Of a stretch of DNA of 64,000 nucleotides, positions 1-64,000 are shown one piece after another (the stretch's first letter is position 1; every line of letters starts with the position of its first letter). The notes beneath the pieces were generated by a model. That model did no database searches. It was not told the DNA's origin and worked only from the letters and a program-made list of their open reading frames with translations. This stretch comes from Mesorhizobium sp. B2-8-5 (GTDB lineage Bacteria; Pseudomonadota; Alphaproteobacteria; Rhizobiales; Rhizobiaceae), in NCBI RefSeq assembly GCF_006440675.2, contig NZ_CP083951.1:1-64000 (forward strand), in the 5' to 3' direction. The position numbers and the translations under genes are program-made.

Positions 1-1548
1 ATGCAAAGCGGCATCGAGAGGGAGCTAGCGGGCGAGCTTCCATTTCCAGCAACTTTTGTCGGAGGGGGCGACGTGGCGGCATCCAGCGACGCGGAACAGA
101 AGTTCGAACGGGTCAAGACCCAGCTGAAGGCGCGTCTTGGGGCCGAGGTCTATTCGAGCTGGTTCGGTCGCATGAAGGTCGCCGAGGCCTCCCGCGGCAT
201 TATCCGCATCTCGGTGCCTACGGCCTTCCTGAGGTCCTGGATCAACGGCCATTATCTCGAGCTTATCGCGGAGCTGTGGCGGCATGAGGATCCGGACATC
301 CTCAAGATCGAGATCGTCGTGCGCACCGCGACGCGGCAGGGGCGCAACCCTGTCGAGCCGGAAATCGCGCCGGCGCGCAAGATGACCAAGCAAACGCATA
401 CCGCGCTCGCCAACGGCACAGCGAGCGCCGGGCGCGTGGAACAACGGGCGCCGGCGCCCCGCCAGGGCGCGTCCGCGGAACCGGAGTTCCGCCACAATGT
501 GCTGGGATCGCCGCTTGACCCGCGTTACACATTCGCCTCCTTCATCGAAGGGCCGTCGAACAGGGTGGCCTTCGCCGCGGCCAGAGCGGTGGCGGAATCG
601 CAGTCGAGCGCGGTGCGCTTCAACCCGCTTTTCCTGCATGCGACCGTCGGGCTCGGCAAGACGCACCTCCTGCAAGCGATCGCCGCTGAATCGCTACGGC
701 ACAACCCGAAGTCGCGCGTCGTCTATCTGACGGCGGAATATTTCATGTGGCGCTTCGCCACCGCGATCCGCGACAACAACGCGCTGACTCTGAAGGAGCA
801 ACTGCGCGACATCGATCTCTTGATTATCGACGACATGCAGTTCCTGCAGGGCAAGTCGATCCAGCACGAGTTCTGCCACCTCATCAACATGCTGCTCGAC
901 AGCGCCAAGCAGGTGGTGGTCGCGGCCGACCGGCCGCCCTCGGAACTGGAATCGCTGGAGCCGCGCGTGCGTTCGCGCCTCAATGGCGGCGTGGCGCTGG
1001 AAATGTCGGCGCCGGATTTCGCGATGCGGCTCGGCATGCTGAAACTGCGCCGCGCCACCACCAAGACCGACGACACCTCGCTCGACATCTCGGACGAGAT
1101 CCTGGAGCATGTCGCGCGCACGGTGACCGGCAGCGGGCGCGAGCTCGAAGGCGCCTTCAACCAGCTTCTGTTCCGCCAGTCCTTCGAGCCGCAGATCACC
1201 ATCGACCGCATCGACGAGATCCTCGGCCACATCTACCGCTCCGGCGAGCCGAAGCGGGTGCGCATCGAGGACATCCAGCGCATCGTGGCGCGCCACTACA
1301 ACGTGTCGAAGACGGAGCTTCTGTCCAACCGGCGCACGCGCACCATCGTCAAGCCGAGGCAGGTGGCGATGTATCTGTCGAAAGTGATGACGCCGCGTTC
1401 ATTGCCGGAGATCGGGCGCCGCTTCGGGGGCCGCGACCACACGACCGTGCTGCATGCCGTGCGCAAGATCGAGGACCTTTCGGGCGGGGACAACACGTTG
1501 GCGCAGGAACTCGAACTGCTCAGAAGGCTGATCAACGACCAGGCCTGA
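1..1548 (+). CDS. dnaA: Chromosomal replication initiator DnaA
   Basis: DnaA binds DnaA boxes at the origin and opens the duplex in its ATP form. The 515-residue product has an N-terminal oligomerisation domain (about residues 30-110), a variable linker, an AAA+ module with Walker A GLGKTH near residue 217 and Walker B LLIIDDMQ near 275, and a C-terminal DNA-binding domain carrying the signature GGRDHTT near 477. About 25 residues precede the usual N-terminus, which is common in rhizobia as I recall. The window opens exactly on this ATG, so no upstream signals can be judged. dnaN and recF follow in the classical order. Confidence 0.97.
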
Positions 1549-1597
1549 AGGGGCGCAGAAATAATCGGCGACGCGCTTCGCCGGCTTTATCCCCAGA

Positions 1598-1635
1598 AAG
1601 CCCGCGCTACCGGCCGGAACCGGTGCCGCGGGCTT
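1598..1635 (+). terminator. GC-rich hairpin after dnaA
   Basis: Arms AAGCCCGCG (1598-1606) and CGCGGGCTT (1627-1635) are perfectly complementary, and an inner CTACCGG/CCGGTG can extend the stem. A short T run follows at about 1648-1652. It lies about 50 bases after the dnaA stop and fits a terminator or attenuator between dnaA and dnaN. Confidence 0.55.
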
Positions 1636-1749
1636 GCGTTCGCAGGCTTTTTACTGTCAGCTTACACAGATTCTGAAAGCCTTTCAGGGCTTTCGCGGGA
1701 TACCGCCTGCCGGTGACCCGTTCATTCATTGAAGCGAGCCTGTTTCGTC

Positions 1750-2868
1750 ATGCGTGTTATCCTGGAACGGTCAAATCTCTTGAAGTCCCTCAACCACGTC
1801 CACCGCGTGGTCGAGCGGCGCAACACCATACCGATCCTGTCCAACGTGCTGCTCAGCGCCGAGGGCGCCAGCCTCGAGATGAAGGCCACCGACCTCGACC
1901 TTGAGGTGACGGAAGCGACGCCCGCCAAGGTCGAGCGCGGCGGCGCAACGACGGTGCCGGCGCATCTGCTCTACGACATCGTGCGCAAGCTTTCCGACGG
2001 CGCCGAGGTGATGCTGAAGACGGACGAGGACGGCAACGCGATGACCGTCACCTCCGGTCGTTCGAGCTTCCGTCTGCAGTGCCTGCCGCAATCCGATTTC
2101 CCGGAGCTTTCGGCCGGTTCATTCTCGCATATCTTCCGGCTGGAATCGGCGGCGCTCAAGGGCCTGATCGACAAGACCCAATTCGCCATCTCCACCGAAG
2201 AGACACGCTATTATCTCAACGGCATCTTCCTGCACACGCATGAGGTGGGCGGCAAATTGAAACTGCGCTCGGTGGCGACCGACGGGCATCGCCTGGCGCG
2301 GGCCGAGATCGACGCGCCGGCAGGCTCCGAAGGCATGCCCGGCATCATCATTCCGCGCAAGACGGTGAGCGAGCTGCAGAAGCTGGTCGACGACCCCGAC
2401 GTGGCTGTGACCACGGAGCTGTCGGACACCAAGATCCGCTTCACCATCGGCAGCGTCGTTTTGACCTCGAAGCTGATCGACGGCACCTTCCCCGACTATC
2501 AGCGCGTCATTCCGACCGGCAACGACAAGAAGCTGATCATCGACCGGCAGAGCTTCGCCGCGGCGGTAGACCGCGTTTCGACCATTTCCTCCGAACGCGG
2601 CCGGGCGGTGAAGCTTTCGATCAATGAGGGCCAGGTAACGCTCGCGGTCAACAATCCGGATTCGGGCAGCGCCACCGAGGAACTGGCGGCCGACTATTCG
2701 TCGGACCCGATCGAGATCGGCTTCAACGCCAAATACCTGCTCGACGTCGCGGCCCAGCTCACCGGCTCGGAAGCCAAGTTCATGCTGGCCGATGCCGGTT
2801 CGCCGACGCTGATCCACGACATGGCCGACGAAACGGCGCTCTACGTGCTGATGCCGATGCGGGTCTAG
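1750..2868 (+). CDS. dnaN: DNA polymerase III sliding clamp (beta subunit)
   Basis: The beta clamp is the ring that tethers DNA polymerase III and other DNA enzymes to the template. The 372-residue product begins MRVILERSNLLKSLNHV and has the length and three-fold clamp architecture expected, ending in the typical MPMRV. An in-frame ATG at 1729 would add seven residues (MKRACFV) before the conserved start; I prefer 1750 because the family begins at this motif. It lies 200 bases after dnaA, with recF 25 bases downstream. Confidence 0.96.
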   Translation: MRVILERSNLLKSLNHVHRVVERRNTIPILSNVLLSAEGASLEMKATDLDLEVTEATPAKVERGGATTVPAHLLYDIVRKLSDGAEVMLKTDEDGNAMTVTSGRSSFRLQCLPQSDFPELSAGSFSHIFRLESAALKGLIDKTQFAISTEETRYYLNGIFLHTHEVGGKLKLRSVATDGHRLARAEIDAPAGSEGMPGIIIPRKTVSELQKLVDDPDVAVTTELSDTKIRFTIGSVVLTSKLIDGTFPDYQRVIPTGNDKKLIIDRQSFAAAVDRVSTISSERGRAVKLSINEGQVTLAVNNPDSGSATEELAADYSSDPIEIGFNAKYLLDVAAQLTGSEAKFMLADAGSPTLIHDMADETALYVLMPMRV

Positions 2869-2893
2869 GTTCGGCACGGACATATATGTCGTC

Positions 2894-4054
2894 GTGACCG
2901 CGGATGCGAAACAGCTTCGGCAACAGAGCCATTTAAGTAAGCTAACACTTACAAATTTCCGTAACTACGCGGCGCTCTCGCTTGAACTTGCGCCCGGCGC
3001 GGTGGTGCTGTCGGGCGACAATGGCGCCGGCAAGACCAATCTCCTGGAAGCGATCTCGTTCCTGACGCCGGGCCGTGGCCTGCGCCGCGCGCCCTATGGC
3101 GATGTGGCGCGCGAAGGCGGCGACGGCGGCTTCGCCTTGCATGCTCGCATCGAGGGACCCGAGGGACAGGTGGAGATCGGCACCGGAATTTCCGGCGGCG
3201 ACGCCGCCGGTGAAGGCGGCAGGAAGGTGCGGATCAACGGCGCGCCGGCGCGATCGGCCGAGGATATGCTGGAATGGCTGCGGGTCGTGTGGCTGACACC
3301 GGCGATGGACGGGCTGTTCCCTGGACCGGCGGCGGACCGCCGCCGCTTCCTCGACCGGCTGGTGCTGGCGATCGACCCCGGCCACGGCCAGCGCGCGCTC
3401 GACTATGAGAAAGCCATGCGCAGCCGTAACCGCTTGCTTACCGAAGGCTCCCGCGACAGCGCCTGGTTCGACGCGATCGAGACGCAGATGGCCGAGACGG
3501 GGGTGGCGATCGCCGCGGCGCGGGCCGAGCTGGTGCGTCTGCTTGCCGCCATGATCGACAGGTTGCCTGGCGGCGGGCCGTTTCCACAGGCCGACATCAG
3601 CCTTGCCGGTGATCTGGAGAGCGAGGTCGCCGTCGCGCCGGCCGTCGATGTCGAGGAGCACTTCCGCCGCGCGCTTGCCAATGGCCGCGAGCGCGACCGC
3701 GCCGCCGGCCGCACGCTGGACGGCCCGCATCGTTCCGATCTCGTGGTCCGGCATCGGCCGAAGTCGATGCCGGCGGAGCTCTGTTCGACCGGCGAGCAGA
3801 AGGCGCTGCTGGTCGGCATCGTGCTGTCGCATGCCAGGCTGACCGGCGAGATGTCGGGCTTGACGCCAATCCTTCTCCTGGACGAGATCGCCGCGCATCT
3901 CGACGCGGGCCGGCGCGCGGCGCTGTTCTCCATCCTCGAGGAGTTGAATTGCCAGGCCTTCATGACAGGCACGGATGCCGCTCTGTTTTCCAGCCTTGAG
4001 GGCAGAGCGCAGTTCCTGACGGTCGATCACGGCAGCGTCGGCGTGACCGGGTGA
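2894..4054 (+). CDS. recF: DNA replication and repair protein RecF
   Basis: RecF is an SMC-like ATPase that helps load RecA at single-strand gaps with RecO and RecR; recR is also in this window (56889). The 386-residue product has the RecF N-terminus LTLTNFRNYAALSLEL, a Walker A GDNGAGKTN near residue 45, and the ABC-type CSTGEQKALL signature followed by LLLDEIAAHLD near the C-terminus. The start is a GTG at 2894; an ATG at 2886 is out of frame and closes at once. Order dnaN-recF suggests cotranscription. Confidence 0.95.
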   Translation: MTADAKQLRQQSHLSKLTLTNFRNYAALSLELAPGAVVLSGDNGAGKTNLLEAISFLTPGRGLRRAPYGDVAREGGDGGFALHARIEGPEGQVEIGTGISGGDAAGEGGRKVRINGAPARSAEDMLEWLRVVWLTPAMDGLFPGPAADRRRFLDRLVLAIDPGHGQRALDYEKAMRSRNRLLTEGSRDSAWFDAIETQMAETGVAIAAARAELVRLLAAMIDRLPGGGPFPQADISLAGDLESEVAVAPAVDVEEHFRRALANGRERDRAAGRTLDGPHRSDLVVRHRPKSMPAELCSTGEQKALLVGIVLSHARLTGEMSGLTPILLLDEIAAHLDAGRRAALFSILEELNCQAFMTGTDAALFSSLEGRAQFLTVDHGSVGVTG

Positions 4055-4086
4055 TCTGTTGAAGAACCCGGCTTCGGCTTGCGCTG

Positions 4087-4110
4087 CGGGACAAGGCTTC
4101 GCCTTGCCCG
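4087..4110 (+). terminator. UUCG-loop hairpin after recF
   Basis: Arms CGGG-A-CAAGG and CCTTG-CCCG close a CTTCG loop with one bulged A. It lies about 30 bases after the recF stop and before moeB. There is no clear T run, so it may act as a weak or Rho-assisted terminator. Confidence 0.45.
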
Positions 4111-4148
4111 TACATGACAAGGCTCTGCGCCGGCTATAAGGTCTAGCC

Positions 4149-4904
4149 ATGACCAATGCCGCGCTGACCGACGAAGAGCTCGAACGCTACGCCCGCCACA
4201 TCGTGCTGCCCGAGATCGGCGGCCCCGGCCAGCAGAAGCTGAAACGGGCCCGGGTGCTGGTGATCGGCGCCGGCGGGCTCGGCGCGCCGGTGCTCGAATA
4301 TCTTGCCGCCGCCGGTGTCGGCACGCTCGGCATCGTCGATGACGACACGGTCTCCTTGTCCAACCTGCAACGGCAGGTGATCCATGGAAGCGACACGGTC
4401 GGCATGGCCAAGACCGACAGCGCGCGGGAAGCGATCATGCGCATCAACCCCAACGTCACGGTGGAATCGCATCGCCTGAGGCTGACGGAGGAGAATGCCC
4501 CTGCCCTCGTCGCCCACTACGATGTCGTCGTCGACGGCTCCGACAATTTCGAAACGCGCTACGCGGTCGCCGATGCCTGCGCCGGCGAGAAGAAGCCCCT
4601 CGTCACCGCGGCCGTCGGCCGCTTCGACGGCTCGGTGACGGTGCTGAAGCCGTTCGAGGCCGGCGCCGACGGCAAGCGCAATCCGAGCTATCGCGACCTG
4701 TTCCCGGAAGCGCCGCCCGAAGGGCTGGTGCCGTCCTGCGCCGTCGCCGGCATCGTCGGCGCGCTGACGGGCGTCATCGGCACGCTGGAGGCGATGGAGG
4801 CGATCAAGCTGATCACCGGCATAGGCGAGCCGCTCATCGGCCGGCTGCTGCTCTATGACGGCCTCACGGCCCGCTTCGACACCATCCGCTACAAGGCCGT
4901 GTAA
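4149..4904 (+). CDS. moeB: MoeB/ThiF-family adenylyltransferase
   Basis: This family adenylates the C-terminal glycine of MoaD- or ThiS-type sulfur carriers for molybdopterin or thiamine synthesis. The 251-residue product begins LTDEELERYARHIVLPEIGG, typical of MoeB, has the nucleotide-binding GAGGLG at residues 40-45 and the conserved LSNLQRQVIH segment. The zinc-binding CxxC pair of classical MoeB is replaced by SYRD near residue 180, and no second CxxC is visible, so the structural zinc is probably absent. MoeB is the best fit; ThiF or a rhodanese-less MOCS3-like role cannot be excluded. The GNAT gene starts two bases after the stop. Confidence 0.88.
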   Translation: MTNAALTDEELERYARHIVLPEIGGPGQQKLKRARVLVIGAGGLGAPVLEYLAAAGVGTLGIVDDDTVSLSNLQRQVIHGSDTVGMAKTDSAREAIMRINPNVTVESHRLRLTEENAPALVAHYDVVVDGSDNFETRYAVADACAGEKKPLVTAAVGRFDGSVTVLKPFEAGADGKRNPSYRDLFPEAPPEGLVPSCAVAGIVGALTGVIGTLEAMEAIKLITGIGEPLIGRLLLYDGLTARFDTIRYKAV

Positions 4905-4906
4905 GC

Positions 4907-5395
4907 ATGGACCAGATCGTCGGCATCTCCATAATTCGCCTTGCCGCGGATTTCGACCAATGGGGCGACTTGCTCGCGCTGATCCGGCGCGCATTTGCCT
5001 ATATGGACGGCGTCATCGACCCGCCGTCATCGGCGTATCTTTTGACCGCCAAGGCGCTTGGCGAGAAGGCGAAGCGGGAGACGGGGTTTCTGGCCGTCGA
5101 GAACGGCCGCATCGTCGGCTGCGTCTTCGCGCTGGAACGGTCGCAAGATTTCTATGTCGGCAAGCTCGCCGTCGAGCCACGGCTTCAGGGCCAAGGCATC
5201 GGAACCCGGCTGATGCGGGCGGTCGAGGATCTTGCCCACAAACGCGGCAAGGACGAGATCGAGCTTCAGACCCGTATCGAACTGACCGCAAACCATGCGG
5301 CCTTCGCCCGGCTCGGCTTTCACGAGACCGCGCGCACGGCGCATGCGGGCTATGACAGGCCAACGTCCGTCACCATGCGCAAGGTGCTGTCTTGA
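4907..5395 (+). CDS. GNAT-family N-acetyltransferase
   Basis: A 162-residue Gcn5-related acetyltransferase, which transfers acetyl from acetyl-CoA to an unknown amine. The core LAVEPRLQGQGIGTRLMRAVE contains the acetyl-CoA loop motif QGQGIG near residues 101-106, followed by an ARLGFHETARTAHAGYDRP C-terminus common in small-molecule GNATs. It begins two bases after moeB and its stop overlaps the TTG start of the aconitase X gene, so it is probably translated from one message with both. The substrate cannot be read from sequence. Confidence 0.85.
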   Translation: MDQIVGISIIRLAADFDQWGDLLALIRRAFAYMDGVIDPPSSAYLLTAKALGEKAKRETGFLAVENGRIVGCVFALERSQDFYVGKLAVEPRLQGQGIGTRLMRAVEDLAHKRGKDEIELQTRIELTANHAAFARLGFHETARTAHAGYDRPTSVTMRKVLS

Positions 5396-6645
5396 GCCTC
5401 GCACTTAGCCCGCAAGAACAGGCGATCGCCGCCGGCCAGGATGGCGCGGCAATTGCGATGCGCATCGTCGCCGAAAGTGCTCGCCTGCTCGGCGCGCCGC
5501 GGCTCATCCCGATCGCTTCCACCCATATCGACGGAGCGCTTTACCACGGCGATTCCGGGACCTTGTTCGCCGAGCGGCTGGTCGAAGGCGGCGCGAAGGT
5601 CGCGGTACGCTCGACGCTCAATGTCGGGGCGCTCGACCTGATGGGTTGCTCGCGCATCCGCCTCGAAGAGCCGCGGCGCGGCATGGCGCGGCGGATGATG
5701 GAGGCCTATCGCAAGCTCGGCTGCGAGCAGAGCTGGACCTGCGCCCCCTACCAGGCCGGACACAGGCCCGCGCTCGGCAGCGACGTCGCCTGGGGTGAGT
5801 CCAACGCGGTCGTCTTCTGCAACTCGGTGCTGGGCGCGCGCACCAACCGCTACGGCGACTTTCTGGATATCGCCTGCGCGATTGTCGGCCGCGCGCCGGA
5901 CTATGGCCTGCACCGGCCTGATAACCGCCGGGCGCGGCTTGTCTTCGATGTCTCGAGCCTGTCGCCATCCTTCCTCGCTTCGGAGATCGCATGGCCGGTG
6001 TTGGGCAGCCTCTATGGCCGCGAGGTGGGCAATACGATCGGTGTCGTCAGAGGCGTGACCGGTCATCCCGGCGAGGACGCGTTGAAGGCCTTCGGCGCGG
6101 CGGCCGCGTCGTCCGGCGCGGTCGGCCTGTTCCACATTGCCGGCGTGACGCCCGAGGCACCCGACGTCGAAACCATCCTGGCCGGGCAGGAGCCGGAAGC
6201 GGTGATCCGCGTGACGCCCGACATGGTGGCGAAGGCGCGCGCCGGCCTGTCGACCGCGGCAGCGCCAAAAACCATCGACGCGGTTGCGATCGGCAGCCCG
6301 CATCTGTCGCACGCCGAGTTCGACAGCCTGGAACGGCTGATCGCAGGACGCAAGCTTGCCGTGCCGATCTATGCCTGCACCGGCCGCCATGCGCTTGTCC
6401 TGCTGGAGCAGAACGGCCGGCGGAAGCAGCTCGAAGCCAGCGGCGTCGTCATCGTCGCCGACACCTGCGTGGTGGTGACGCCGATCATGCCGGAGCTCGG
6501 CAACGGCGTTTTGATGACCAATTCGGGCAAGTTCGCGCATTACGCGCCGGGCAACACCGGCTACGCGGTGCTCTACGCCTCGCTTGCCGACTGCGTCGAA
6601 AGCGCGGTCCTGGGCAAGCCGGTCTTCACGGAGATCGCCGCATGA
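5392..6645 (+). CDS. Aconitase X catalytic (large) subunit, DUF521
   Basis: Aconitase X enzymes are iron-sulfur hydro-lyases; characterised bacterial members dehydrate cis-3-hydroxy-L-proline, and archaeal ones act in the mevalonate pathway. The 417-residue product has the AcnX features HIDGALYHGDSGTLFAERL near the N-terminus, the CAPYQAGHRPALGSDVAWGESNAVVF segment and the conserved MTNSGKFAHYAPG near the C-terminus. Its start is a TTG overlapping the upstream TGA (TTGA), implying translational coupling. The small subunit follows with a four-base overlap. The substrate is inferred only from family. Confidence 0.87.
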   Translation: MSLALSPQEQAIAAGQDGAAIAMRIVAESARLLGAPRLIPIASTHIDGALYHGDSGTLFAERLVEGGAKVAVRSTLNVGALDLMGCSRIRLEEPRRGMARRMMEAYRKLGCEQSWTCAPYQAGHRPALGSDVAWGESNAVVFCNSVLGARTNRYGDFLDIACAIVGRAPDYGLHRPDNRRARLVFDVSSLSPSFLASEIAWPVLGSLYGREVGNTIGVVRGVTGHPGEDALKAFGAAAASSGAVGLFHIAGVTPEAPDVETILAGQEPEAVIRVTPDMVAKARAGLSTAAAPKTIDAVAIGSPHLSHAEFDSLERLIAGRKLAVPIYACTGRHALVLLEQNGRRKQLEASGVVIVADTCVVVTPIMPELGNGVLMTNSGKFAHYAPGNTGYAVLYASLADCVESAVLGKPVFTEIAA

Positions 6646-7052
6646 GCACAGCAGCCGAAATCCTCGTACCGGGCAAGGCGGGCGAAGGCGACGCGCTGGT
6701 GCTGACGGCGCCGATCAGCTTCTGGGGCGGCGTCGATCCGAAGACAGGCCGCATCGCCGATGTCCGCCACCCGCAGCATGGCGAAGTCATTGCCGGCCGG
6801 GTGCTGTTCCTGCCGGGCACGATCGGCTCGTCATCCGCTTCGGCGGTGCTGATGGAGCTCGTCCACAACGGCCGCGCGCCGGCCGCCCTGGTGCTGCACG
6901 AGCCGGACGCCATCCTGCTGCTCGGCCTGATCGTCGCCCGGGAAATGGGCTGGGCAACGCCGATGGCGGTGCGGCTCGAACGCGGCGCGTTCGACAGCTA
7001 CCGCGGAGCCACCCTCACGGTCGCTTCGGACGGCGCAGTGACCGCCGTTTAA
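6642..7052 (+). CDS. Aconitase X swivel (small) subunit, DUF126
   Basis: The 136-residue product matches the DUF126 swivel domain that completes the aconitase X active site: LSFWGGVD-type motif (ISFWGGVDPKTGRIADVRHP), the GRVLFLPGTIGSSSAS loop near residues 48-63 and VLHEPDAILLLG. It overlaps the large-subunit stop by four bases (ATGA), the usual sign of a co-translated heteromer. In some organisms the two parts are fused; here they are separate. Function as a hydroxyproline-type dehydratase is inferred from the family. Confidence 0.87.
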   Translation: MSTAAEILVPGKAGEGDALVLTAPISFWGGVDPKTGRIADVRHPQHGEVIAGRVLFLPGTIGSSSASAVLMELVHNGRAPAALVLHEPDAILLLGLIVAREMGWATPMAVRLERGAFDSYRGATLTVASDGAVTAV

Positions 7053-7058
7053 ACCTTT

Positions 7059-8060
7059 TCAGGTCCTCAGCGGCAGGACACGATCCGGCGGACGGTGGCC
7101 GTCGAAGAAGGCGCGGATGTTGATGATCACCTTCTCGCCCATGTCGATGCGGCCCTCGAGCGTGGCCGAGCCCATGTGCGGCAAAAGCACCACCTTGCCC
7201 TTGGCGGCAAGCTTCATCAGCTTGGTGTTGAGCGCCGGCTCGTGCTCGTAGACGTCGAGGCCGGCGCCGGCGATCTTGCCGTCATGGATGAGCTTGACCA
7301 GCGATTCCTCGTCGATGATATCGCCGCGCGCGGTGTTGACGAGGTAGGCCGAAGGCTGCATCAGCGCGAGGCGACGACCCGACAGCAAGTGGAACGTCGC
7401 CGGCGTCGACGGGCAGTTGACGGAGATGATGTCCATGCGGGCCAGCATCTGGTCGAGGCTTTCCCAGTAGGTCGCCTCCAGTTCCTCCTCGACCGCCGGC
7501 AGCACGCGGTGCCGGTTGTGGTAGTGGATCGAGAGGCCGAAGGCCTTGGCGCGCCTGGCGACGGCCGTACCGATGCGGCCCATGCCGACGATGCCGAGAC
7601 GTTTGCCCCAGATGCGCCGGCCGAGCATCCAGGTCGGCGACCAGCCGGCCCATTTCTTCTCGCCCGTCAGCACGTTGGCGCCCTCGGCCAGCCTGCGCGG
7701 CACGGCGAGCATCAGGGCCATGGTCATGTCGGCGGTGTCTTCGGTCAGCACGTTCGGCGTGTTGGTGACGGTGATGCCTTTCTTGGCCGCCGCCGCGACG
7801 TCGATCTTGTCGACGCCATTGCCGAAATTCGCGATCAGCTTGAGGTTTTCGCCGGCCTGGGCGATCAGCGCGGCATCGATATGGTCGGTGATGGTAGGGA
7901 CCAGCACATCGGCTTCCTTGACCGCCGCGACCAGCTCCGGCTGCGTCATCGGCCGGTCCTCGACATTCAGGCGCGCGTCGAACAGCTCGCGCATGCGCGT
8001 TTCGACCGGGTCGGGCAGCTTGCGCGTGATGACGACGAGGGGCCGTTTTTTGCCTGCCAT
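7059..8060 (-). CDS. 2-hydroxyacid dehydrogenase (glyoxylate/hydroxypyruvate reductase type)
   Basis: The 333-residue product is an NAD(P)-dependent D-2-hydroxyacid dehydrogenase. It has the Rossmann motif GMGRIG near the middle, and the catalytic set Arg (NTARGDIIDE), Glu (DVYEHEP) and His (LLPHMGSAT). The overall form is close to GyaR-type glyoxylate reductases. I place the start at the ATG of MAGKKRPLVVITRKLP (8060); the longer reading frame upstream has no family support and overlaps the next gene. It converges on the aconitase X operon, six bases from its stop. Confidence 0.87.
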   Translation of the reverse strand: MAGKKRPLVVITRKLPDPVETRMRELFDARLNVEDRPMTQPELVAAVKEADVLVPTITDHIDAALIAQAGENLKLIANFGNGVDKIDVAAAAKKGITVTNTPNVLTEDTADMTMALMLAVPRRLAEGANVLTGEKKWAGWSPTWMLGRRIWGKRLGIVGMGRIGTAVARRAKAFGLSIHYHNRHRVLPAVEEELEATYWESLDQMLARMDIISVNCPSTPATFHLLSGRRLALMQPSAYLVNTARGDIIDEESLVKLIHDGKIAGAGLDVYEHEPALNTKLMKLAAKGKVVLLPHMGSATLEGRIDMGEKVIINIRAFFDGHRPPDRVLPLRT

Positions 8061-8229
8061 TTTATCCCCGAAGCTTCCTCGAAACCGATCTCGTTGAGAC
8101 CTCTTTAACCAAGACCGGCGAAACTTGCAGCCAATCGCGGCACCAGCCCACTCCTGTAACAAGCGGTGCCGCCGAAGACAAAGAAAAAGGGGCGCCCGTC
8201 CCGACGGGCCGGCGCCGAAAGGAACGAAA

Positions 8230-8787
8230 GTGTCTGGTTTCGCGTCGCTTCGCCTGGCCTTCAGCGCAGCCGTTCTTGGCGTCCTGCTTTGCGCGCCGCA
8301 GGCGTTCGCCCAGAGTGCCGCCGCTCCCGCGCAGACCATAACGCTCGGCCCAAGCGGCCTGCCGCTGCCGCGCTTCGTCAGCCTGAAGCCGGCTCGGGTC
8401 AACTCACGCGTCGGCCCCGGCGCCAATTATTCCGTCAACTGGATGTATCTGAAGGCCGGCCTGCCGATGGAAGTCATCCAGGAGTTCGACACATGGCGCC
8501 GCGTGCGCGATGCCGACGGTTCGGAAGGCTGGATCAACCAGTCGCTGCTCTCGGGCCGCCGCACCGCCATCGTCGCGCCCTGGCAGCGCGGCAAGGGCGG
8601 GCGAATCAACCTGCTCAACGAGCCCGACAAGGACGCCGGTGTCGTCGCCATCATCGAGCCGGGCGTGATCGGCTCGATCAAGAAATGCGACGGCCAATGG
8701 TGCGAGATGACCTTTGACGGCCATACCGGCTGGATGGCCCAGTCGCAGGTGTGGGGCGCTTATCCGGGCGAGAAGGTCAAGAACTAG
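8230..8787 (+). CDS. Secreted bacterial SH3-domain protein
   Basis: A 185-residue exported protein. From the GTG at 8230 it has a signal peptide ending APQAFAQ, then two SH3b-like repeats: RVNSRVGPGANYSVNWMYLK and GRINLLNEPDKDAGVVAIIE, each ending in a GW motif (SEGWINQS, HTGWMAQS). Such proteins act in the periplasm, often binding peptidoglycan. The GTG is preferred because a good Shine-Dalgarno AAAGGAA (8218-8224) precedes it and the earlier in-frame ATG would destroy the signal peptide. It is divergent from the dehydrogenase. The ligand is unknown. Confidence 0.85.
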   Translation: MSGFASLRLAFSAAVLGVLLCAPQAFAQSAAAPAQTITLGPSGLPLPRFVSLKPARVNSRVGPGANYSVNWMYLKAGLPMEVIQEFDTWRRVRDADGSEGWINQSLLSGRRTAIVAPWQRGKGGRINLLNEPDKDAGVVAIIEPGVIGSIKKCDGQWCEMTFDGHTGWMAQSQVWGAYPGEKVKN

Positions 8788-8790
8788 GGC

Positions 8791-8834
8791 GTGCCGAGAT
8801 TCAGGTGATGCCGGCCTGACCTGAATCTCGGCAC
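8791..8834. terminator. Perfect 16-bp inverted repeat between convergent genes
   Basis: GTGCCGAGATTCAGGT (8791-8806) and ACCTGAATCTCGGCAC (8819-8834) are perfect complements around a 12-base loop. It sits between the convergent SH3 gene and the DUF4260 gene and may terminate both. It has no T run and also resembles a dispersed repeat. Confidence 0.55.
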
Positions 8835-8838
8835 TCCC

Positions 8839-9219
8839 CTATTGGGCCGCGCCAGGGCGCTCGCGCCCGATGCGGCCGAGATGCGTATCCTGAAAACCGG
8901 TAGGCAGCTTGAGGCCGTAGCCGAGGGCACGGTCGATGGCGATGTGCGCGATCCAGATGAGCGCCACGGCGGTTGTGATCGGGCCGGCGAGCAACGCGCC
9001 CAAAAGCAGAAGCACGAGCGGGGCAATCAGGATATGCAAGGCGTTGTAGATGACGGCGCCGACGCTTGGCCCGGCGAGGTAGCCCAGCATCGACAGGTCC
9101 GGCGCAAGGATGAGCAGCGCAAACAGCCACCAGGAAAAGCCGGACATTGCGTAGCAAACGATAGCCAACGCGGCGACGGCGACCCATTCAAACCGGACAA
9201 TCAGGTCGACGGGCCGCAT
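8839..9219 (-). CDS. DUF4260 membrane protein
   Basis: A small hydrophobic protein of 126 residues with about four membrane segments (VAVAALAIVCYAMSG, WWLFALLILAPDLSMLGYLAG, APLVLLLLGALLAG, TAVALIWIAHIAIDRALGYGL). The GYLAGP and HIAIDRALGYGLKLP motifs are typical of DUF4260, a family of unknown function. The ATG at 9219 is chosen; a GTG two codons earlier is possible. It follows irr closely on the same strand and may be cotranscribed with it. Confidence 0.75.
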   Translation of the reverse strand: MRPVDLIVRFEWVAVAALAIVCYAMSGFSWWLFALLILAPDLSMLGYLAGPSVGAVIYNALHILIAPLVLLLLGALLAGPITTAVALIWIAHIAIDRALGYGLKLPTGFQDTHLGRIGRERPGAAQ

Positions 9220-9229
9220 CGCCACGGGA

Positions 9230-9661
9230 TCAATCGCAGCGTTTGGGACGCAGTCTCACCACGATGTCGACATTGGCGATCTCCATGCCTTCCGGCGGCG
9301 CCGGCAGGTTGGAGACGGTGACCGGTCCGCTCTCGATGTCGAAAATCCGGTTCTCGCCCTCGACGTAGAAGTGATGATGGTCAGAGGTGTTGGTGTCGAA
9401 ATAGGTTTTCGAGCCTTCGACCGCCAGGATGCGCAACAGGCCGGCCTGGGTGAATTGGTGGAGCGCGTTGTACACCGTCGCCAGCGAAACCGGCACGCCG
9501 GCGGCAATCGCCTCTTCGTGCAGTTCCTCGGCGGAAAGGTGGCGGTCGCCCTTGGCAAACAGCAGGTCGGCCAGCGCAATGCGCTGACGCGTCGGCCTCA
9601 GGCCGGCTTCGCGAACCCGCTTGTCCACAGCGACATTTTCCTTCCGATAGCCCGAATCCAT
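9230..9661 (-). CDS. irr: Iron response regulator Irr (Fur family)
   Basis: Irr is the rhizobial Fur-family regulator that senses iron through haem status and controls iron and haem genes through ICE motifs. The 143-residue product has the Fur winged helix (LRPTRQRIALADLL, SLATVYNALHQF) and the HHH cluster in TSDHHHFYVEGE that forms a haem site in Irr. The N-terminal haem regulatory motif GCPWHD of Bradyrhizobium Irr is absent, as in most other rhizobia. The ATG at 9661 is used; a GTG at 9667 is possible. It is divergent from fabA, a rhizobial arrangement. A perfect ICE palindrome at 46338 is a likely target. Confidence 0.9.
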   Translation of the reverse strand: MDSGYRKENVAVDKRVREAGLRPTRQRIALADLLFAKGDRHLSAEELHEEAIAAGVPVSLATVYNALHQFTQAGLLRILAVEGSKTYFDTNTSDHHHFYVEGENRIFDIESGPVTVSNLPAPPEGMEIANVDIVVRLRPKRCD

Positions 9662-9907
9662 CTTCACGTCGAAGCTTTGTTGCCCAGCCCATCAACAGGT
9701 CCAGCATGGCAAAAAGACGTCAAAAGCCAAAACCGGACATCAGCCGACATATATTCTGTAGTCCGAATGCGATCAATAGCGCGCATTGACCCGGGCAGGC
9801 GCACGGGTTAAGCGCAAACGCCGGTTTCCGGCCGCAAACAGAGTGTGTTAGGAAACCAACGACAAGGGCGCCCTGCCGCCCGCGAAGAACACGGGGACAG
9901 AAATTTG

Positions 9908-10423
9908 ATGGCGGGTCAAAAGTCCAGCTACGATTACGAGGAACTGCTCGCCTGCGCCCGCGGCGACCTGTTCGGGCCGGGCAATGCCCAGCTGCCCTAC
10001 CCACCAATGCTGATGTTCGACCGCATCACCGAGATCAGCGAGACCGGCGGCGCTTTCGACAAGGGCTTCATCCGCGCCGAATTCGATATCAAGCCGGACC
10101 TATGGTTCTTCGCCTGCCACTTCATCGGCAACCCGATCATGCCGGGCTGCCTCGGCCTCGACGCCATGTGGCAGCTGACCGGTTTCTATCTCGGCTGGCT
10201 GGGCGAACCCGGCAAGGGCATGGCGCTGTCGACCGGCGAGGTGAAGTTCAAGGGCATGGTGACGCCATCGGTGAAGAAGGTCGAATACGGCATCGACTTC
10301 AAGCGCGTGATGCGCGGCCGTTTGGTGCTTGGCATAGCCGATGGCTGGCTCAAGGCGGATGGCGAACCCATATATGCGGCTACGGATCTGAAGGTCGGCC
10401 TGTCCAAGCAGTCGGCCGCCTGA
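9908..10423 (+). CDS. fabA: 3-hydroxydecanoyl-ACP dehydratase/isomerase
   Basis: FabA dehydrates 3-hydroxydecanoyl-ACP and isomerises the product to the cis-3 form, the branch point to unsaturated fatty acids. The 171-residue product has the FabA segments [14 protein letters not shown] and [23 protein letters not shown], which carry the catalytic His (ACHF) and the Asp of LGLDAMWQ. The ATG at 9908 gives the normal length. fabB and fabI follow on the same strand, giving the complete unsaturated branch plus an enoyl reductase. Confidence 0.96.
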
Positions 10424-10538
10424 CCGTTTTCCGCCACGGCGCCCGCATAGCCAATGGACGCCACGTCAGTTTATTTGCGTATGATCAAGGGGAAAACCGG
10501 CTAGGTCTTTCGCCCGAATACGCGGGAAGGAGTTGCGA

Positions 10539-11759
10539 ATGAGACGGGTCGTAGTGACAGGGCTCGGCATTGTGTCGTCGATCGGCAACAATGCCAACGA
10601 GGTGCAGAGCTCGCTTTACGATGCCAAATCAGGCATCAGCTTTTCCAATTCCTTCGCCGAACACGGCTTCCGCTGCCAGGTCTGGGGCGCGCCGACGCTC
10701 GATCCCACTCCGATGATCGACCGCCGCGCCATGCGCTTCCTGAGCCAAGGCGCTGCCTGGAACCACGTCGCCATGGACCAGGCGATCGCTGATGCCGGCT
10801 TAAGCGAAGGCGACGTCACGAATGAGCGGACCGGCATCGTGATGGGTTCCGGCGGGCCGTCGACCCGCACCATCGTCGAAGCGGCCGAAACCACGCTCAA
10901 GAACAACAGCCCCAAGCGCATCGGCCCGTTCGCCGTGCCGAAGGCCATGTCGTCGACGGCGTCGGCCACCCTGGCCACATGGTTCAAGATCCACGGCGTC
11001 AACTATTCGATCTCGTCGGCCTGCTCGACCTCGGCGCACTGCATCGGCAATGCGTATGAGCTGATACAGTGGGGCAAGCAGGACGTGATGTTCGCCGGCG
11101 GCCATGAGGATCTCGATTGGACCATGTCGGACCTGTTCGACGCCATGGGCGCCATGTCGTCGAAGTTCAACGACAACGCATCGACCGCTTCCCGCGCCTA
11201 TGACGTCAACCGCGACGGCTTCGTCATTGCCGGCGGCGCCGGCGTGCTGGTGCTGGAAGAGCTGGAACATGCCAGGGCGCGCGGTGCCAAGATCTACGCC
11301 GAGATCGTCGGCTATGGCGCGACTTCCGACGGCTACGACATGGTTGCCCCTTCGGGGGAAGGCGCCATGCGCTGCATGCGCCAGGCGCTTGCCACGGTGT
11401 CTTCGCCGGTCGACTACATCAACACCCACGGCACCTCGACGCCGGTCGGCGATTCCAAGGAAATGGGCGCCATTCGCGAGGTGTTCGGCGACAAGATGCC
11501 TTACATCACCTCGACCAAGTCGCTCACCGGCCATTCGCTGGGGGCGGCCGGCGTGCAGGAATCGATCTATTCGATCCTGATGATGCAGGGCGGTTTCATC
11601 GGCGAGAGCGCCCATATCGAGGAGCTCGATCCGGAATTCGAGGGCATGCCGATCGTGCGCAAGCGTATCGACGACGCGAGGATCGACACCGTCCTGTCCA
11701 ACTCATTCGGTTTCGGCGGCACCAACGCAACGTTGATTTTCCAGCGCTATTCCGCGTAA
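10539..11759 (+). CDS. fabB: Beta-ketoacyl-ACP synthase I
   Basis: FabB elongates the cis-unsaturated intermediate made by FabA. The 406-residue product starts [18 protein letters not shown] and has the active-site Cys in [12 protein letters not shown], the two His in [11 protein letters not shown] and TGHSLGAAG, and a C-terminal [14 protein letters not shown]. The ATG at 10539 is chosen over the TTG at 10533 because the GGGAAGGAG Shine-Dalgarno (about 10524-10532) is correctly spaced only for the ATG. It lies 115 bases after fabA and 31 before fabI. Confidence 0.96.
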
Positions 11760-11790
11760 GACCAGCGTTTTTCATAAGGATTGCCAAGGC

Positions 11791-12603
11791 ATGGAAGGGT
11801 TGATGAAGGGCAAGCGCGGGCTTGTCATGGGTGTCGCCAACGACCATTCGATTGCCTGGGGCATCGCCAAGAAGCTGTCGGAACACGGGGCGGAACTCGC
11901 TTTCACCTACCAGGGCGACGCCTTCGGGCGGCGGGTCAAGCCGCTCGCCGAGAAGGTAGGGGCTTCGCTGATCGTGCCTTGCGATGTCGAGGACAGCGCC
12001 TCGGTCACCGCGACCTTCGAGACCCTCGGCAAGGCCTGGGGCGGGCTGGATTTCGTGGTGCACGCCATCGGTTTTTCCGACAAGAACGAGCTGAAGGGCC
12101 TTTACGCCGACACCAGCCGCGACAATTTCGTGCGCACAATGGTGATCTCCTGCTATTCCTTCACCGAGATCGCCCGCAACGCCGCCGCGCTGATGAGCAA
12201 TGGCGGCTCGATGATCACGCTCACCTATGCCGGCTCGGTCAGGGTGATGCCGAACTACAATGTCATGGGCGTCGCCAAGGCCGGGCTGGAAGCCAGCGTG
12301 CGCTACCTTGCCAACGACTACGGCCCACGCGGTATCAGGGTGAACGGCATCTCGGCCGGGCCAGTGCGGACGCTGGCCGGCTCTGGCGTGTCCGATGCCC
12401 GCCACATGTTCTCCTACCAGCAGCGCAACTCGCCTTTGCGGCGCACCGTGACCATCGACGAAGTCGGCGGCTCGGCGCTCTACCTGCTCTCCGACCTGTC
12501 GTCGGGCGTCACCGGTGAAATCCACTATGTCGATTCCGGCTATCACATCGTTTCGATGCCGGCACTGGAGGAACTGAAGCAGAACGACGGCACGCGCGAA
12601 TAG
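11791..12603 (+). CDS. fabI: Enoyl-ACP reductase FabI
   Basis: FabI carries out the NADH-dependent last reduction of each fatty acid elongation cycle and is the triclosan and isoniazid-type drug target. The 270-residue short-chain dehydrogenase has the FabI variant of the cofactor loop (GVANDHSIAWGIAKKL), the YNVMGVAK active site with the Tyr-x6-Lys spacing, and the substrate-loop segment NGISAGPVRTLAGSG. It is the third gene of the fabA-fabB-fabI set. Confidence 0.95.
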   Translation: MEGLMKGKRGLVMGVANDHSIAWGIAKKLSEHGAELAFTYQGDAFGRRVKPLAEKVGASLIVPCDVEDSASVTATFETLGKAWGGLDFVVHAIGFSDKNELKGLYADTSRDNFVRTMVISCYSFTEIARNAAALMSNGGSMITLTYAGSVRVMPNYNVMGVAKAGLEASVRYLANDYGPRGIRVNGISAGPVRTLAGSGVSDARHMFSYQQRNSPLRRTVTIDEVGGSALYLLSDLSSGVTGEIHYVDSGYHIVSMPALEELKQNDGTRE

Positions 12604-12705
12604 TTTGCAGTCGCGACAGTAGCGTTCCAGTAAAATTGGATGCATTGGCGGAAACTCATTTTAAGGAGATATCCGCTATAAGGTCCCCTAATCTAGGGAC
12701 AATGC

Positions 12706-14259
12706 ATGCCTGCAGTCAGCAATCCGAAACGGACTCCGCTGTTCCGGCTGATCACCATCGCCAGTTCGGGCATGGGCAGTTTCATCCTTGGACTATGGGG
12801 CCTGCGGTTCGGCTTCGGCGACGGCATGGCCGGCATGCCGGCCGAAACGATGGCCGGCGTCATCGCCGCGCTCTGCGCTTTGGCCGCCGGCGGTGCCGCG
12901 CTGTCGTTCTTCGCGGGCGTCGATGAATCGGCGGCCTATGTCTTCAAGGAAACCCATTTCGACAAGCTGACCGGCCTTTTGTCGCGCCAGGCCATGGTCG
13001 GCAAGATAGCCGAGGCCGCCTCCGGGACGATCCGAACAGGCGAGCCGGTGTTCCTCATCGACATCGATATCGACCGCTTCAAGCAGATCAATGACGCCAT
13101 CGGCTACAGCCAGGGTGACGAACTGATCCGCGCCTTCACCAGCAGGCTGAAGGACAACATGCCGAAGAACGCGGTGATCGGGCGCCTCGGCGCCGGCGAA
13201 TTCGGCGTGCTGCTGCCGGATCGCGACATCAGGGGTTCGATCGAGCGGCTCATCGAGAAGCTCATCAACGAGATGATGGAGCCCTACCAGCTGCAGAGCC
13301 ATCTGCAGTCGGTCAGCCTGTCGGTCGGCATCGTGGCGATGCCGAAGGACGGCGTCGACCCAGTGCTCATCCTGCGCCGCTCGAACCTGGCGCTGCAGAA
13401 CGCGCGCGCCAGCGGCGTCGGCAACTGGTCTGTCTTCCACGCCGACATGGGCCGGGTGGCGGACTACCGGCAGTGGATCGAGTCGGAGTTGAAGACCGCC
13501 TTCGACCGCGGCGACTTCAGCCTTCACTATCAGCCGCAGCTCAACCTGCCGAGCGGCCGCATCGTCGGCTATGAGGCGCTGATCCGCTGGAAGCATCCGG
13601 AGCGCGGCATGATCCCGCCGATGGAATTCATTCCGATCGCCGAGGAAACCGGCATGATCAATCCGATCGGCGAGTGGGTGCTGCGCAAGGCCTGCAGCGA
13701 CGCCCGCTACCTGCCGGAGGACTGCTTCGTCGCCGTCAACATCTCGCCGGCCCAGTTCATGACCAGGGATTTCGTCGGCATCGTGCGGGAAGTGATGGAA
13801 TCGACCGGCATCAAGCCGTCGCGGCTGGAGCTCGAGGTCACCGAGACCGCGATGATGCAGGACCGCGACCGCGCCGCGGCGATCCTGGAGCAGCTTGCCG
13901 AGATGGGCATCTCCGTGGCCGTCGACGATTTCGGCACCGGCTATTCCAATTTGAGCTACCTGATCGATTTCTCCTTCGGCAAGCTGAAGATCGACCGCTC
14001 GTTCGTCAGCCGCATCGACACCGACTCCAGCTCCGGCGCGATCGTGTCGACCATTGTCGGCCTGTCGCGGGCGCTGGGCGTCGGCATCATCGCAGAAGGC
14101 GTGGAGACCGAGAACCAGGCCACCCTGCTCCGAGCGGCCGGCTGCGAGGTCGTGCAGGGCTATCTGTTCGGCCGGCCGGCGCCGCTCAAGGTCGAGCTTG
14201 GCGAAGCGCGGCCCGCCTTCGGCACGCACGAACCCGCCCGCATCGTCAGCGTGCAATAA
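12706..14259 (+). CDS. Membrane GGDEF-EAL protein, probable c-di-GMP phosphodiesterase
   Basis: A 517-residue protein with two N-terminal membrane segments (about residues 13-36 and 48-70), a GGDEF domain (about 82-245) and an EAL domain (about 262-505). The cyclase signature reads GAGEF at 162-166, so diguanylate cyclase activity is doubtful. The EAL domain looks intact: YEALIRW at 289-295, NISPAQF, EVTETAMM and DDFGTGYSNLSYL with the metal-binding acidic pair. The likely role is c-di-GMP hydrolysis, with the degenerate GGDEF domain binding GTP as an allosteric sensor in some relatives. It has no operon partner and its signal is unknown. Confidence 0.9.
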   Translation: MPAVSNPKRTPLFRLITIASSGMGSFILGLWGLRFGFGDGMAGMPAETMAGVIAALCALAAGGAALSFFAGVDESAAYVFKETHFDKLTGLLSRQAMVGKIAEAASGTIRTGEPVFLIDIDIDRFKQINDAIGYSQGDELIRAFTSRLKDNMPKNAVIGRLGAGEFGVLLPDRDIRGSIERLIEKLINEMMEPYQLQSHLQSVSLSVGIVAMPKDGVDPVLILRRSNLALQNARASGVGNWSVFHADMGRVADYRQWIESELKTAFDRGDFSLHYQPQLNLPSGRIVGYEALIRWKHPERGMIPPMEFIPIAEETGMINPIGEWVLRKACSDARYLPEDCFVAVNISPAQFMTRDFVGIVREVMESTGIKPSRLELEVTETAMMQDRDRAAAILEQLAEMGISVAVDDFGTGYSNLSYLIDFSFGKLKIDRSFVSRIDTDSSSGAIVSTIVGLSRALGVGIIAEGVETENQATLLRAAGCEVVQGYLFGRPAPLKVELGEARPAFGTHEPARIVSVQ

Positions 14260-14280
14260 GCACCTAGCTCTTTTCCTGAC

Positions 14281-14324
14281 GCAATTCCGGACGGAAAACC
14301 GCTCCACACTTTCCCTGGAATTGC
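14281..14324. repeat. 44-bp rhizobial palindromic repeat, copy 1
   Basis: Ends GCAATTCC and GGAATTGC form an inverted pair with an internal ACGGAAAACCG core. The same 44-base element recurs at 15363-15406 in the same orientation and at 19591-19634 inverted. It lies just after the GGDEF-EAL gene. Confidence 0.85.
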
Positions 14325-14325
14325 T

Positions 14326-15336
14326 TCAGCGGCGCGCCGAAAACACCTTGAACATCCCGTCGCGGGCAATCTCGGCATGGCTGGCAAAGGCCGCCGAAAG
14401 CACCTGCTCGTAAGGAAGCTGGCGGTTGGCGACCATGAACAGGCGCCCGCCCGGCCTCAAGGCTTTCGACGCGGCGCGGATCATGCCGGCGCCGATGCCG
14501 GATTCAGCCGCACGCCCACTGTGGAAGGGCGGGTTCATGACGATCGCGTCGTAGCGCCGCTCGACCGTCTCGGTGAGCAGATCGGTCCAGAAGAAACGGG
14601 GCTCGACCGCTGCCGCATGAACATTGAGCCTGGCAGCCTCCAGGGCCTCGAAGTCCGCCTCATAGAGATCCAGACCAGAGATGCCAGGCGAACGTTCTGT
14701 CACCTCGGCCGCCAAATAACCCCAGCCGGCGCAGAAATCGGCGACATTGCCCTTGAGATCGCCAGGCAGGTGCGCGGCCAGCAATTTCGATCCCGCATCG
14801 ACACGGTCGAAAGAGAACATGCCAGGCTTGGTCTTGAAGCCGCCGTCGACGACAAGATCGGGGTTGCCGGCGCGCAGCGTCGCGGCCGCCTCCGTACCGG
14901 TTCGCCTGAACCAGAAAGCGACGCCGTGGTGCTTCGGCAGATGGCCTTCCAGCGACGCCAGCGCGTTGATCCGCTTGCGCAGGCTGTCAATGCCGTCCTC
15001 CTTGCCACCCGCGACCGCGATCAGCCCGCCCGGCACGGTGCGTTCGATGGCGTCGGCGATGCGCAACTCATTTTGCCCACGATGACGGCCCGCAAGCACC
15101 AGCGCCAGCTCGAAGCCGGTACCCTCGGCGCGCGGCGTGACCGGATAGCCAGACGCGTGCAGCGTTCGAAAATGTGGCCGAAAGCCTTGCACGAGATGCA
15201 GCGCCGCCTCGAAGCCGGCGGGCAAGCGAAAGCCGGGCTCGGCGCCGAGAAACAGGACGCGGGCATCCTTTCGCGGCAGAGGCAGCGCCTCGGCCTCGAA
15301 CGGGTAGAACAGCGTCTTCAGCGGCTCCGCGGCCAT
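14326..15336 (-). CDS. rsmC: 16S rRNA guanine-N2 methyltransferase RsmC family
   Basis: This family methylates 16S rRNA G1207 with S-adenosylmethionine. The 336-residue product has the two-domain RsmC layout: a degenerate N-terminal methyltransferase-like half and a C-terminal catalytic half with VADFCAGWGYLAAEV (SAM site), then the base-amino methyltransferase motif NPPFHSGR and the RPGGRLFMVANRQLPYE segment. It is a lone gene bounded on both sides by copies of the same 44-base palindromic repeat. Confidence 0.85.
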   Translation of the reverse strand: MAAEPLKTLFYPFEAEALPLPRKDARVLFLGAEPGFRLPAGFEAALHLVQGFRPHFRTLHASGYPVTPRAEGTGFELALVLAGRHRGQNELRIADAIERTVPGGLIAVAGGKEDGIDSLRKRINALASLEGHLPKHHGVAFWFRRTGTEAAATLRAGNPDLVVDGGFKTKPGMFSFDRVDAGSKLLAAHLPGDLKGNVADFCAGWGYLAAEVTERSPGISGLDLYEADFEALEAARLNVHAAAVEPRFFWTDLLTETVERRYDAIVMNPPFHSGRAAESGIGAGMIRAASKALRPGGRLFMVANRQLPYEQVLSAAFASHAEIARDGMFKVFSARR

Positions 15337-15362
15337 TCACCTGCTCCGTAGGACTCTTCGAC

Positions 15363-15406
15363 GCAATTCCGGACGGAAAACCGGTTCCCGCTTTACGTGG
15401 AATTGC
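15363..15406. repeat. 44-bp rhizobial palindromic repeat, copy 2
   Basis: Same element and orientation as 14281-14324, with ends GCAATTCC and GGAATTGC. It lies between the rsmC start and the pnp stop, so rsmC is bracketed by direct copies. Confidence 0.85.
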
Positions 15407-15468
15407 CCTGAAATAAAAACGGGCGCGACCTTGCGGCGCGCCCGTCTCAAACTATCCAGCCAAACCGA

Positions 15469-17619
15469 TCAGGCGGCGTCTTCCTCGCCGTCCGACTTCT
15501 TCTTTTCCTGGACGATTTCCTTGCCGGTCGCCTGGTCGACGACCTTCATCGACAGGCGGACCTTGCCGCGCTCGTCGAAGCCCATCAGCTTGACCCAGAC
15601 CTTGTCGCCTTCCTTGACGACGTCGGAGGTCTTGGCGACGCGCTCATTGGCGAGCTGCGAGATGTGGACGAGGCCGTCGCGCGGGCCGAAGAAGTTGACG
15701 AACGCGCCGAAGTCGGCCGTCTTGACGACGGTGCCTTCGTAGATCTCGCCGACTTCCGGCTCGGCGACAATGGTGTGGATCCACTTCTTCGCCGCCTCGA
15801 TCTCCTTGGCGTTCGCCGAAGCGATCTTGACCGTGCCGTCGTCCTCGATGTTGATCTTGGCGCCGGTCTTCTCGACGATCTCGCGGATCACCTTGCCGCC
15901 GGAGCCGATGACGTCGCGGATCTTGTCGGTCGGGATATGCATGACCTCGATGCGCGGCGCGAATTCGCCGAGCTCGGCGCGGGCGCCGGACAGCGCATGC
16001 GCCATCTCGCCGAGGATATGCAGGCGGCCATCCTTGGCCTGGGCCAGGGCGATGCCCATGATCTCCTCGGTGATGCCATCGATCTTGATGTCCATCTGCA
16101 GCGAGGTGACGCCATTGGCGGTGCCGGCGACCTTGAAGTCCATGTCGCCGAGGTGGTCCTCATCGCCCAGGATGTCGGAGAGCACGGCAAAGCGCTCGCC
16201 TTCCTTGATCAGGCCCATGGCGATGCCGGCGACCGGCTTTGCCAGCGGCACGCCGGCATCCATCAGAGCCAGCGAGGTGCCGCACACGGTCGCCATCGAG
16301 GACGAGCCGTTGGACTCGGTGATCTCCGAAACGACGCGCAGCGTGTAGGGGAACTGGTCCGCGCTCGGCAGCATCGGGCGGATGGCGCGCCAGGCGAGCT
16401 TGCCGTGGCCGATTTCGCGGCGGCCCGGCGAACCCATGCGGCCGGTCTCGCCGACGGAATAGGGCGGGAAGTTGTAGTGAAGGAGGAACTTCTCCTTGTA
16501 CATGCCGGTCAGCGAATCGACATACTGCTCGTCCTCGCCGGTGCCGAGCGTGGCAACGACCAGCGCCTGGGTCTCGCCGCGCGTGAACAGCGCCGAACCA
16601 TGGGTGCGCGCCAGGACGCCGACTTCCGAAACGATCTTGCGAACGGTCTTGAGATCACGGCCGTCAATGCGCGAGCCGGTGTCGAGGATGTTCCAGCGGA
16701 CGACCTTGGCCTGAAGCTCCTTGAACACCGAGCCGATCTGCTCTGAGGTGTGTTTGGCCTCTTCGCCTTCGGCCGGCGCAAACGCGGCCTTGACCTTCGC
16801 CTTGACGCCGTCGACGGCGGCATAGCGCTTCTGCTTGTCGGTGATCTTGTAGGCTTCGCGAAGCTCGTCGCCGACGATCTTCAGCATCTCGGCTTCGAGC
16901 GCGGAATGATCCGGCGCGGTGAAGTCGCGCGGCTCCTTGGCGGCGACCTCGGCCAGCTTGATGATCGCGTCGATCACAGGCTGGAAGCCCTTGTGGCCGA
17001 ACACGACGGCGCCGAGCATCAGGTCCTCGGAGAGTTCCTTGGCCTCGGATTCGACCATAAGCACAGCGTCGCCGGTGCCGGCAACGACGAGGTCGAGCTT
17101 GGATTCCTGCATTTCGTCGATATGCGGGTTGAGCACATATTCGCCGTTGATGTAGCCGACGCGGGCGCCGCCGATCGGGCCCATGAAGGGCACGCCGGAA
17201 AGCGTCAGCGCGGCGGAGGTGGCGACGATCGACAGGATGTCCGGATCGTTCTCGAGATCATGCTGGACGACGGTGACGACGATCTGGGTGTCGTTCTTGT
17301 AGCCGTCGGCGAAAAGCGGGCGGATCGGACGGTCGATCAGGCGGGAAACCAGCGTTTCCTTTTCGCTCGGACGGCCCTCACGCTTGAAGTAGCCGCCCGG
17401 GATCTTGCCGGCGGCATAGGTCTTTTCCTGGTAGTTGACGGTAAGCGGGAAGAAATCGAGGCCGGGCTTCGGCTCCTTCATCGAAACGACGGTGGCGAGA
17501 ACGACCGTCTCGCCATAGGTGGCGAGCACCGCGCCGTCAGCCTGGCGTGCGATCTTGCCGGTTTCCAGGATGAGCGGACGGCCGCCCCATTCGATTTCCA
17601 CTTTGTGTTGATTGAACAT
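15469..17619 (-). CDS. pnp: Polynucleotide phosphorylase
   Basis: PNPase degrades RNA 3' to 5' by phosphorolysis and is a partner of RNase E in the degradosome. The 716-residue product has two RNase PH-like domains (the first with [22 protein letters not shown], the second with [17 protein letters not shown]), then a KH domain around [15 protein letters not shown] and an S1 domain around [18 protein letters not shown] near the C-terminus. It lies downstream of rpsO, the conserved order, separated by a hairpin-rich leader. Confidence 0.97.
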
Positions 17620-17958
17620 GTCTTGTCCTTCATGTGCGGAAAGGGCCGCGCCGTCCTAACGGTCACGGGTTCTCCCTTTCCTGGCTTCCTTCGGGCAGCC
17701 ACGGGCAAGACAACGGGAGGCTCGTAGGTTCGGCTCATAAGCCGAGCGAGCATCCTGCAATCCTGCCCCATGACCGTCCATGGGGCGGTTCCGAATGGCC
17801 CTCTGCGCGTCCGGAACCGTGTTTGGCCGACCGATCGGCCGGCTTGCGCATGACGCCGGAAACCGCTGTTTCCGGAACGCGCCCTGCGCGAATGCGAATT
17901 TCAAGAGCGCGTCGCGCTCCGGCATTATCGCACCGGATCGACCGATGCGCCAATGCGC
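17620..17958 (-). promoter_or_regulatory. Hairpin-rich 5' leader of pnp
   Basis: This 340-base gap before pnp has no credible gene but holds a row of perfect inverted repeats: 17766-17785 (CCCCATG/CATGGGG), 17787-17818 (GGTTCCG/CGGAACC), 17825-17840 (GGCCGA/TCGGCC), 17856-17875 (CCGGAAAC/GTTTCCGG) and 17905-17919 (GAGCGCG/CGCGCTC). In enterobacteria the pnp leader is cut by RNase III and drives autoregulation; a similar role here is an inference. Confidence 0.5.
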
Positions 17959-17992
17959 GACCGGCGAGCCCTCCGAGGAGGGCCCGCCGGTC
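17959..17992 (-). terminator. Hairpin after rpsO
   Basis: GACCGGCG-A-GCCCTCC and GGAGGGC-C-CGCCGGTC pair with one mismatch around a short loop, a few bases after the rpsO stop. On the minus strand it would end or attenuate rpsO transcripts before pnp. Confidence 0.6.
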
Positions 17993-17998
17993 AATTCG

Positions 17999-18268
17999 TC
18001 AGCGACGGAGACCGAGCTTGTCGATCAGCGTCTGATAGCGCGCGTCATCCTTGCGCTTGAGGTAGTCAAGCAGGCTGCGGCGCTGGGAGACCAGAGCAAG
18101 CAGGCCACGGCGGGAATGGTTATCCTTCTTGTGGTCCTTGAAGTGCTCGGTCAGGTTCTTGATGCGCTCGGAAAGAATGGCAACCTGGACTTCCGGAGAT
18201 CCGGTGTCGCCCTTGGTGGTTGCGAATTCGGTCATCAATTCGTTCTTGCGGTCGGCAGTAATCGACAT
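17999..18268 (-). CDS. rpsO: 30S ribosomal protein S15
   Basis: S15 is a primary binder of the 16S rRNA central domain. The 89-residue product shows the family signature with [23 protein letters not shown] and the [20 protein letters not shown] segment, and is exactly the usual length. It is followed by a strong hairpin and then pnp, the widely conserved rpsO-pnp pair. Confidence 0.97.
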
Positions 18269-18457
18269 CGTGCTTTTCCTTATCTGTTGGAGGAAACGGG
18301 ACGCCCACAGCCGGGATGTCGTCCAGCAGGGGCCAGTGCAAGCGACGCGTCAGGGCGCGAAGCTGCGGCGCATATAGTGCAATTCCGGAAAAAACACCAG
18401 CCCAAATATCAAGCCGGCTTGTCGCAGGTCTTTCCATGAAAACAAAGGGTTCAGCGG

Positions 18458-19552
18458 CTATAGCCACTTCTTCCATTTGAAGAAGAAGATCAGTCCGGCA
18501 GCGACAAGCGCCATGAACAGAATTGCCGCCGGATAACCGTAATAGGTTTTCAGTTCCGGCATGTTCCAGGGCGAGCTTTCCGGATCGAAATTCATTCCCC
18601 AGACGCCGACCAGGAAGGTCAGCGGCATGAAGATCACCGAGACGATCGTCAGATAGGAGATGACGTCGTTGGTGCGGGCCTGGGTCAGCGACACATGCAT
18701 CTCGATCAGGCCGGTGAGCATGTCGCGCTGGTTCTCGACCAGTTCGATCAGCCGCAGCGAATGGTCGAGCGTGTCGTTGAAGAATATCTTGGTCTCCGCC
18801 TTCACGAAGGCCACGTCGTTGCGGATCAGCGTCGCCAGCGCATCGCGCATCGGCCACAGCACTCCTTTGAGCACGTTGGCGTCGCGCCTGAGTTCATGCA
18901 GCTGCTGCATCTGGTGCTTGTGCGGCTTGTTCAGCATCTCGTCCTCGATGCCGTCGACCGCTTCGCTCGCCGCCTCTATCGGAGGAAAATAGCTGTCGAC
19001 GATAGCATCGATCAGCGCATAGGCGAGATAGTCGGCGCCGCGCGAGCGCAGGCGGTTGGGCATCGCGCCCGCAATGCGCTTGCGCACCGGATCGAACGGG
19101 TCGCCCTCGCGCTCCTGGAAGGTGACGACGAAATTCCCGCCGAAGAACAGCGACATCTGCTCGTAACGATGCGAGGTGACATCGTCGATCATGCGCATGA
19201 CGACGAAGGCGTGGTCCTCGAAGAAATCCACCTTGGGCCGCTGTCCGGTGTTGACGACATCTTCCAGCGCCAGCGGGTGCAAATTGAAGATGCGGCCGAT
19301 CTCCTCGATCAGCGGGATATTGGCAAGTCCGGTGCAATCCAGCCAGACGACGGGCCATTTCCCGCAATGGGCGTTGAGATCGTCGATCGAGGCATTGTCG
19401 ATGGTTTTGTACTTTTCCGGCGAGATCAGCGTCAGCCGAAGCTCGCTGCGCCGCGCCGCCGGATCGGCGATAAGCGTGCCGGGCGACGCCCCGACCGGTG
19501 GCCGGCGGGTTTTCAGCGATGCCCGCTTCTTGCCTTCATCAGCCTTGGCCAT
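18458..19552 (-). CDS. corA: CorA-family magnesium/cobalt transporter
   Basis: CorA proteins form pentameric inner-membrane channels for Mg2+ and related divalent ions. The 364-residue product has a large cytoplasmic N-terminal domain and two C-terminal membrane helices (VISYLTIVSVIFMPLTFLVG and AAILFMALVAAGLIFFF) joined by the diagnostic loop GMNFD, plus a lysine-rich C-terminal tail (FKWKKWL). It interrupts the truB-rpsO order and its upstream side is filled with palindromic repeats. The transported ion cannot be decided from sequence. Confidence 0.92.
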   Translation of the reverse strand: MAKADEGKKRASLKTRRPPVGASPGTLIADPAARRSELRLTLISPEKYKTIDNASIDDLNAHCGKWPVVWLDCTGLANIPLIEEIGRIFNLHPLALEDVVNTGQRPKVDFFEDHAFVVMRMIDDVTSHRYEQMSLFFGGNFVVTFQEREGDPFDPVRKRIAGAMPNRLRSRGADYLAYALIDAIVDSYFPPIEAASEAVDGIEDEMLNKPHKHQMQQLHELRRDANVLKGVLWPMRDALATLIRNDVAFVKAETKIFFNDTLDHSLRLIELVENQRDMLTGLIEMHVSLTQARTNDVISYLTIVSVIFMPLTFLVGVWGMNFDPESSPWNMPELKTYYGYPAAILFMALVAAGLIFFFKWKKWL

Positions 19553-19590
19553 GAGATATCCTCGGGACTCAGCATTCGGCCGAGATTAGA

Positions 19591-19634
19591 GCAATTCCAG
19601 GAAAACTGCGCAGCGGTTTTCTGTCCGGAATTGC
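19591..19634. repeat. 44-bp rhizobial palindromic repeat, copy 3 (inverted)
   Basis: The reverse complement matches the copies at 14281 and 15363, with the same GCAATTCC/GGAATTGC ends. It is the first of three different palindromes packed between truB and corA. Confidence 0.85.
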
Positions 19635-19653
19635 GTAAATAACAAACACTTAG

Positions 19654-19700
19654 TGCATGTCGCCCAGAAGTGCGCAGCGGTTCTGGGACAACGACATGCA
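19654..19700. repeat. Palindromic repeat of a second family
   Basis: Arms TGCATGTCG (19654-19662) plus CCCAGAA pair with TTCTGGG plus CGACATGCA (19692-19700), around a GC-rich centre. The form matches a dispersed rhizobial palindrome known to me from memory. One copy is seen here. Confidence 0.7.
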
Positions 19701-19714
19701 TCAAAACAAAGACT

Positions 19715-19756
19715 TAAAGCGCGTCGCCTGAATCCGTTTCAGCGCGTCGCGCTTTA
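19715..19756. repeat. Palindromic repeat of a third family
   Basis: Arms TAAAGCGCG (19715-19723) and CGCGCTTTA (19748-19756) are perfect complements; the inner part CTGAATCCGTTTCAG is itself nearly palindromic. It lies just after the truB stop and could also act as its terminator. Confidence 0.65.
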
Positions 19757-19764
19757 GACCGGAT

Positions 19765-20724
19765 TCACCCGACAAAGACCCGCTTGGGCTTGAACATGCC
19801 CTGCTCGATGGCGCCGATGGCGACGAGCTTGCCGCGCGCTGTGGCGCAGGCCTCCTCGGCCTCGACCGGTGCGTCGCGGCCGCGAATGATGACGGGATTG
19901 CCGAGGCGGATCTTCGTCGCCGCATCGTCGCTGACCGCGACCTGCGGCAGGCAGTCGAGCGCCACCGCCGTTTCGACAAGCAGCGCATCGATAGCGCTGA
20001 AATCGATCGGGACGTCCATTTCGTCCGATTTGTCGTCATTCCTTTCGCCAAAGCGGGCCGCTTCCAGCTCGGCGACCGTGACGAAATCATCCGGCGTGAA
20101 CGGCTCGACCTCGACGCGGCGCAATTCGGCGATATGGCCGAAGCAGCCGAGGTCGCGGCCCATGTCGCGGGCCAGCGAGCGCACATAGGTGCCCTTGCCG
20201 CACTCGACCTCGAAGACGGTCTTGCCGGCATCATGCTCGACGATGTCGAGGCGGCCGATCTCGATCTCGCGCGCCGGGATGTCGACCGTCTCGCCTTCAC
20301 GGGCAAGGTCATAGGCGCGTTCGCCGGCGATCTTGATGGCCGAGAATTGCGGCGGTGTCTGCATGATGACGCCGGTGTATTTCGGCAGCAGCGCCCTCAC
20401 CTCCGCCTCGTCCGGCCGACGGTCGGAACTGTTGGTCACCGGGCCTTCGAGGTCGTCGGTCGAGCGCTCCTGCCCCCAAGCGACGGTGAAGCGGTAGACC
20501 TTGGCGCCGTCCTGCACGTAAGGAACGGTCTTGGTCGCCTCGCCCAGGGCGATCGGCAGCATGCCGGAGGCCAGCGGATCGAGCGTGCCGGCATGGCCGG
20601 CCTTCTCGGCCTGGAACAGCCATTTGATCTTGGAGACCGCTTCGGTCGAACCCATGCCGACCGGCTTGTCCAGCACCACCCAGCCGGAGACCGGCCGCCC
20701 CTTCTTCTTGCCGCGACGCGCCAC
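19765..20724 (-). CDS. truB: tRNA pseudouridine-55 synthase
   Basis: TruB makes the universal pseudouridine 55 in the T-loop of tRNA. The 319-residue product has the catalytic motif [12 protein letters not shown] with the active Asp at residue 49, followed by KVYRF and the [12 protein letters not shown] motif near residue 180. The start is a GTG directly abutting the rbfA stop, with a GAGGAA Shine-Dalgarno inside rbfA. It belongs to the nusA-infB-rbfA-truB block. Confidence 0.95.
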
Positions 20725-21141
20725 CTATTCCTCGTCCTTGTCGTTGTTCTTGCCGTCACCGAGATCGCGCGCCACTTCGGGCGATTTCAGCAGCTCATTG
20801 ATCTTCGCGAAATTGTCGAAGGAAGTGTCGAGCCTGAAACGAAACTCCGGCATGTACTTCATCTGCCTGAGCGAGCCGGAGACACGGCCGCGGATGAACT
20901 TCGCGTGCCTGTTGAGCGCCTCGATCACGGCGCCGTCGTCGCCCGCGCCAAGCGGCGAGACGAAGGCGGTGGCGATCTTGAGATCGGGCGACATGCGCAC
21001 CTCGGAGACCGAGACGACGCTGCTCTCGATCACCGGATCGATGATTTCACCGCGCTGCAAGGTCTCGGAAAGGGCATGGCGCACCTGCTCGCCGACGCGC
21101 AGCATGCGCTGGGAGGGGCCTGACGGTGTCGAACGGGGCAT
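20725..21141 (-). CDS. rbfA: Ribosome-binding factor A
   Basis: RbfA binds the immature 30S subunit and helps 16S rRNA 5' maturation. The 138-residue product begins [20 protein letters not shown] and has the KH-like core [34 protein letters not shown] and [16 protein letters not shown]. An earlier in-frame start (21204) would add 21 residues without family support. The stop abuts the truB start, and infB lies 124 bases upstream. Confidence 0.94.
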
Positions 21142-21213
21142 TTTTCTCTGGTCCTGAAATCGTGAGGCGCGGGATGGGACCGCGCCACATGTCTCAACAT
21201 GCACAAGGGGTCT

Positions 21214-21239
21214 GGGCGGCAGCCTTTCGGCCGCCGCCC
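21214..21239 (-). terminator. Hairpin with GNRA-type loop between infB and rbfA
   Basis: GGGCGGC-A-GCC and GGC-C-GCCGCCC pair with one mismatch around a TTTC loop, read as GAAA on the transcribed minus strand. No T run follows, so it is more likely a processing or attenuation site than a full terminator. Confidence 0.4.
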
Positions 21240-21265
21240 CTTATTATTCGGCAAGTATACCTGAA

Positions 21266-23845
21266 TTAGAGCGTTCTGGTTACCATCTCGATGCGGAAGC
21301 ACTCGATGACGTCGCCGACACGCATGTCCTCGTAGTTCTGGAAGGCCATGCCGCACTCCTGGCCGCCCGGCACTTCCGAAACCTCGTCCTTGAAGCGCTT
21401 CAGCGTCTTCAGCGTGCCTTCGTGGATCACGACGTTGTCGCGGATCAGGCGAACACCCGCGCCACGCTCGACCTTGCCTTCGGTGACACGGCAGCCGGCG
21501 ATCTTGCCGACCTTGGAGATGTCGAAGATCTCGAGGATCTCGGCATTGCCGATGAAGGTCTCGCGCCGCTCCGGCGAAAGCATACCGGAAAGCGCTGCCT
21601 TCACGTCATCGACGAGGTTGTAGATGATCGAGTAGTAGCGGATCTCGATGCCGGCCGCGACCGCGGCAGCACGCGCCTGCGCATTGGCGCGGACGTTGAA
21701 GCCGATGATCGCCGCTCCGGACGTCTCGGCGAGCGAGACGTCGCTTTCGGTGATGCCGCCGGCACCGGCATGGACGATGCGCGCGCGCACCTCGTCATTG
21801 CCGAGCTTTTCAAGTGCGGCATTGATCGCCTCGATCGAACCCTGCACGTCGCCCTTGATGACCAGCGGGAATTCCTTCAATCCGCTCGTCTGCAGCTGCG
21901 ACATCATCTGCTCGAGCGAGCCGCGCTGGCCGGCATGCCTGGCCACCGCCTTGTCGCGCGCCAGGCGCTGGCGGTATTCGGTGATCTCACGGGCGCGCGC
22001 CTCGTTGTTGACGACGGCGAAGCGGTCGCCCGCCTGCGGCGTGCCCTGGAGGCCAAGCACCTCGACCGGCATTGCCGGCGGCGCTTCCGGAACGTGCTCG
22101 CCGCGATCGTTGACGAGCGCGCGCACACGGCCCCACTCGTTGCCGGCGACGATGATGTCGCCCGGCATCAGCGTGCCGGTCTGCACCAGCACGGTGGCGA
22201 CAGGCCCGCGTCCCTTGTCCAGCTGCGCCTCGATGACCGCGCCTTCGGCGGTGCGGTCCGGATTGGCCTTGAGGTCGAGCACTTCGGCCTGGAGCAGGAT
22301 CGCTTCCAGCAGCTTATCGAGATTGGTGCCCTTGGTCGCCGAAACCTCCACGTCCAACACCTCGCCGCCCATCGATTCCACGAACACTTCGTGACGCAGC
22401 AGTTCGGTCCGCACCTTCTGCGGGTCGGCGTCATGCTTGTCGATCTTGTTGATCGCCACGATGATCGGCACACCGGCCGCCTTGGCGTGATTGATCGATT
22501 CGATCGTCTGCGGCATCACGCTGTCGTCGGCCGCCACCACCAGCACGGCGATGTCGGTGACCTGCGCGCCGCGGGCGCGCATCGCTGTAAAGGCGGCGTG
22601 GCCGGGCGTGTCGATGAAGGTGATCTTCTGACCGTTCTTCTCGATCTGGTAGGCACCGATATGCTGGGTGATGCCGCCGGCCTCGCCGGAGACGACGTTG
22701 GCGTTGCGGATGGCGTCGAGCAGCGAGGTCTTGCCGTGGTCGACATGGCCCATGATGGTCACGACCGGCGGACGCGACACAAGGTCTTCCGGGCGGTCGG
22801 CGATGTTGAACAGGCCTTCCTCGATGTCGGACTCGGCGACGCGGCGGACCGTGTGGCCGAATTCGGACGCGACCAGCTCGGCCGTGTCGGCGTCGATGAC
22901 GTCGCCCGGCTTGAGGATCTGGCCCTGCTTCATGAAGAACTTGACCACGTCCACGGCGCGCTCGGACATGCGCTGCGCCAATTCCTGGATGGTAATGGTT
23001 TCGGGCAGGATCACTTCGCGCATGACTTTCTCGCGCGGCTCGTTATGCATCGCGCGTTTGAATTTTTCCTGGCGGCGACGCATCGACGACAGCGAGCGGG
23101 CGCGCGCGTCGTCATCCGACAGCGCCGAGTTCAGCGTCAGCTTGCCACGGCGGCGATCTTCCTCGCCCTTGGTCGGCTTGGCCGGCCGCGCCACTTCCGG
23201 CGTCGCAAGACGGCGCGGCGGCGCACTCGCCCCGGCGCCGGCGCCGGTACGCCTCGGCTTGGCCTCTTCCTCGTCGTCAGCCGTGACGACATCCGCCGCC
23301 AGCGGCGCACGGCGGCGAGCCTCTTCCTCGGCGCGCCGGCGGGCCTCGGCCTCAGTCTGCAGGCGTGCTTCCTCCTCGGCCTGACGGCGCGCGGATTCGT
23401 CACGCTCGCGCTTGCGGCGTTCTTCTTCCTCGGTGCGGCGCTTGGCATCTTCCTGAGCGCGCTGGCGATCCTCGGCCTCGCGGACCTTGGAACCTTCCAG
23501 CGCCTTGCGACGCGCTTCCATCTCGCCGCGCGAGAGTTCGTTCAGAACCATGCCGGAACGCTCCGGCGGCGGAGGCGGCGCCTTCGGTGCTTCCTGCACG
23601 ACAGGGGCGGCGGCAACAGGGGCAGGGGCGGGCTTCGGCGTGAAGACGGACGCGGCCACCGGCTCCGGCTTGTCGCCGGGCAGCGAGAACTTGCGCTTCT
23701 TGGTCTCGACCACGACCGACTTGGTGCGGCCATGCGAGAAATTCTGGCGCACGGTGCCCTGCTCGAGGCCGGGGCGCTTCAGCGTCAAGGTCTTCTTCGG
23801 CGTAACGCTCAACGTCTTGTCGTCGCCCGATTTCGTATCGTTCAT
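21266..23845 (-). CDS. infB: Translation initiation factor IF-2
   Basis: IF-2 is the GTPase that places fMet-tRNA on the 30S subunit and joins the subunits. The 859-residue product has an alphaproteobacterial N-terminus: [20 protein letters not shown], then a Pro/Ala region and a long Arg/Glu-rich coiled coil (about residues 100-180). The G domain follows with GHVDHGKTS near residue 365, DTPGHAAF and NKIDK, then domains II-IV ending EMVTRTL. It starts inside the last codons of the ylxR gene with a four-base overlap. Confidence 0.97.
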
Positions 23846-24492
23846 TCCATATCCTCTGCGGCATCATCTTCGTCAGCAACGGCCGCAAGCATTGCCAGAT
23901 CGTTCGGGGTACCGCCCCGATATCGGTCGAGCGCAACAACGCGCTTCTCAACCGCCTGTCCCGCGTCCTGCGCGAGGACGGCAGCATGTATCACATTTGT
24001 ACCCCCCAATGCCAAGCTCAACTCGGCTTCAGGGAAAAGTTTGTAGGCAAGGATGGCCGGGCCGCCGAGATGGACGGTTGCCCGCCGTGCCTGACTGATC
24101 TTGCGGACACCGTCGTCCGAAGCCTCGGTCGCATGCAGCACCAGAAGCGCTTGGCCGTCGCGCACCGCACCCTCGACCTTGGCGGCGCCAAGAACGACGG
24201 CGCCAGCCTTGCGGGCAAGGCCAAGCATACCCAGAGCGGATCTGGAGAGCAGCCCGTCAACCATGCCGCCAAGATCGGTCGGCACGATCACCTGCGCCTT
24301 GAAGGCGCGGGCAAACAGGTTCTTCGCCGCTGCCTTCTCGATATGTAGGCGGTCAGCGCTCACCCAACAACCACGGCCGGGCAGGTTTCTCTTGATATCC
24401 GGAACGACGGCCGAATCCGGGCCGACGACGAAACGGATCAGTTCATCCGGTTCGGCCTGCCTGCGCGTAACGATGCAAGTGCGATCGTTCAT
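23842..24492 (-). CDS. YlxR (DUF448) RNA-binding protein fused to an L7Ae-like domain
   Basis: The 216-residue product begins with the YlxR domain ([19 protein letters not shown] and the [16 protein letters not shown] segment), and continues with an L7Ae-like part ([36 protein letters not shown]). The two parts are often separate genes in Firmicutes and fused in alphaproteobacteria. YlxR in other species associates with RNase P and with regulation of translation genes; the function here is inferred. It lies between nusA and infB and overlaps infB by four bases. Confidence 0.88.
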
Positions 24493-24530
24493 CTCGTCCT
24501 GGGGCGGGTTGTGTGCGATGCGGGTTCACC

Positions 24531-26126
24531 TCACGCACCAACGGCTTCGTCAGCCGCGACTTGTTCGGCTGCAAGCTCGTCTTCGGTGATCCAGCCGGCC
24601 TGCTTGCGGGCGGCGAGCACCATCTGCTCGGCATCGGCGCGCGAGACGCCGTGGCTGGCGAGCACGCCCGGATAGACCTTGGTCTCGCCGTCCTTGCGCT
24701 CTTTCCAGCCGGTCAGGTCGTCGGCGGCATAGCCGGCGAAGTCCTCGATCGTCTTCACGCCGTCCTCGCCGAGCGTCACCATCATGGCGGTGGTCACGCC
24801 GGGGATCTCGCGCAACTCGTCCTGGACGCCCAGCGCCTTGCGCTTTTCGTCGTGCTCGGCCTCGATCTTCTCCAGATATTCGCGGGCGCGGGTCTGGATT
24901 TCCGAAGCGGTGTCCTCGTCGAAGCCGTCGATCGAGGCGATTTCGCCCGAGTCGACATAAGCGACTTCCTCGACGCTGGTGAAACCTTCGGAGGCGAGCA
25001 CCTGGCCGACCATCTCGTCGACGTCGAGAGCTTCCATGAAGAGTGCGGAACGCTCGACGAATTCCTTCTGGCGACGCTCGCTCTCTTCCTGCTCGGTCAG
25101 GATGTCGATATCCCAGCCGGTCAGTTGCGAGGCAAGCCGCACGTTCTGGCCGCGACGGCCGATGGCCAGCGACAATTGATCGTCCGGCACCACCACCTCG
25201 ATGCGCTCGGCATCCTCGTCGAGCACCACCTTGGCGACCTCGGCCGGCTGCAGCGCGTTGACGATGAAGGACGCGGCCGATGGCGACCACGGAATGATGT
25301 CGATCTTCTCGCCCTGCAATTCGCCGACCACCGCCTGGACGCGGCTGCCGCGCATACCGACGCAGGCGCCGACCGGATCGATCGAGCTGTCGCGCGAGAT
25401 GACGGCGATTTTGGCGCGCGAGCCCGGATCGCGGGCGACCGACTTGATCTCGATGATGCCGTCGTAGATTTCCGGCACTTCCATGGTGAAGAGCTTGGCC
25501 ATGAACTGCGGATGCGTGCGCGACAGGAAGATCTGCGGCCCGCGCTGCTCGCGGCGCACGTCATAGACATAGGCGCGCACGCGGTCGCCATATTTGTAGT
25601 TCTCGCGCGGGATCAGCTCGTCGCGGCGGATGATCGCCTCGCCCCGGCCGAGATCGACGATGACATTGCCGTACTCGACGCGCTTGACGGTGCCGTTGAC
25701 GATCTCGCCGATGCGATCCTTGTATTCGTCATACTGGCGATCGCGCTCGGCCTCACGCACCTTCTGCACGATGACCTGCTTGGCCGACTGGGCGGCTATG
25801 CGGCCGAAATCCATCGGCGGCAGCTGCTCGGCGATGAAGTCGCCGACCTGGGCATCGGGATTGCGCTCGCGGGCCGTGGAAAGCGCGATCTGCGTCGCGT
25901 AGTCCTCGACCGCCTCGACCACCTCCATCAGTCGCTGCAGCTTCATCTCGCCGGTGTTCGGGTTGATGTCGGCGCGGATGTTGGTCTCCTGGCCGTAACG
26001 AGAGCGCGCCGCCTTCTGGATCGCATCGGCCATGGCGGCGATGACGATCTGCTTGTCGATCGACTTTTCACGCGCGACCGCATCGGCGATCTGCAGCAGT
26101 TCAAGCCTGTTGGCGCTTACAACCAT
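24531..26126 (-). CDS. nusA: Transcription termination/antitermination factor NusA
   Basis: NusA binds RNA polymerase and modulates pausing, termination and antitermination. The 531-residue product has the N-terminal polymerase-binding domain, an S1 domain (EIVNGTVKRVEYGNVIVDLGRGEA), two KH domains (VGACVGMRGSRVQAVVGEL and LSLAIGRRGQNVRLASQLTGW) and acidic C-terminal repeats. It follows rimP by 46 bases and precedes ylxR-infB. It could act on the terminator-like hairpin in its own operon leader. Confidence 0.96.
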   Translation of the reverse strand: MVVSANRLELLQIADAVAREKSIDKQIVIAAMADAIQKAARSRYGQETNIRADINPNTGEMKLQRLMEVVEAVEDYATQIALSTARERNPDAQVGDFIAEQLPPMDFGRIAAQSAKQVIVQKVREAERDRQYDEYKDRIGEIVNGTVKRVEYGNVIVDLGRGEAIIRRDELIPRENYKYGDRVRAYVYDVRREQRGPQIFLSRTHPQFMAKLFTMEVPEIYDGIIEIKSVARDPGSRAKIAVISRDSSIDPVGACVGMRGSRVQAVVGELQGEKIDIIPWSPSAASFIVNALQPAEVAKVVLDEDAERIEVVVPDDQLSLAIGRRGQNVRLASQLTGWDIDILTEQEESERRQKEFVERSALFMEALDVDEMVGQVLASEGFTSVEEVAYVDSGEIASIDGFDEDTASEIQTRAREYLEKIEAEHDEKRKALGVQDELREIPGVTTAMMVTLGEDGVKTIEDFAGYAADDLTGWKERKDGETKVYPGVLASHGVSRADAEQMVLAARKQAGWITEDELAAEQVAADEAVGA

Positions 26127-26172
26127 TGTCTTTCTCCCGATTTCGCGCCGGGCATGCAGCCCGGCTACTCAA

Positions 26173-26805
26173 TCAACTTTCCTGTTCGGTTTCATTTTCC
26201 TCGCCGGCGGCGGCGTCTTCCGCTTCGCCGCGGCGCTTCCTGGCTTCCTTGCGCGCCCGGTTGTCCTTCGACAGGGCATCGCGGATGAGATCGTCGGTCA
26301 GCACCAGCCGGGCCTCTGCGATCGCGTCGTAAGGCACGCGCACCGTCGGCTCTTCGCCATAGGCCGCCTTGTCGCGCTCGATCAGGATGCCGTCGGCATC
26401 CGCCTCGGCGATCTTGCCCTTGAAGCGCTTGCGATCGCTGACAAGAACCGATGTCTCCAGCTTGACCAGATGGCCGGTCCAGGCGGTGAAATCCGACTTG
26501 CGCACCAGCGGCCGGTCGATGCCTGGCGACGAAACTTCGAGATGATACGCTTTTTCGATCGGATCATCGACATCGAGCGCCGGCGACACGGCGCGGCTGA
26601 CCTCTTCGCAATCCTCGACTGTCATGGTGCCGTCTTCGCGTTCGGCCATGATCTGCAGCGTCAGCCCGTTCTGGCCGGTCAGTTGCACCCGCACGAGCCG
26701 GAAGCCGATGGCCTTGAGCACCGGCTGCACGATCAGCGCAATGCGCGCATCGATGCCGCTTTCGCGGATGATACGGTCGTCGGCCTCGCTTGCCGCTGCA
26801 GTCAT
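26173..26805 (-). CDS. rimP: Ribosome maturation factor RimP
   Basis: RimP helps assemble the 30S subunit. The 210-residue product has the motifs [22 protein letters not shown], the [21 protein letters not shown] segment and [14 protein letters not shown], followed by an Arg/Lys-rich and then Glu-rich C-terminal tail, giving a longer protein than enterobacterial RimP (about 150). The ATG at 26805 is chosen for its AGGGA Shine-Dalgarno; a GTG at 26826 is possible. It opens the rimP-nusA-ylxR-infB operon. Confidence 0.92.
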
Positions 26806-26848
26806 CAGATCCCTGTCGCTTTTCACTTCCGGCCGGCAGGTAATAAAA

Positions 26849-26876
26849 AAGAGCGGGACCGGGTGGACCCACTCTT
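26849..26876 (-). terminator. Intrinsic terminator-like hairpin in the rimP operon leader
   Basis: On the minus strand AAGAGTGGGTCC pairs with GGTCCCGCTCTT around ACCC, followed by a T run (26845-26850 read as A on the plus strand). It lies between the predicted promoter (26904-26932) and rimP, so it would act as an early attenuator. Confidence 0.6.
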
Positions 26877-26903
26877 CGTCATACCGACCAAGAATTTGAG
26901 GTT

Positions 26904-26932
26904 GATATAGACGATCCCGAATTGCGTTTCAA
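26904..26932 (-). promoter_or_regulatory. Predicted sigma-70 promoter of rimP-nusA-infB
   Basis: On the minus strand TTGAAA (26932-26927) and TATATC (26909-26904) are separated by 17 bases, close to consensus. Transcription would begin about 20 bases before the terminator-like hairpin and about 90 before rimP. Confidence 0.5.
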
Positions 26933-26960
26933 GCCTGCAGGCAAAGGCTGGCGGCCGTCT

Positions 26961-27248
26961 CTACAACTGGCGCGGCCATCGCTGGGCCGCATGCATCACG
27001 GTGAGTATCTCGATCTCGCCGCCGACCACGCGGTAGGGAATTATGTATGGCATGTCAGCCAGGACCAGCTCTCGTGTCCCTTTCACCCGCCCGACCCGCC
27101 CCATGGCGGGTTGCTCGGCGAGATTGTCCGCGGAGGAAACGATGCGGGCAACAACCCTCGCCGCGGCTGTTGGATTGTCCTTTTCGATGAAAGCGCCAAT
27201 CTGGTCGAGACGGCGCACGGCGCGCTGGGTCCAGCGGATCCGCTTCAT
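26961..27248 (-). CDS. RelE/ParE-family toxin
   Basis: A 95-residue protein of the RelE/ParE fold: MKRIRWTQRAVRRLDQIGAFIEKDNPTAAARVV, AEQPAMGRVGRVKGTRELVLADMPYIIPYRVV and a C-terminal ILTVMHAAQRWP. The pattern WT..A..DL..I...I..D.P.AA and the PGR-like GRVG loop are those of this family. Such toxins either cut mRNA on the ribosome (RelE) or poison gyrase (ParE); the target here is not decided. It overlaps its antitoxin by four bases (ATGA). Confidence 0.88.
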   Translation of the reverse strand: MKRIRWTQRAVRRLDQIGAFIEKDNPTAAARVVARIVSSADNLAEQPAMGRVGRVKGTRELVLADMPYIIPYRVVGGEIEILTVMHAAQRWPRQL

Positions 27249-27487
27249 CGTTCGGACTTGACGTATTTCGCTATGACGCCGGCCAAATCCTTCTCACTTG
27301 CAAATTCTCCTCGATCGGCTTCATCAAGGCCGGCCTCGATCTCGGCAAGCTGCCATTCTTCCCTGGCGACATAGTCTTCGATCGCTTGAGCAGCGACGTA
27401 GGAACGGGAGCGATCCACCTTTTCGGCCAATTGGTCGAGCTTGGCCACGGTCTCATCAGGAAGCCGAACGGTAAAGGCACTCATCAT
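27245..27487 (-). CDS. Ribbon-helix-helix antitoxin (CopG type)
   Basis: An 80-residue antitoxin. The N-terminal FTVRLPDETVAKLDQLAEKVDRSRSYVAAQAIEDYV is a classical ribbon-helix-helix DNA-binding domain, followed by an acidic helix (WQLAEIEAGLDEADRGEF) that would wrap the toxin. It starts at either of two adjacent ATGs (27487 or 27484) after a GGAG Shine-Dalgarno, and precedes the toxin with a four-base overlap. It probably represses its own promoter, where repeated TGGTTC words occur. Confidence 0.88.
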   Translation of the reverse strand: MMSAFTVRLPDETVAKLDQLAEKVDRSRSYVAAQAIEDYVAREEWQLAEIEAGLDEADRGEFASEKDLAGVIAKYVKSER

Positions 27488-27500
27488 CCTGTCTCCATTC

Positions 27501-27536
27501 TGGTTCACTCTGAATGTGATGGAACCAAAGTGGTTC
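27501..27536 (-). promoter_or_regulatory. Candidate operator of the RHH antitoxin
   Basis: GAACCA (27522-27527) and TGGTTC (27531-27536) form a palindrome with three central bases, and another TGGTTC sits at 27501-27506. They lie just upstream of the antitoxin start, where RHH proteins usually bind in pairs. Confidence 0.4.
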
Positions 27537-27673
27537 GTCAAGAACCCGCCTGGACTGCCTGCGTTGCGCGCCGCGCATGGCGGCGATGCAGCCCTTTGTG
27601 AACCGACTGTCGTCACCATCGAGGTTGCAGTGCAAAAGAAAGGACGCGCGCGGTGGCGCGTGAAGCTGATCAT

Positions 27674-28042
27674 ATGGACCGTGGATTGTTTTTCGTCATC
27701 GGCGATTTCTTCAACACATTCGGCAGCGCGGCAACGGCGGCGCGAGCCGTCGAGGCCGGGCGCAAGCCGCGCCGCAGCGCCCTGAAGAAGCTCGGCATCG
27801 ATCCGGCCGCTTTCGATCGGATAGGCCACTTCCAGCCTCATAAACGGAAGCCCGACCGTCAACATCTCGCTGAATGGCGATGGGCGTCCACCAGCGACGC
27901 GGCGATTGCCGCGATCGAACGAAATAAGATGAGCGGATCGTCTCTCGTCGGGAGAAATCCCCCGCGTTGCCAGAATTGCGCCGCTTCCGCATCGACTGCA
28001 TTGATCATCAGCGCACGCCCTCCGATCAGTTCCGCCGCCTGA
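27674..28042 (+). CDS. Small hypothetical protein, possibly run-through
   Basis: The first 54 codons read MDRGLFFVIGDFFNTFGSAA..AVEAGRKPRRSALKKLGID..AFDRIGHF, which looks like a short genuine protein: a hydrophobic start, then a compact basic part. After this the frame continues to 28042 over the antisense strand of the broken GNAT toxin gene with a low-complexity, arginine-rich composition, as if the natural stop near 27836 has been lost. No function is known to me, and there is only a weak Shine-Dalgarno. This could still be a chance frame. Confidence 0.35.
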   Translation: MDRGLFFVIGDFFNTFGSAATAARAVEAGRKPRRSALKKLGIDPAAFDRIGHFQPHKRKPDRQHLAEWRWASTSDAAIAAIERNKMSGSSLVGRNPPRCQNCAASASTALIISARPPISSAA

Positions 28043-28382
28043 ACGCAGCGCTGAAGGGCATGCTTTACCAAGCCGGTGCCGATGCCGCGCCCAGCCCAAC
28101 CGGTATCGGTCGCAGGCTGGCCGAGGAGCAGGCACGGCACCGGGTCGGGCGGTTGCCCGTGCGGACTGACCGGGGCAGGATCGAAGGCACGACGGCCGTC
28201 GGCGCCAAACCGTAATATCCAATCACGCGGCCGGCTTCGTGGACGACGAGAACGGCTGTGAAGCCCTTCTCCTGATTGGAAAGCGCGCGGGTTTTCAGCC
28301 AGTGATCAAGCGCAGGCTTCCCACAGGAGAATCCGGACACGCCGTGAGCTGCCGTAAGCGGTTCGGGCGCCGATAAGACCAC
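27859..28382 (-). pseudogene. TacT-type GNAT toxin, broken by a one-base deletion
   Basis: The 5' part (from a GTG at 28382) reads MVLSAPEPLTAAHGVSGFSCG..LDHWLKTRALSNQEKGFTAVLVVHE and the 3' part in the next frame reads PPDPVPCLLLGQPATDTGWAGRGIGTGLVKHALQRC, which joined make the TacT-type acetyltransferase (acetyl-CoA loop GRGIG). The break is at about 28153-28158, where GGC-CAA would be expected but only one C of the pair is present. Intact relatives acetylate aminoacyl-tRNA. The DUF1778 antitoxin upstream is intact. A sequencing error would look the same. Confidence 0.8.
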
Positions 28383-28385
28383 CAG

Positions 28386-28685
28386 TCAGCGCTTCGTCGT
28401 ATAACCAGCTTCCCAAGGCGCTGACCGCTTTGCCAATTCCACCATGTCGGGGACCGGCGCGGCCGGGGCCGACAGAACCTCCATGAACTCCGCGAACCCT
28501 TCCGGGCTCATGCGGACAGGACGGTTATCCATCAGCACATCCTCGGCCGCGCGCACGGCGGCATCGCGCACGAAATCCGTGCGGGACCGGCCGCGCAGAG
28601 TGGCGGCAAGATCGATCATCGCCACGTCCGCTTCCGGCAGGCGCATCGAGATCGGGTATTCCCTGCATTCAACCGAGGCGGCCAT
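28386..28685 (-). CDS. DUF1778 (TacA-type) antitoxin
   Basis: A 99-residue RHH antitoxin of TacAT modules: ISMRLPEADVAMIDLAATLRGRSRTDFVRDAAVRAAEDVL is the DNA-binding half, and RPVRMSPEGFAEFMEVLSAPAAPVPDMVELAKRSAPWE is the toxin-neutralising tail with the usual F..F...L.AP pattern. It ends three bases before the GTG of the broken toxin. A perfect inverted repeat at 28710-28740 lies just upstream and is the likely operator. With the toxin broken it would be an orphan repressor. Confidence 0.88.
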   Translation of the reverse strand: MAASVECREYPISMRLPEADVAMIDLAATLRGRSRTDFVRDAAVRAAEDVLMDNRPVRMSPEGFAEFMEVLSAPAAPVPDMVELAKRSAPWEAGYTTKR

Positions 28686-28709
28686 AGCTGTCTCCAGCCT
28701 GCAATGCAG

Positions 28710-28740
28710 CGATCTGTAGCTCTATATGCAATACAGATCG
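28710..28740 (-). promoter_or_regulatory. Operator-like inverted repeat of the TacA antitoxin
   Basis: CGATCTGTA (28710-28718) and TACAGATCG (28732-28740) are perfect complements, 13 bases apart, 25-55 bases upstream of the antitoxin start. It also lies just past the trmB stop, so a terminator role is a weaker alternative. Confidence 0.5.
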
Positions 28741-28745
28741 CCCGA

Positions 28746-29456
28746 TTACTTCCGGATGAACGTCAGATAGGCGGGCCGCCGCCCCTCGCGGATGGCCTTG
28801 GCCTCATAGCGCGTGCCGGGCCAACCTTCATAGGGCCGGTGCCAATCGGCGGCATCCCGCACCTGCCATTCAAAGATGCCACTGGCGCGGCAGGCAAGCA
28901 GCGTCCAGTTCACATAGCTGTCGATGTCGGAGGCGAAGCGGAACCAGCCGCCGGATTTCAGCACCCGGGCGAAGCGGCCGAGATTGGCGGCGCCGACGAA
29001 GCGTCGCTTCCAATGCTTCTTCTTGGGCCATGGATCGGGATAGAGCAGATCGATGCCATCGAGCGAGGCTTCCGGCAGCCAGTCGAGCAGGCGCGTGGCG
29101 TCGTCGTCATAGACTCTCAGATTGGCAAGCGGCGTCTTGCCAAGCGCCGTCATCATCTTGGCCATGCCGTTGACGAAGGGTTCGACGCCGATGAAGCCGG
29201 TTGCCGGCGCTTCCGCGGCGCGATGCAACAGATGCTCACCGCCGCCGAAGCCGATTTCCAGCTGGAGCGCCGAAACCTGTGTCTTGAACAAGATCCTGAG
29301 ATCAGCCGGCGCTTGCGCCGTCAGGTCGACCCGGTATTCGCGCAGGCCGCCTTCGAGGGCGATCGCCTGCAGAGGGCGTATAGTCTTGCCGTGCCGGCGA
29401 CCGAAGAAGCCTTCGGTCGCCCGGCTTGGCCTGTCCTTTGCGTCCGCTGGCGTCAG
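28746..29456 (-). CDS. trmB: tRNA (guanine-N7)-methyltransferase
   Basis: TrmB makes m7G46 in the tRNA variable loop. The frame contains [17 protein letters not shown] at the N-terminus, the SAM site [15 protein letters not shown] and the signature [18 protein letters not shown]. The conserved N-terminus requires translation from well before the first ATG/GTG/TTG candidate (TTG at 29291). Read back, the frame reaches CTG ACG CCA GCG GAC (29456), whose CTG overlaps the metK TGA; the family would begin here with MTPAD-like residues. No ATG exists in frame, so a CTG start (236 residues) is proposed, coupled to metK. Confidence 0.8.
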
Positions 29457-30718
29457 GCGGCGACGGCGTCCTTGAGCGCCTTGGCGAGATCGGTCTTTTC
29501 CCAGGAGAAGGAGCCGTCGCGACCGGCCTTGCGGCCGAAATGGCCGTAGGACGAGGTTTTTGCATAGATCGGCTTGTTGAGGTCCAGATGACGGCGGATG
29601 CCCGACGGCGACAGGTCCATGACCTTGCGCAGCGCATCCTCGAGCTTCGATTCGTCCACCTTTCCGGTGCCGTGCAGGTCGACATAGACCGACAGCGGCT
29701 GGGCGACGCCGATGGCGTAGGAGAGCTGGATGGTGCAGCGGTCGGCAAGCTTGGCCGCCACCACGTTCTTGGCAAGGTAGCGCGCCGCATAGGCGGCCGA
29801 GCGGTCGACCTTGGTGGTGTCCTTGCCCGAGAAGGCGCCGCCGCCATGCGGCGCCGCGCCACCATAGGTGTCGACGATGATCTTGCGGCCGGTGAGGCCG
29901 GCATCGCCGTCAGGCCCGCCGATGACGAACTTGCCGGTCGGGTTGATGTACCAGTTGCAGTCCTCGGCGATCTTCAGGTCGCCAAGCGCCTCGCGGATAT
30001 AGGGCTCGACCACCTTGCGGACCTTCTTGGAATCCCAGCTCGTATCGAGATGCTGGGTGGAGAGCACGATCTGCGTGACTTCCGCCGCCTTGCCGTCGGC
30101 ATAGCGCACGGTGACCTGGCTCTTGGCGTCCGGGCCGAGCTTGCCGGCCTCGCCATTGCCTTCATGGCGCGCGGCCGCCAGCAATTCGAGAATCTTGTGG
30201 CTGTAATAGATCGGCGCCGGCATGAGGTCGGGCGTCTCGCGGCAGGCGTAGCCGAACATGATGCCCTGGTCGCCCGCGCCTTCCTCGCCCTGGCGGTCGG
30301 CGGCATTGTCGACGCCCTGGCCGATGTCGGGCGACTGGCCATGCAGCAGCACGTCGATCTTGGCGGTCTTCCAGTGGAAGCCGGACTGCTCGTAGCCGAT
30401 CTCGCGGATCGCCTTGCGGGCAACCGACTTGAACTTGGCCGGGTTGACCACAGGGTGGCCGGACGCATCCTTGAGGACGTTGCCCGCCTTGTCCTTCTTC
30501 AAAAGCGTGTCGGGGACGCGGACCTCGCCGGCGATGACGACGCGGTTGGTGGTGGCCAGTGTCTCGCAGGCGACGCGCACCTTCCACGGATCCATGCCCG
30601 TCTTCTTGGCTTCGCGATAGACCAGATCGACGATCTCGTCCGAGATGCGGTCACAAACTTTGTCGGGATGACCCTCGGAGACGGATTCCGAGGTGAAGAG
30701 ATAATTCTGCCGCGTCAC
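29453..30718 (-). CDS. metK: S-adenosylmethionine synthetase
   Basis: MetK condenses methionine and ATP to S-adenosylmethionine. The 421-residue product starts [23 protein letters not shown] and contains [17 protein letters not shown] and the [19 protein letters not shown] phosphate-binding loop near residue 290. The start is a GTG with GAGGGG upstream. It is followed directly by trmB, which uses its product, and preceded by a 160-base leader with two hairpins, one terminator-like. Confidence 0.96.
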
Positions 30719-30733
30719 GGGTGTCCCCTCTTG

Positions 30734-30807
30734 AAAAAAGATCGGCAGGCTGCCGATTTTGGCGCGCCACGTGTTAGCGGTGCCGGGCGCCGCTCGTCAA
30801 GCGGCGC
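30734..30807 (-). promoter_or_regulatory. Leader of metK with two hairpins, one terminator-like
   Basis: On the minus strand GCGCCGCT/AGCGGCGC (30787-30807, five-base loop) is followed by ATCGGCA-GCC-TGCCGAT (30741-30757) and then CTTTTTT (30740-30734), about 15 bases before metK. A hairpin then a T run just before the ribosome site is an attenuator layout. No match to a SAM riboswitch could be made by eye. Confidence 0.5.
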
Positions 30808-30841
30808 GACGGATCTGGCATGAATGTAGGTAAGGCCGGCT

Positions 30842-30874
30842 ATGCCACCGGCGGCAGAGCGCCGCCGGTGGCAT
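30842..30874 (-). terminator. Strong hairpin after the PraR-like gene
   Basis: ATGCCACCGGCGGC (30842-30855) and GCCGCCGGTGGCAT (30861-30874) form a perfect 14-bp stem with a five-base loop, nine bases after the stop at 30883. No T run follows. It separates this gene from metK. Confidence 0.7.
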
Positions 30875-30882
30875 CGGTAAAA

Positions 30883-31305
30883 TCAATCGGCGTCTTCCGC
30901 GGAAAGCGCCTTGACCAGATCGATGATCCTGCGGCGCACCTTGACGTCGCCGATCTTGACGAAAGCCCGGTTGAGCTGAAGCCCCTCGGGACTGCCGCAG
31001 AATTCGATGGCGAACGCCATCGAGGAGTCTTCCGCAAATCCTCGATTGCCGCCGCCGGCCTCCTCGCCCGGGGCATCCTCGAAGAAGAAGGCGACAGGAA
31101 CGCTCAGGATGGAGGCGATCGCCTGCAGACGGCTGGCGCCAACCCTGTTCGTGCCCTTTTCGTACTTCTGGATCTGCTGAAAGGTGATGCCGAGATTTTC
31201 ACCCAGCTTTTCCTGGCTCATTCCAAGCATATTGCGACGCAGCCGGATGCGACTCCCGACATGGATGTCGATCGGATTCGGCTTCTTCTTGTTCTCTTCT
31301 GTCAT
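30883..31305 (-). CDS. XRE-family regulator, PraR-like
   Basis: A 140-residue regulator with a helix-turn-helix in the N-terminal half: HVGSRIRLRRNMLGMSQEKLGENLGITFQQIQKYEKGTNRVGASRL. After this comes a short linker (FFFEDAPGEEAGGG) and a C-terminal helix. The sequence and place beside metK resemble PraR of Azorhizobium and Rhizobium, which represses biofilm and quorum genes. The identity as PraR is inferred. A strong hairpin separates it from metK. Confidence 0.82.
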   Translation of the reverse strand: MTEENKKKPNPIDIHVGSRIRLRRNMLGMSQEKLGENLGITFQQIQKYEKGTNRVGASRLQAIASILSVPVAFFFEDAPGEEAGGGNRGFAEDSSMAFAIEFCGSPEGLQLNRAFVKIGDVKVRRRIIDLVKALSAEDAD

Positions 31306-31445
31306 TTTTTCCTCGCCGAATTTTTCCGGCTTTTTCTATTTTGTTCCGCCCATATGAAGCCGGAGCCACCTGCCCCAACAGAACCCTCCAACCGACTTCG
31401 AGAAAATTTTAGGCGTTACAGTATGAGTTTCTAATGTGCCGACTG

Positions 31446-33035
31446 TCAATTCACCCGTAGCCGCTGCCTTACATTCAATGTGAGGGCAATCAGCGCTAAC
31501 AGCAACATGATCAGCAATCCGTTAATGCGCCGCTGTTTCGCTGACATGAGGGCGCGCCCAGAAACCGGCACATGCGCGTCGATGGCGCCGCGCGCGTCGA
31601 CGGCAAGCGCGTCGATAATGCGCCCGCGCGAATCGACGACTGCGGAGATGCCATTGTTGGCCGCGCGCAGCAGCGGCAATCCATTCTCCACTGCCCGAAT
31701 CTGCGCCTGCCTGAAGTGCTGATACGGGCCTGGCGTGTCGCCAAACCATGCGTCGTTGGTGACGTTCACGATTACGTCAGATGACGCAGAGTCGGCGGCG
31801 ACGAGATCGGGAAAGATAACCTCGTAGCAGATGAACGGCGCGGCACGCAGGCCGCCCGGCACGGCGATCGGATGGCGCTCGTTGCCGGCGGCGAAATTCA
31901 TCGGTCCGGCGACGAGCTGGCCTATGCCGAAGCGTTCGAACAGGTCGGCGAAGGGCAGATATTCGCCGAAGGGCACCAGATGCACCTTGTCGACGGCATC
32001 GACGATCTCGCCCTTGTCGTTGATCGCCACCACGGAATTGTAATAACGGCTGCCGGCATTCGCCGAACCGCCCTCCTCGCGCACGACGCCGGCAATCAGC
32101 ATCTGGCCGTCGGCCAGCATGTCCCCCAGTGCCGTCAGCGCGTCCGGACGCTCGGTGAAGAGAAACGGCACCGATGTCTCCGGCCACAGAATGAGCTGGG
32201 GCTTGGCGTGACTTTCTTCGGGTGCTTTCCCCGATATCCCCAGCAAAGTCGCGAAGATGCGGTCGCGCACCGAGGCGTCCCACTTTTCGCTGAGGTCGAC
32301 CGCGGGCTGGACGATGCGGACGTCGATGGATCGTGTCGCCGGCTCGGCGGGCATGGCGAGCCTGAAATAGCCGAAGCCGACATGGGCGGCGGCGAGGACG
32401 ACGAACAGGGCAACGCCCAGCCTCAGATGCCGGCGCGCCGCGACCAGCGCCGGCAGCGAAAACAGGAAGACCGCAAGCGCGTTCATGCCGATCATGCCGG
32501 TCACCGAAACGCTCTGCATCAGAAGCGGCACCGGCATCGCCGCGTAGCCGACGGCATTCCAGGGAAAGCCGGTGAAGAGGAAGTCGCGCAACCATTCGGC
32601 AAGGCCGAACCCGAAGGCAAGGGCGGCGATGCGGCCGATATCGCTGCTCCAGAACAGCCGCGCCACCACGGTGGCAAAGCCATAGAAGAAGGCCAGCGCG
32701 AAGGGGATGCCGACGACGGCGAAGGGCAAGGCCCAGGCGAAATTGTCGGCCTCGACCAGCAAGGCCTGGCCGATCCACCAGAGACCGGCGAGGAAGTAGC
32801 CGAAGCCGAACCACCAGCCTGTTGCGAAAGCCGGCCGCAGGCGCCGGAACCAGCCATCGGAAGCCTCACCGGTGGCGCCGTCGAGCAGCCAGACGAGGAC
32901 CGGGAACGAAACGAAGCAGACGGCGAAGAAATCGTAAGGCGCCTGGGCAAGCACCGCCAGCGCTCCGGCGGCAAACGCCACCAACGCCCGCCGCCACCCC
33001 CACAGCAGAATTATCCGGCCGGCAAAGCGCTGCAT
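31446..33035 (-). CDS. lnt: Apolipoprotein N-acyltransferase
   Basis: Lnt adds the third acyl chain to lipoproteins at the periplasmic face of the inner membrane. The 529-residue product has about six N-terminal membrane segments, a nitrilase-like periplasmic domain and one C-terminal membrane segment. The catalytic residues are visible: Glu in WPETSVPF, Lys in [14 protein letters not shown] and Cys in [10 protein letters not shown]. The ATG at 33035 is used; a TTG four codons upstream is possible. The long run of genes on this strand suggests the corC-lnt envelope block. Confidence 0.94.
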
Positions 33036-33211
33036 CCAGCTTCCCAAGTCGCGCGAATCAGGGAGCTAGAGGTTTAACAGGCTGGGCCCGGTGTTCCAAA
33101 CCCAGATAAGCGCGGCCTGACACACGGTCGCGCTATCGCGGGAATCCTGCCATAGCTCTTTGTTTAGCCGCATTTCTGCAACGCCAAGCGGTTCCGCTTG
33201 GTTGCAAAAGC

Positions 33212-33682
33212 TCAGCGGTGCCAGCCCTGGATGCGCAGGCCACTCAGTCGCTCAGCCTCGTCCTTGGGGACAACGCGCACGGTGCGGGTGAATGTCCAGA
33301 CATGGCCTTCGAGGTCACGAGCGCGGTATTGGCGCTCGCCGTAGAAATGGTCGGCGGGCTCCTCGACGATCTGCGCGCCCGCCGCGCGCGCTTGCTCGCA
33401 ATGCGCGTCGATATCTTGTTGCAGACGCACATAGACGGCCTGCGTGTTCTTGCCGCCGACGGAGGCCGGGCTGGCGATATGCTCATCCCATTCGGAATCG
33501 ACGATGATATAGCCGTCGCCAAAACGCATTTCGGCATGCACCAGCCGACCGTCGGCATCGCTCACCAGCATGCTCGGCTGGAAGCCGAAGGCCGCCTGCA
33601 GCCAGATCAATGCCGCGCGTGGATCCTTGTAGAAAACACCCGAACCCAGAACCGCGTGCTTGAACGGATCGTCTATCGCCAT
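33212..33682 (-). CDS. VOC-family (glyoxalase/PhnB-like) protein
   Basis: A 156-residue vicinal oxygen chelate protein with the repeated beta-alpha-beta pattern: PRAALIWLQAAFGFQPSML near the start and the AHCEQARAAGAQIVEEPADHFYGERQYRARDLEGHVWTF half at the end. The Glu of the DLEGHVW motif and His/Glu positions resemble PhnB-type relatives. The substrate is unknown; uncharacterised relatives are found beside antibiotic- or metabolite-binding genes. It is inserted between corC and lnt on the same strand. Confidence 0.82.
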   Translation of the reverse strand: MAIDDPFKHAVLGSGVFYKDPRAALIWLQAAFGFQPSMLVSDADGRLVHAEMRFGDGYIIVDSEWDEHIASPASVGGKNTQAVYVRLQQDIDAHCEQARAAGAQIVEEPADHFYGERQYRARDLEGHVWTFTRTVRVVPKDEAERLSGLRIQGWHR

Positions 33683-33694
33683 CGGACGGCGATA

Positions 33695-34777
33695 TCAGGC
33701 CTGTTCGGTGCGGGCCGCGCGGCGGCGCTGGCGCTCGCCCTTCTGGCTCTGCACGATGCGCACGCGCTTGACGCGGCGCGGGTCGGCGTCGAGCACGTGG
33801 AACTCGAAACCGGGAATGGCCTGCACCACTTCGCCGCGAGCGGGGACGCGGCCGAGCGTGTTGAAGATCATGCCGCCGATGGTGTCGACATATTCGCCAT
33901 GCTCGCCGGCGGCGAAATCCTCGCCGATCATCTTGGCGACCTCGTCGATCTCGGCCTTGCCGTCGACGACGAAGACGCCGTCGCCGGTCTGCGTGACCAT
34001 CGGCTCGTCATCGTCATGCTCGTCCTCGATGTCGCCGACCACCATCTCGACGATATCCTCCAGCGAGGCGAGACCGTCGGTGCCGCCATACTCGTCGATG
34101 ACCAGCGCCATCTGCGTGCGGTTCGTCTGCATGCGCCCCATCAGGTCGGAGGCAAGCATCGAGGGTGGCACGAACAGCACCGGGCGGATCAGGCTGAGAT
34201 CGCCGATGGTACGCGCAAGGTCGACCTGGGCAAGGTCGAGCGCGGTCGACGCCGGCGTCTTCGCTCTGCTGCGGCCCTTCTTGACGCGGGCGAGCTTGGT
34301 GATGTGGGCGAGCACGTCGCGGATGTGGACCATGCCGCGCGGATCGTCCAGCGTCTCGGAATAGACCGGCATGCGCGAATGGCCGGATTGCTCGAAAAGG
34401 CCGAGCAGATCGCCAAGCGTCGTGTTGATCTCGACCGCCTCGATATCGGCGCGCGGCACCATGACATCCTCGACCCGGACTTCGCGCAGGCGAAGGATGT
34501 TGTTGAGCATGGCGCGTTCGCCGGGCGAGAAGGCGCCGGCGTCGGTCGCCGTTTCGGCGAGCGCGCCGGCAATCTCCTCGCGCAGGCTGGTGCCGTTGCG
34601 GTGCCGGAACAGGCCGAGCACGCGGTCGAAGAGCGAAGGACCGGCATGCGACGACTCCGCGGCCGCGCTGCCGGCGGGAATACTCGGACTGGAGCCCTCT
34701 TCCGTCTTTTCGGAAGGCTTGGCAGCACTGCCGGCGTCCGGACGGGCGGCAGTTTCTGGTGTGTCGTTCATCGCCAT
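33695..34777 (-). CDS. corC: CBS-domain CorC/HlyC-type membrane-associated protein
   Basis: A 360-residue protein with two CBS domains (the first with VRVEDVMVPRADIEAVEINTTLGDLL, the second with MQTNRTQMALVIDEYGGTDGLASLEDIVE) and a C-terminal CorC/HlyC domain (DGVFVVDGKAEIDEV). The N-terminal 80 residues are low-complexity and hydrophilic, with no membrane segment. CorC proteins modulate divalent cation flux; the hemolysin name for this family is misleading. It ends 12 bases before the VOC gene start and lies 21 bases after ybeY. Confidence 0.87.
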   Translation of the reverse strand: MAMNDTPETAARPDAGSAAKPSEKTEEGSSPSIPAGSAAAESSHAGPSLFDRVLGLFRHRNGTSLREEIAGALAETATDAGAFSPGERAMLNNILRLREVRVEDVMVPRADIEAVEINTTLGDLLGLFEQSGHSRMPVYSETLDDPRGMVHIRDVLAHITKLARVKKGRSRAKTPASTALDLAQVDLARTIGDLSLIRPVLFVPPSMLASDLMGRMQTNRTQMALVIDEYGGTDGLASLEDIVEMVVGDIEDEHDDDEPMVTQTGDGVFVVDGKAEIDEVAKMIGEDFAAGEHGEYVDTIGGMIFNTLGRVPARGEVVQAIPGFEFHVLDADPRRVKRVRIVQSQKGERQRRRAARTEQA

Positions 34778-34798
34778 CGGGTCAATTGAGCTTTTTTG

Positions 34799-35296
34799 TT
34801 ACGCGTAGGGATCGGGAATGGCAAGCCTCGCAAGCGCCGCGCGCTCGATCGCTTCCATCTCCTCCGCCTCAGCGTCGGTCTCGTGATCATGGCCCAAAAG
34901 ATGCAGCAGACCATGGATAACGAGATGGGTGATATGGTTTTCAATCGGCTTGTCTTCCAGAGCGGCCTCGCGCGCCACCGTCTCGGAAGCCAGCACGATA
35001 TCGCCCAGCATCGGCGGCAGCTTGCCGCCTTTCGGAAAGGAAAAAGCCGGGAAAGACAAGACGTTGGTGGGCTTGTCCTTGCCGCGCCACTCGGCATTGA
35101 GCGTCCGGATATGGGCATCGTCGGAAAAGACGACGCTGAGCTCGGAGGCGCCGCCCGCGCCGGTTTCGGCAAAAGCGGCCGCAACGGCGCGATCGACGAG
35201 GCGTGTCAATTCGGCTTCCGCGGGCCAAGCGCCTGCCTCGACGAAAATATCGATATCGACCGGCGCTTCGCCGCCAAATTCCGGATTTTGAGCCAT
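34799..35296 (-). CDS. ybeY: Endoribonuclease YbeY
   Basis: YbeY is a zinc RNase in 16S rRNA 3' maturation and ribosome quality control. The 165-residue product has the signature [12 protein letters not shown] with the three metal-binding His, preceded by the [18 protein letters not shown] segment and [14 protein letters not shown]. It starts 11 bases after phoH, the usual ybeY-phoH pairing. Confidence 0.95.
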
Positions 35297-35307
35297 AGGG
35301 CCTATAG

Positions 35308-36357
<1,050 letters not shown>

Positions 36358-36383
36358 CCGTCTCTCCTCATCTGCCGAGGTCG

Positions 36384-37793
36384 TCAGACCAATTCGGCGA
36401 ACAGGCTGTTGTAGCCCGTCCTTGTGATTCGTACGTCGATAATGTCACCGATTCCGCCGGCCTTGTCGTCAACAATAACCGGCTGCAGCCACGGTGAACG
36501 GCCTACTTTCTGGCCGGCCTGTCGGCCAGGCTTCTCGATCAGCGTGCCGATGGTCTTGCCGACCAGGCTCAAGCCGAAATCCTGCTGCTGCTTCAAAAGT
36601 AGGGCCTGCAGCCGCTGTAGCCGCTCGTCCTTGACCGCCTCGGCCACGTGGTCGCTCATCTCAGCGCCCGGCGTGCCGGGGCGAGGCGAATATTTGAACG
36701 AGAAAGCCGAGGCATAGTTCACTTCGCGCACCAACTGCAGCGTCGCTTCGAAGTCAGCATCGGTCTCGCCGGGGAAACCGACGATGAAGTCGCCGGACAT
36801 GGCGATGTCGGTTCGGGCGGCGCGGATGCGCTCGATAAGCGCGAGATAGTCGCGCGCCGTATGCCTACGGTTCATCGCCTTGAGAATGCGATCCGAGCCG
36901 GACTGCACTGGCAGATGCAGATAGGGCATCAGCGCCGGCAGATCGCGATGCGCGGCGATCAGTTCGTCGTCCATGTCGCGCGGATGGCTGGTGGTGTAGC
37001 GCAGCCGCGCCAGGCCGGGGATTTCCGCCAGGCGGAACAGCAGGCGGCCGAGCCCCCATTCCTCGCCATTTTCGCCGACACCATGCCAGGCGTTGACGTT
37101 CTGGCCGAGCAGCGTCACCTCGCGCACGCCGGCCTCGGCCAGGCGCTCGGCCTCTGCGACGATCTGCGCCACCGGGCGCGAAACCTCGGAGCCGCGCGTA
37201 TAAGGCACGACGCAGAAGGTACAGAACTTGTCGCACCCCTCCTGCACCGTCAGGAAGGCGGTGACGCCGCGCTTTGCCAATTCGGCGCGCCTGGGCTGCG
37301 GCAGATGCTCGAACTTGTCCTCGATGGCGTATTCGGTCTCGACGATCTTTTCGCCGCCGCGGACCCGCGCCAGCACGTCGGGCAGCCGGTGATAGGTCTG
37401 CGGGCCGATGACCAAATCGACCGCCGGGGCGCGGCGGATGATCTCGGCGCCTTCGGCCTGCGCCACGCAGCCGGCGACGCCGATCAAGAGCTCGCGGCCG
37501 ACCACGGCGCGTTCGGCTTTCATGTCGCGGATGCGGCCAAGCTCGGAATAGACCTTTTCCGCCGCCTTTTCGCGGATATGGCATGTGTTGAGCAGCACCA
37601 GATCGGCGTCTTCGACGACGTCGGTGGCGACATAGCCGTCGGCGACCAGCGCATCGGTCATGCGCTGGGAATCGTAGACATTCATCTGGCAGCCATAGGT
37701 CTTGACGAAGACCTTTTTCGCCGCGCGGTCAGTGCCGGCCGAGCGCTCGGCCGCAGTGCCGATGCCGTGGCTTTCAATCGTGTTCAATTCCAT
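36384..37793 (-). CDS. miaB: tRNA 2-methylthio-N6-dimethylallyladenosine synthase
   Basis: MiaB is a radical-SAM methylthiotransferase that modifies adenosine 37 of tRNAs. The 469-residue product has the N-terminal domain with [15 protein letters not shown], the radical-SAM motif CDKFCTFC, and a C-terminal TRAM domain. The ATG at 37793 is chosen; the upstream frame to 37823 opens with a TTG. phoH follows after 26 bases and plsC precedes it. Confidence 0.95.
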
Positions 37794-37900
37794 CGGGCGG
37801 CTTCTAGCGCCTTTCCGTGACAAAAAACAGACGATTCTGCCCGCGGCGCGTCGCGCCGCCTTGTTCCAAAATCGCTACAGGCCCTTGGGCGACATACCAA

Positions 37901-38701
37901 TCAGCGGCTCTTTGCCGGGTCGGCGAGGATGGCCTGCATCATCTCGCGCACCTTGGCTTCCATCAACCTTGCCGTCTCCTTGCGGTTCGAACCCTTGGAG
38001 AACGGCACCGGCTCGCCGAAATGCACCTCGGCATCGATCGCCCCTTCGGCAAGCAAGGTTTTCAGGTGCGGCATCAGATCCTGGTCGCCGATCCAGGCGG
38101 TCATGGGCCGATGGCGGCGCCCCATGGGCATGCCGTGCAGTCGCGTGTAGGCGATCGCCACGGGCTGGATGAAGACCTGTTCGGCCGCCCCTTCCGAAAT
38201 CGCCATGGAGGCCGCGCCGAACAGCGTGCTCTTGAACGGCAGCACGAGGTTGCCGTCGCCGGTCGAGCCTTCGGCGAACAGCACCATGGCATCGCCCTTG
38301 GCCATGCGCCTGGCAATCTGGCTTGCTTGGTCGCCGGAAGTGCGCTTGCGCTCGCGCTCGATGTAGACGGTGCGCTGCAGCTTGGACAGCATGCCGATCA
38401 GCGGCCAGCCCTTCATGTCGGCCCGGGCGATGAATTTCACATCGACGAAGGAGCCGAGCACCATGATGTCGGTCCAGGAAATGTGGTTGGCCGCGACAAG
38501 CAGCGGACGTTCCCTGGCCAGCGCGCCCTTAACATGCACCCGCATGCCGAGCGCCCGCAGGATCATGCTGTGCCAGATTTTGAGAATGAAGGTTTCGGGC
38601 CACAGCCCCGTCTTCATCGACAGCATCTGCAGCGGCACCAGCACCAGCGAACAGACGACGACATAGGCGAGCGCCAGGAAAATCCGCAATTTCTTGATCA
38701 T
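37901..38701 (-). CDS. plsC: 1-acyl-sn-glycerol-3-phosphate acyltransferase
   Basis: PlsC makes phosphatidic acid from lysophosphatidic acid at the membrane. The 266-residue product has an N-terminal membrane segment (LRIFLALAYVVVCSLVLVPLQ), the catalytic NHISWTD (H-x4-D), the YIERERKRT and FAEGSTGDGN motifs. It lies between rimI and miaB. Confidence 0.92.
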   Translation of the reverse strand: MIKKLRIFLALAYVVVCSLVLVPLQMLSMKTGLWPETFILKIWHSMILRALGMRVHVKGALARERPLLVAANHISWTDIMVLGSFVDVKFIARADMKGWPLIGMLSKLQRTVYIERERKRTSGDQASQIARRMAKGDAMVLFAEGSTGDGNLVLPFKSTLFGAASMAISEGAAEQVFIQPVAIAYTRLHGMPMGRRHRPMTAWIGDQDLMPHLKTLLAEGAIDAEVHFGEPVPFSKGSNRKETARLMEAKVREMMQAILADPAKSR

Positions 38702-38728
38702 TCGCTCCGGCCCTATCGCGCGGACTGG

Positions 38729-39223
38729 CTAGCGAAGATCGCGGCGCATGACAAGCGCGCCGGTCGGGCCGTGCTCGGTCGAGCGATAATAGTTCGGCCG
38801 ATGGCCGACCTGGCGGAAGCCGAGCCTGCGGTAAAGCCCGATCGCCGGCGTGTTGGTCTCGTCGACCTCGAGGAAGAGCGCCGCGGCGCGCTGCGTATGC
38901 AATTCGCGCAGCACCGCGTCCATCAATTGCCAGCCGAGCCCCTGGCGGCGATGCGTGCGGGCGACGGCCAAGGTCAGGATCTCGCCCTCGCCGGCCGCCA
39001 GCCGCGCGAGCACGAAGCCGACCGGCGGCTTGGAGCCTTGGCCGGTCTCACGCGCGGCATAGCCGAAGACCGTGTCCTGCTCGAGAAGTGCTGCGAATTC
39101 GCCGTCGGTCCAGGGCCGCACGAAATCCTCGCGATGCAGCACCGAAACAGCGGCGCTGTCGGCGACCGTCAACGGTTCCAGCGCATAGTCCCTGCGGCGC
39201 GGCTGAAAGAACGGTATGCGCAT
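38729..39223 (-). CDS. rimI: Ribosomal protein S18-alanine N-acetyltransferase RimI
   Basis: RimI is a GNAT that acetylates the N-terminus of ribosomal protein S18. The 164-residue product has the acetyl-CoA motif RRQGLGWQLMDAV near residue 95 and the FLEVDETNTPAIGLYRRLGFRQVGHRPNYYR segment typical of RimI. Its start overlaps the tsaB stop by one base (TGATG). The pairing with tsaB is conserved across bacteria. Confidence 0.9.
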   Translation of the reverse strand: MRIPFFQPRRRDYALEPLTVADSAAVSVLHREDFVRPWTDGEFAALLEQDTVFGYAARETGQGSKPPVGFVLARLAAGEGEILTLAVARTHRRQGLGWQLMDAVLRELHTQRAAALFLEVDETNTPAIGLYRRLGFRQVGHRPNYYRSTEHGPTGALVMRRDLR

Positions 39224-39912
39224 CAGGAATCGTTTCCCCTGTCCTGCCTTGGCAGAATGAAACCCGCCTGCGGCTTGGCGTCGGCGCCGCGCAGATAAAG
39301 CGGTTTGGGCTTTTCGCCCGGTTCCCTGGCCGAGGCCAGCCTGGCATAGGTCGCGATGTCGGCTGTGGCGGCAACGGGACCAGTTTCGAAGGCACGACCC
39401 GCCGCCTTGGCAATCTGCGGCGCGGCGGTCCCGACCAGGACCGCGTCGGCGCCGATGGCCATGGTCACTGCCTCGGAAAGCGCAGCTACGGAAGGTCCGT
39501 AAGTCTCGGCTAACGCTTTATCATAGAGCGCCGCATGAATTTCCTCGCGGCCGGCATCGAGCGCGGCAAGCACCGCGCGCCCGGGAAAGGCATTCGCAGC
39601 CTCCGCCGCCAGGGCTTCCAGCGTCGTCACGCCGATCGCCGGGATTTTCAGCGCCAGCGCCAGGCCGCGCGCGGTCGAGACGCCGACGCGCAGGCCGGTG
39701 AAGGAGCCGGGTCCGATCGAGACGGCAACAGCGTTGAGGTTCGGGTAGCCGATCCCGCCGGCTTGCAGGGCCGTCTCGATGACGGCCATCAGATGCTCCG
39801 CATGCCCCTTGCCGAGGTCGCGCACCTCACGGCCAAGCTCCTTCCCCGCGCCTGCATCATAGACGCAGGCAGCGCAGAGACTGGCGGCGCAGTCGATGGC
39901 GAGCAGCTTCAT
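39223..39912 (-). CDS. tsaB: tRNA threonylcarbamoyladenosine protein TsaB
   Basis: TsaB forms the TsaBDE complex that completes the t6A37 modification of tRNA. The 229-residue product begins MKLLAIDCAASLCAACVYDAG, has the IGPGSFTGLRVGVSTARGLALAL motif and the AALDAGREEIHAALYD segment typical of the family. It is first in the tsaB-rimI-plsC-miaB block. tsaD and tsaE are not in this window. Confidence 0.94.
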   Translation of the reverse strand: MKLLAIDCAASLCAACVYDAGAGKELGREVRDLGKGHAEHLMAVIETALQAGGIGYPNLNAVAVSIGPGSFTGLRVGVSTARGLALALKIPAIGVTTLEALAAEAANAFPGRAVLAALDAGREEIHAALYDKALAETYGPSVAALSEAVTMAIGADAVLVGTAAPQIAKAAGRAFETGPVAATADIATYARLASAREPGEKPKPLYLRGADAKPQAGFILPRQDRGNDS

Positions 39913-40048
39913 ATAGGCAACTTCATATGGCCATTAATGAACTGGATCGAAACACAATTCCCTCTGCCCGGCATAGGCCGCCGCCGCAAGAGCCAAGGCG
40001 GAGAAATGTTAAGCGGCTTTGCTTCCCTGCAGCGCCAGGACCTTGTTG

Positions 40049-41161
40049 TCAGGCAGAGGCCGCGATGCGCAGCATGTGGTTGTCCCAGACATAGTCCGGC
40101 TCGGAACGGGTCGAGCCGGCGCCGCCGACGATCTCGCCGGCGCCGGTCGTTGCCATGAAGCCAGCGCCGTCGGGCGCGAGGCCGCAGACCTCGACCAGCG
40201 ATCTGGTCGCGACCACGCGTCCGCTGGCGGCGTCGAGGACGGCCAGCGAATTGCCTTCCGGCGAAGTGATGGCGACCGTACCTGTGGCGGCATTGGCGGC
40301 GACCGAGCCGATATAATTGCGGAAGCCGGAGAGCACATCCTGCGGCATCTCCAAGAGCTCGAGCTCCTTGCCGCGCGCGGCGCGGCCGACCAGCGCGGGG
40401 CGGTCGGTCGCCGGCCCGCGATATTGGCAGCCGAACCAGACGGTGCCCGCCTGGTCGCGATCCATGTGGCGGATCGACAGCTGATGCAGCGCCGGCGGCA
40501 ATTCGTGCTTTTCGATCAGGTCGCCGGTGACGCGGTCTACGAGCGTATAGGACGGCTTCATCGTCGCGATGTTGAGCTCGGCCCGGCCATAGTCGGGATG
40601 GGTTTCGATGCCGCCATTGGCGATGGCTAAAGTGCGGCCATCGCCGAGCAGGAGCAGCTCATGCGGCCCCATGCCATAGGTCGGGAATTCGCCGATGCGA
40701 TTGAATTTCTCCCGCGCATCGTAGACACCGACGACACCTGCCGCATTGTCGAAATCGTTCTCGGTCGCATAGAGCAAGGCGCCGTCGGGCGAGAACACGC
40801 CATGGCCGAAGAAATGCCGGCCGGCGATGCTGGCGATGGTCAAGGGCTTGTCGCGGCCGGCTTGGTCGAAGACGACGGCGAAGGTGCCGGGCTGACGGGC
40901 GAAGACCACCGAACGCTTCGACACCGGATCGAAGGCGACGTCATGGCCGCGATCGGGCAGATCGACCGTATGCAGGATTTTTCCCGCCTCGGAGAGCACG
41001 GCGGCGCCGAAGCTGCCGTCACGCTTGACGAAGGCCGTGGCAAACACCGCGTCCGCGGCAAGCGTGTCGGCCCAGGCACGCGGCGCCATGGCGGCGGCAA
41101 AGCCGGCGCCCGCGGCGCGCAGGAAATCGCGGCGATCGATGAGCTTTGTACTCCACGCCAT
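40049..41161 (-). CDS. DUF1513 protein, predicted Tat-exported
   Basis: A 370-residue protein with an N-terminal twin-arginine signal (DRRDFLRAAGAGFAAAMAPRAWA), then a repeat-rich body typical of beta-propellers: GHDVAFDPVSKRSVVFARQPG, GHGVFSPDGALLYATEND, YGMGPHELLLLGDGRTLAIANGG, ITSPEGNSLAVLDAASG. DUF1513 proteins occur in imelysin operons across proteobacteria; their function is unknown. It is the last gene of the probable iron operon, three bases after the second imelysin, suggesting a periplasmic role in the same process. Confidence 0.88.
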   Translation of the reverse strand: MAWSTKLIDRRDFLRAAGAGFAAAMAPRAWADTLAADAVFATAFVKRDGSFGAAVLSEAGKILHTVDLPDRGHDVAFDPVSKRSVVFARQPGTFAVVFDQAGRDKPLTIASIAGRHFFGHGVFSPDGALLYATENDFDNAAGVVGVYDAREKFNRIGEFPTYGMGPHELLLLGDGRTLAIANGGIETHPDYGRAELNIATMKPSYTLVDRVTGDLIEKHELPPALHQLSIRHMDRDQAGTVWFGCQYRGPATDRPALVGRAARGKELELLEMPQDVLSGFRNYIGSVAANAATGTVAITSPEGNSLAVLDAASGRVVATRSLVEVCGLAPDGAGFMATTGAGEIVGGAGSTRSEPDYVWDNHMLRIAASA

Positions 41162-41164
41162 CGA

Positions 41165-42247
41165 TCAATCTCCGTCCAGCGACGAGAAGCCGGCGGTCAG
41201 GCCGAACTCGGCGGTCATCCTGGTGCCGATCAAGGTCGACAGGCTCGACGTGATCAGCGCGAAATGCTCGAGCTTGTCGCGCAGCGCTGGGTCCGCGAGC
41301 GCCTTGTCGATCGGACCGGTGATCGACTTCGCCGTCGCCACGCCGTTAGTGAGCTGGATGTGGATGGATTCGGCCATCCATTGCGCATCGGCGGGCAGCG
41401 CATCGCCGAGCTTGGAAGCCTGGAACAGTTGGTCGATGCCGGACAGGTTTGCGGCCAGCGAAGCCGTCGTGTTCTGCGAGCGCCAGTAGATCGCCTGCTT
41501 CGGCTTGTCGGCATCGGGCCTGGCGCCGAGAAAACCTTTCAGCCGCACATCGCGGATCATGTCCAGCTCGTTGATGAAGACACCGACCAGTTCCGTCACC
41601 GCTTCGTTGCCGTCACGGTAGAGCGGGTTCTTCGGCCCCGGATTGGCCCAGAGCGACGCAAAGCCGTCGGGCTTTTGCCAGGCGTCACGCACCTCGCCGG
41701 CCATCGTTTCGACGTTGCCGGCGACAGCCGAGCCATAAGCGCAGCGATAGGGATCGTCCTTCCTGGCGAGCGTTTCGGCGCCGTCGCCGTAAAGCACATA
41801 TTCGAGCCCGCCGAGGCCCTGCATGGCGACGCTCTTTTGCGCCAGTTGCGCTGGATCGGTGGCTGACGGATCCTTGGATGCCAGCGTGGACTGCACTTGC
41901 CTCAGGCCGATGCTCTTGCGGTCCGGCCAATAGAGCATTCGCTCCAGCCGGTTGTTCTCCTTGATCGGCCCGAAGGCGATGATCTCGGCCACCGACCAGG
42001 CCTCCACCGTGCCGGAAAACGCCGCGCGCGCCGCTTCGAGATTCTTTTCGGACGGCGCTTCGCAGAGCTGGTGCATCGCCTTGGTCAGGCCCGCCGCATG
42101 CTCGTCGAGGCTGGCATAGGCCGGGCGGACGAAACCATCGATCGCGCGGCCGATGACATCGGAGGCCTTCACCGCGGCCGATGCCGGCAGGGAGATCGCC
42201 AGAAAAAGCGGAAGGGCAAGGGTGGCGGCCAGGCGTTTCGACATCAA
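41165..42247 (-). CDS. Imelysin-family protein (second paralogue)
   Basis: A 360-residue periplasmic protein with a cleavable signal (LAATLALPLFLAISLPASAAV) and an imelysin/M75-type helical body. The imelysin GxHxxE motif is altered here: the matching segment reads MQGLGGLEYVLYG, keeping the Glu but not the His. In known operons a second paralogue with this change accompanies the classical one. Imelysins are thought to bind iron or haem-linked iron in the periplasm and despite the name are not clearly proteases. It overlaps the di-haem enzyme gene by four bases. Confidence 0.85.
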   Translation of the reverse strand: MMSKRLAATLALPLFLAISLPASAAVKASDVIGRAIDGFVRPAYASLDEHAAGLTKAMHQLCEAPSEKNLEAARAAFSGTVEAWSVAEIIAFGPIKENNRLERMLYWPDRKSIGLRQVQSTLASKDPSATDPAQLAQKSVAMQGLGGLEYVLYGDGAETLARKDDPYRCAYGSAVAGNVETMAGEVRDAWQKPDGFASLWANPGPKNPLYRDGNEAVTELVGVFINELDMIRDVRLKGFLGARPDADKPKQAIYWRSQNTTASLAANLSGIDQLFQASKLGDALPADAQWMAESIHIQLTNGVATAKSITGPIDKALADPALRDKLEHFALITSSLSTLIGTRMTAEFGLTAGFSSLDGD

Positions 42248-43848
42248 AGCGACTCCAGGAATTTAATCAGCGCGTCACGATCGGCCGCGGCGGCCCCGGC
42301 AAAGCGATCGCGCGCCTTCTGGCCTTCGCCGCCATGCCACAGGATCGCCTCGGCAAGCGAGCGGGCGCGGCCGTCATGCAGATAAAAAGCATTGCCGTTG
42401 ACTGTCGCGGTGAGCCCAATACCCCAGAGCGGCGGGGTGCGCCACTCGCTGCCGCTCGCTTCGCCGACCCGTTGCCCGTCGGCAAGGCCCTCGCCCATGT
42501 CGTGCAGCAGGAAGTCGGAATAAGGCCAGATCAGTTGGAAGGCCTGCGCCTTGTTGGGTGTGCCGCGCATGGTGACGAATTTCGGCGCGTGGCAGGAGAT
42601 GCAGCCCATTTCGTAGAACTGCTTCTTGCCGGCGAGCACGTCAGGTTTGTCGAGATCGCGCCGCGCCGGCACGGCCAGATTCTGCGAATAGAAGGTGACG
42701 AGGTCCATGACAGGGGGCGGCGCCTCGGCCGTGCCGAGGCGTTGCTGCACGCCGCTCGGCATGGCAAGGCAATCCGTCTGCGCCTTGGTGCAATCGCCCC
42801 AATGCTTCGGCATTTCCGGCGTGGAGATGCCGATATCGCCGGCAAAGGCATCGGCCGCCTGCTGGCGGATCGAGGCGGTCTGCGCCTTCCAGCCGAAGCG
42901 GCCCATGGTCACCGCGCCGCTCAGTTCGTCGCGCACGATGTTCGGCCGGCCCGAAATGCCGTCGCCGTCGCGGTCATCCGCATCGGCATGGGCGAGAATA
43001 TCGGCCGGCGCGATCTGCTCGATCAGGCCCAGCCCGATCATCGGCGGCGTCAGCCGAGGCGAGAGCGTGGTGCGCGGATCGAGTGGGCCGTAACCGAGAT
43101 TTTCGACCGAATAGCTTGGCTTGCGCAGCGCAACAACAGCGCCGTCGCCGAGCGTCACTTTTTGCTCCTGGTAATCGACGCGCATCCGGCCTTCGCCTTT
43201 GAGGCCCGGAACCGCAAGATCCTGCAGTTGCGCGCCATAGATGGAGTCGGGAAAGTTCAGCACCTTGTGGTCGGCAAGCGCGGCCTTTTCCTCGGCGCTG
43301 GCGGCGTCGCGCGCCAGCCGCAGGAACATAGACGTCGATCCGGCATCGCCTTCCGGCGGACGGCCGCGCCCGTCCTTCAGATGGCAATTCTGGCAGGCGC
43401 GCTCGTTGAACAGCGGGCCGAGCCCGTCCGAAGCCTGGGTCGAGGATGGCGACGACACCCAGTTCTTGCGGAACAGCGCGTTGCCGAGCTTGAAGCTGCC
43501 CTCTTCCTCAAAGGTGATGTTGGCGGAGGATTGCGAAAAGGCATCGCGGTTGACGTCCTTCCGCGACGTGCCGGCGCCGCCCTGCATCAGCTCGAACGGT
43601 TCGGGCCTGGTAAAGTCGGTCGTTGGCCTGGTGACTGCCAGAACCCGCGCCTGATCCTTCGGCGTCAGGTCGGTGCGGCTCGTCGGGAGAGCGGCTGGCT
43701 CACCGGCCATGGCGGGCGCGGAAAGCATGACCGCCAGCAAAAGCGACGCCCCGCTGCCGATCCGGTATCGCGGGATCTTCTGAAGCGGCAGGCCGTCGAT
43801 CGCGGCCCGCAGCGCGCGGCGCGAAAAATGATCTACGGGGCGCCGCAT
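42244..43848 (-). CDS. Di-haem oxidoreductase (DUF1111)
   Basis: A 534-residue exported c-type cytochrome with a signal sequence (about residues 30-49, SGASLLLAVMLSAPAMAGEP) and two CxxCH haem sites: CQNCH near residue 150 and CISCH near residue 390. The RPPEGDAGSTSMFLRL and DLHPLFN-like GPLFNERACQNCHLKDGRG segments mark DUF1111. The enzyme may oxidise or reduce iron in the periplasm; that role is inferred from its operon. It begins 12 bases after bfr and overlaps the second imelysin by four bases. Confidence 0.88.
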   Translation of the reverse strand: MRRPVDHFSRRALRAAIDGLPLQKIPRYRIGSGASLLLAVMLSAPAMAGEPAALPTSRTDLTPKDQARVLAVTRPTTDFTRPEPFELMQGGAGTSRKDVNRDAFSQSSANITFEEEGSFKLGNALFRKNWVSSPSSTQASDGLGPLFNERACQNCHLKDGRGRPPEGDAGSTSMFLRLARDAASAEEKAALADHKVLNFPDSIYGAQLQDLAVPGLKGEGRMRVDYQEQKVTLGDGAVVALRKPSYSVENLGYGPLDPRTTLSPRLTPPMIGLGLIEQIAPADILAHADADDRDGDGISGRPNIVRDELSGAVTMGRFGWKAQTASIRQQAADAFAGDIGISTPEMPKHWGDCTKAQTDCLAMPSGVQQRLGTAEAPPPVMDLVTFYSQNLAVPARRDLDKPDVLAGKKQFYEMGCISCHAPKFVTMRGTPNKAQAFQLIWPYSDFLLHDMGEGLADGQRVGEASGSEWRTPPLWGIGLTATVNGNAFYLHDGRARSLAEAILWHGGEGQKARDRFAGAAAADRDALIKFLESL

Positions 43849-43860
43849 TCCCGCATGTCC

Positions 43861-44346
43861 TTACTCCGCCTCGTTGGCCGAGTCGGCGTTGAGCTGGCCG
43901 TACTTTTCCTCGCCGATCGAGGCAAGCAGGTCGAGCTGAGTTTCCAGGAAGTCGATATGTCCTTCCTCGTCGGTCAAAAGGTCCTCGAACAGCTTCATCG
44001 AGACGAAATCGCCTTCCTCGTGGCAGATCTCGCGCGAGCGTTTGTAAGCGGTGCGCGCGTCATATTCGCCGGCCAGATCGGATTCGAGCACTTCCTTGAC
44101 GTTCTGGCCGATGCGCAACGGCGCGACGGACTGCAGATTGGGATGGCCTTCGAGGAAGATGATGCGCGCGATCAGCCTGTCGGCGTGATGCATTTCCTCG
44201 ATCGATTCCGCCCGCTCCTTCTTTGCCAGCTTGGTGTAGCCCCAATCCTCGAGCAGACGATAATGCACCCAGTACTGGTTGACGGCTCCAAGCTCCAGAA
44301 ACAGAGCTTCATTAAGCCGCTCGATGACCTGCGGTTCGCCTTTCAT
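43861..44346 (-). CDS. bfr: Bacterioferritin
   Basis: Bfr is the haem-containing 24-mer iron store. The 161-residue product is a four-helix ferritin with ferroxidase ligands Glu18 ([13 protein letters not shown]), Glu51 and His54 (EEMHH), and the haem-ligand Met52 in the expected place; the second site includes Glu in ICHEEGDF and EEGHIDFLE. It overlaps bfd by 35 bases. Irr usually represses bfr in low iron in rhizobia; here the only ICE box seen is upstream of the imelysin gene. Confidence 0.96.
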
Positions 44347-44623
44347 GGGGTCTGCTCCCGTATTGGACGCGCAAGCCTCTCACGCGGTCCAGGTGTGAAA
44401 CGATGTCCACGCCGCCCACCTCTGAGCGGGCGTGGTAGTTCTCGGTGACCCGAATGATCGTTTCCACCACATTTGGGAAACAGCCGCAACAGCGACCGCG
44501 CTTGCGCATCGCATGATAGACCTTCGCGGGCACGATCAGCTGCCAGGGATCCTCATCCAGCAGGCCGACGATCGTCTGCTCGATCTCCTTCTCGGTGATG
44601 ATGTTGCAATGGCAGATCAGCAT
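44312..44623 (-). CDS. bfd: Bacterioferritin-associated ferredoxin
   Basis: Bfd is a [2Fe-2S] protein that passes electrons to bacterioferritin so stored iron can be released. The 103-residue product has the family Cys pattern: Cys4 and Cys6 (ICHC) and Cys45/Cys48 (CCGC). It is longer than the 64-residue enterobacterial Bfd: after the domain a basic tail ([32 protein letters not shown]) extends into the bfr gene in another frame, a 35-base overlap. It follows two tandem palindromes after the imelysin gene. Confidence 0.9.
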
Positions 44624-44674
44624 TCACTTGCTCTGGCTGACGGCGCCGGCCACGGCGCCGCTTGGATTATTTGT

Positions 44675-44727
44675 TAGTCGGGCATGATCTTGTCCAAAAA
44701 CCGGTATCCACTTTTTGGGATCATGCC
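44675..44727. repeat. Palindromic repeat, tandem copy 1
   Basis: Arms GGCATGATC and GATCATGCC enclose a GTCCAAAAACCGGTATCCACTTTTTGG core. A second copy follows at 44735-44788 in direct orientation with a 60-base period. The pair lies between the imelysin and bfd genes, within the probable operon. Confidence 0.85.
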
Positions 44728-44734
44728 TGTTTCC

Positions 44735-44788
44735 TAGTCGGGCATGATCTCGTCCAAAAAACCGGTATCCACTTTTTGGGATCATGCC
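44735..44788. repeat. Palindromic repeat, tandem copy 2
   Basis: Same element as 44675-44727, one base longer in the A run. Each copy can fold into a hairpin on the transcript and could attenuate the operon or set relative bfd-bfr levels. Confidence 0.85.
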
Positions 44789-44795
44789 CTGGACC

Positions 44796-46085
44796 TTACT
44801 TGAACACCTTGTCGGGAGCGTCCAGGCTGTCGGAGCCCTCGAAGGCGATCTGGTTCAGCTTGAGCGAGCCGACGGCGCGCTCGATCGACTTGGTCTGGTC
44901 GATCAAGGCGTCGATTGCCGCCTGGACGGTAGCGTTGCCTTCGGTGTTGCCTTCGGCGATCTGCTGGTCATAGGCCTCGCCGGCCAGCGCGCGCGCCTGG
45001 ATGGCCTCCATCTTGGCGATGGTGGTGTCGAGCTTGCCCGACAGTTCCTTGTCGATCGCCGGATCGGCGGCCTTCACCATGTCGGCCACCGACGGACCCG
45101 AAACCACGGAGCCGTCGAGCCGCTTGTAGCTGGCATGGTAGGCGTCGCGGATGCCGACCGCGTCATAGAGATGCGAGATGTAGGTGTTGTCGGAGAAGCA
45201 GTCGTGCTCCTCTTCCGGATCGTGCAGCAAAAGGCCGAGCTTCATGCGCTCGCCGGCCAGCTCGCCATAGGAGAGCGAGCCCATGCCGGTGAAGATGGTG
45301 GAGATGCCGGCATTCGCATCGCCGTCGGTGAGGGTCTTGCGCGCGGCGCCGTCCTCCTTCCAGTTGCCGACCATTTCCTGCAGGTCGGACACCAGAAGAT
45401 CGCTCGCCGATTTCAGATATTCGGCGCGACGGTCGCAATTGCCATTGCTGCAATTCTTGAGGTCGTAGTCGGTAAAGGGCCGCTCGCCGGCGCCCGGGCC
45501 TGTGCCGTGCAGGTCCTGGCCCCAGAGCAGGAATTCGATGGCGTGATAGCCGGTCGCGACATTGGCTTCGACGCCGCCGGCCTCCTGCAGCGTGCCCGAA
45601 AGGAACTCCGGCGTCAGCTTCGAGGCGTCGACCTTCTTGCCGTTGATCTCGATTTCCTTGTTGGCGATGACGTTGGCCGTATAGAGCGCGTTTTCGTCCG
45701 ACTCGCTGCCATAGCTCTTGGCGACATAGTCGATCAGGCCCTCATCCAGCGGCCACGAATTCACCTTGCCTTCCCAGTCGTCGACGATCTTGTTGCCGAA
45801 GCGGTAGACCTCGGTCTGCTGGTAGGGAATGCGCGCGGCCTTCCAGGCTTCGCGCGCGGCGTTCAACGTGTCGGCCGAGGGGCTGGCGATGAGTGCGTCC
45901 ACCGCCTTGTCCAGCGCCTGCGCCGTGGTCAGCGAATCCTCGTATTTGGCCAGTGCGATGTCGGCATAGGTCTTGATCACCGCCTTCGCGTCGGTCTCGG
46001 CTTTCGCCGGCAACACGAAAACCGCCGCCGTCAGTGCAGCCGTGGCGCAGATCGCAGCCAGCCTGCCGCCATTACGTGCCGTCAT
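44796..46085 (-). CDS. Imelysin-family iron-regulated protein
   Basis: A 429-residue periplasmic protein with signal peptide (AAICATAALTAAVFVLPAKAE). It has the classical imelysin motif GYHAIEFLLWGQD (GxHxxE) near residue 195 and a second helical repeat; the overall size matches iron-regulated imelysins (IrpA, ICMP) that bind iron in periplasmic uptake systems. The ATG at 46085 follows a GGAGAAGGAT Shine-Dalgarno; the upstream reading frame (to 46205) is not supported. It leads the probable iron operon and lies downstream of an ICE palindrome at 46338. Confidence 0.93.
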   Translation of the reverse strand: MTARNGGRLAAICATAALTAAVFVLPAKAETDAKAVIKTYADIALAKYEDSLTTAQALDKAVDALIASPSADTLNAAREAWKAARIPYQQTEVYRFGNKIVDDWEGKVNSWPLDEGLIDYVAKSYGSESDENALYTANVIANKEIEINGKKVDASKLTPEFLSGTLQEAGGVEANVATGYHAIEFLLWGQDLHGTGPGAGERPFTDYDLKNCSNGNCDRRAEYLKSASDLLVSDLQEMVGNWKEDGAARKTLTDGDANAGISTIFTGMGSLSYGELAGERMKLGLLLHDPEEEHDCFSDNTYISHLYDAVGIRDAYHASYKRLDGSVVSGPSVADMVKAADPAIDKELSGKLDTTIAKMEAIQARALAGEAYDQQIAEGNTEGNATVQAAIDALIDQTKSIERAVGSLKLNQIAFEGSDSLDAPDKVFK

Positions 46086-46506
46086 TATCCTTCTCCAGTT
46101 CCTTGGAAATTCAACAATAGGCGCATGTGTCCACCCGCGCCGAGGCATGAGCATGCCGGGAAAAATGGTGGCCGCGCCGATGCGCGGTTCGCGATAAAAA
46201 GACACCCACTTGCCTCCAATCGAAAGGGTTCAAGGCCCAGCCATCAAAGGGATGCGCTTCGCGCGCAGCTCTCCATAAAGCGATGGAGAGGCCTGGAGTC
46301 AACCGGCGCGGCAGAAAAAATTCAATTGAAACAATACTTTAGAATTATTCTAAACTAGGATTATCAACTTTAAGACGATCGCCCGACCGGGAGACCGGAT
46401 TGACAGGCAGCCGTTCTGGGTGCGACCCGGACGCCTGCCCTTGCGGCGGCGGCAGACAATCGCCACTTGGCGCAAGAGCCTAGAGTTCCAAGACAAAAGG
46501 ATTGCG
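46086..46506. promoter_or_regulatory. Divergent control region of the iron operon
   Basis: This 420-base gap separates the imelysin operon (minus) and the FAD reductase (plus). It holds the ICE box at 46338-46354 and a possible plus-strand promoter: TTGAAA at 46326-46331 and TCTAAA at 46349-46354, 17 bases apart. No credible gene was seen in it. The region is AT-rich around the box. Confidence 0.6.
46338..46354. promoter_or_regulatory. Irr-type ICE palindrome
   Basis: TTTAGAATTATTCTAAA is a perfect seven-base inverted repeat with a three-base spacer, matching the rhizobial iron control element bound by Irr as known to me. It is 253 bases upstream of the imelysin start and 153 upstream of the FAD reductase. 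It overlaps the predicted -10 of a plus-strand promoter. irr is in this window at 9230. Confidence 0.8.
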
Positions 46507-47760
46507 ATGACGAACGGGGTTGTGATTGTCGGTGCCGGCCATGCCGGCGTGCAGGCCGCAGCCAGCCTGCGCGATGAGGGCTATGAAGGGCCTGTCATCC
46601 TGATCGGCGACGAGAAGGAACTGCCCTATCACAAGCCGCCGCTGTCCAAGACCTTCATCAAGGACGCCGAGGCCAAGCCGCAGCCCCTGCGCGGCGAAGC
46701 GTTCTACACCGGCAACAACATCGATTACCGGCCGGGCGTGCGCATCGAGAGCATCTATGCCCGCGCGGGCCAGCTGAATGTTGCAGGCGGTGGAACGCTC
46801 GCCTTCGACCGGCTGGTGCTTGCCACCGGCTCGCGGCCGCGCCTGCTCAAGCTCGACGGCGCCGGCCTTGCCGGCGTGATCTCGCTACGCTCGCTGGCCG
46901 ATGCGCGGGCGATCCGCGAGCTCAGCGCGCAAAGCGAGGACGTGGTCATTCTCGGCGGCGGCTTCATCGGCCTGGAGATCGCGGCGACGCTAAGGGCCGC
47001 CGGCCGCAACGTCACCGTCGTCGAGGCCGTCGACCGGCTGCTTGGCCGCGCCGTGGCGCCTGTCATCGCCGCGCATGTGCGTCAGCGCCTGGAAGCGATC
47101 GGCGTGCGCATCCTGACCGGCACCACCATTGCCCGCCTCGAGGGCGAAGGCGGCCGCGTCTCGGCCGCGATCACGTCCGGCGGCGAGCGCTTGCCGGCGC
47201 AGATGGTCATCATCGGAATCGGCGTGGTGCCCAATGTCGAACTGGCGGAAGCCGCCGGCGTGGCTACCGGCAACGGCATCCGCGTCGACAAGCATATGCA
47301 AAGCTCCGTTCCCGAAATCCTCGCCATCGGCGACGCGGCCTCCTACAGGCACTGGTTCACAGGCGGCGACGTGCGGCTGGAATCGGTGCAGAACGCCACC
47401 GACCAGGCCAGGCTTGCAGCCCGCACCATCCTCGGCCATGCCGAGCCGTTCTCGGCCGTGCCGTGGTTCTGGTCGGATATCGGCGACATGAAGCTGCAGA
47501 TGGTGGGGCTGACGCAAGGCGGGGACAGCCACGTTGTGCTCGGCGATCTCGCCGACAACAAGTTCTCGATCTACCATTATGCCGGCGACCGGCTGCTCGG
47601 CATCGAATCCGTCAACCGTCCGGCCGACCATATGCTTGGCCGCAAGATGCTCGGCGCCGGCTTCTCGCCGGCGCCGCAGACGGTGGCAGGCGGGCCAGAT
47701 GCGCTGAAGGCGGCGCTCGCGGACTTCAGTCAGGACGAACCCACCAGGGCGGCGGGCTGA
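46507..47760 (+). CDS. FAD-dependent NAD(P)H-ferredoxin reductase
   Basis: The 417-residue product is a pyridine nucleotide-disulfide-type oxidoreductase of the ferredoxin/rubredoxin reductase group: FAD site VVIVGAGHAGVQAAASL at the start, NAD site VVILGGGFIGLEIAATL near residue 145, the AIGDAASYRHWF segment and a C-terminal reductase domain. No redox-active CxxC is seen, as expected for this group. The ATG at 46507 gives the family's normal start. It is divergent from the imelysin-bfd-bfr operon across the ICE box, so it could feed electrons to Bfd; that is inference. Confidence 0.87.
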   Translation: MTNGVVIVGAGHAGVQAAASLRDEGYEGPVILIGDEKELPYHKPPLSKTFIKDAEAKPQPLRGEAFYTGNNIDYRPGVRIESIYARAGQLNVAGGGTLAFDRLVLATGSRPRLLKLDGAGLAGVISLRSLADARAIRELSAQSEDVVILGGGFIGLEIAATLRAAGRNVTVVEAVDRLLGRAVAPVIAAHVRQRLEAIGVRILTGTTIARLEGEGGRVSAAITSGGERLPAQMVIIGIGVVPNVELAEAAGVATGNGIRVDKHMQSSVPEILAIGDAASYRHWFTGGDVRLESVQNATDQARLAARTILGHAEPFSAVPWFWSDIGDMKLQMVGLTQGGDSHVVLGDLADNKFSIYHYAGDRLLGIESVNRPADHMLGRKMLGAGFSPAPQTVAGGPDALKAALADFSQDEPTRAAG

Positions 47761-47842
47761 TTGTTCAATCCACTATGATGATAACAACGCTCGGGGGCGC
47801 GAAAGGACGCACCCACCAAGCCTTGGCAAAAGGCCATCGCCG

Positions 47843-47863
47843 AATTATCATAAATTGATAATT
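47843..47863 (+). promoter_or_regulatory. Operator-like palindrome of parD
   Basis: AATTATCA (47843-47850) and TGATAATT (47856-47863) are perfect complements with a five-base AT spacer, 26 bases before the parD start. AT-rich palindromes just upstream are the usual binding place of RHH antitoxins. Confidence 0.55.
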
Positions 47864-47888
47864 TCGGATAAAGCGAAAGATTTGCTCC

Positions 47889-48146
47889 GTGCCTGCAAGC
47901 TACAGCATTGGCTCCCGCTACGAGGCATTCGTGCGCGAGCTTGTCGAGAGTGGCCGCTACGCCAGTGCAAGCGAAGTCGTGCGCGATAGTCTGCGCCTGC
48001 TGGAGGAGCGTGAAGAGCACCGGCAGGCGAAGCTTGCTGCACTGCGTGAAGACATCCGCAAGGGTGTAGAGAGCGGACCAGCTATAACAGCCGACGACGT
48101 TTTCGATCGGCTGGAGAAAAGATACGCGGCGGAAAGCCGCAAATAA
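47889..48146 (+). CDS. parD: ParD-type antitoxin
   Basis: An 85-residue antitoxin of the ParDE family: SIGSRYEAFVRELVESGRYASASEVVRDSLRLLEEREEHRQAKLAALREDIRKGVESG, a ribbon-helix-helix followed by a toxin-binding helix. The GTG start gives the full domain. The stop overlaps the parE ATG by one base (TAATG), so translation is coupled. It probably represses its own promoter at the AT palindrome upstream. Confidence 0.92.
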   Translation: MPASYSIGSRYEAFVRELVESGRYASASEVVRDSLRLLEEREEHRQAKLAALREDIRKGVESGPAITADDVFDRLEKRYAAESRK

Positions 48147-48457
48147 TGGCTCTCAGTTTCGCGCCTGCCGCCGTGCAGGACATCGAAGAGATTGGCGATT
48201 ACATCCAAGCTGAAAATCCGGCGGCCGCCCGCCGCTTGATAGCGGCACTTCGAGTGCGATGCGACACCATCTTGGATGCACCACGTGGTGGCGCTCCCCG
48301 TTCCGAACTCTGGCGCGGCCTGCGTTCCGTCGCGTTCCAGAGATATGTCATCTTCTATACCGTCGAGCGTAACAATGTGCGCGTTGAGCGCATCCTGCAT
48401 GGCTCGCGCGACATCCAGGGCATTTTCGATGAAAGGAAAATGCCCAAGGATAGTTGA
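48146..48457 (+). CDS. parE: ParE-type toxin
   Basis: A 103-residue RelE/ParE-superfamily toxin: ALSFAPAAVQDIEEIGDYIQAENPAAARRLIAALRV and FQRYVIFYTVERNNVRVERILHGSRDIQGIF (the conserved LHGARD-like C-terminus). Family members inhibit DNA gyrase; this is inferred by homology. It is translated directly after parD. Confidence 0.91.
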   Translation: MALSFAPAAVQDIEEIGDYIQAENPAAARRLIAALRVRCDTILDAPRGGAPRSELWRGLRSVAFQRYVIFYTVERNNVRVERILHGSRDIQGIFDERKMPKDS

Positions 48458-48480
48458 AGCCGACACTCTGACAACTTCGA

Positions 48481-49758
48481 TCAGGCCGCCCGTGCGTCGC
48501 GGATCGAGGTTTCCAGGATATCCAGCGCCTCGGTCATGACTCCGTCCTGGATGGTGATGGGCGACAGGAAGCGAATGACGTTGGCGTAGACGCCGCAGGT
48601 GAGCAGGATGAGGCCCTTGTCCAGCGCCTTCAGCCTGACCGCATTGGCGAACTCCGCCGAGGGCAGGCCCTTCTTCACGTCGTTGAATTCGACGGCGTTC
48701 ATGAAGCCCGGGCCGCGGATGTCGACGATCTCCGGCACGTCGTCGCGGATCGAGTCCAGCCGCTGCTTCAGCCTGGCGCCGAGGGCATTGGCGCGGTCGC
48801 AAAGCTTCTCCTCGTCGATCACGTCGAGCACGGCGTGCGCGGCGGCGACGCCGATCGGGCTGCCGCCATAGGTGCCGCCGAGCCCGCCGGGGCCGGGCGC
48901 GTCCATGATCTCGGCGCGGCCGGTGACGGCCGAGAGCGGAAAGCCGCCGGCGAGGCTCTTGGCCATGGTGGTGAGATCGGGCGCCACGTCATGATGATCC
49001 ATGGCAAACATCTTGCCGGTGCGGGCAAAGCCGGTCTGCACCTCGTCGGCGACGAGCAGGATGCCATGCTGGTCGCAGATCTTGCGCAGCGCCGTCATGA
49101 AGTCGCGCGGCGCTTCGTAGAAGCCGCCCTCGCCCTGCACCGGCTCGACGATGATGGCCGCGACGCGGCCTGGATCGACATCGGCCTTGAACAGCTTGTC
49201 GAGCGCGGCGAGCGAATCGGCGACCGAAACGCCGTGCAGCGCGACCGGGAACGGCGCATGGAAGACATCGGCTGGCATGGCGCCGAAGCCGACCTTGTAG
49301 GGCACGACCTTGCCGGTCAGCGCCATGCCCATGAAGGTGCGGCCGTGGAAGCCGCCGGAAAAGGCGATGACCGCCTGACGGCCGGTGGCGCTGCGGGCGA
49401 TCTTGATGGCGTTCTCGACCGCCTCGGCGCCGGTGGTGACGAAGATCGTCTTCTTGTCGAACTTGCCGGGCAGCATGCCATTCAGCCGCTCGGCGAGATG
49501 CACGTAGCTCTCATAGGGCACGACCTGGTGGCAGGTGTGGGTGAAGCGGTCGAGCTGCGCCTTGACGGCCTCGATCACCTTCGGATGGCGATGGCCGGTG
49601 TTGACCACGGCGATGCCGGAAGAGAAGTCGATGTAGCGGCGGCCCTCGACGTCCCAGATTTCCGAATTCTCGGCGCGATCGGCATAGATCTGCGTCGTCA
49701 TGCCGACGCCGCGCGAGATCGACTGGTTCTTGCGTTCGGAAATGGCTGAATTCTTCAT
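48481..49758 (-). CDS. gabT: 4-aminobutyrate aminotransferase
   Basis: GabT transfers the amino group of GABA to 2-oxoglutarate, giving succinate semialdehyde. The 425-residue class-III aminotransferase has GIAVVNTGHRHPKV near the start, LLVADEVQTGFARTGKMFA and the PLP-lysine in TMAKSLAGGFPLSAVTGR near residue 270. The ATG at 49758 follows a GAGGGA Shine-Dalgarno; the earlier frame to 49779 is not supported. It lies downstream of the peptide transporter on the same strand. Confidence 0.9.
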   Translation of the reverse strand: MKNSAISERKNQSISRGVGMTTQIYADRAENSEIWDVEGRRYIDFSSGIAVVNTGHRHPKVIEAVKAQLDRFTHTCHQVVPYESYVHLAERLNGMLPGKFDKKTIFVTTGAEAVENAIKIARSATGRQAVIAFSGGFHGRTFMGMALTGKVVPYKVGFGAMPADVFHAPFPVALHGVSVADSLAALDKLFKADVDPGRVAAIIVEPVQGEGGFYEAPRDFMTALRKICDQHGILLVADEVQTGFARTGKMFAMDHHDVAPDLTTMAKSLAGGFPLSAVTGRAEIMDAPGPGGLGGTYGGSPIGVAAAHAVLDVIDEEKLCDRANALGARLKQRLDSIRDDVPEIVDIRGPGFMNAVEFNDVKKGLPSAEFANAVRLKALDKGLILLTCGVYANVIRFLSPITIQDGVMTEALDILETSIRDARAA

Positions 49759-49934
49759 CTCATCCCTCAATCGGGCCATCCTTCATCGAGACTGGCCCGT
49801 TCTTGTTGGTGCCGCTGCAGGCCTCTTCTGACCTTATTTCACGTTTTGCTCAAGTCGGCACCATGGCCCAGTCGATTGGGCCTGCCCCAGACCCCGATAA
49901 CACCTGGGCAGGAACGCGGCTTGGCAATTGAGAG

Positions 49935-50681
49935 CTAGACCCTTACAAACCCCTCGCTCGCCCTGAGCAGATTGCGCGTATAGTCCGCACTGACGCGATG
50001 CCCGATCAGCTGGCTCGCGGTCAGGGTCTCCACCGCCTCGCCATTCTGCATCACCATCAGCCGCTCGCACATATGGGTGATGATGGCGAGGTCGTGGCTG
50101 ACCATCAGGAAGGTGAGCTTGCGACGGCGGCGCACCTCTTCCAGAAGATTCAGCACCTCCGCCTGCACGGACGCGTCGAGCGCCGAGGTCGGCTCGTCGA
50201 GCAAAAGGATCGAGGGTTCCAGGATCAGCGCCCGGGCAATGGCGACGCGCTGGCGCTGGCCGCCGGAGAGCTGGTGCGCGTAGCGGAAGCGAAAACCGGT
50301 GCCGAGGCCGACCTCGTCCAGCGCGCGCTCGATGCGCTTCTCGCCGTCGGCAATGCCATGGATCGCGAGGGGCTCCTGCAGCAGGCGGTCGACCGTCTGG
50401 CGCGGATGCAGCGAGCCATAGGGATCCTGGAACACCATCTGCACATCGCGGTAAAAAGCCTTGTCGCGGGTCTTGCCAAGGGGCTTGCCGTTGACAGAGA
50501 TGGCGCCCGACGCGACCGGCGCCAGGCCGGTGATGGCCCTCAGCAGCGTCGACTTGCCGGAACCGCTCTCCCCGACGAGACCGTAGGATTCGCCTTCCCT
50601 CACTTCGAGGCTTACGCCCTTCAGCGCGCGAAAACGGTCGAAGACCACTTCCAGCCCTTCGACAGCGATGGAAGCCGTCAT
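49935..50681 (-). CDS. Peptide ABC transporter ATPase (DppF/OppF type)
   Basis: The 248-residue ATPase has Walker A GESGSGKST, the Q-loop MVFQDPYGSLHPRQTV typical of OppF, signature LSGGQRQR and Walker B LLLDEPTSALD. It lacks the C-terminal peptide-transporter extension of longer OppF proteins. It overlaps the upstream ATPase gene by four bases and is the last gene of the five-gene operon (SBP, two permeases, two ATPases). Dipeptide-like substrates are suggested by family only. Confidence 0.93.
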   Translation of the reverse strand: MTASIAVEGLEVVFDRFRALKGVSLEVREGESYGLVGESGSGKSTLLRAITGLAPVASGAISVNGKPLGKTRDKAFYRDVQMVFQDPYGSLHPRQTVDRLLQEPLAIHGIADGEKRIERALDEVGLGTGFRFRYAHQLSGGQRQRVAIARALILEPSILLLDEPTSALDASVQAEVLNLLEEVRRRRKLTFLMVSHDLAIITHMCERLMVMQNGEAVETLTASQLIGHRVSADYTRNLLRASEGFVRV

Positions 50682-51514
50682 GCCGCCCACTCCGGCTTGC
50701 GGTCGAGCACCGGCAGCGGATGGCGCTCGAAGCCGATCCTCGGCATGCAGTTGAGCAGGCCGCGCGTGTAGGGGTGCCGGGCGTCGCGCAGTTCGGAAGC
50801 CTTGATCTGCTCGACCACCTTGCCGGCATACATGACGACGACGCGGTCGCAAAAGGAGGAGACCAGGCGCAGATCGTGCGAGATGAAGATCAGCCCCATG
50901 CCGCGCTCGGCGACGAGCTTGTCGAGGATCTTGAGCACGTCGAGCTGCACGGTGACGTCGAGCGCCGAGGTCGGCTCGTCGGCGATCATCAGCTCCGGCC
51001 CGGCGATCAGCATCATGGCGATCATGGCGCGCTGGCCCATGCCACCCGAGACCTCGTGCGGATAGAGGTCGAAGACGCGGGCCGGATCGCGAATCTGCAC
51101 CGCCCGCAGCATTTCCAGCGCGCGCTCGCGCGCCTCGGCCCTGGAGACCTTTTCATGCGTGCGCAGCGTCTCGACGATCTGGCGCCCGATGGTCATCACC
51201 GGATCGAGAGAATATTTGGGATCCTGCAGGATCATGGCGACGCGGTTTCCCCGCAGCGCGCGGCGCTGGCGGGGCGATATGGAGAGCAGATCAATGCCGT
51301 CGAAGGCGAGCTTCTTCGCCGAAACCTCGGCCTGCGGCGGGGTGAGGCCCATGATGGCGCGGCCGGTCTGCGATTTGCCGGAGCCGCTCTCTCCGACGAT
51401 GCCCAGCCGCTCGCGGCCGAGCGAGAACGAGACGCCACGCACGGCCTGCACGAGGCCGGTGCGGGTCGGGAAGGTGACGCGCAGGTCGTCGACGTCGAGA
51501 AGCGTGTCGCTCAT
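50678..51514 (-). CDS. Peptide ABC transporter ATPase (DppD/OppD type)
   Basis: The 278-residue ATPase has Walker A GESGSGKSQ, the signature VSGGMGQRAMIAMML, Walker B LMIADEPTSALDVT and a C-terminal YTRGLLNCMP motif, typical of the OppD/DppD partner. The signature second position is Met instead of the common Gln-rich form, within the family range. The start (ATG 51514) overlaps the permease stop by four bases. Confidence 0.93.
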   Translation of the reverse strand: MSDTLLDVDDLRVTFPTRTGLVQAVRGVSFSLGRERLGIVGESGSGKSQTGRAIMGLTPPQAEVSAKKLAFDGIDLLSISPRQRRALRGNRVAMILQDPKYSLDPVMTIGRQIVETLRTHEKVSRAEARERALEMLRAVQIRDPARVFDLYPHEVSGGMGQRAMIAMMLIAGPELMIADEPTSALDVTVQLDVLKILDKLVAERGMGLIFISHDLRLVSSFCDRVVVMYAGKVVEQIKASELRDARHPYTRGLLNCMPRIGFERHPLPVLDRKPEWAA

Positions 51515-52431
51515 TGGTCGCCGCTCCGGGGGTCGAGCGCGTCGCGAAGACCGTCGCCCAGCAGGTTGAAGCCGAGGCTGACGACAAGGATCGCGGCACC
51601 AGGTGCGGCGGCAACCCACCACTGATCGAGGATGAAGCGGCGGCCGGACGCGATCATCGCGCCCCATTCCGGCAGCGGCGGCTGCGCGCCGAGGCCGAGG
51701 AAGCCAAGGCCGGCGGCAGTCAGGATGATGCCGGCCATGTCGAGCGTCACGCGGATGATCAGCGAGGAGATGCAGAGCGGCATGATGTGGCGCAGCACGA
51801 TGCGGAAGGGCGAAGCGCCCATCAGCTGCACCGCCTTGATGTAGTCGGAGTTGCGCACCGTCAGCGTTTCCGCACGGGCAATGCGCGCGTAAGGCGGCCA
51901 GGAGGTGATAGCGATCGCGATTACCGCGTTCTCGATGCCGGGTCCGAGCGCCGCGACGAAGGCGAGCGCCAGCACCAGCTTCGGAAAGGCCAGGAAAATA
52001 TCGGTGATGCGCATCAGGATCGTGTCGGTCCAGCCGCCGGCATAACCGGCGATCGTGCCGACCAGCAGGCCGATGGGCGCGGCGATGATGGCGACGAGGA
52101 TCACCACATAAAGCGTCCAGCGCGAGCCATAGACGATACGCGAATAGATGTCGCGGCCGAGGTCGTCGGTGCCGAACCAATGCTCGGCGCCGGGCGGCAG
52201 CAGGCGGGCGTTCTTCAGATCGCCGATGGTGGGCGAATAGGGCGCCAGCACATCGGCAAAGGCGGCGACCACCAGCAACGCGATGATGATCAGCATGCCG
52301 ACCAGCGCCAGCCGATTGGCGGAGAAGCGCCGCCAGGCGACATAGGCGCGGCCGAGCCTTGCCTGCAGGCGCGAGGCCGGCCGGTCGCTGAGCAGCCACG
52401 CGCGCCTGGATTGGATGGTTTCAGCGCTCAT
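51511..52431 (-). CDS. Peptide ABC transporter permease (DppC/OppC type)
   Basis: The 306-residue permease has six membrane segments and the OppC N-terminal region, with the binding-protein-dependent transport EAA-type loop (SDYIKAVQLMGASPFRIVLRHIMP). The GTDDLGRDIYSRIVYGSRWTLYV segment is typical of DppC. It overlaps both neighbours by four bases. Confidence 0.93.
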   Translation of the reverse strand: MSAETIQSRRAWLLSDRPASRLQARLGRAYVAWRRFSANRLALVGMLIIIALLVVAAFADVLAPYSPTIGDLKNARLLPPGAEHWFGTDDLGRDIYSRIVYGSRWTLYVVILVAIIAAPIGLLVGTIAGYAGGWTDTILMRITDIFLAFPKLVLALAFVAALGPGIENAVIAIAITSWPPYARIARAETLTVRNSDYIKAVQLMGASPFRIVLRHIMPLCISSLIIRVTLDMAGIILTAAGLGFLGLGAQPPLPEWGAMIASGRRFILDQWWVAAAPGAAILVVSLGFNLLGDGLRDALDPRSGDQ

Positions 52432-53495
52432 CCGGCCTTCGTCCTTGGATCGAGCAGCCGGTAGAGCAGATCGGACAGAAGGTTGATGGCGATGAAGACC
52501 GAGCCGATGGCGATGGTGCCGCCGAGCACGGCGTTCATGTCGGCGTTCTGCAGCGAATTGGTGATGTAGAGGCCGATGCCCGGCCAGGAGAAGACGGTCT
52601 CGGTCAGCACCGAACCCTCGAGCAGGTTGGCGTAGGAAAGCGCGATCACCGTCACCATCGGCACGGCAGCGTTGCGCAGCGCGTGGCCCCAGATGATGCG
52701 ACCTTCCGACAGGCCCTTGGCGCGCGCCGCGACGATGTATTCCTGCGCCAGCTCGTTCAGCATGAAGGAGCGGGTCATGCGGCTGATATAGGCGAGTGAC
52801 AGATAGCCAAGCAGCGCGGCCGGCAGGACGATGTGGCGCCAGGCGTCGTAGAAGACGTCCCACTGCCCCTGGATCGCGGCATCGAGCAGGTAGAAGCCGG
52901 TAATCGGCGTGAATGTGTATTCGTAGACGACGTCGAGCCGCGCCGGAAAGGCGATCCATTGCAGCTTGGCGTAGAACAGCACCAGCCCGAGCAGGCCAAG
53001 CCAGAAGATCGGTACCGAATAGCCTATGAGACCGACGACGCGCGCGACCTGGTCGATCAGGCTGCCGCGCTTGACCGCGGCCAGCACGCCGAGCGGCACG
53101 CCGATGACGGCGCCGATGATCGTGCCCAGCGTCGCCAACTCGATGGTCGCCGGGAAGACGCGGCGGATATCGGACATCACCGGATTGGTGGTCAGCACCG
53201 AAGTGCCGAAGTCGCCGCTCAGCGCATTTTTGACATAGATGTAGAACTGTTCGATCCAGGGCAGGTCGAGGCCCATTTCGCGGCGCGTGCGCTCGACCAC
53301 GGCCGTGGGCGCACGGTCGCCGAGGACGGCCAGAACCGGATCGATCGGGATGACGCGGCCGATGAAGAAGGTCACCGCGAGAAGACCGAGATAGGTCGTC
53401 ACCGCGATGACCAGGAAGCGGCCGAGCGACGATAGGACGGCGACGGCGCGGGCGCTGCCGCGCCCCGCCGCCACCTGATTGTCAGCTACGCTCAC
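52428..53495 (-). CDS. Peptide ABC transporter permease (DppB/OppB type)
   Basis: The 355-residue permease has six membrane segments and an EAA-type loop (QEYIVAARAKGLSEGRIIWGHALRNA). The VAFFIGRVIPIDPVLAVLG-like N-terminus and PIFWLGLLGLVLFYAKLQWIAFP segment are typical of DppB. It starts 18 bases after the binding-protein gene and overlaps dppC by four bases. Confidence 0.93.
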   Translation of the reverse strand: MSVADNQVAAGRGSARAVAVLSSLGRFLVIAVTTYLGLLAVTFFIGRVIPIDPVLAVLGDRAPTAVVERTRREMGLDLPWIEQFYIYVKNALSGDFGTSVLTTNPVMSDIRRVFPATIELATLGTIIGAVIGVPLGVLAAVKRGSLIDQVARVVGLIGYSVPIFWLGLLGLVLFYAKLQWIAFPARLDVVYEYTFTPITGFYLLDAAIQGQWDVFYDAWRHIVLPAALLGYLSLAYISRMTRSFMLNELAQEYIVAARAKGLSEGRIIWGHALRNAAVPMVTVIALSYANLLEGSVLTETVFSWPGIGLYITNSLQNADMNAVLGGTIAIGSVFIAINLLSDLLYRLLDPRTKAG

Positions 53496-53513
53496 GCGGC
53501 GGATCCGCCGGCG

Positions 53514-55151
53514 CTATTCCTTGGAAACCGCGCCGACAAAATTGGTGTCGAAGCTCGGGCCGAGCGCAAAGCCCTTGAGGTTCTTGCGCAGCCCGGCCAC
53601 TTCCAGCTGCTGATGGATGATGACGAACGGGCTGGTGTCGAGGATCTTCTGCTGCAGGTCCTTGTACATATCGGCGCGCTTGCCCGAATCCTTCTCCAGC
53701 AGCGCCGCCTCGGTTTCCTTGGTCAGGTCCGGGATGTCCCAGGCATTGCGCCAGGCCAGCGTCTTGATCTTGGCGTCGTCGGAATTGTCCGGGTTCGAGG
53801 CGAATGTCTGGGCGTTGGAGTTCGGATCGAAATAGTCCTGGCCCCACTGGCCGATATAGATGTCGTGGTTGCGGGCGCGGTATTTGGTCAGCGTCTGCTT
53901 ACCATCTCCGGGAATGATCTCCAGTCGGATGCCGCCCTGGCCGAGCGTCTGCTGGATCGATTCCGCCATGCCCGTGGTCGGCTGTCCGGTGCGCACGTCC
54001 ATGGTCACCTTGAAGCCATCCGGCACGCCCGCCTTGGCGAGCAATTCCTTGGCCTTGGCGACATCGAATTTGAAGGGATTGTCATCCATCGCGCCGAGGT
54101 CGCCCTTGGGCAGGAAGGACTGGTGGATTTCGCCGATGCCCTTGAGGATGGTCGAGCCCAGCGCATCGTAGTCGACCAGATATTTGAACGCCTGCCGCAC
54201 CTCCGGCTTGGCAAGCGTCGGGTTCTTCTGGTTGAGGCTGATGTAATAGACCGTGCCCTTCGGCGCGCTGGTGGTGGTGAGATCGGCGTTCTTGGCGATG
54301 GCGTCGAGATCGTTCGGCTCGAGGTTGCGGGCGACGTCGATATCGCCGGCCTCGAGCGCTAGGCGCTGCGCCGAGCTTTCCTTCATGTTGCGGTAGATGA
54401 TGCGGGCAAGCTTGGCCTTCTCGCCATTGTAATTGTCGTTGCGCTCCATGACGACGGCCTCGTTGGCGCGCCACTCACGCAGCTTGTACTGGCCCGAGCC
54501 CGCATAGCCGGTCTTCAGCCAGGCATTGCCGAAGTCGTTGTCCCATTTGTAGTCGGCGCTCGGCGTGACGGCGGCGACATGTTCCTTGACCAGCTTGGCG
54601 TCGACGACCGAGGCGACCGTGGCCGACAGGCAGTTCAGCACGAAGCTCGGTGCGTAGGGTTTGTCGACGACGAACTGGAAGGTGGTGTCGTCGACGGCCT
54701 TGGCTTTTTCGGTGACATTGTCGCCGGTGATGCCGAACTGGTTGATGATGAAAGCCGGGCTCTTGTCGAGCTTGATGGCGCGTTCGAAGGAATAGGCGAC
54801 ATCGGTCGCGGTTATCGGGTTGCCGGACGCGAACTTCATGCCGGGCTTGAGCTTGAATGTGTAGGTCAGGCCGTCGTCGGAAACGGTCCAGCTCTCGGCA
54901 AGGTCGCCCTTGACCTTGGACGTGTCGCTGAGGTCGAGACGAACCAGGAGATCATAGGTGTTGCCGGTGACCTCGGCCGTCGACAACTCGAACGCTTCGC
55001 CCGGGTCCATCGAGATGATGTCGTCGATGGCAAAGCCCTCGACCAGCGTATCGGCGGGCGTGACCGCGAAGGCGGGCGCGACGAGCAGCGCGGACAGCGC
55101 GGCGCCCGCAAGCAAGGCGCGAGAGCGGAGAGCAAACTTTTCCAGCATCAT
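53514..55151 (-). CDS. Peptide ABC transporter substrate-binding protein (family 5)
   Basis: The 545-residue protein has a cleavable signal (ALRSRALLAGAALSALLVAPAFAV) and the SBP-5 features ESWTVSDDGLTYTFKLKPGMKFASG and YTSLNQKNPTLAKPEVRQAFKYLVD-like motifs. There is no lipobox, so it is a soluble periplasmic protein. It is the first gene of the transporter operon and gives it its substrate range, which cannot be read from sequence; dipeptides or opines are possible. Confidence 0.93.
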   Translation of the reverse strand: MMLEKFALRSRALLAGAALSALLVAPAFAVTPADTLVEGFAIDDIISMDPGEAFELSTAEVTGNTYDLLVRLDLSDTSKVKGDLAESWTVSDDGLTYTFKLKPGMKFASGNPITATDVAYSFERAIKLDKSPAFIINQFGITGDNVTEKAKAVDDTTFQFVVDKPYAPSFVLNCLSATVASVVDAKLVKEHVAAVTPSADYKWDNDFGNAWLKTGYAGSGQYKLREWRANEAVVMERNDNYNGEKAKLARIIYRNMKESSAQRLALEAGDIDVARNLEPNDLDAIAKNADLTTTSAPKGTVYYISLNQKNPTLAKPEVRQAFKYLVDYDALGSTILKGIGEIHQSFLPKGDLGAMDDNPFKFDVAKAKELLAKAGVPDGFKVTMDVRTGQPTTGMAESIQQTLGQGGIRLEIIPGDGKQTLTKYRARNHDIYIGQWGQDYFDPNSNAQTFASNPDNSDDAKIKTLAWRNAWDIPDLTKETEAALLEKDSGKRADMYKDLQQKILDTSPFVIIHQQLEVAGLRKNLKGFALGPSFDTNFVGAVSKE

Positions 55152-55419
55152 GGTGATCGTTCCCTGTCTTGTTGACCTGAGTTCCCGGCTCAGGGCTGTA
55201 TTGTTCTTTGCAAGGCCAGCGGCGGCTTTGACCGCTTACCGTCGTGTTTTTTGTCCAGTTGGTCAACTCCCTATTCGACGGCGCACCAAAGCGGCAACGC
55301 GCCTGTGCGAGACACCGTATCGGACCAGACGAGCCGCCATGAGTCGACCCATGCGCCAGCCGATTGAAGCCGCCGATCCGCAAAAATCTGCCAGGGGTCG
55401 CGCTTTCGGGAGACAGCCG

Positions 55420-56673
55420 CTATTTCAGTTGCGCGACCATTGCGGCATCGGGAAAGCAGGTGGCGGGCCTGCCGTTCTTTGCCTGCCAGATGCCGATCGA
55501 GCGGCGGGTCTTGAAACCGGGCAGGCCGTCGGCGCTGCCGACATCGTAGCCCTTGGCCTCCAGCGTCCGCTGCAGAGCCGCGATATCGGAGCGATGGAGA
55601 TCGCCGACCGCGCCCCAGGTGCCGACAAAGGCGGCGTCGCCTTTGGCGATGCGATCGGCGGCATGGCCGATGAACAGGCCATAGAGATCGCTGTTGTTGT
55701 ATTGCTTGATCACATAGAAGTTCGGCGTGACGACGAAGGCCGGGCCACTGCGCCCGGCCGGCATCAGCAGGAAACCTTCCGCCTTCAATTCGCTCGCCGG
55801 AAACGCCTTGCCGTCGACGCGCCTGATGCCCATCGCCACCCAATCGGAGATCTTCTTGCCCTGGTCGGGTCCTTCGAGCGAGCAAGAGACATTTGCCGGA
55901 ACCGTCACCTCGGTCCCCCAGCCGCGCCCCCTCACCCAGCCATAATGGACGAGGTAGTTGGCGATCGAGGCGAGCACGTCGGGCGTCGAGTTCCAGATGT
56001 CGGGCCGGCCGTCGCCGTCGAAGTCGACGGCGTGCTTCAAGAACGATGTCGGCATGAATTGCGGCTGGCCGAGCGCGCCGGCCCAGGAGGACTTCATCGC
56101 ATTGACCGGCGCCAGCCCGCGCTCGACGATTTCGAGCGCCGCCAGCACCTCGGTGCGGAAGAAGTCCTTCTTGGTCGACATGAACGCCTTGGTGCCCAGC
56201 ACCTCGAACGCGTCGTACGGCATCTTGGCCGCGCCGAAGCCGGTCTCGCGGCCCCAGATCGCCAGCACGATCTCGCCCGGAACGCCGTAGCGCTTCTCGA
56301 TCAGCCCGAGCGTCCGGGCGTTGGCGCTCTCGCGCGTCCTTCCGCCCGACGTGACGGCCCGAATGATCTTCTCGGCGAAGTAGTTGGCCGGCGGGCCGAA
56401 CTCGGCCTGATGCTGCTTCTCAGGTGTCGTCGGCTTCTCGCCGGGCAGGACGAGATCGGGCAGCTTGAGGTTCGGCTTCACGCCGAGGAAGGCAGCGTCG
56501 AAGGTTTTTTTGGAGATGCCTCTGGACTTGGCTTCGGGCCAGAGGTCGGTTTGGAGCCAAGCCTGGAACTGGTCGTCGATGGGGGCGGCATGGGTGGGGG
56601 TGGTAATGAAGAGAGCGAGAAGCGTCGCTAGGAAGGAAAGAATAGCCAACCTGAAATGCTGGCGTTCCTTCAC
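55420..56673 (-). CDS. Lytic murein transglycosylase B-type (GH103) with PG-binding domain
   Basis: The 417-residue product is a secreted muramidase: signal region (LAILSFLATLLALFITTPTHA), the GH103 catalytic segment WGRETGFGAAK with the active-site Glu, the GALGQPQFMPTSFLKHAVDFDGDGRPDIWNS motif and a C-terminal peptidoglycan-binding domain (LQRTLEAKGYDVGSADGLPGFKTR). The start is uncertain because the N-terminus lies in a dispersed repeat; I use the GTG at 56673 behind a GAGGGGG stretch of that repeat. ATG 56697 and a TTG near 56655 are alternatives. Confidence 0.88.
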   Translation of the reverse strand: MKERQHFRLAILSFLATLLALFITTPTHAAPIDDQFQAWLQTDLWPEAKSRGISKKTFDAAFLGVKPNLKLPDLVLPGEKPTTPEKQHQAEFGPPANYFAEKIIRAVTSGGRTRESANARTLGLIEKRYGVPGEIVLAIWGRETGFGAAKMPYDAFEVLGTKAFMSTKKDFFRTEVLAALEIVERGLAPVNAMKSSWAGALGQPQFMPTSFLKHAVDFDGDGRPDIWNSTPDVLASIANYLVHYGWVRGRGWGTEVTVPANVSCSLEGPDQGKKISDWVAMGIRRVDGKAFPASELKAEGFLLMPAGRSGPAFVVTPNFYVIKQYNNSDLYGLFIGHAADRIAKGDAAFVGTWGAVGDLHRSDIAALQRTLEAKGYDVGSADGLPGFKTRRSIGIWQAKNGRPATCFPDAAMVAQLK

Positions 56674-56832
56674 ACCCCCCTCTGTCCTGCCGGACATCTC
56701 CCCCGCAAGGGGGGAGATCAGATGTCGCGCAGGCTTTCGCCAATCGCCGACGTGGGGATAAAAGCGCCGGCAAAGAAACTGCCAATCTCCCCCCTTGCGG
56801 GGGAGATGCCCGGCAGGGCAGAGGGGGGTGTG
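56671..56832. repeat. Pair of inverted 48-bp repeats
   Basis: CACACCCCCCTCTG... at 56671-56720 is inverted at 56784-56832 (...CAGAGGGGGGTGTG), with a 63-base centre. Each arm also contains its own inner palindrome (ATCTCCCC.GCAAGG.GGGGAGAT). The left arm overlaps the transglycosylase start. This is a well-known Mesorhizobium-type dispersed element as I recall. Confidence 0.85.
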
Positions 56833-56888
56833 ACGGAGCGCGGAATCTCGAGGAATAACATCTGTCACGCGCGCCCTCCCCGCCAACT

Positions 56889-57494
56889 TCAAAACGCCGT
56901 CCTCGATCGCAGCGCGGCGGCCAGCGTGCCTTCGTCGAGGTAATCGAGCTCGCCGCCGACCGGCACGCCATGCGCGAGCCGCGTCACCTTGACCTCGAAG
57001 CCAGACAGCTGGTCGGTCAGATAATGCGCTGTCGTCTGCCCCTCGACGGTGGCGTTGACGGCAAGGATGACTTCCTTCACCTCGCCGCCGGCGACACGGT
57101 CGACCAGCGAGCGGATGTTGAGCTGGTCCGGACCGATGCCGTCGAGCGGCGACAGCGTGCCGCCAAGCACGTGGTAGCGCACGTTCATGGCTGCGGCGCG
57201 CTCCAGCGCCCAGAGGTCGGAGACGTCCTCGACGACGATCAGCGTGCCGGCGTCGCGGCGCGGGTCGGTGCAGATCATGCAAGGGTCGGAGGTATCGACA
57301 TTGCCGCAGGTCGAGCAGATGCGCACCTTGTCGACCGCTTCGCCCATGGCGGCGGCCAGAGGCTCGAGCAGCTGCTCCTTCTTCTTGATGAGATGAAGCG
57401 CGGCGCGCCTGGCCGAGCGCGGCCCAAGCCCCGGCACCTTGGCCAGGAGCTGGATCAGGCGTTCGATTTCCGGACCGGCGATTCTCTTCGACAT
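56889..57494 (-). CDS. recR: Recombination protein RecR
   Basis: RecR works with RecF and RecO in loading RecA at gaps; recF is at 2894. The 201-residue product has the HhH region ([21 protein letters not shown]), the C4 zinc motif [16 protein letters not shown] and a Toprim domain ([27 protein letters not shown]) to the [13 protein letters not shown]-terminus. It is the downstream partner of dnaX-ebfC in the conserved order, separated here by the SleB gene. Confidence 0.95.
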
Positions 57495-57583
57495 CGCCTT
57501 GATCTAGGATTTTTCAGGACAGCCAGCAACGGCACAAGCCCGCCATGCTGCCATGGCGGGCCTTGCTTTGGATGCAATCGGGT

Positions 57584-58567
57584 TCAGTTGGCTTCGAGCG
57601 GCCGGTCCTGGCTGACGATCATCGCGCCGATGGCGTCGGTGTTCTCAGGCGTCGACTGGAAGCCCATCGCCGCTTCCTGCGGCGCATTGGGCACCGAAGT
57701 GATGTAGCGGCCCTTGAGGGTGCCGCCGAAACGCGAGGCGTCCGGTTCGGCCATGGGCTCCTGCATCGCCACGACCATCTGCTTCTGCGCCAGACGGCCG
57801 GACTTGGCAGAAGGTGCAACAGAAGCCGTCACATAGGTCTGTTCGGCGGAAGCGTCTTCGGTCCGCGCGGCCGTGGCCAATGCGGCCTGCTTTGCCGGGT
57901 CCGGACGGACGATCGTCTTGACGATCGGCTCGGCGGAAGCCACGAGCACCGGAGCGTCGGCCGCCGGTTTCTGCCGGTCAGACTTCTGCTTGTCGTCCAC
58001 GTTCATGGCGACCATCGGCTCGTCCGGCAGCGGCTGCCAGTTGCGGCCGCGCTTCTCATAGAAGGCGTTGCCGCCGGCAACCATGGTGTAATGCATGTTC
58101 TTGTAGGGGAAGCGCAGGCCGGCGGTGTGGAAATACATCGTGTTCTTGAGCTTGGCCTTGCGTTCGCCTCTCAGCACCGCATCGGCTGCCTCCTCGACAT
58201 CCGGCAGGGCCTTCGAGTTCATCGGCCGAGTCATGACGCCCGGAGCAAACTGGCCTGGCTCGCCGACAACCTGACAGATGGTGTTGCCGTGCTGGCCCGA
58301 GCGAAGCCGGTTCATGACGACCGTGCCGACCGCGATCATGCCGTCGCGGCTCGACCGGTTGGACTCGAAGAACATAGCCCTTTGCAAGCATTCCTTGTCC
58401 TTCAGCGAATGGCTGGAGGAACGCGTGAGGAAGCTCGGCGTAAGGGCATCGGTCAGACCCGACATGCCATGCGAGGAAGTGGTCTGGCTGCAGCCGGCCA
58501 GGAGCAAGGGGGAAGTGACGATGCCGATAAGCAGCAGCGGCGTCTTCCATCGCGTCGCGATCACCAA
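57584..58567 (-). CDS. SleB-type cell-wall hydrolase lipoprotein
   Basis: A 327-residue lipoprotein with signal and lipobox LAGC at residue 24-ish (LLLIGIVTSPLLLAGCSQ). The Hydrolase_2 (SleB-like) domain follows at about residues 55-165: KECLQRAMFFESNRSSRDGMIAVGTVVMNRLRSGQHGNTICQVVGEPGQF. The C-terminal half is low complexity and rich in Lys, Ala and Pro. SleB-type domains cleave peptidoglycan; in rhizobia they act in cell-wall remodelling. It is inserted between recR and ebfC. Confidence 0.85.
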   Translation of the reverse strand: MVIATRWKTPLLLIGIVTSPLLLAGCSQTTSSHGMSGLTDALTPSFLTRSSSHSLKDKECLQRAMFFESNRSSRDGMIAVGTVVMNRLRSGQHGNTICQVVGEPGQFAPGVMTRPMNSKALPDVEEAADAVLRGERKAKLKNTMYFHTAGLRFPYKNMHYTMVAGGNAFYEKRGRNWQPLPDEPMVAMNVDDKQKSDRQKPAADAPVLVASAEPIVKTIVRPDPAKQAALATAARTEDASAEQTYVTASVAPSAKSGRLAQKQMVVAMQEPMAEPDASRFGGTLKGRYITSVPNAPQEAAMGFQSTPENTDAIGAMIVSQDRPLEAN

Positions 58568-58781
58568 AAAAGCCTCATGTCCAGATGCCAGCCCGCCCCG
58601 AGATGTGGCAAGAATGAGACTCTTTCGGGCAAAAAGATGGCTAGAAGGTTAGCAACTTCTGGACTTGGGTAAAACTTTATGAATGTCGCGAAATGTGCCC
58701 GTGAGCATTGCCGGCAAAATAGTTAATATTGCAGCCCGGACTCAATTTCCGTTCATAATCAATTAACTGGCACACACGGCC

Positions 58782-59105
58782 TCAGAACGGCAATTTCATT
58801 CCGGGCGGGATCGGCAAGCCTGCCGTGAGCGCCTTGGTCTTCTCCTGCATGATCTGCTCGACCTTATTTTTGGCGTCATTGTGGGCGGCCAGGATGAGGT
58901 CCTCGAGGATCTCGGCTTCGTCCGCCTTGATCAAAGACGGATCGATCTTCAGCGTCTTCATTTCGAACTTGCCGGAAAGCGTGATGCTGACCAGACCGCC
59001 GCCGGCCTGGCCGGTGGCTTCAAGCGTGGCGATCTCGTCCTGCATGGCCTGGAACTTGGCCTGCATTTCCTTCGCCTTGCCCATAAGGCCGAGAAGATCT
59101 TTCAT
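58782..59105 (-). CDS. Nucleoid-associated protein EbfC/YbaB
   Basis: A 107-residue DNA-binding protein: [59 protein letters not shown], the whole YbaB family pattern. An upstream in-frame start (59213) reaches into dnaX and is rejected. It is followed by recR (via the SleB gene) and preceded by dnaX, the classical dnaX-ybaB-recR order. Confidence 0.93.
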
Positions 59106-59127
59106 CGGTTGGTCCTCTAAAAATGTT

Positions 59128-60942
59128 TCAGGTCTCGTCGTCATCGGCCGCCGGCTCGACCGGCAGGTCGGCCTCGGCTTCTTCCACGTCCGGCACGTCC
59201 GGGATGCGCACATCGATGATCTTGGCGCCAGGGAAACGGGCGAGTATGGCCGCGACAGTCGGGTCGCTCTTGGCGTCGGAGAAGGCGTTCTCGCGCTTCG
59301 TCGTCTCCATCTCGGCCAATGTCTGGCCGCCCTCTTCCTTCGACAGCGACACCAGCCAGTTGCGGCCGGTCCAGGCGCGCAGCTTGGCGGTGAGGTCGTT
59401 GAGCAGCATCTTCGGCGCGTCGTCGGTCAAGGTGACGTCGAGCCGGCCGGGCTCGATGCGAACCGGCCGCACGCAGCGTTTCAGCAGCACCTTGAAGGCC
59501 ATGTCGCGATTGGCGTCGGCAAGCGCGACGATGTCGGCCAGCGATTTGACCGGAACGACGGGCGCCTCGGCGACCGGCTCCGGCGCCGGAACGAAGGCGG
59601 CGGGCACGGGCTGCGTTTCGACCAGGCGCATCGTCTGGGCACCGCCACCGGTGGAAGCAGGCATCCGGGTCTGCGCGACGGGGCTCGCGCCACCGCCATT
59701 GCCGGCCGGCGCTCCGTTGGCGCGCGGCGCACCATTCGGCAGCGGGCCCGCGCCCTCCAGCGATTTCAGCGCCTCGTCCAGCGTCGGCAGGTCGGCGGCG
59801 TGCGCCAGCCTGATCAGCACCATTTCGCCGGCGCTGACCGGGCGGTTGGAGGACTGCACCTCGGGAATGCCCTTGAGCAGCATCTGCCAGGTCCGCGACA
59901 GCACGCGCACCGAAAGCGTGCCGGCGAATTCGGCACCGCGCCGACGCTCGTCCTCGGAAAGCGACGCATCGTCGGCGGCTGCCGGCACGAAGCGCAGGCG
60001 GGTGACGAGGTGGTTGAACTCGGCAAGATCGGTAAGCACGGCGGCCGGATCGGCGCCGGTGTCGTATTGCGCGCGGAACTCGGCGAGCGCGGCCGCCACG
60101 TCGCCCTTCATGACATGCTCGAACAGGTCGATGATGCGGGCGCGGTCGGCAAGGCCGAGCATGGCGCGCACCGCCTCGGCGCTCACCGTGCCGCTGCCGT
60201 GGGCGATCGCCTGGTCGAGGATGGAAAGCGAATCGCGCGCCGAGCCTTCGGCGGCCCGCGCGATCATCGCCAGGGCCTCGTCGTCGACGGCAATGCCTTC
60301 CTTGGCAGCGATCGAGGACAGATGCCCGACCAGCGCGCTGGCATCGATGCGCCTCAGATCGAAGCGCTGGCAGCGCGACAGCACCGTTATCGGCACCTTG
60401 CGGATCTCGGTGGTGGCAAAGATGAATTTGACGTGCGGCGGCGGCTCTTCCAGCGTCTTCAGGAGGCCGTTGAAGGCCTGCGTGGAGAGCATGTGCACTT
60501 CGTCGATGATGTAGACCTTGTAGCGTGCCGAGACCGGCGCGTAGCGGACGCGGTCGATGATGTCCCTGATGTCGTCGATGCCGGTGTGAGAGGCGGCATC
60601 CATCTCGATGACGTCGACATGGCGTCCTTCCATGATCGCCTGGCAATGCTCGCCGGGGATCGAAAGGTCGACGGAGGGCTGATCGACGGTCGCCGTTTTG
60701 TAGTTCAGTGCCCGCGCCAGGATGCGCGCGGTCGTCGTCTTGCCGACACCGCGCACGCCGGTCAGCATCCAGGCCTGGGCGATGCGGCCGGTGGCAAAGG
60801 CGTTGGTCAGTGTGCGGACCATCGGCTCCTGGCCGATCAGCTCGGAGAAATTCGAAGGGCGATATTTGCGCGCCAGGACGCGATAAGCGGCGGCCTTACC
60901 TGTTTCCAGGCTTTCTGGCCCCAAATTTCCGGCTTCGCTCAT
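59128..60942 (-). CDS. dnaX: DNA polymerase III subunits gamma and tau
   Basis: DnaX is the clamp-loader motor. The 604-residue product starts [38 protein letters not shown] and has Walker [10 protein letters not shown], Walker [12 protein letters not shown] and SRC ([11 protein letters not shown]). Between them the four-cysteine zinc module of the E. coli protein is not present: the [29 protein letters not shown] segment has one Cys. The 626-residue upstream alternative (to 61008) is not supported. No slippery A run for programmed frameshifting is visible. The 4.5S RNA gene lies upstream. Confidence 0.95.
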
Positions 60943-61049
60943 TCGCCGCCAAAGCTCCCAGGACCGCGACGGAAGGCGGCCGATTCCTACGCATAGTCTC
61001 GCCCGCACGGCTCGGGGCCGTCAATGTCGCGGGAGAAAGGCGAAGAGGT

Positions 61050-61145
61050 GGGAGGCTGGAACAATGACCCGTTCCGGGCTCGTTAGGGCTGCTTCCTTCC
61101 GGACCTGACCCGGTTGGCGAGTGGATCGTCCACCACCAACCTCCC
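61050..61145 (-). ncRNA. ffs: 4.5S signal recognition particle RNA
   Basis: On the minus strand the sequence holds the SRP core GGTCAGGTCCGGAAGGAAGC (at 61111-61092), flanked by complementary ends GGGAGGTTGG (61145-61136) and CCAGCCTCCC (61059-61050), giving a rod of about 96 bases. This is the RNA that binds Ffh for co-translational membrane targeting. It lies between dnaX and the HIT gene. Confidence 0.93.
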
Positions 61146-61332
61146 GCGTTCCATATCGGCAATTCGGCGGCGAAATGCAAGGGCCGAGCCGGAACCCATG
61201 ACCACATCGAAGGCGGAAAGTCCTTCAAATCGATGGCGGCGGTCAATGAATCGCTTGCAGCCACCTTGCCGCCGCTCTAGCGTCCCGGGTTTGGAAAATG
61301 CTTACAAAATAACAAAAGTGAAGGAAACGCCG

Positions 61333-61752
61333 ATGCTGCCTGGCCTCGAGGCCGGATTCACGCTGGACGCCCGGCTGGAGGCGGACAGCGAGCAGCTTAT
61401 GTGGCTTGGCCTTTGCGAGCTCAGGCTGATGAACGACAGCCGCTGGCCATGGCTGGTGCTGGTGCCGCAGCGGCCGGGCGTGGAAGAAATTCACGACCTG
61501 ACGCCGCTCGACCAGGCGATGCTGACCTTCGAGACCAATATGGTGGCGCAAGCGCTGAAGCGGGTGACCGGCTGCACCAAGATCAACACTGGCGCTTTGG
61601 GCAACATCGTGCGCCAGCTGCATGTCCATGTCGTCGCCCGCTCCGAGGGCGATCCCGGCTGGCCGGGACCGGTCTGGGGGCACGGCATGCGCGAGCCCTA
61701 CCAGCGCTCCGATATCAGGCGGTTTGCCGAAACGATCAAGGCGGCGCTATAA
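61333..61752 (+). CDS. HIT-domain protein
   Basis: A 139-residue HIT-fold protein with the signature QLHVHVVAR (HxHxx variant; the last His replaced by Val-Ala-Arg) and the NTGALGNIVRQ strand that precedes it. The histidine triad proteins hydrolyse nucleotide phosphoramidates and related compounds. The ATG at 61333 follows a GTGAAGGAAAC context. It runs toward nudC on the plus strand, 51 bases apart, and both deal with nucleotide hydrolysis, but cotranscription is unproven. Confidence 0.86.
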   Translation: MLPGLEAGFTLDARLEADSEQLMWLGLCELRLMNDSRWPWLVLVPQRPGVEEIHDLTPLDQAMLTFETNMVAQALKRVTGCTKINTGALGNIVRQLHVHVVARSEGDPGWPGPVWGHGMREPYQRSDIRRFAETIKAAL

Positions 61753-61803
61753 GCTGACCAGTGTCCATTCCGCACCCCGAGTCCTCAGCCCACCCGAGTC
61801 CCC

Positions 61804-62745
61804 ATGAGCTTTCGCCTGTTCGACGCGCCCTTGCGCGAGCCCAGTCAATTCGTCGGTTTCGCCGGCAACCGGATCGACCGGCAGTCCGAGAACCGCGCCG
61901 ACGACGCGGTCGAAAAAGCGCTGGCCGACCGGACCGCGCGGCTGATGCTGATGCATGCCGGGCGGCTTTACCTCAAACTTGACGACGGCACGTTCGACCC
62001 CTGGTTCAAGGCGGATGAAAGCCGGGCCTTCGAGGTTTCGCTCGGCCAAGGCGTGCTGCTCGGCTTTTCCGAGGAAGGCCCCGTGCTGGCGGCGCCCGCC
62101 GGCGTCGAGCCGGAAAAGCTGCCCGAGACGATCAAGGCGATCGACTACCGCTCCGTCTATATGCAGGGGTTGGTCGACGAGGCGGCGGCCGGCGCGCTGG
62201 CGCAAGGCGCGGCGCTGCTCGCCTGGCACGCCAGCCATGCCTTCTGCTCGAAATGCGGCAACCGCTCGGAAATGCGGGCCGGCGGCTACCGGCGGCATTG
62301 CCCGGTCTGCGGCACCGACCATTTCCCGCGCACCGACCCGGTGGCGATCATGCTGACGGTGACGCATGAAAAATGCCTGCTGGGGCGCGGCAAGCATTTC
62401 GCGCCGGGCATGTATTCCGCGCTTGCCGGCTTCATCGAACCGGGCGAGACGATCGAGGCGGCGGTGCGGCGCGAGACGCTTGAAGAGGCCGGCATCCGGC
62501 TCGGCCGCGTGGTCTATCACGCCAGCCAGCCCTGGCCGTTCCCCTATTCGCTGATGATCGGCTGCTTCGGCGAGCCGCTCAACGAGGATATCCAGGCCGA
62601 CCTCAACGAGCTGGAGGACTGCCGCTGGTTTTTGCGCGACGAGGTGCGCACGATGCTGGACAGGACGCATGCCGACGGCTTGATTACACCGCCGAAAGGG
62701 GCAATCGCCCATCACCTCATCCGCGCCTGGGTCGACAGCGAATAG
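61804..62745 (+). CDS. nudC: NADH pyrophosphatase / RNA-decapping NudC
   Basis: NudC cleaves NADH and removes NAD caps from RNA. The 313-residue product has an N-terminal nudix-like domain, the zinc ribbon FCSKCG...HCPVCG near residues 150-170, and the Nudix box GFIEPGETIEAAVRRETLEEAGI near residue 220, with a SQPWPFPYSLM segment following, a NudC-type marker. It overlaps no other gene; the Dabb gene follows after 10 bases. Confidence 0.94.
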   Translation: MSFRLFDAPLREPSQFVGFAGNRIDRQSENRADDAVEKALADRTARLMLMHAGRLYLKLDDGTFDPWFKADESRAFEVSLGQGVLLGFSEEGPVLAAPAGVEPEKLPETIKAIDYRSVYMQGLVDEAAAGALAQGAALLAWHASHAFCSKCGNRSEMRAGGYRRHCPVCGTDHFPRTDPVAIMLTVTHEKCLLGRGKHFAPGMYSALAGFIEPGETIEAAVRRETLEEAGIRLGRVVYHASQPWPFPYSLMIGCFGEPLNEDIQADLNELEDCRWFLRDEVRTMLDRTHADGLITPPKGAIAHHLIRAWVDSE

Positions 62746-62755
62746 GAGCAGAAGA

Positions 62756-63058
62756 ATGATCCGTCACACCGTCGTGTTCACGCTGAAGCACCCGCTGCAG
62801 TCGCTGGAGACGAAGCGCTTCCTCCACGACGCGAAGAAGATCCTGACCGGGATCAAGGGCGTCGCGCATTTCGAGCAGTTGCGGCAGGTGAGCCCGAAGA
62901 ACGACTACCAGTTCGGCTTCTCGATGGAGTTCGCCGACCAGGCAGCCTACACGCGCTACAACGAGCACCCGGACCATGTCGCCTTCGTGCGCGACCGCTG
63001 GGTGCCCGAGGTCGATAAGTTCATGGAGATCGACTACGTGCCGCTCGGCTGGGGGTGA
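62756..63058 (+). CDS. Dabb (stress-responsive alpha/beta-barrel) protein
   Basis: A 100-residue protein that begins MIRHTVVFTLKHPLQSLETKRFL and has the YTRYNEHPDHVAFVRDRWVPEVDKFMEIDY segment typical of the Dabb family. These dimeric small proteins are stress linked in plants and bacteria; their activity in bacteria is mostly unknown. It lies directly after nudC, probably cotranscribed. Confidence 0.88.
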   Translation: MIRHTVVFTLKHPLQSLETKRFLHDAKKILTGIKGVAHFEQLRQVSPKNDYQFGFSMEFADQAAYTRYNEHPDHVAFVRDRWVPEVDKFMEIDYVPLGWG

Positions 63059-63080
63059 TATCGGATTGAGTGCAAACGTC

Positions 63081-63308
63081 GGAGATTGGCGAAGGCCTTC
63101 GTGCTTCGTCATCCACGGGCGAAGCAAGGAGCGAAGCGACGCGCGCAGACCCGAGGATCCATGCCGTGACTTCGACGCGTTGCGACGGTCCAGAATTCTG
63201 CTCCGCTGCGCTCTACGATCAAGGTTACGGAATGGATCCTCGCGTCTGCGCTCCGCTTCGCGTCGCTCCGCCCGTGGATGACGAAGTCGCGAAGGCTCCC
63301 CCAATCTC
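63081..63308. repeat. Large imperfect inverted repeat
   Basis: The left arm (63091-63170) has CTTCGTCATCCACGGGCG... and ...GAGGATCCATGCCGTGAC; the right arm (63224-63297) is its reverse complement with scattered mismatches. Short outer arms GGAGATTGG/CCAATCTC extend it to 63081 and 63308. The whole fills most of the gap between the Dabb and pheA genes, with no credible gene. Confidence 0.8.
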
Positions 63309-63334
63309 GAAGGTCGTGAGCTCCGACTAACCGG

Positions 63335-64000
63335 TCAATCCGCCACCTTCCACTCATCGCGCGAGGCGCTGGCCGGATAAACACCCAGGATGCGCATCTC
63401 GCGCGAGAAGAAGCGCAACTCGTCGAGCGCCAGCTTGACCAGCGGATCGTCCGGGTGGCCCTCGATGTCGGCGTAAAACAACGTCGCGGTGAAGGCGCCG
63501 AGCTGGTAGCTTTCGAGCTTGGTCATGTTGATGCCGTTGGTGGCGAAGCCGCCCATCGCCTTATAGAGCGCGGCCGGCACGTTGCGGACACGGAAGATGA
63601 AGGTGGTCATCATCTTGGCGTCCGGCGCGGGACGCTCCACCCATTGCTTGTTCTTGGTCAGCACGACGAAGCGGGTGACGTTCGAATCGGTGTCCTCGAC
63701 ATTCTTCTCGATGATATCGAGCCCATAGAACTCCGCGGCCAAAGCCGGCGCCAGCGAGGCCATGGTGCGGTCCCTGACCTCCGAGACCATCTTGGCCGAA
63801 CCCGCCGTGTCGCCGGCGATCACCGGCCTCCAGCCGTTCTTGCGGATATATTTGCGGCACTGGCCGAGCGCATGGATGTGGCTGTGCACGGTCTTGATCT
63901 CTTCGCGCTTCACCCCCGGCAGCACCATCAGCTGGAAATGGATCGGCAGGAAATACTCGCCGACGATGTGCAGCTTCGATTCCGGCAGAAGGTGGTGGAT
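63335..64000 (-). CDS. pheA: Prephenate dehydratase (5' end beyond the window)
   Basis: Prephenate dehydratase makes phenylpyruvate in phenylalanine synthesis. The visible 3' part has HSHIHALGQCRKYI, the active-site SNVTRFVVL (TRF), and a C-terminal ACT domain (TTFIFRVRNVPAALYKAMGGFATNGINMTKLESYQ) for feedback by phenylalanine. The frame is open to the window end: codons at 63929-64000 read IHHLLPESKLHIVGEYFLPIHFQL, also typical. The start lies outside, so the gene is partial at its 5' end. Confidence 0.94.
   Translation of the reverse strand: MHHLLPESKLHIVGEYFLPIHFQLMVLPGVKREEIKTVHSHIHALGQCRKYIRKNGWRPVIAGDTAGSAKMVSEVRDRTMASLAPALAAEFYGLDIIEKNVEDTDSNVTRFVVLTKNKQWVERPAPDAKMMTTFIFRVRNVPAALYKAMGGFATNGINMTKLESYQLGAFTATLFYADIEGHPDDPLVKLALDELRFFSREMRILGVYPASASRDEWKVAD

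Follow-up and report, generated by a model that had tools for sequence, protein, structure and literature searches.

Periplasmic and cytoplasmic iron genes probably share one operon, with an Irr-type site and a predicted folded RNA leader at its head, in Mesorhizobium and its kin

Results

Organization of the cluster

Within the 64,000-nucleotide stretch of Mesorhizobium sp. B2-8-5 DNA analysed here (the window), six genes on the minus strand (40049-46085) encode, in order, an imelysin, Bfd, Bfr, a di-haem DUF1111 protein, a second imelysin and a Tat-type DUF1513 protein, and a ferredoxin reductase gene diverges from them on the plus strand, all placed as in a first-pass annotation of this DNA (Table 1). 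Spacing is tight: bfd and bfr overlap by 35 nt, 12 nt separate bfr from the DUF1111 gene, the stop codon of the latter touches the start codon of imelysin 2, and 3 nt lie between imelysin 2 and the DUF1513 gene. The sole real gap in the run, between imelysin 1 and bfd, measures 172 nt (44624-44795). The first-pass annotation gave it as 44675-44788.

Table 1. Positions of genes and predicted elements in the window
Feature	Position	Strand	Basis or remark
irr	9233-9667	-	NF045678, 223 bits (cut-off 150); NF045677, 207.8 (cut-off 170)
DUF1513 protein	40049-41161	-	PF07433; Tat-type signal RRDFLR
Imelysin 2, like IPPA/PA4372	41165-42244	-	Pfam; GxxxxE as GLGGLE at 144, no His
Di-haem DUF1111/DHOR protein	42244-43848	-	PF06537; CxxCH at 152 and 416
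bfr, bacterioferritin	43861-44346	-	TIGR00754
bfd, bacterioferritin-associated ferredoxin (2Fe-2S)	44312-44623	-	Place beside bfr; cysteines
GC hairpin upstream of bfd	44634-44663	-	AGCCA/CAGCCA flanks; no T tail
Palindromic intergenic repeat, two copies	44680-44727, 44740-44787		Sequence
Imelysin 1 (Peptidase_M75)	44796-46085	-	Pfam; GxHxxE as GYHAIE at residue 179
Possible leader ORF	46111-46209	-	GTG start, 32 codons; product not conserved
Predicted RNA leader, 38 nt	46213-46250	-	Stem-loop; see text
Predicted operon promoter	46274-46302	-	Conservation; TTGACT 46302-46297, CTTTATG 46280-46274
ICE (putative Irr box)	46338-46354		Consensus match; perfect palindrome
FAD-dependent ferredoxin reductase	46507-47760	+	Pfam Pyr_redox_2 and Reductase_C

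Every cluster protein gave a Pfam match above cut-off except Bfd, which reached 17.5 bits against Fer2_BFD (PF04324; cut-off 26, E 0.0054), and no Bfd was among the PDB matches. We name it Bfd because its gene adjoins bfr and because its cysteines (C4, C6, C45, C46 and C48) fit such a protein. Bfr, the single copy found in the genome, scored 183 bits with TIGR00754 (cut-off 125.55), as a bacterioferritin should. The divergent reductase is a candidate Bfd reductase.

Conservation of the gene order

A search of relatives for this gene order, as proposed with the first-pass annotation, found it on one strand in 48 of 80 loci when the Bfr search was limited to the best 80 of 588 relatives. In the family, 30 of 94 DUF1513 loci are fused in the same way, and 58 have imelysin 1 without bfd-bfr; this set derives from 96 genomes with DUF1513, leaving out our own and G099, which held a fragment only. 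Eight loci (L281-L288), one per family code, represent 8 of 127 genomes with DUF1513. On a FastTree tree, in which the outgroup does not form one side of a branch and which carries a long-branch warning, 36 of 102 rows are fused, one clade (SH-like support 99) has the fused order in 30 of its 31 rows, and the two states change 7 times, against 29.7 after shuffling. A chance arrangement is ruled out by the conserved loci of both sets together with this clustering. The layout is, however, not rare, as its earlier ranking as the most unusual system in the window had implied; the nitrogen-fixing Mesorhizobium and its kin carry it stably. The reductase diverges at 45 of 48 fused loci of the Bfr set. 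At one other locus (L271), it adjoins an ICE, the leader and bfd-bfr, and the imelysin genes are absent.

The gap between imelysin 1 and bfd

Might the cluster be expressed as two or more transcripts, the ICE serving only the reductase and imelysin 1 while bfd-bfr and the remaining genes start from the 172-nt gap? The gap holds two palindromic repeats and a GC hairpin, its hairpins are strong (z -6.05), and stand-alone bfd genes of Rhizobium have a TTGACA of their own, all of which could be taken to favour such a division. Nevertheless, we regard it as improbable. TTGACA lies within 120 nt upstream of bfd at 30 of 31 stand-alone loci versus none of 78 imelysin-bfd gaps; the best ICE-like score upstream of the inserted bfd is 7-10 of 14 at 77 of 77 loci; and the gaps are short, 11-143 nt in 74 of 77 loci (217, 217 and 1188 nt in the remaining three). 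A generic scan of 44624-44795 called no promoter-like site and, on the minus strand, no terminator-like site, although it failed to call the predicted operon promoter as well. Comparison with relatives supports a single predicted transcript, as the first-pass annotation had supposed.

By eye, a hairpin similar to that upstream of bfd is present in most fused loci. The repeats resemble BASRCI27/BASRCI408, but score far under the gathering scores of these families, and a genome-wide dispersed element is not supported, as within 3 mismatches only the copy at 44742-44787 matches.

An Irr box and a predicted promoter at the operon head

The palindrome between imelysin 1 and the reductase, already seen in the first-pass annotation, reads TTTAGAATTATTCTAAA and matches the ICE consensus, on the strength of which we take it to be an Irr box. 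No other site in the window scores 12/14 or better, and in the 6.46-Mb genome four places come within one mismatch, compared with none for the reversed pattern; the other three lie upstream of mbfA, nfu and a cysteine desulfurase gene. A site of 13/14 or better lies within 500 nt of imelysin 1 in 60 of 75 fused loci (shuffled mean best 8.3), a count of loci that are not independent, because the two locus sets overlap (for example L073/L122, L082/L143 and L030/L157), and from which L067 and L169 were set apart as incomplete. Of 14 fused loci scoring 11 or less, 13 have a site of at least 12/14 near an extra first gene, in a wider stretch scored without shuffles. With an ICE upstream and an irr gene in the same window, the operon has the sequence features of an Irr regulon member, and the predicted control by Irr, which had been proposed from the outset, is well supported at this level.

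A promoter is predicted 35 nt downstream of the ICE. TTGAC with a -10-like element recurs in 58 of 75 fused upstream regions (scored without shuffles), and in two sets of leader loci at 24 of 32 (1.3 after shuffling) and 19 of 40 (1.0 after shuffling); the generic promoter scan makes no call there. The geometry differs from that at mbfA, where TTGACG precedes the ICE and 16 nt separate the ICE from the start codon.

A conserved RNA leader

Downstream of the predicted promoter lies a feature that the first-pass annotation overlooked, a predicted leader with an outer stem (CCUUUGAU/AUUGGAGG) and an inner stem that closes the loop CCUUGAA. Its 3' arm is the Shine-Dalgarno sequence, which in the predicted structure is paired away by the outer stem. 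In an 85-sequence alignment, 11 of 14 pairs show changes on both sides, 89.0% of cells are paired and 65 both-side changes contrast with 23.3 after shuffling (0 of 500 shuffles reach 65), a degree of pairing that is inflated because most sequences were found with a model already containing the structure. Support was weaker in an earlier alignment of 26 sequences, hand-picked from 55 distinct ones that had been gathered by a sequence pattern in which most of the inner GGG/CC is already fixed: the structure as drawn gave 6 of 14 pairs, with pair types not above chance (63/500), and RNAalifold gave 3 of 10, with a covariation score not above chance (55/500). The 191-nt leader region of the window folded no better than shuffled sequence (z 0.73). 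With Rfam 15, a search of 38500-48000 that admitted matches to E 5 placed none over the leader, and 8 other leader loci gave none at gathering score; no description of such a leader appeared among the papers listed in our literature search.

The leader occurs in 48 of 49 fused loci of the Bfr-relative set and in 22 of 30 fused family loci (one of the 8 without a match, L133, is cut inside imelysin 1), and none of the 31 stand-alone bfd-bfr loci of the Bfr-relative set matched at E 0.01. Of 85 matches listed, surroundings were read for the 52 with E <=1e-5, which divide equally between imelysin operons (26) and other places (26), and for 6 weaker ones; outside the genus, surroundings were read for 40 of 55. 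Across 15 family codes of the order, the leader stands in front of imelysin operons, of bfd-bfr, fbpA, feoB and FTR1, and of Fe-S genes. An ICE of at least 12/14 lies within 160 nt upstream of it in 13 of 40 order loci (shuffles 0.1%) and, among family loci that are not imelysin operons, in 23 of 32 (shuffles 0.25%), and ICE-leader pairs also precede fbpA-like uptake genes (at least 12/14 within 200 nt in 8 of 16).

What might the leader do? Conceivably, it represents a new iron-linked regulatory RNA class of the Rhizobiales, a riboswitch or similar, that would sense iron, haem or Fe-S state and, on top of Irr, gate how genes for uptake, storage, periplasmic and Fe-S functions are translated; the operon would then have arisen by the merger, under a single head, of two operons that in some lineages each carry this ICE-leader head. 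We offer this sequence-based proposal tentatively, as one that may well turn out otherwise. Alternatively, and with about an even chance, the leader does not sense iron and instead either serves translation as a fixed element or is targeted by a small RNA or protein that iron genes have in common. Its primary sequence, and not just its pairing, is strongly conserved (GGGCCUUGAACCC), as a binding site would be, its stem has many G-U pairs and a modest predicted energy, and at two loci (L250 and L264) the next gene encodes a sulfate-binding protein rather than an iron protein. The association with iron genes of unrelated families and the Shine-Dalgarno sequence in the 3' arm, on the other hand, count against this alternative.

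Coding explanations were considered as well. The Shine-Dalgarno sequence of the leader might start the short ORF of Table 1, and 46205 offers another GTG, in frame with imelysin 1; a conserved leader peptide is unsupported, lengths and frames being variable. Likewise, a small protein read through the leader (frame WALNPFDW) is contradicted by non-synonymous changes in other genera, has no fitting start codon and is interrupted upstream in several sequences.

Discussion

Building on the conserved gene order, the ICE, irr, and a leader whose structure and link with iron genes the sequences show, we lean towards a model, which we judge somewhat likely to hold, in which the six genes form one operon, probably activated by Irr at low iron, with translation gated by the leader and with joint iron handling in periplasm and cytoplasm. 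Transcription would start from the TTGACT-N17-TTTATG promoter, with the ICE centred near -79. Haem-free Irr, active under iron shortage, would most likely bind the ICE and activate, and the 5' end of the mRNA would fold into the leader, hiding the first Shine-Dalgarno sequence until some iron-linked signal opens it. We envision that the imelysins, the di-haem protein and the DUF1513 protein handle iron in the periplasm, and that Bfd, perhaps reduced by the divergent reductase, frees iron from Bfr.

How firmly can activation be preferred over repression? If Irr repressed the operon, expression would be shut down under iron shortage and switched on in plentiful iron, and the imelysin/di-haem set would serve storage or detoxification, not scavenging. 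A review has Irr repressing bfr in Rhizobiales under iron limitation (PMC7762939), which counts against activation; the ICE-leader head is common to the fused operon and to stand-alone bfd-bfr in other genomes, and the ICE position at mbfA, nfu and the desulfurase gene looks repressive. We nonetheless consider repression unlikely. Rather than covering the promoter, the operon ICE sits 35 nt upstream of its conserved -35 element, and other families have this leader in front of fbpA-like, FTR1 and feoB uptake genes. Moreover, in Rhodobacter sphaeroides, RSP_1546-1548 (bfr, bfd and imelysin) rise 4.5-, 12.3- and 19.7-fold in an irr mutant under iron limitation, and the last column of the same table, taken as wild type, lists 1.99 and 2.71 for bfr and bfd (PMC3413700); since the rise occurred without Irr, it speaks for the direction and not for the regulator.

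The cluster is of a known operon type, and the leader is its novel part. With the Fur-regulated PA4370-PA4373 of Pseudomonas aeruginosa (PMC3143127) it shares a GxHxxE imelysin, a DUF1111-type protein, a GxxxxE imelysin and an iron link, here on one strand, whereas in Mesorhizobium bfd-bfr interrupts the series after imelysin 1, ahead of DUF1111, and an ICE and an RNA leader stand at the head. An imelysin gene beside bfd/bfr, again contrary to an unusual layout, is already visible under the locus tags RSP_1546-1548, which rise on iron limitation (PMC3413700, PMC4344238). With EfeUOB the cluster has an imelysin-type domain and periplasmic iron handling in common; in contrast, imelysin 1 has no cupredoxin domain, and a search of the genome for the FTR1/EfeU permease (PF03239) gave no match, a control search finding PF03239 in 4 of 14 genomes including E. 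coli. Structured bacterial leader RNAs in Rfam 15 similarly hide a Shine-Dalgarno sequence in a folded 5' leader, without a family match here. Imelysin-type clusters are reportedly treated by Rodionov et al. 2006; among the matches listed in our literature search, no paper combined imelysin, bacterioferritin, bfd and operon.

A review that also uses the term "iron control element" describes iron control in rhizobia through two proteins, Irr and RirA (PMC7762939). In many genera of the order, the leader stands ahead of genes for iron uptake, iron storage and Fe-S functions, frequently downstream of an Irr box, and if it is a true regulator it would add a second layer beside these proteins; given how many other iron genes it precedes, iron regulation in the Rhizobiales may involve RNA in addition to proteins. 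It would also supply a ready list of co-regulated genes, including the protein X family, which has no known function. Protein X has no Pfam or NCBIfam match; of its 167 relatives, none of the 120 listed has a precomputed Pfam domain and those named are hypothetical; its model is all-helical and confident (mean pLDDT 86.8), and against the PDB it gave no match below E 0.001 (best 0.8). Because the imelysin system would here be carried on one mRNA together with bacterioferritin and the ferredoxin that releases its iron, this operon would also allow a clean test of whether imelysin systems work at low or at high iron. In the unfused operons, a motif search returned TTTGACAC(A/C)AGTTT in 29 of 57 loci, accompanied in 20 of these 29 by a TC(T/C)AAA half-site that ends 8 nt before the motif in 19 and 5 nt before it in one.

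Gene content and ancestry of the operon

The window operon is real and conserved. All six minus-strand genes that the first-pass annotation had proposed were confirmed at their positions (table), with a ferredoxin reductase gene diverging from them. The two imelysins have the same two forms as PA4370 and PA4372, according to PMC3143127. From a comparative perspective, the window version shares the core genes of the known imelysin operon and differs from it by the insertion of bfd-bfr, and published Rhodobacter locus tags already show an imelysin next to bfd and bfr.

Features of the operon and its surroundings in the window
Feature	Position	Strand	Remarks
irr	9233-9667		gene of likely regulator
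tsaB-rimI-like genes	38729-39912		adjoin operon end
DUF1513	40049-41161	-	twin-arginine signal
imelysin 2	41165-42244	-	GxxxxE form
DUF1111, di-haem	42244-43848	-	two CxxCH motifs
bfr	43861-44346	-	sole copy found in 6.46-Mb genome
bfd	44312-44623	-	position and cysteines fit; score under Pfam cut-off
imelysin 1	44796-46085	-	GxHxxE kept
RNA leader	46213-46250	-	38 nt
predicted promoter, CTTTATG	46280-46274	-	
predicted promoter, TTGACT	46302-46297	-	
ICE	46338-46354		perfect
ferredoxin reductase	start 46507		diverging from the six genes
ParD/ParE toxin-antitoxin pair	47889-48457		downstream of reductase; PF03693 60.6 bits, PF05016 69.8 bits

The gene-order comparison with relatives that had been named as a check found the same arrangement: among the loci with the nearest Bfr relatives (best 80 of 588 found), 48 carry the six genes in the same order and on the same strand, 38 of them with reductase and tsaB-rimI, 7 with reductase and 3 without it. 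Of the others, one ends at a contig edge and 31, mostly Rhizobium, have bfd-bfr alone. DUF1513 is present in 96 of 151 Rhizobiaceae genomes; the 94 loci fetched comprise 30 fused operons, with bfd-bfr between imelysin 1 and DUF1111, 58 with imelysin 1 and no bfd-bfr (unfused), 4 with imelysin 2-DUF1513 only and 2 with DUF1513 only. Counted as fused are loci with a broken bfr (L169), without a Bfd call (L190) and with two Bfr (L202). All 8 loci from other families are unfused. A FastTree phylogeny of four joined proteins, whose outgroup was not clean, places 30 fused rows and one unfused row in one clade (support 99) and six more fused rows outside it, the trait needing seven changes; from this clade and these changes we infer that the fusion is old. 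In L169, from the same genus, bfr is a remnant (7882-7991) matching at residues 1-16 and 134-153 only, and bfd and the other operon genes are retained. In L283, from another family, bfd-bfr lies divergently beside an unfused imelysin operon.

Is the inserted pair transcribed with imelysin 1? TTGACA occurs within 120 nt upstream of bfd at 30 of 31 stand-alone loci; among 78 imelysin-bfd gaps it occurs in none, and TTGAC in two. The gap between imelysin 1 and the inserted bfd measures 11-143 nt in 74 of 77 loci and 172 nt in the window; the window gap yielded no terminator-like call on the minus strand. By eye, a GC hairpin precedes the inserted bfd in most of the 77 loci, and one follows imelysin 1 in many unfused operons as well. 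This comparison and the gap scan support co-transcription but are not proof of it.

Probable control by Irr

The Irr box (iron control element, ICE) noticed in the first pass is present as a perfect palindrome. A whole-genome search allowing at most one mismatch found three further sites, upstream of mbfA (574.2 bits vs 450), an Nfu scaffold protein gene and a cysteine desulfurase gene; the reversed pattern, with one mismatch allowed, occurs nowhere in the genome. Within 500 nt of imelysin 1, 60 of 75 fused loci score 13 or 14 of 14 positions (shuffled mean best 8.3) and one more scores 12. The remaining 14 have instead, directly upstream, a gene for protein X, a family without known domain, and 13 of these show an ICE of at least 12 near the X start, in a wider stretch scored without shuffles. 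The same 500-nt test gives at least 13 at 1 of 57 unfused loci, and several unfused loci with X have an ICE upstream of X. The fused operon is thus probably Irr-controlled. At six leader loci (L253, L254, L258, L269, L272, L280), two tandem ICE-like sites were seen by eye upstream of the leader.

In which direction might Irr act? An alignment of 55 reductase-imelysin spacers and a listing of diverse loci reveal a TTGAC(A/T) and TTTAT-like pair downstream of the ICE. Within 80 nt of the leader, TTGAC with a -10-like pattern occurs at 24 of 32 family loci, against 1.3 after shuffling, and at 19 of 40 loci from the order, against 1.0. Because the predicted promoter lies downstream of the ICE, the ICE centre would be near -79. 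For mbfA and the desulfurase gene the order is TTGAC, then ICE, with the ICE at the start region. ICE position decides whether Irr activates or represses, activation being common, and bfr in Rhizobiales is repressed by Irr, as stated in a review (PMC7762939). We prefer, not strongly, activation over repression at the window operon. In another clade, 29 unfused loci among L116-L193 share TTTGACAC(A/C)AGTTT, with a TC(T/C)AAA half-site just upstream in 20.

A conserved RNA leader

The most interesting part of the system is an RNA element, CCTTTGATGGCTGGGCCTTGAACCCTTTCGATTGGAGG, just 3' of the predicted promoter, whose arms CCUUUGAU and AUUGGAGG are predicted to pair, masking the Shine-Dalgarno. 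A sequence pattern search gave 55 distinct sequences. In the drawn structure, 26 of these have 87.6% of cells paired and six pairs with both-side changes, reached by 0 of 500 shuffles; pair types in the 26 show no excess over chance (63 of 500 shuffles). A covariance model finds the leader in 48 of 49 fused nearest-Bfr loci, the miss (L036) being an incomplete locus, in 72 of 151 family genomes (E<=0.05; 52 matches at E<=1e-5), and in 51 of 249 order genomes under 15 family codes (E<=1e-3); in the source genome it matches at this operon only. In a set of 85 sequences, pairing holds in 89.0% of cells, both-side changes occur at 11 of 14 pairs (65 cells vs 23.3 shuffled) and covariation is 0.220 vs 0.144 shuffled; sliding the pairing partner lowers all measures, except that both-side-change pairs tie at +3. 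Because these sequences were largely chosen by the model, their pairing is supportive and not independent evidence. No Rfam family matches the leader in a scan of window 38500-48000 or, at gathering score, 8 other leader loci, and no description of the leader was found in the literature covered.

Among DUF1513 loci (E<=1e-5), the leader accompanies 22 of the 30 fused operons and 3 of the 58 unfused ones; at the stand-alone bfd-bfr loci of the nearest-Bfr set it was found in 0 of 31 (E<=0.01). Outside imelysin operons, 32 family leaders precede bfd-bfr (19), X with bfd further on (3), X (6), a sulfate-binding protein (2), DUF6746 (1) and Fe-S_biosyn (1). The 40 order leaders precede imelysin operons (9; in L333 a Bfd match lies within the operon), FbpA-like proteins (16, 4 of them then X), bfd-bfr (5), X (5), cupredoxin-FTR1 (2), FeoB (1), Fe-S_biosyn (1) and an unclear gene (1); the nearest structures to the L301 protein are FbpA-type iron-binding. 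An ICE of at least 12 lies within 160 nt upstream of the leader at 23 of 32 family and 13 of 40 order loci, and L271 combines reductase, ICE, leader and bfd-bfr without imelysin genes. The sulfate-binding genes, 0.5-0.7 kb past the leader, were assigned by structure in L264 (PDB 5um2/1sbp) and by likeness in L250; neither is obviously iron-linked. Inspection by eye of leaders of the bfd and X types showed another small hairpin after the Shine-Dalgarno, GAACC..GGTTC or GACC..GGTC, whose loop contains or adjoins a start codon (L249, L251, L257, L264-L267, L273, L275).

In protein X (~165 aa), CxxCPL and CRDEC-like motifs are conserved. It matches no domain in Pfam or NCBIfam, and its confident all-helical model has no PDB match; a search of the source genome did not find it (best E 0.34). 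X recurs as the first or next gene in leader-bearing iron operons, with examples at L253, L268, L272, L304, L305, L307, L309, L327 and others.
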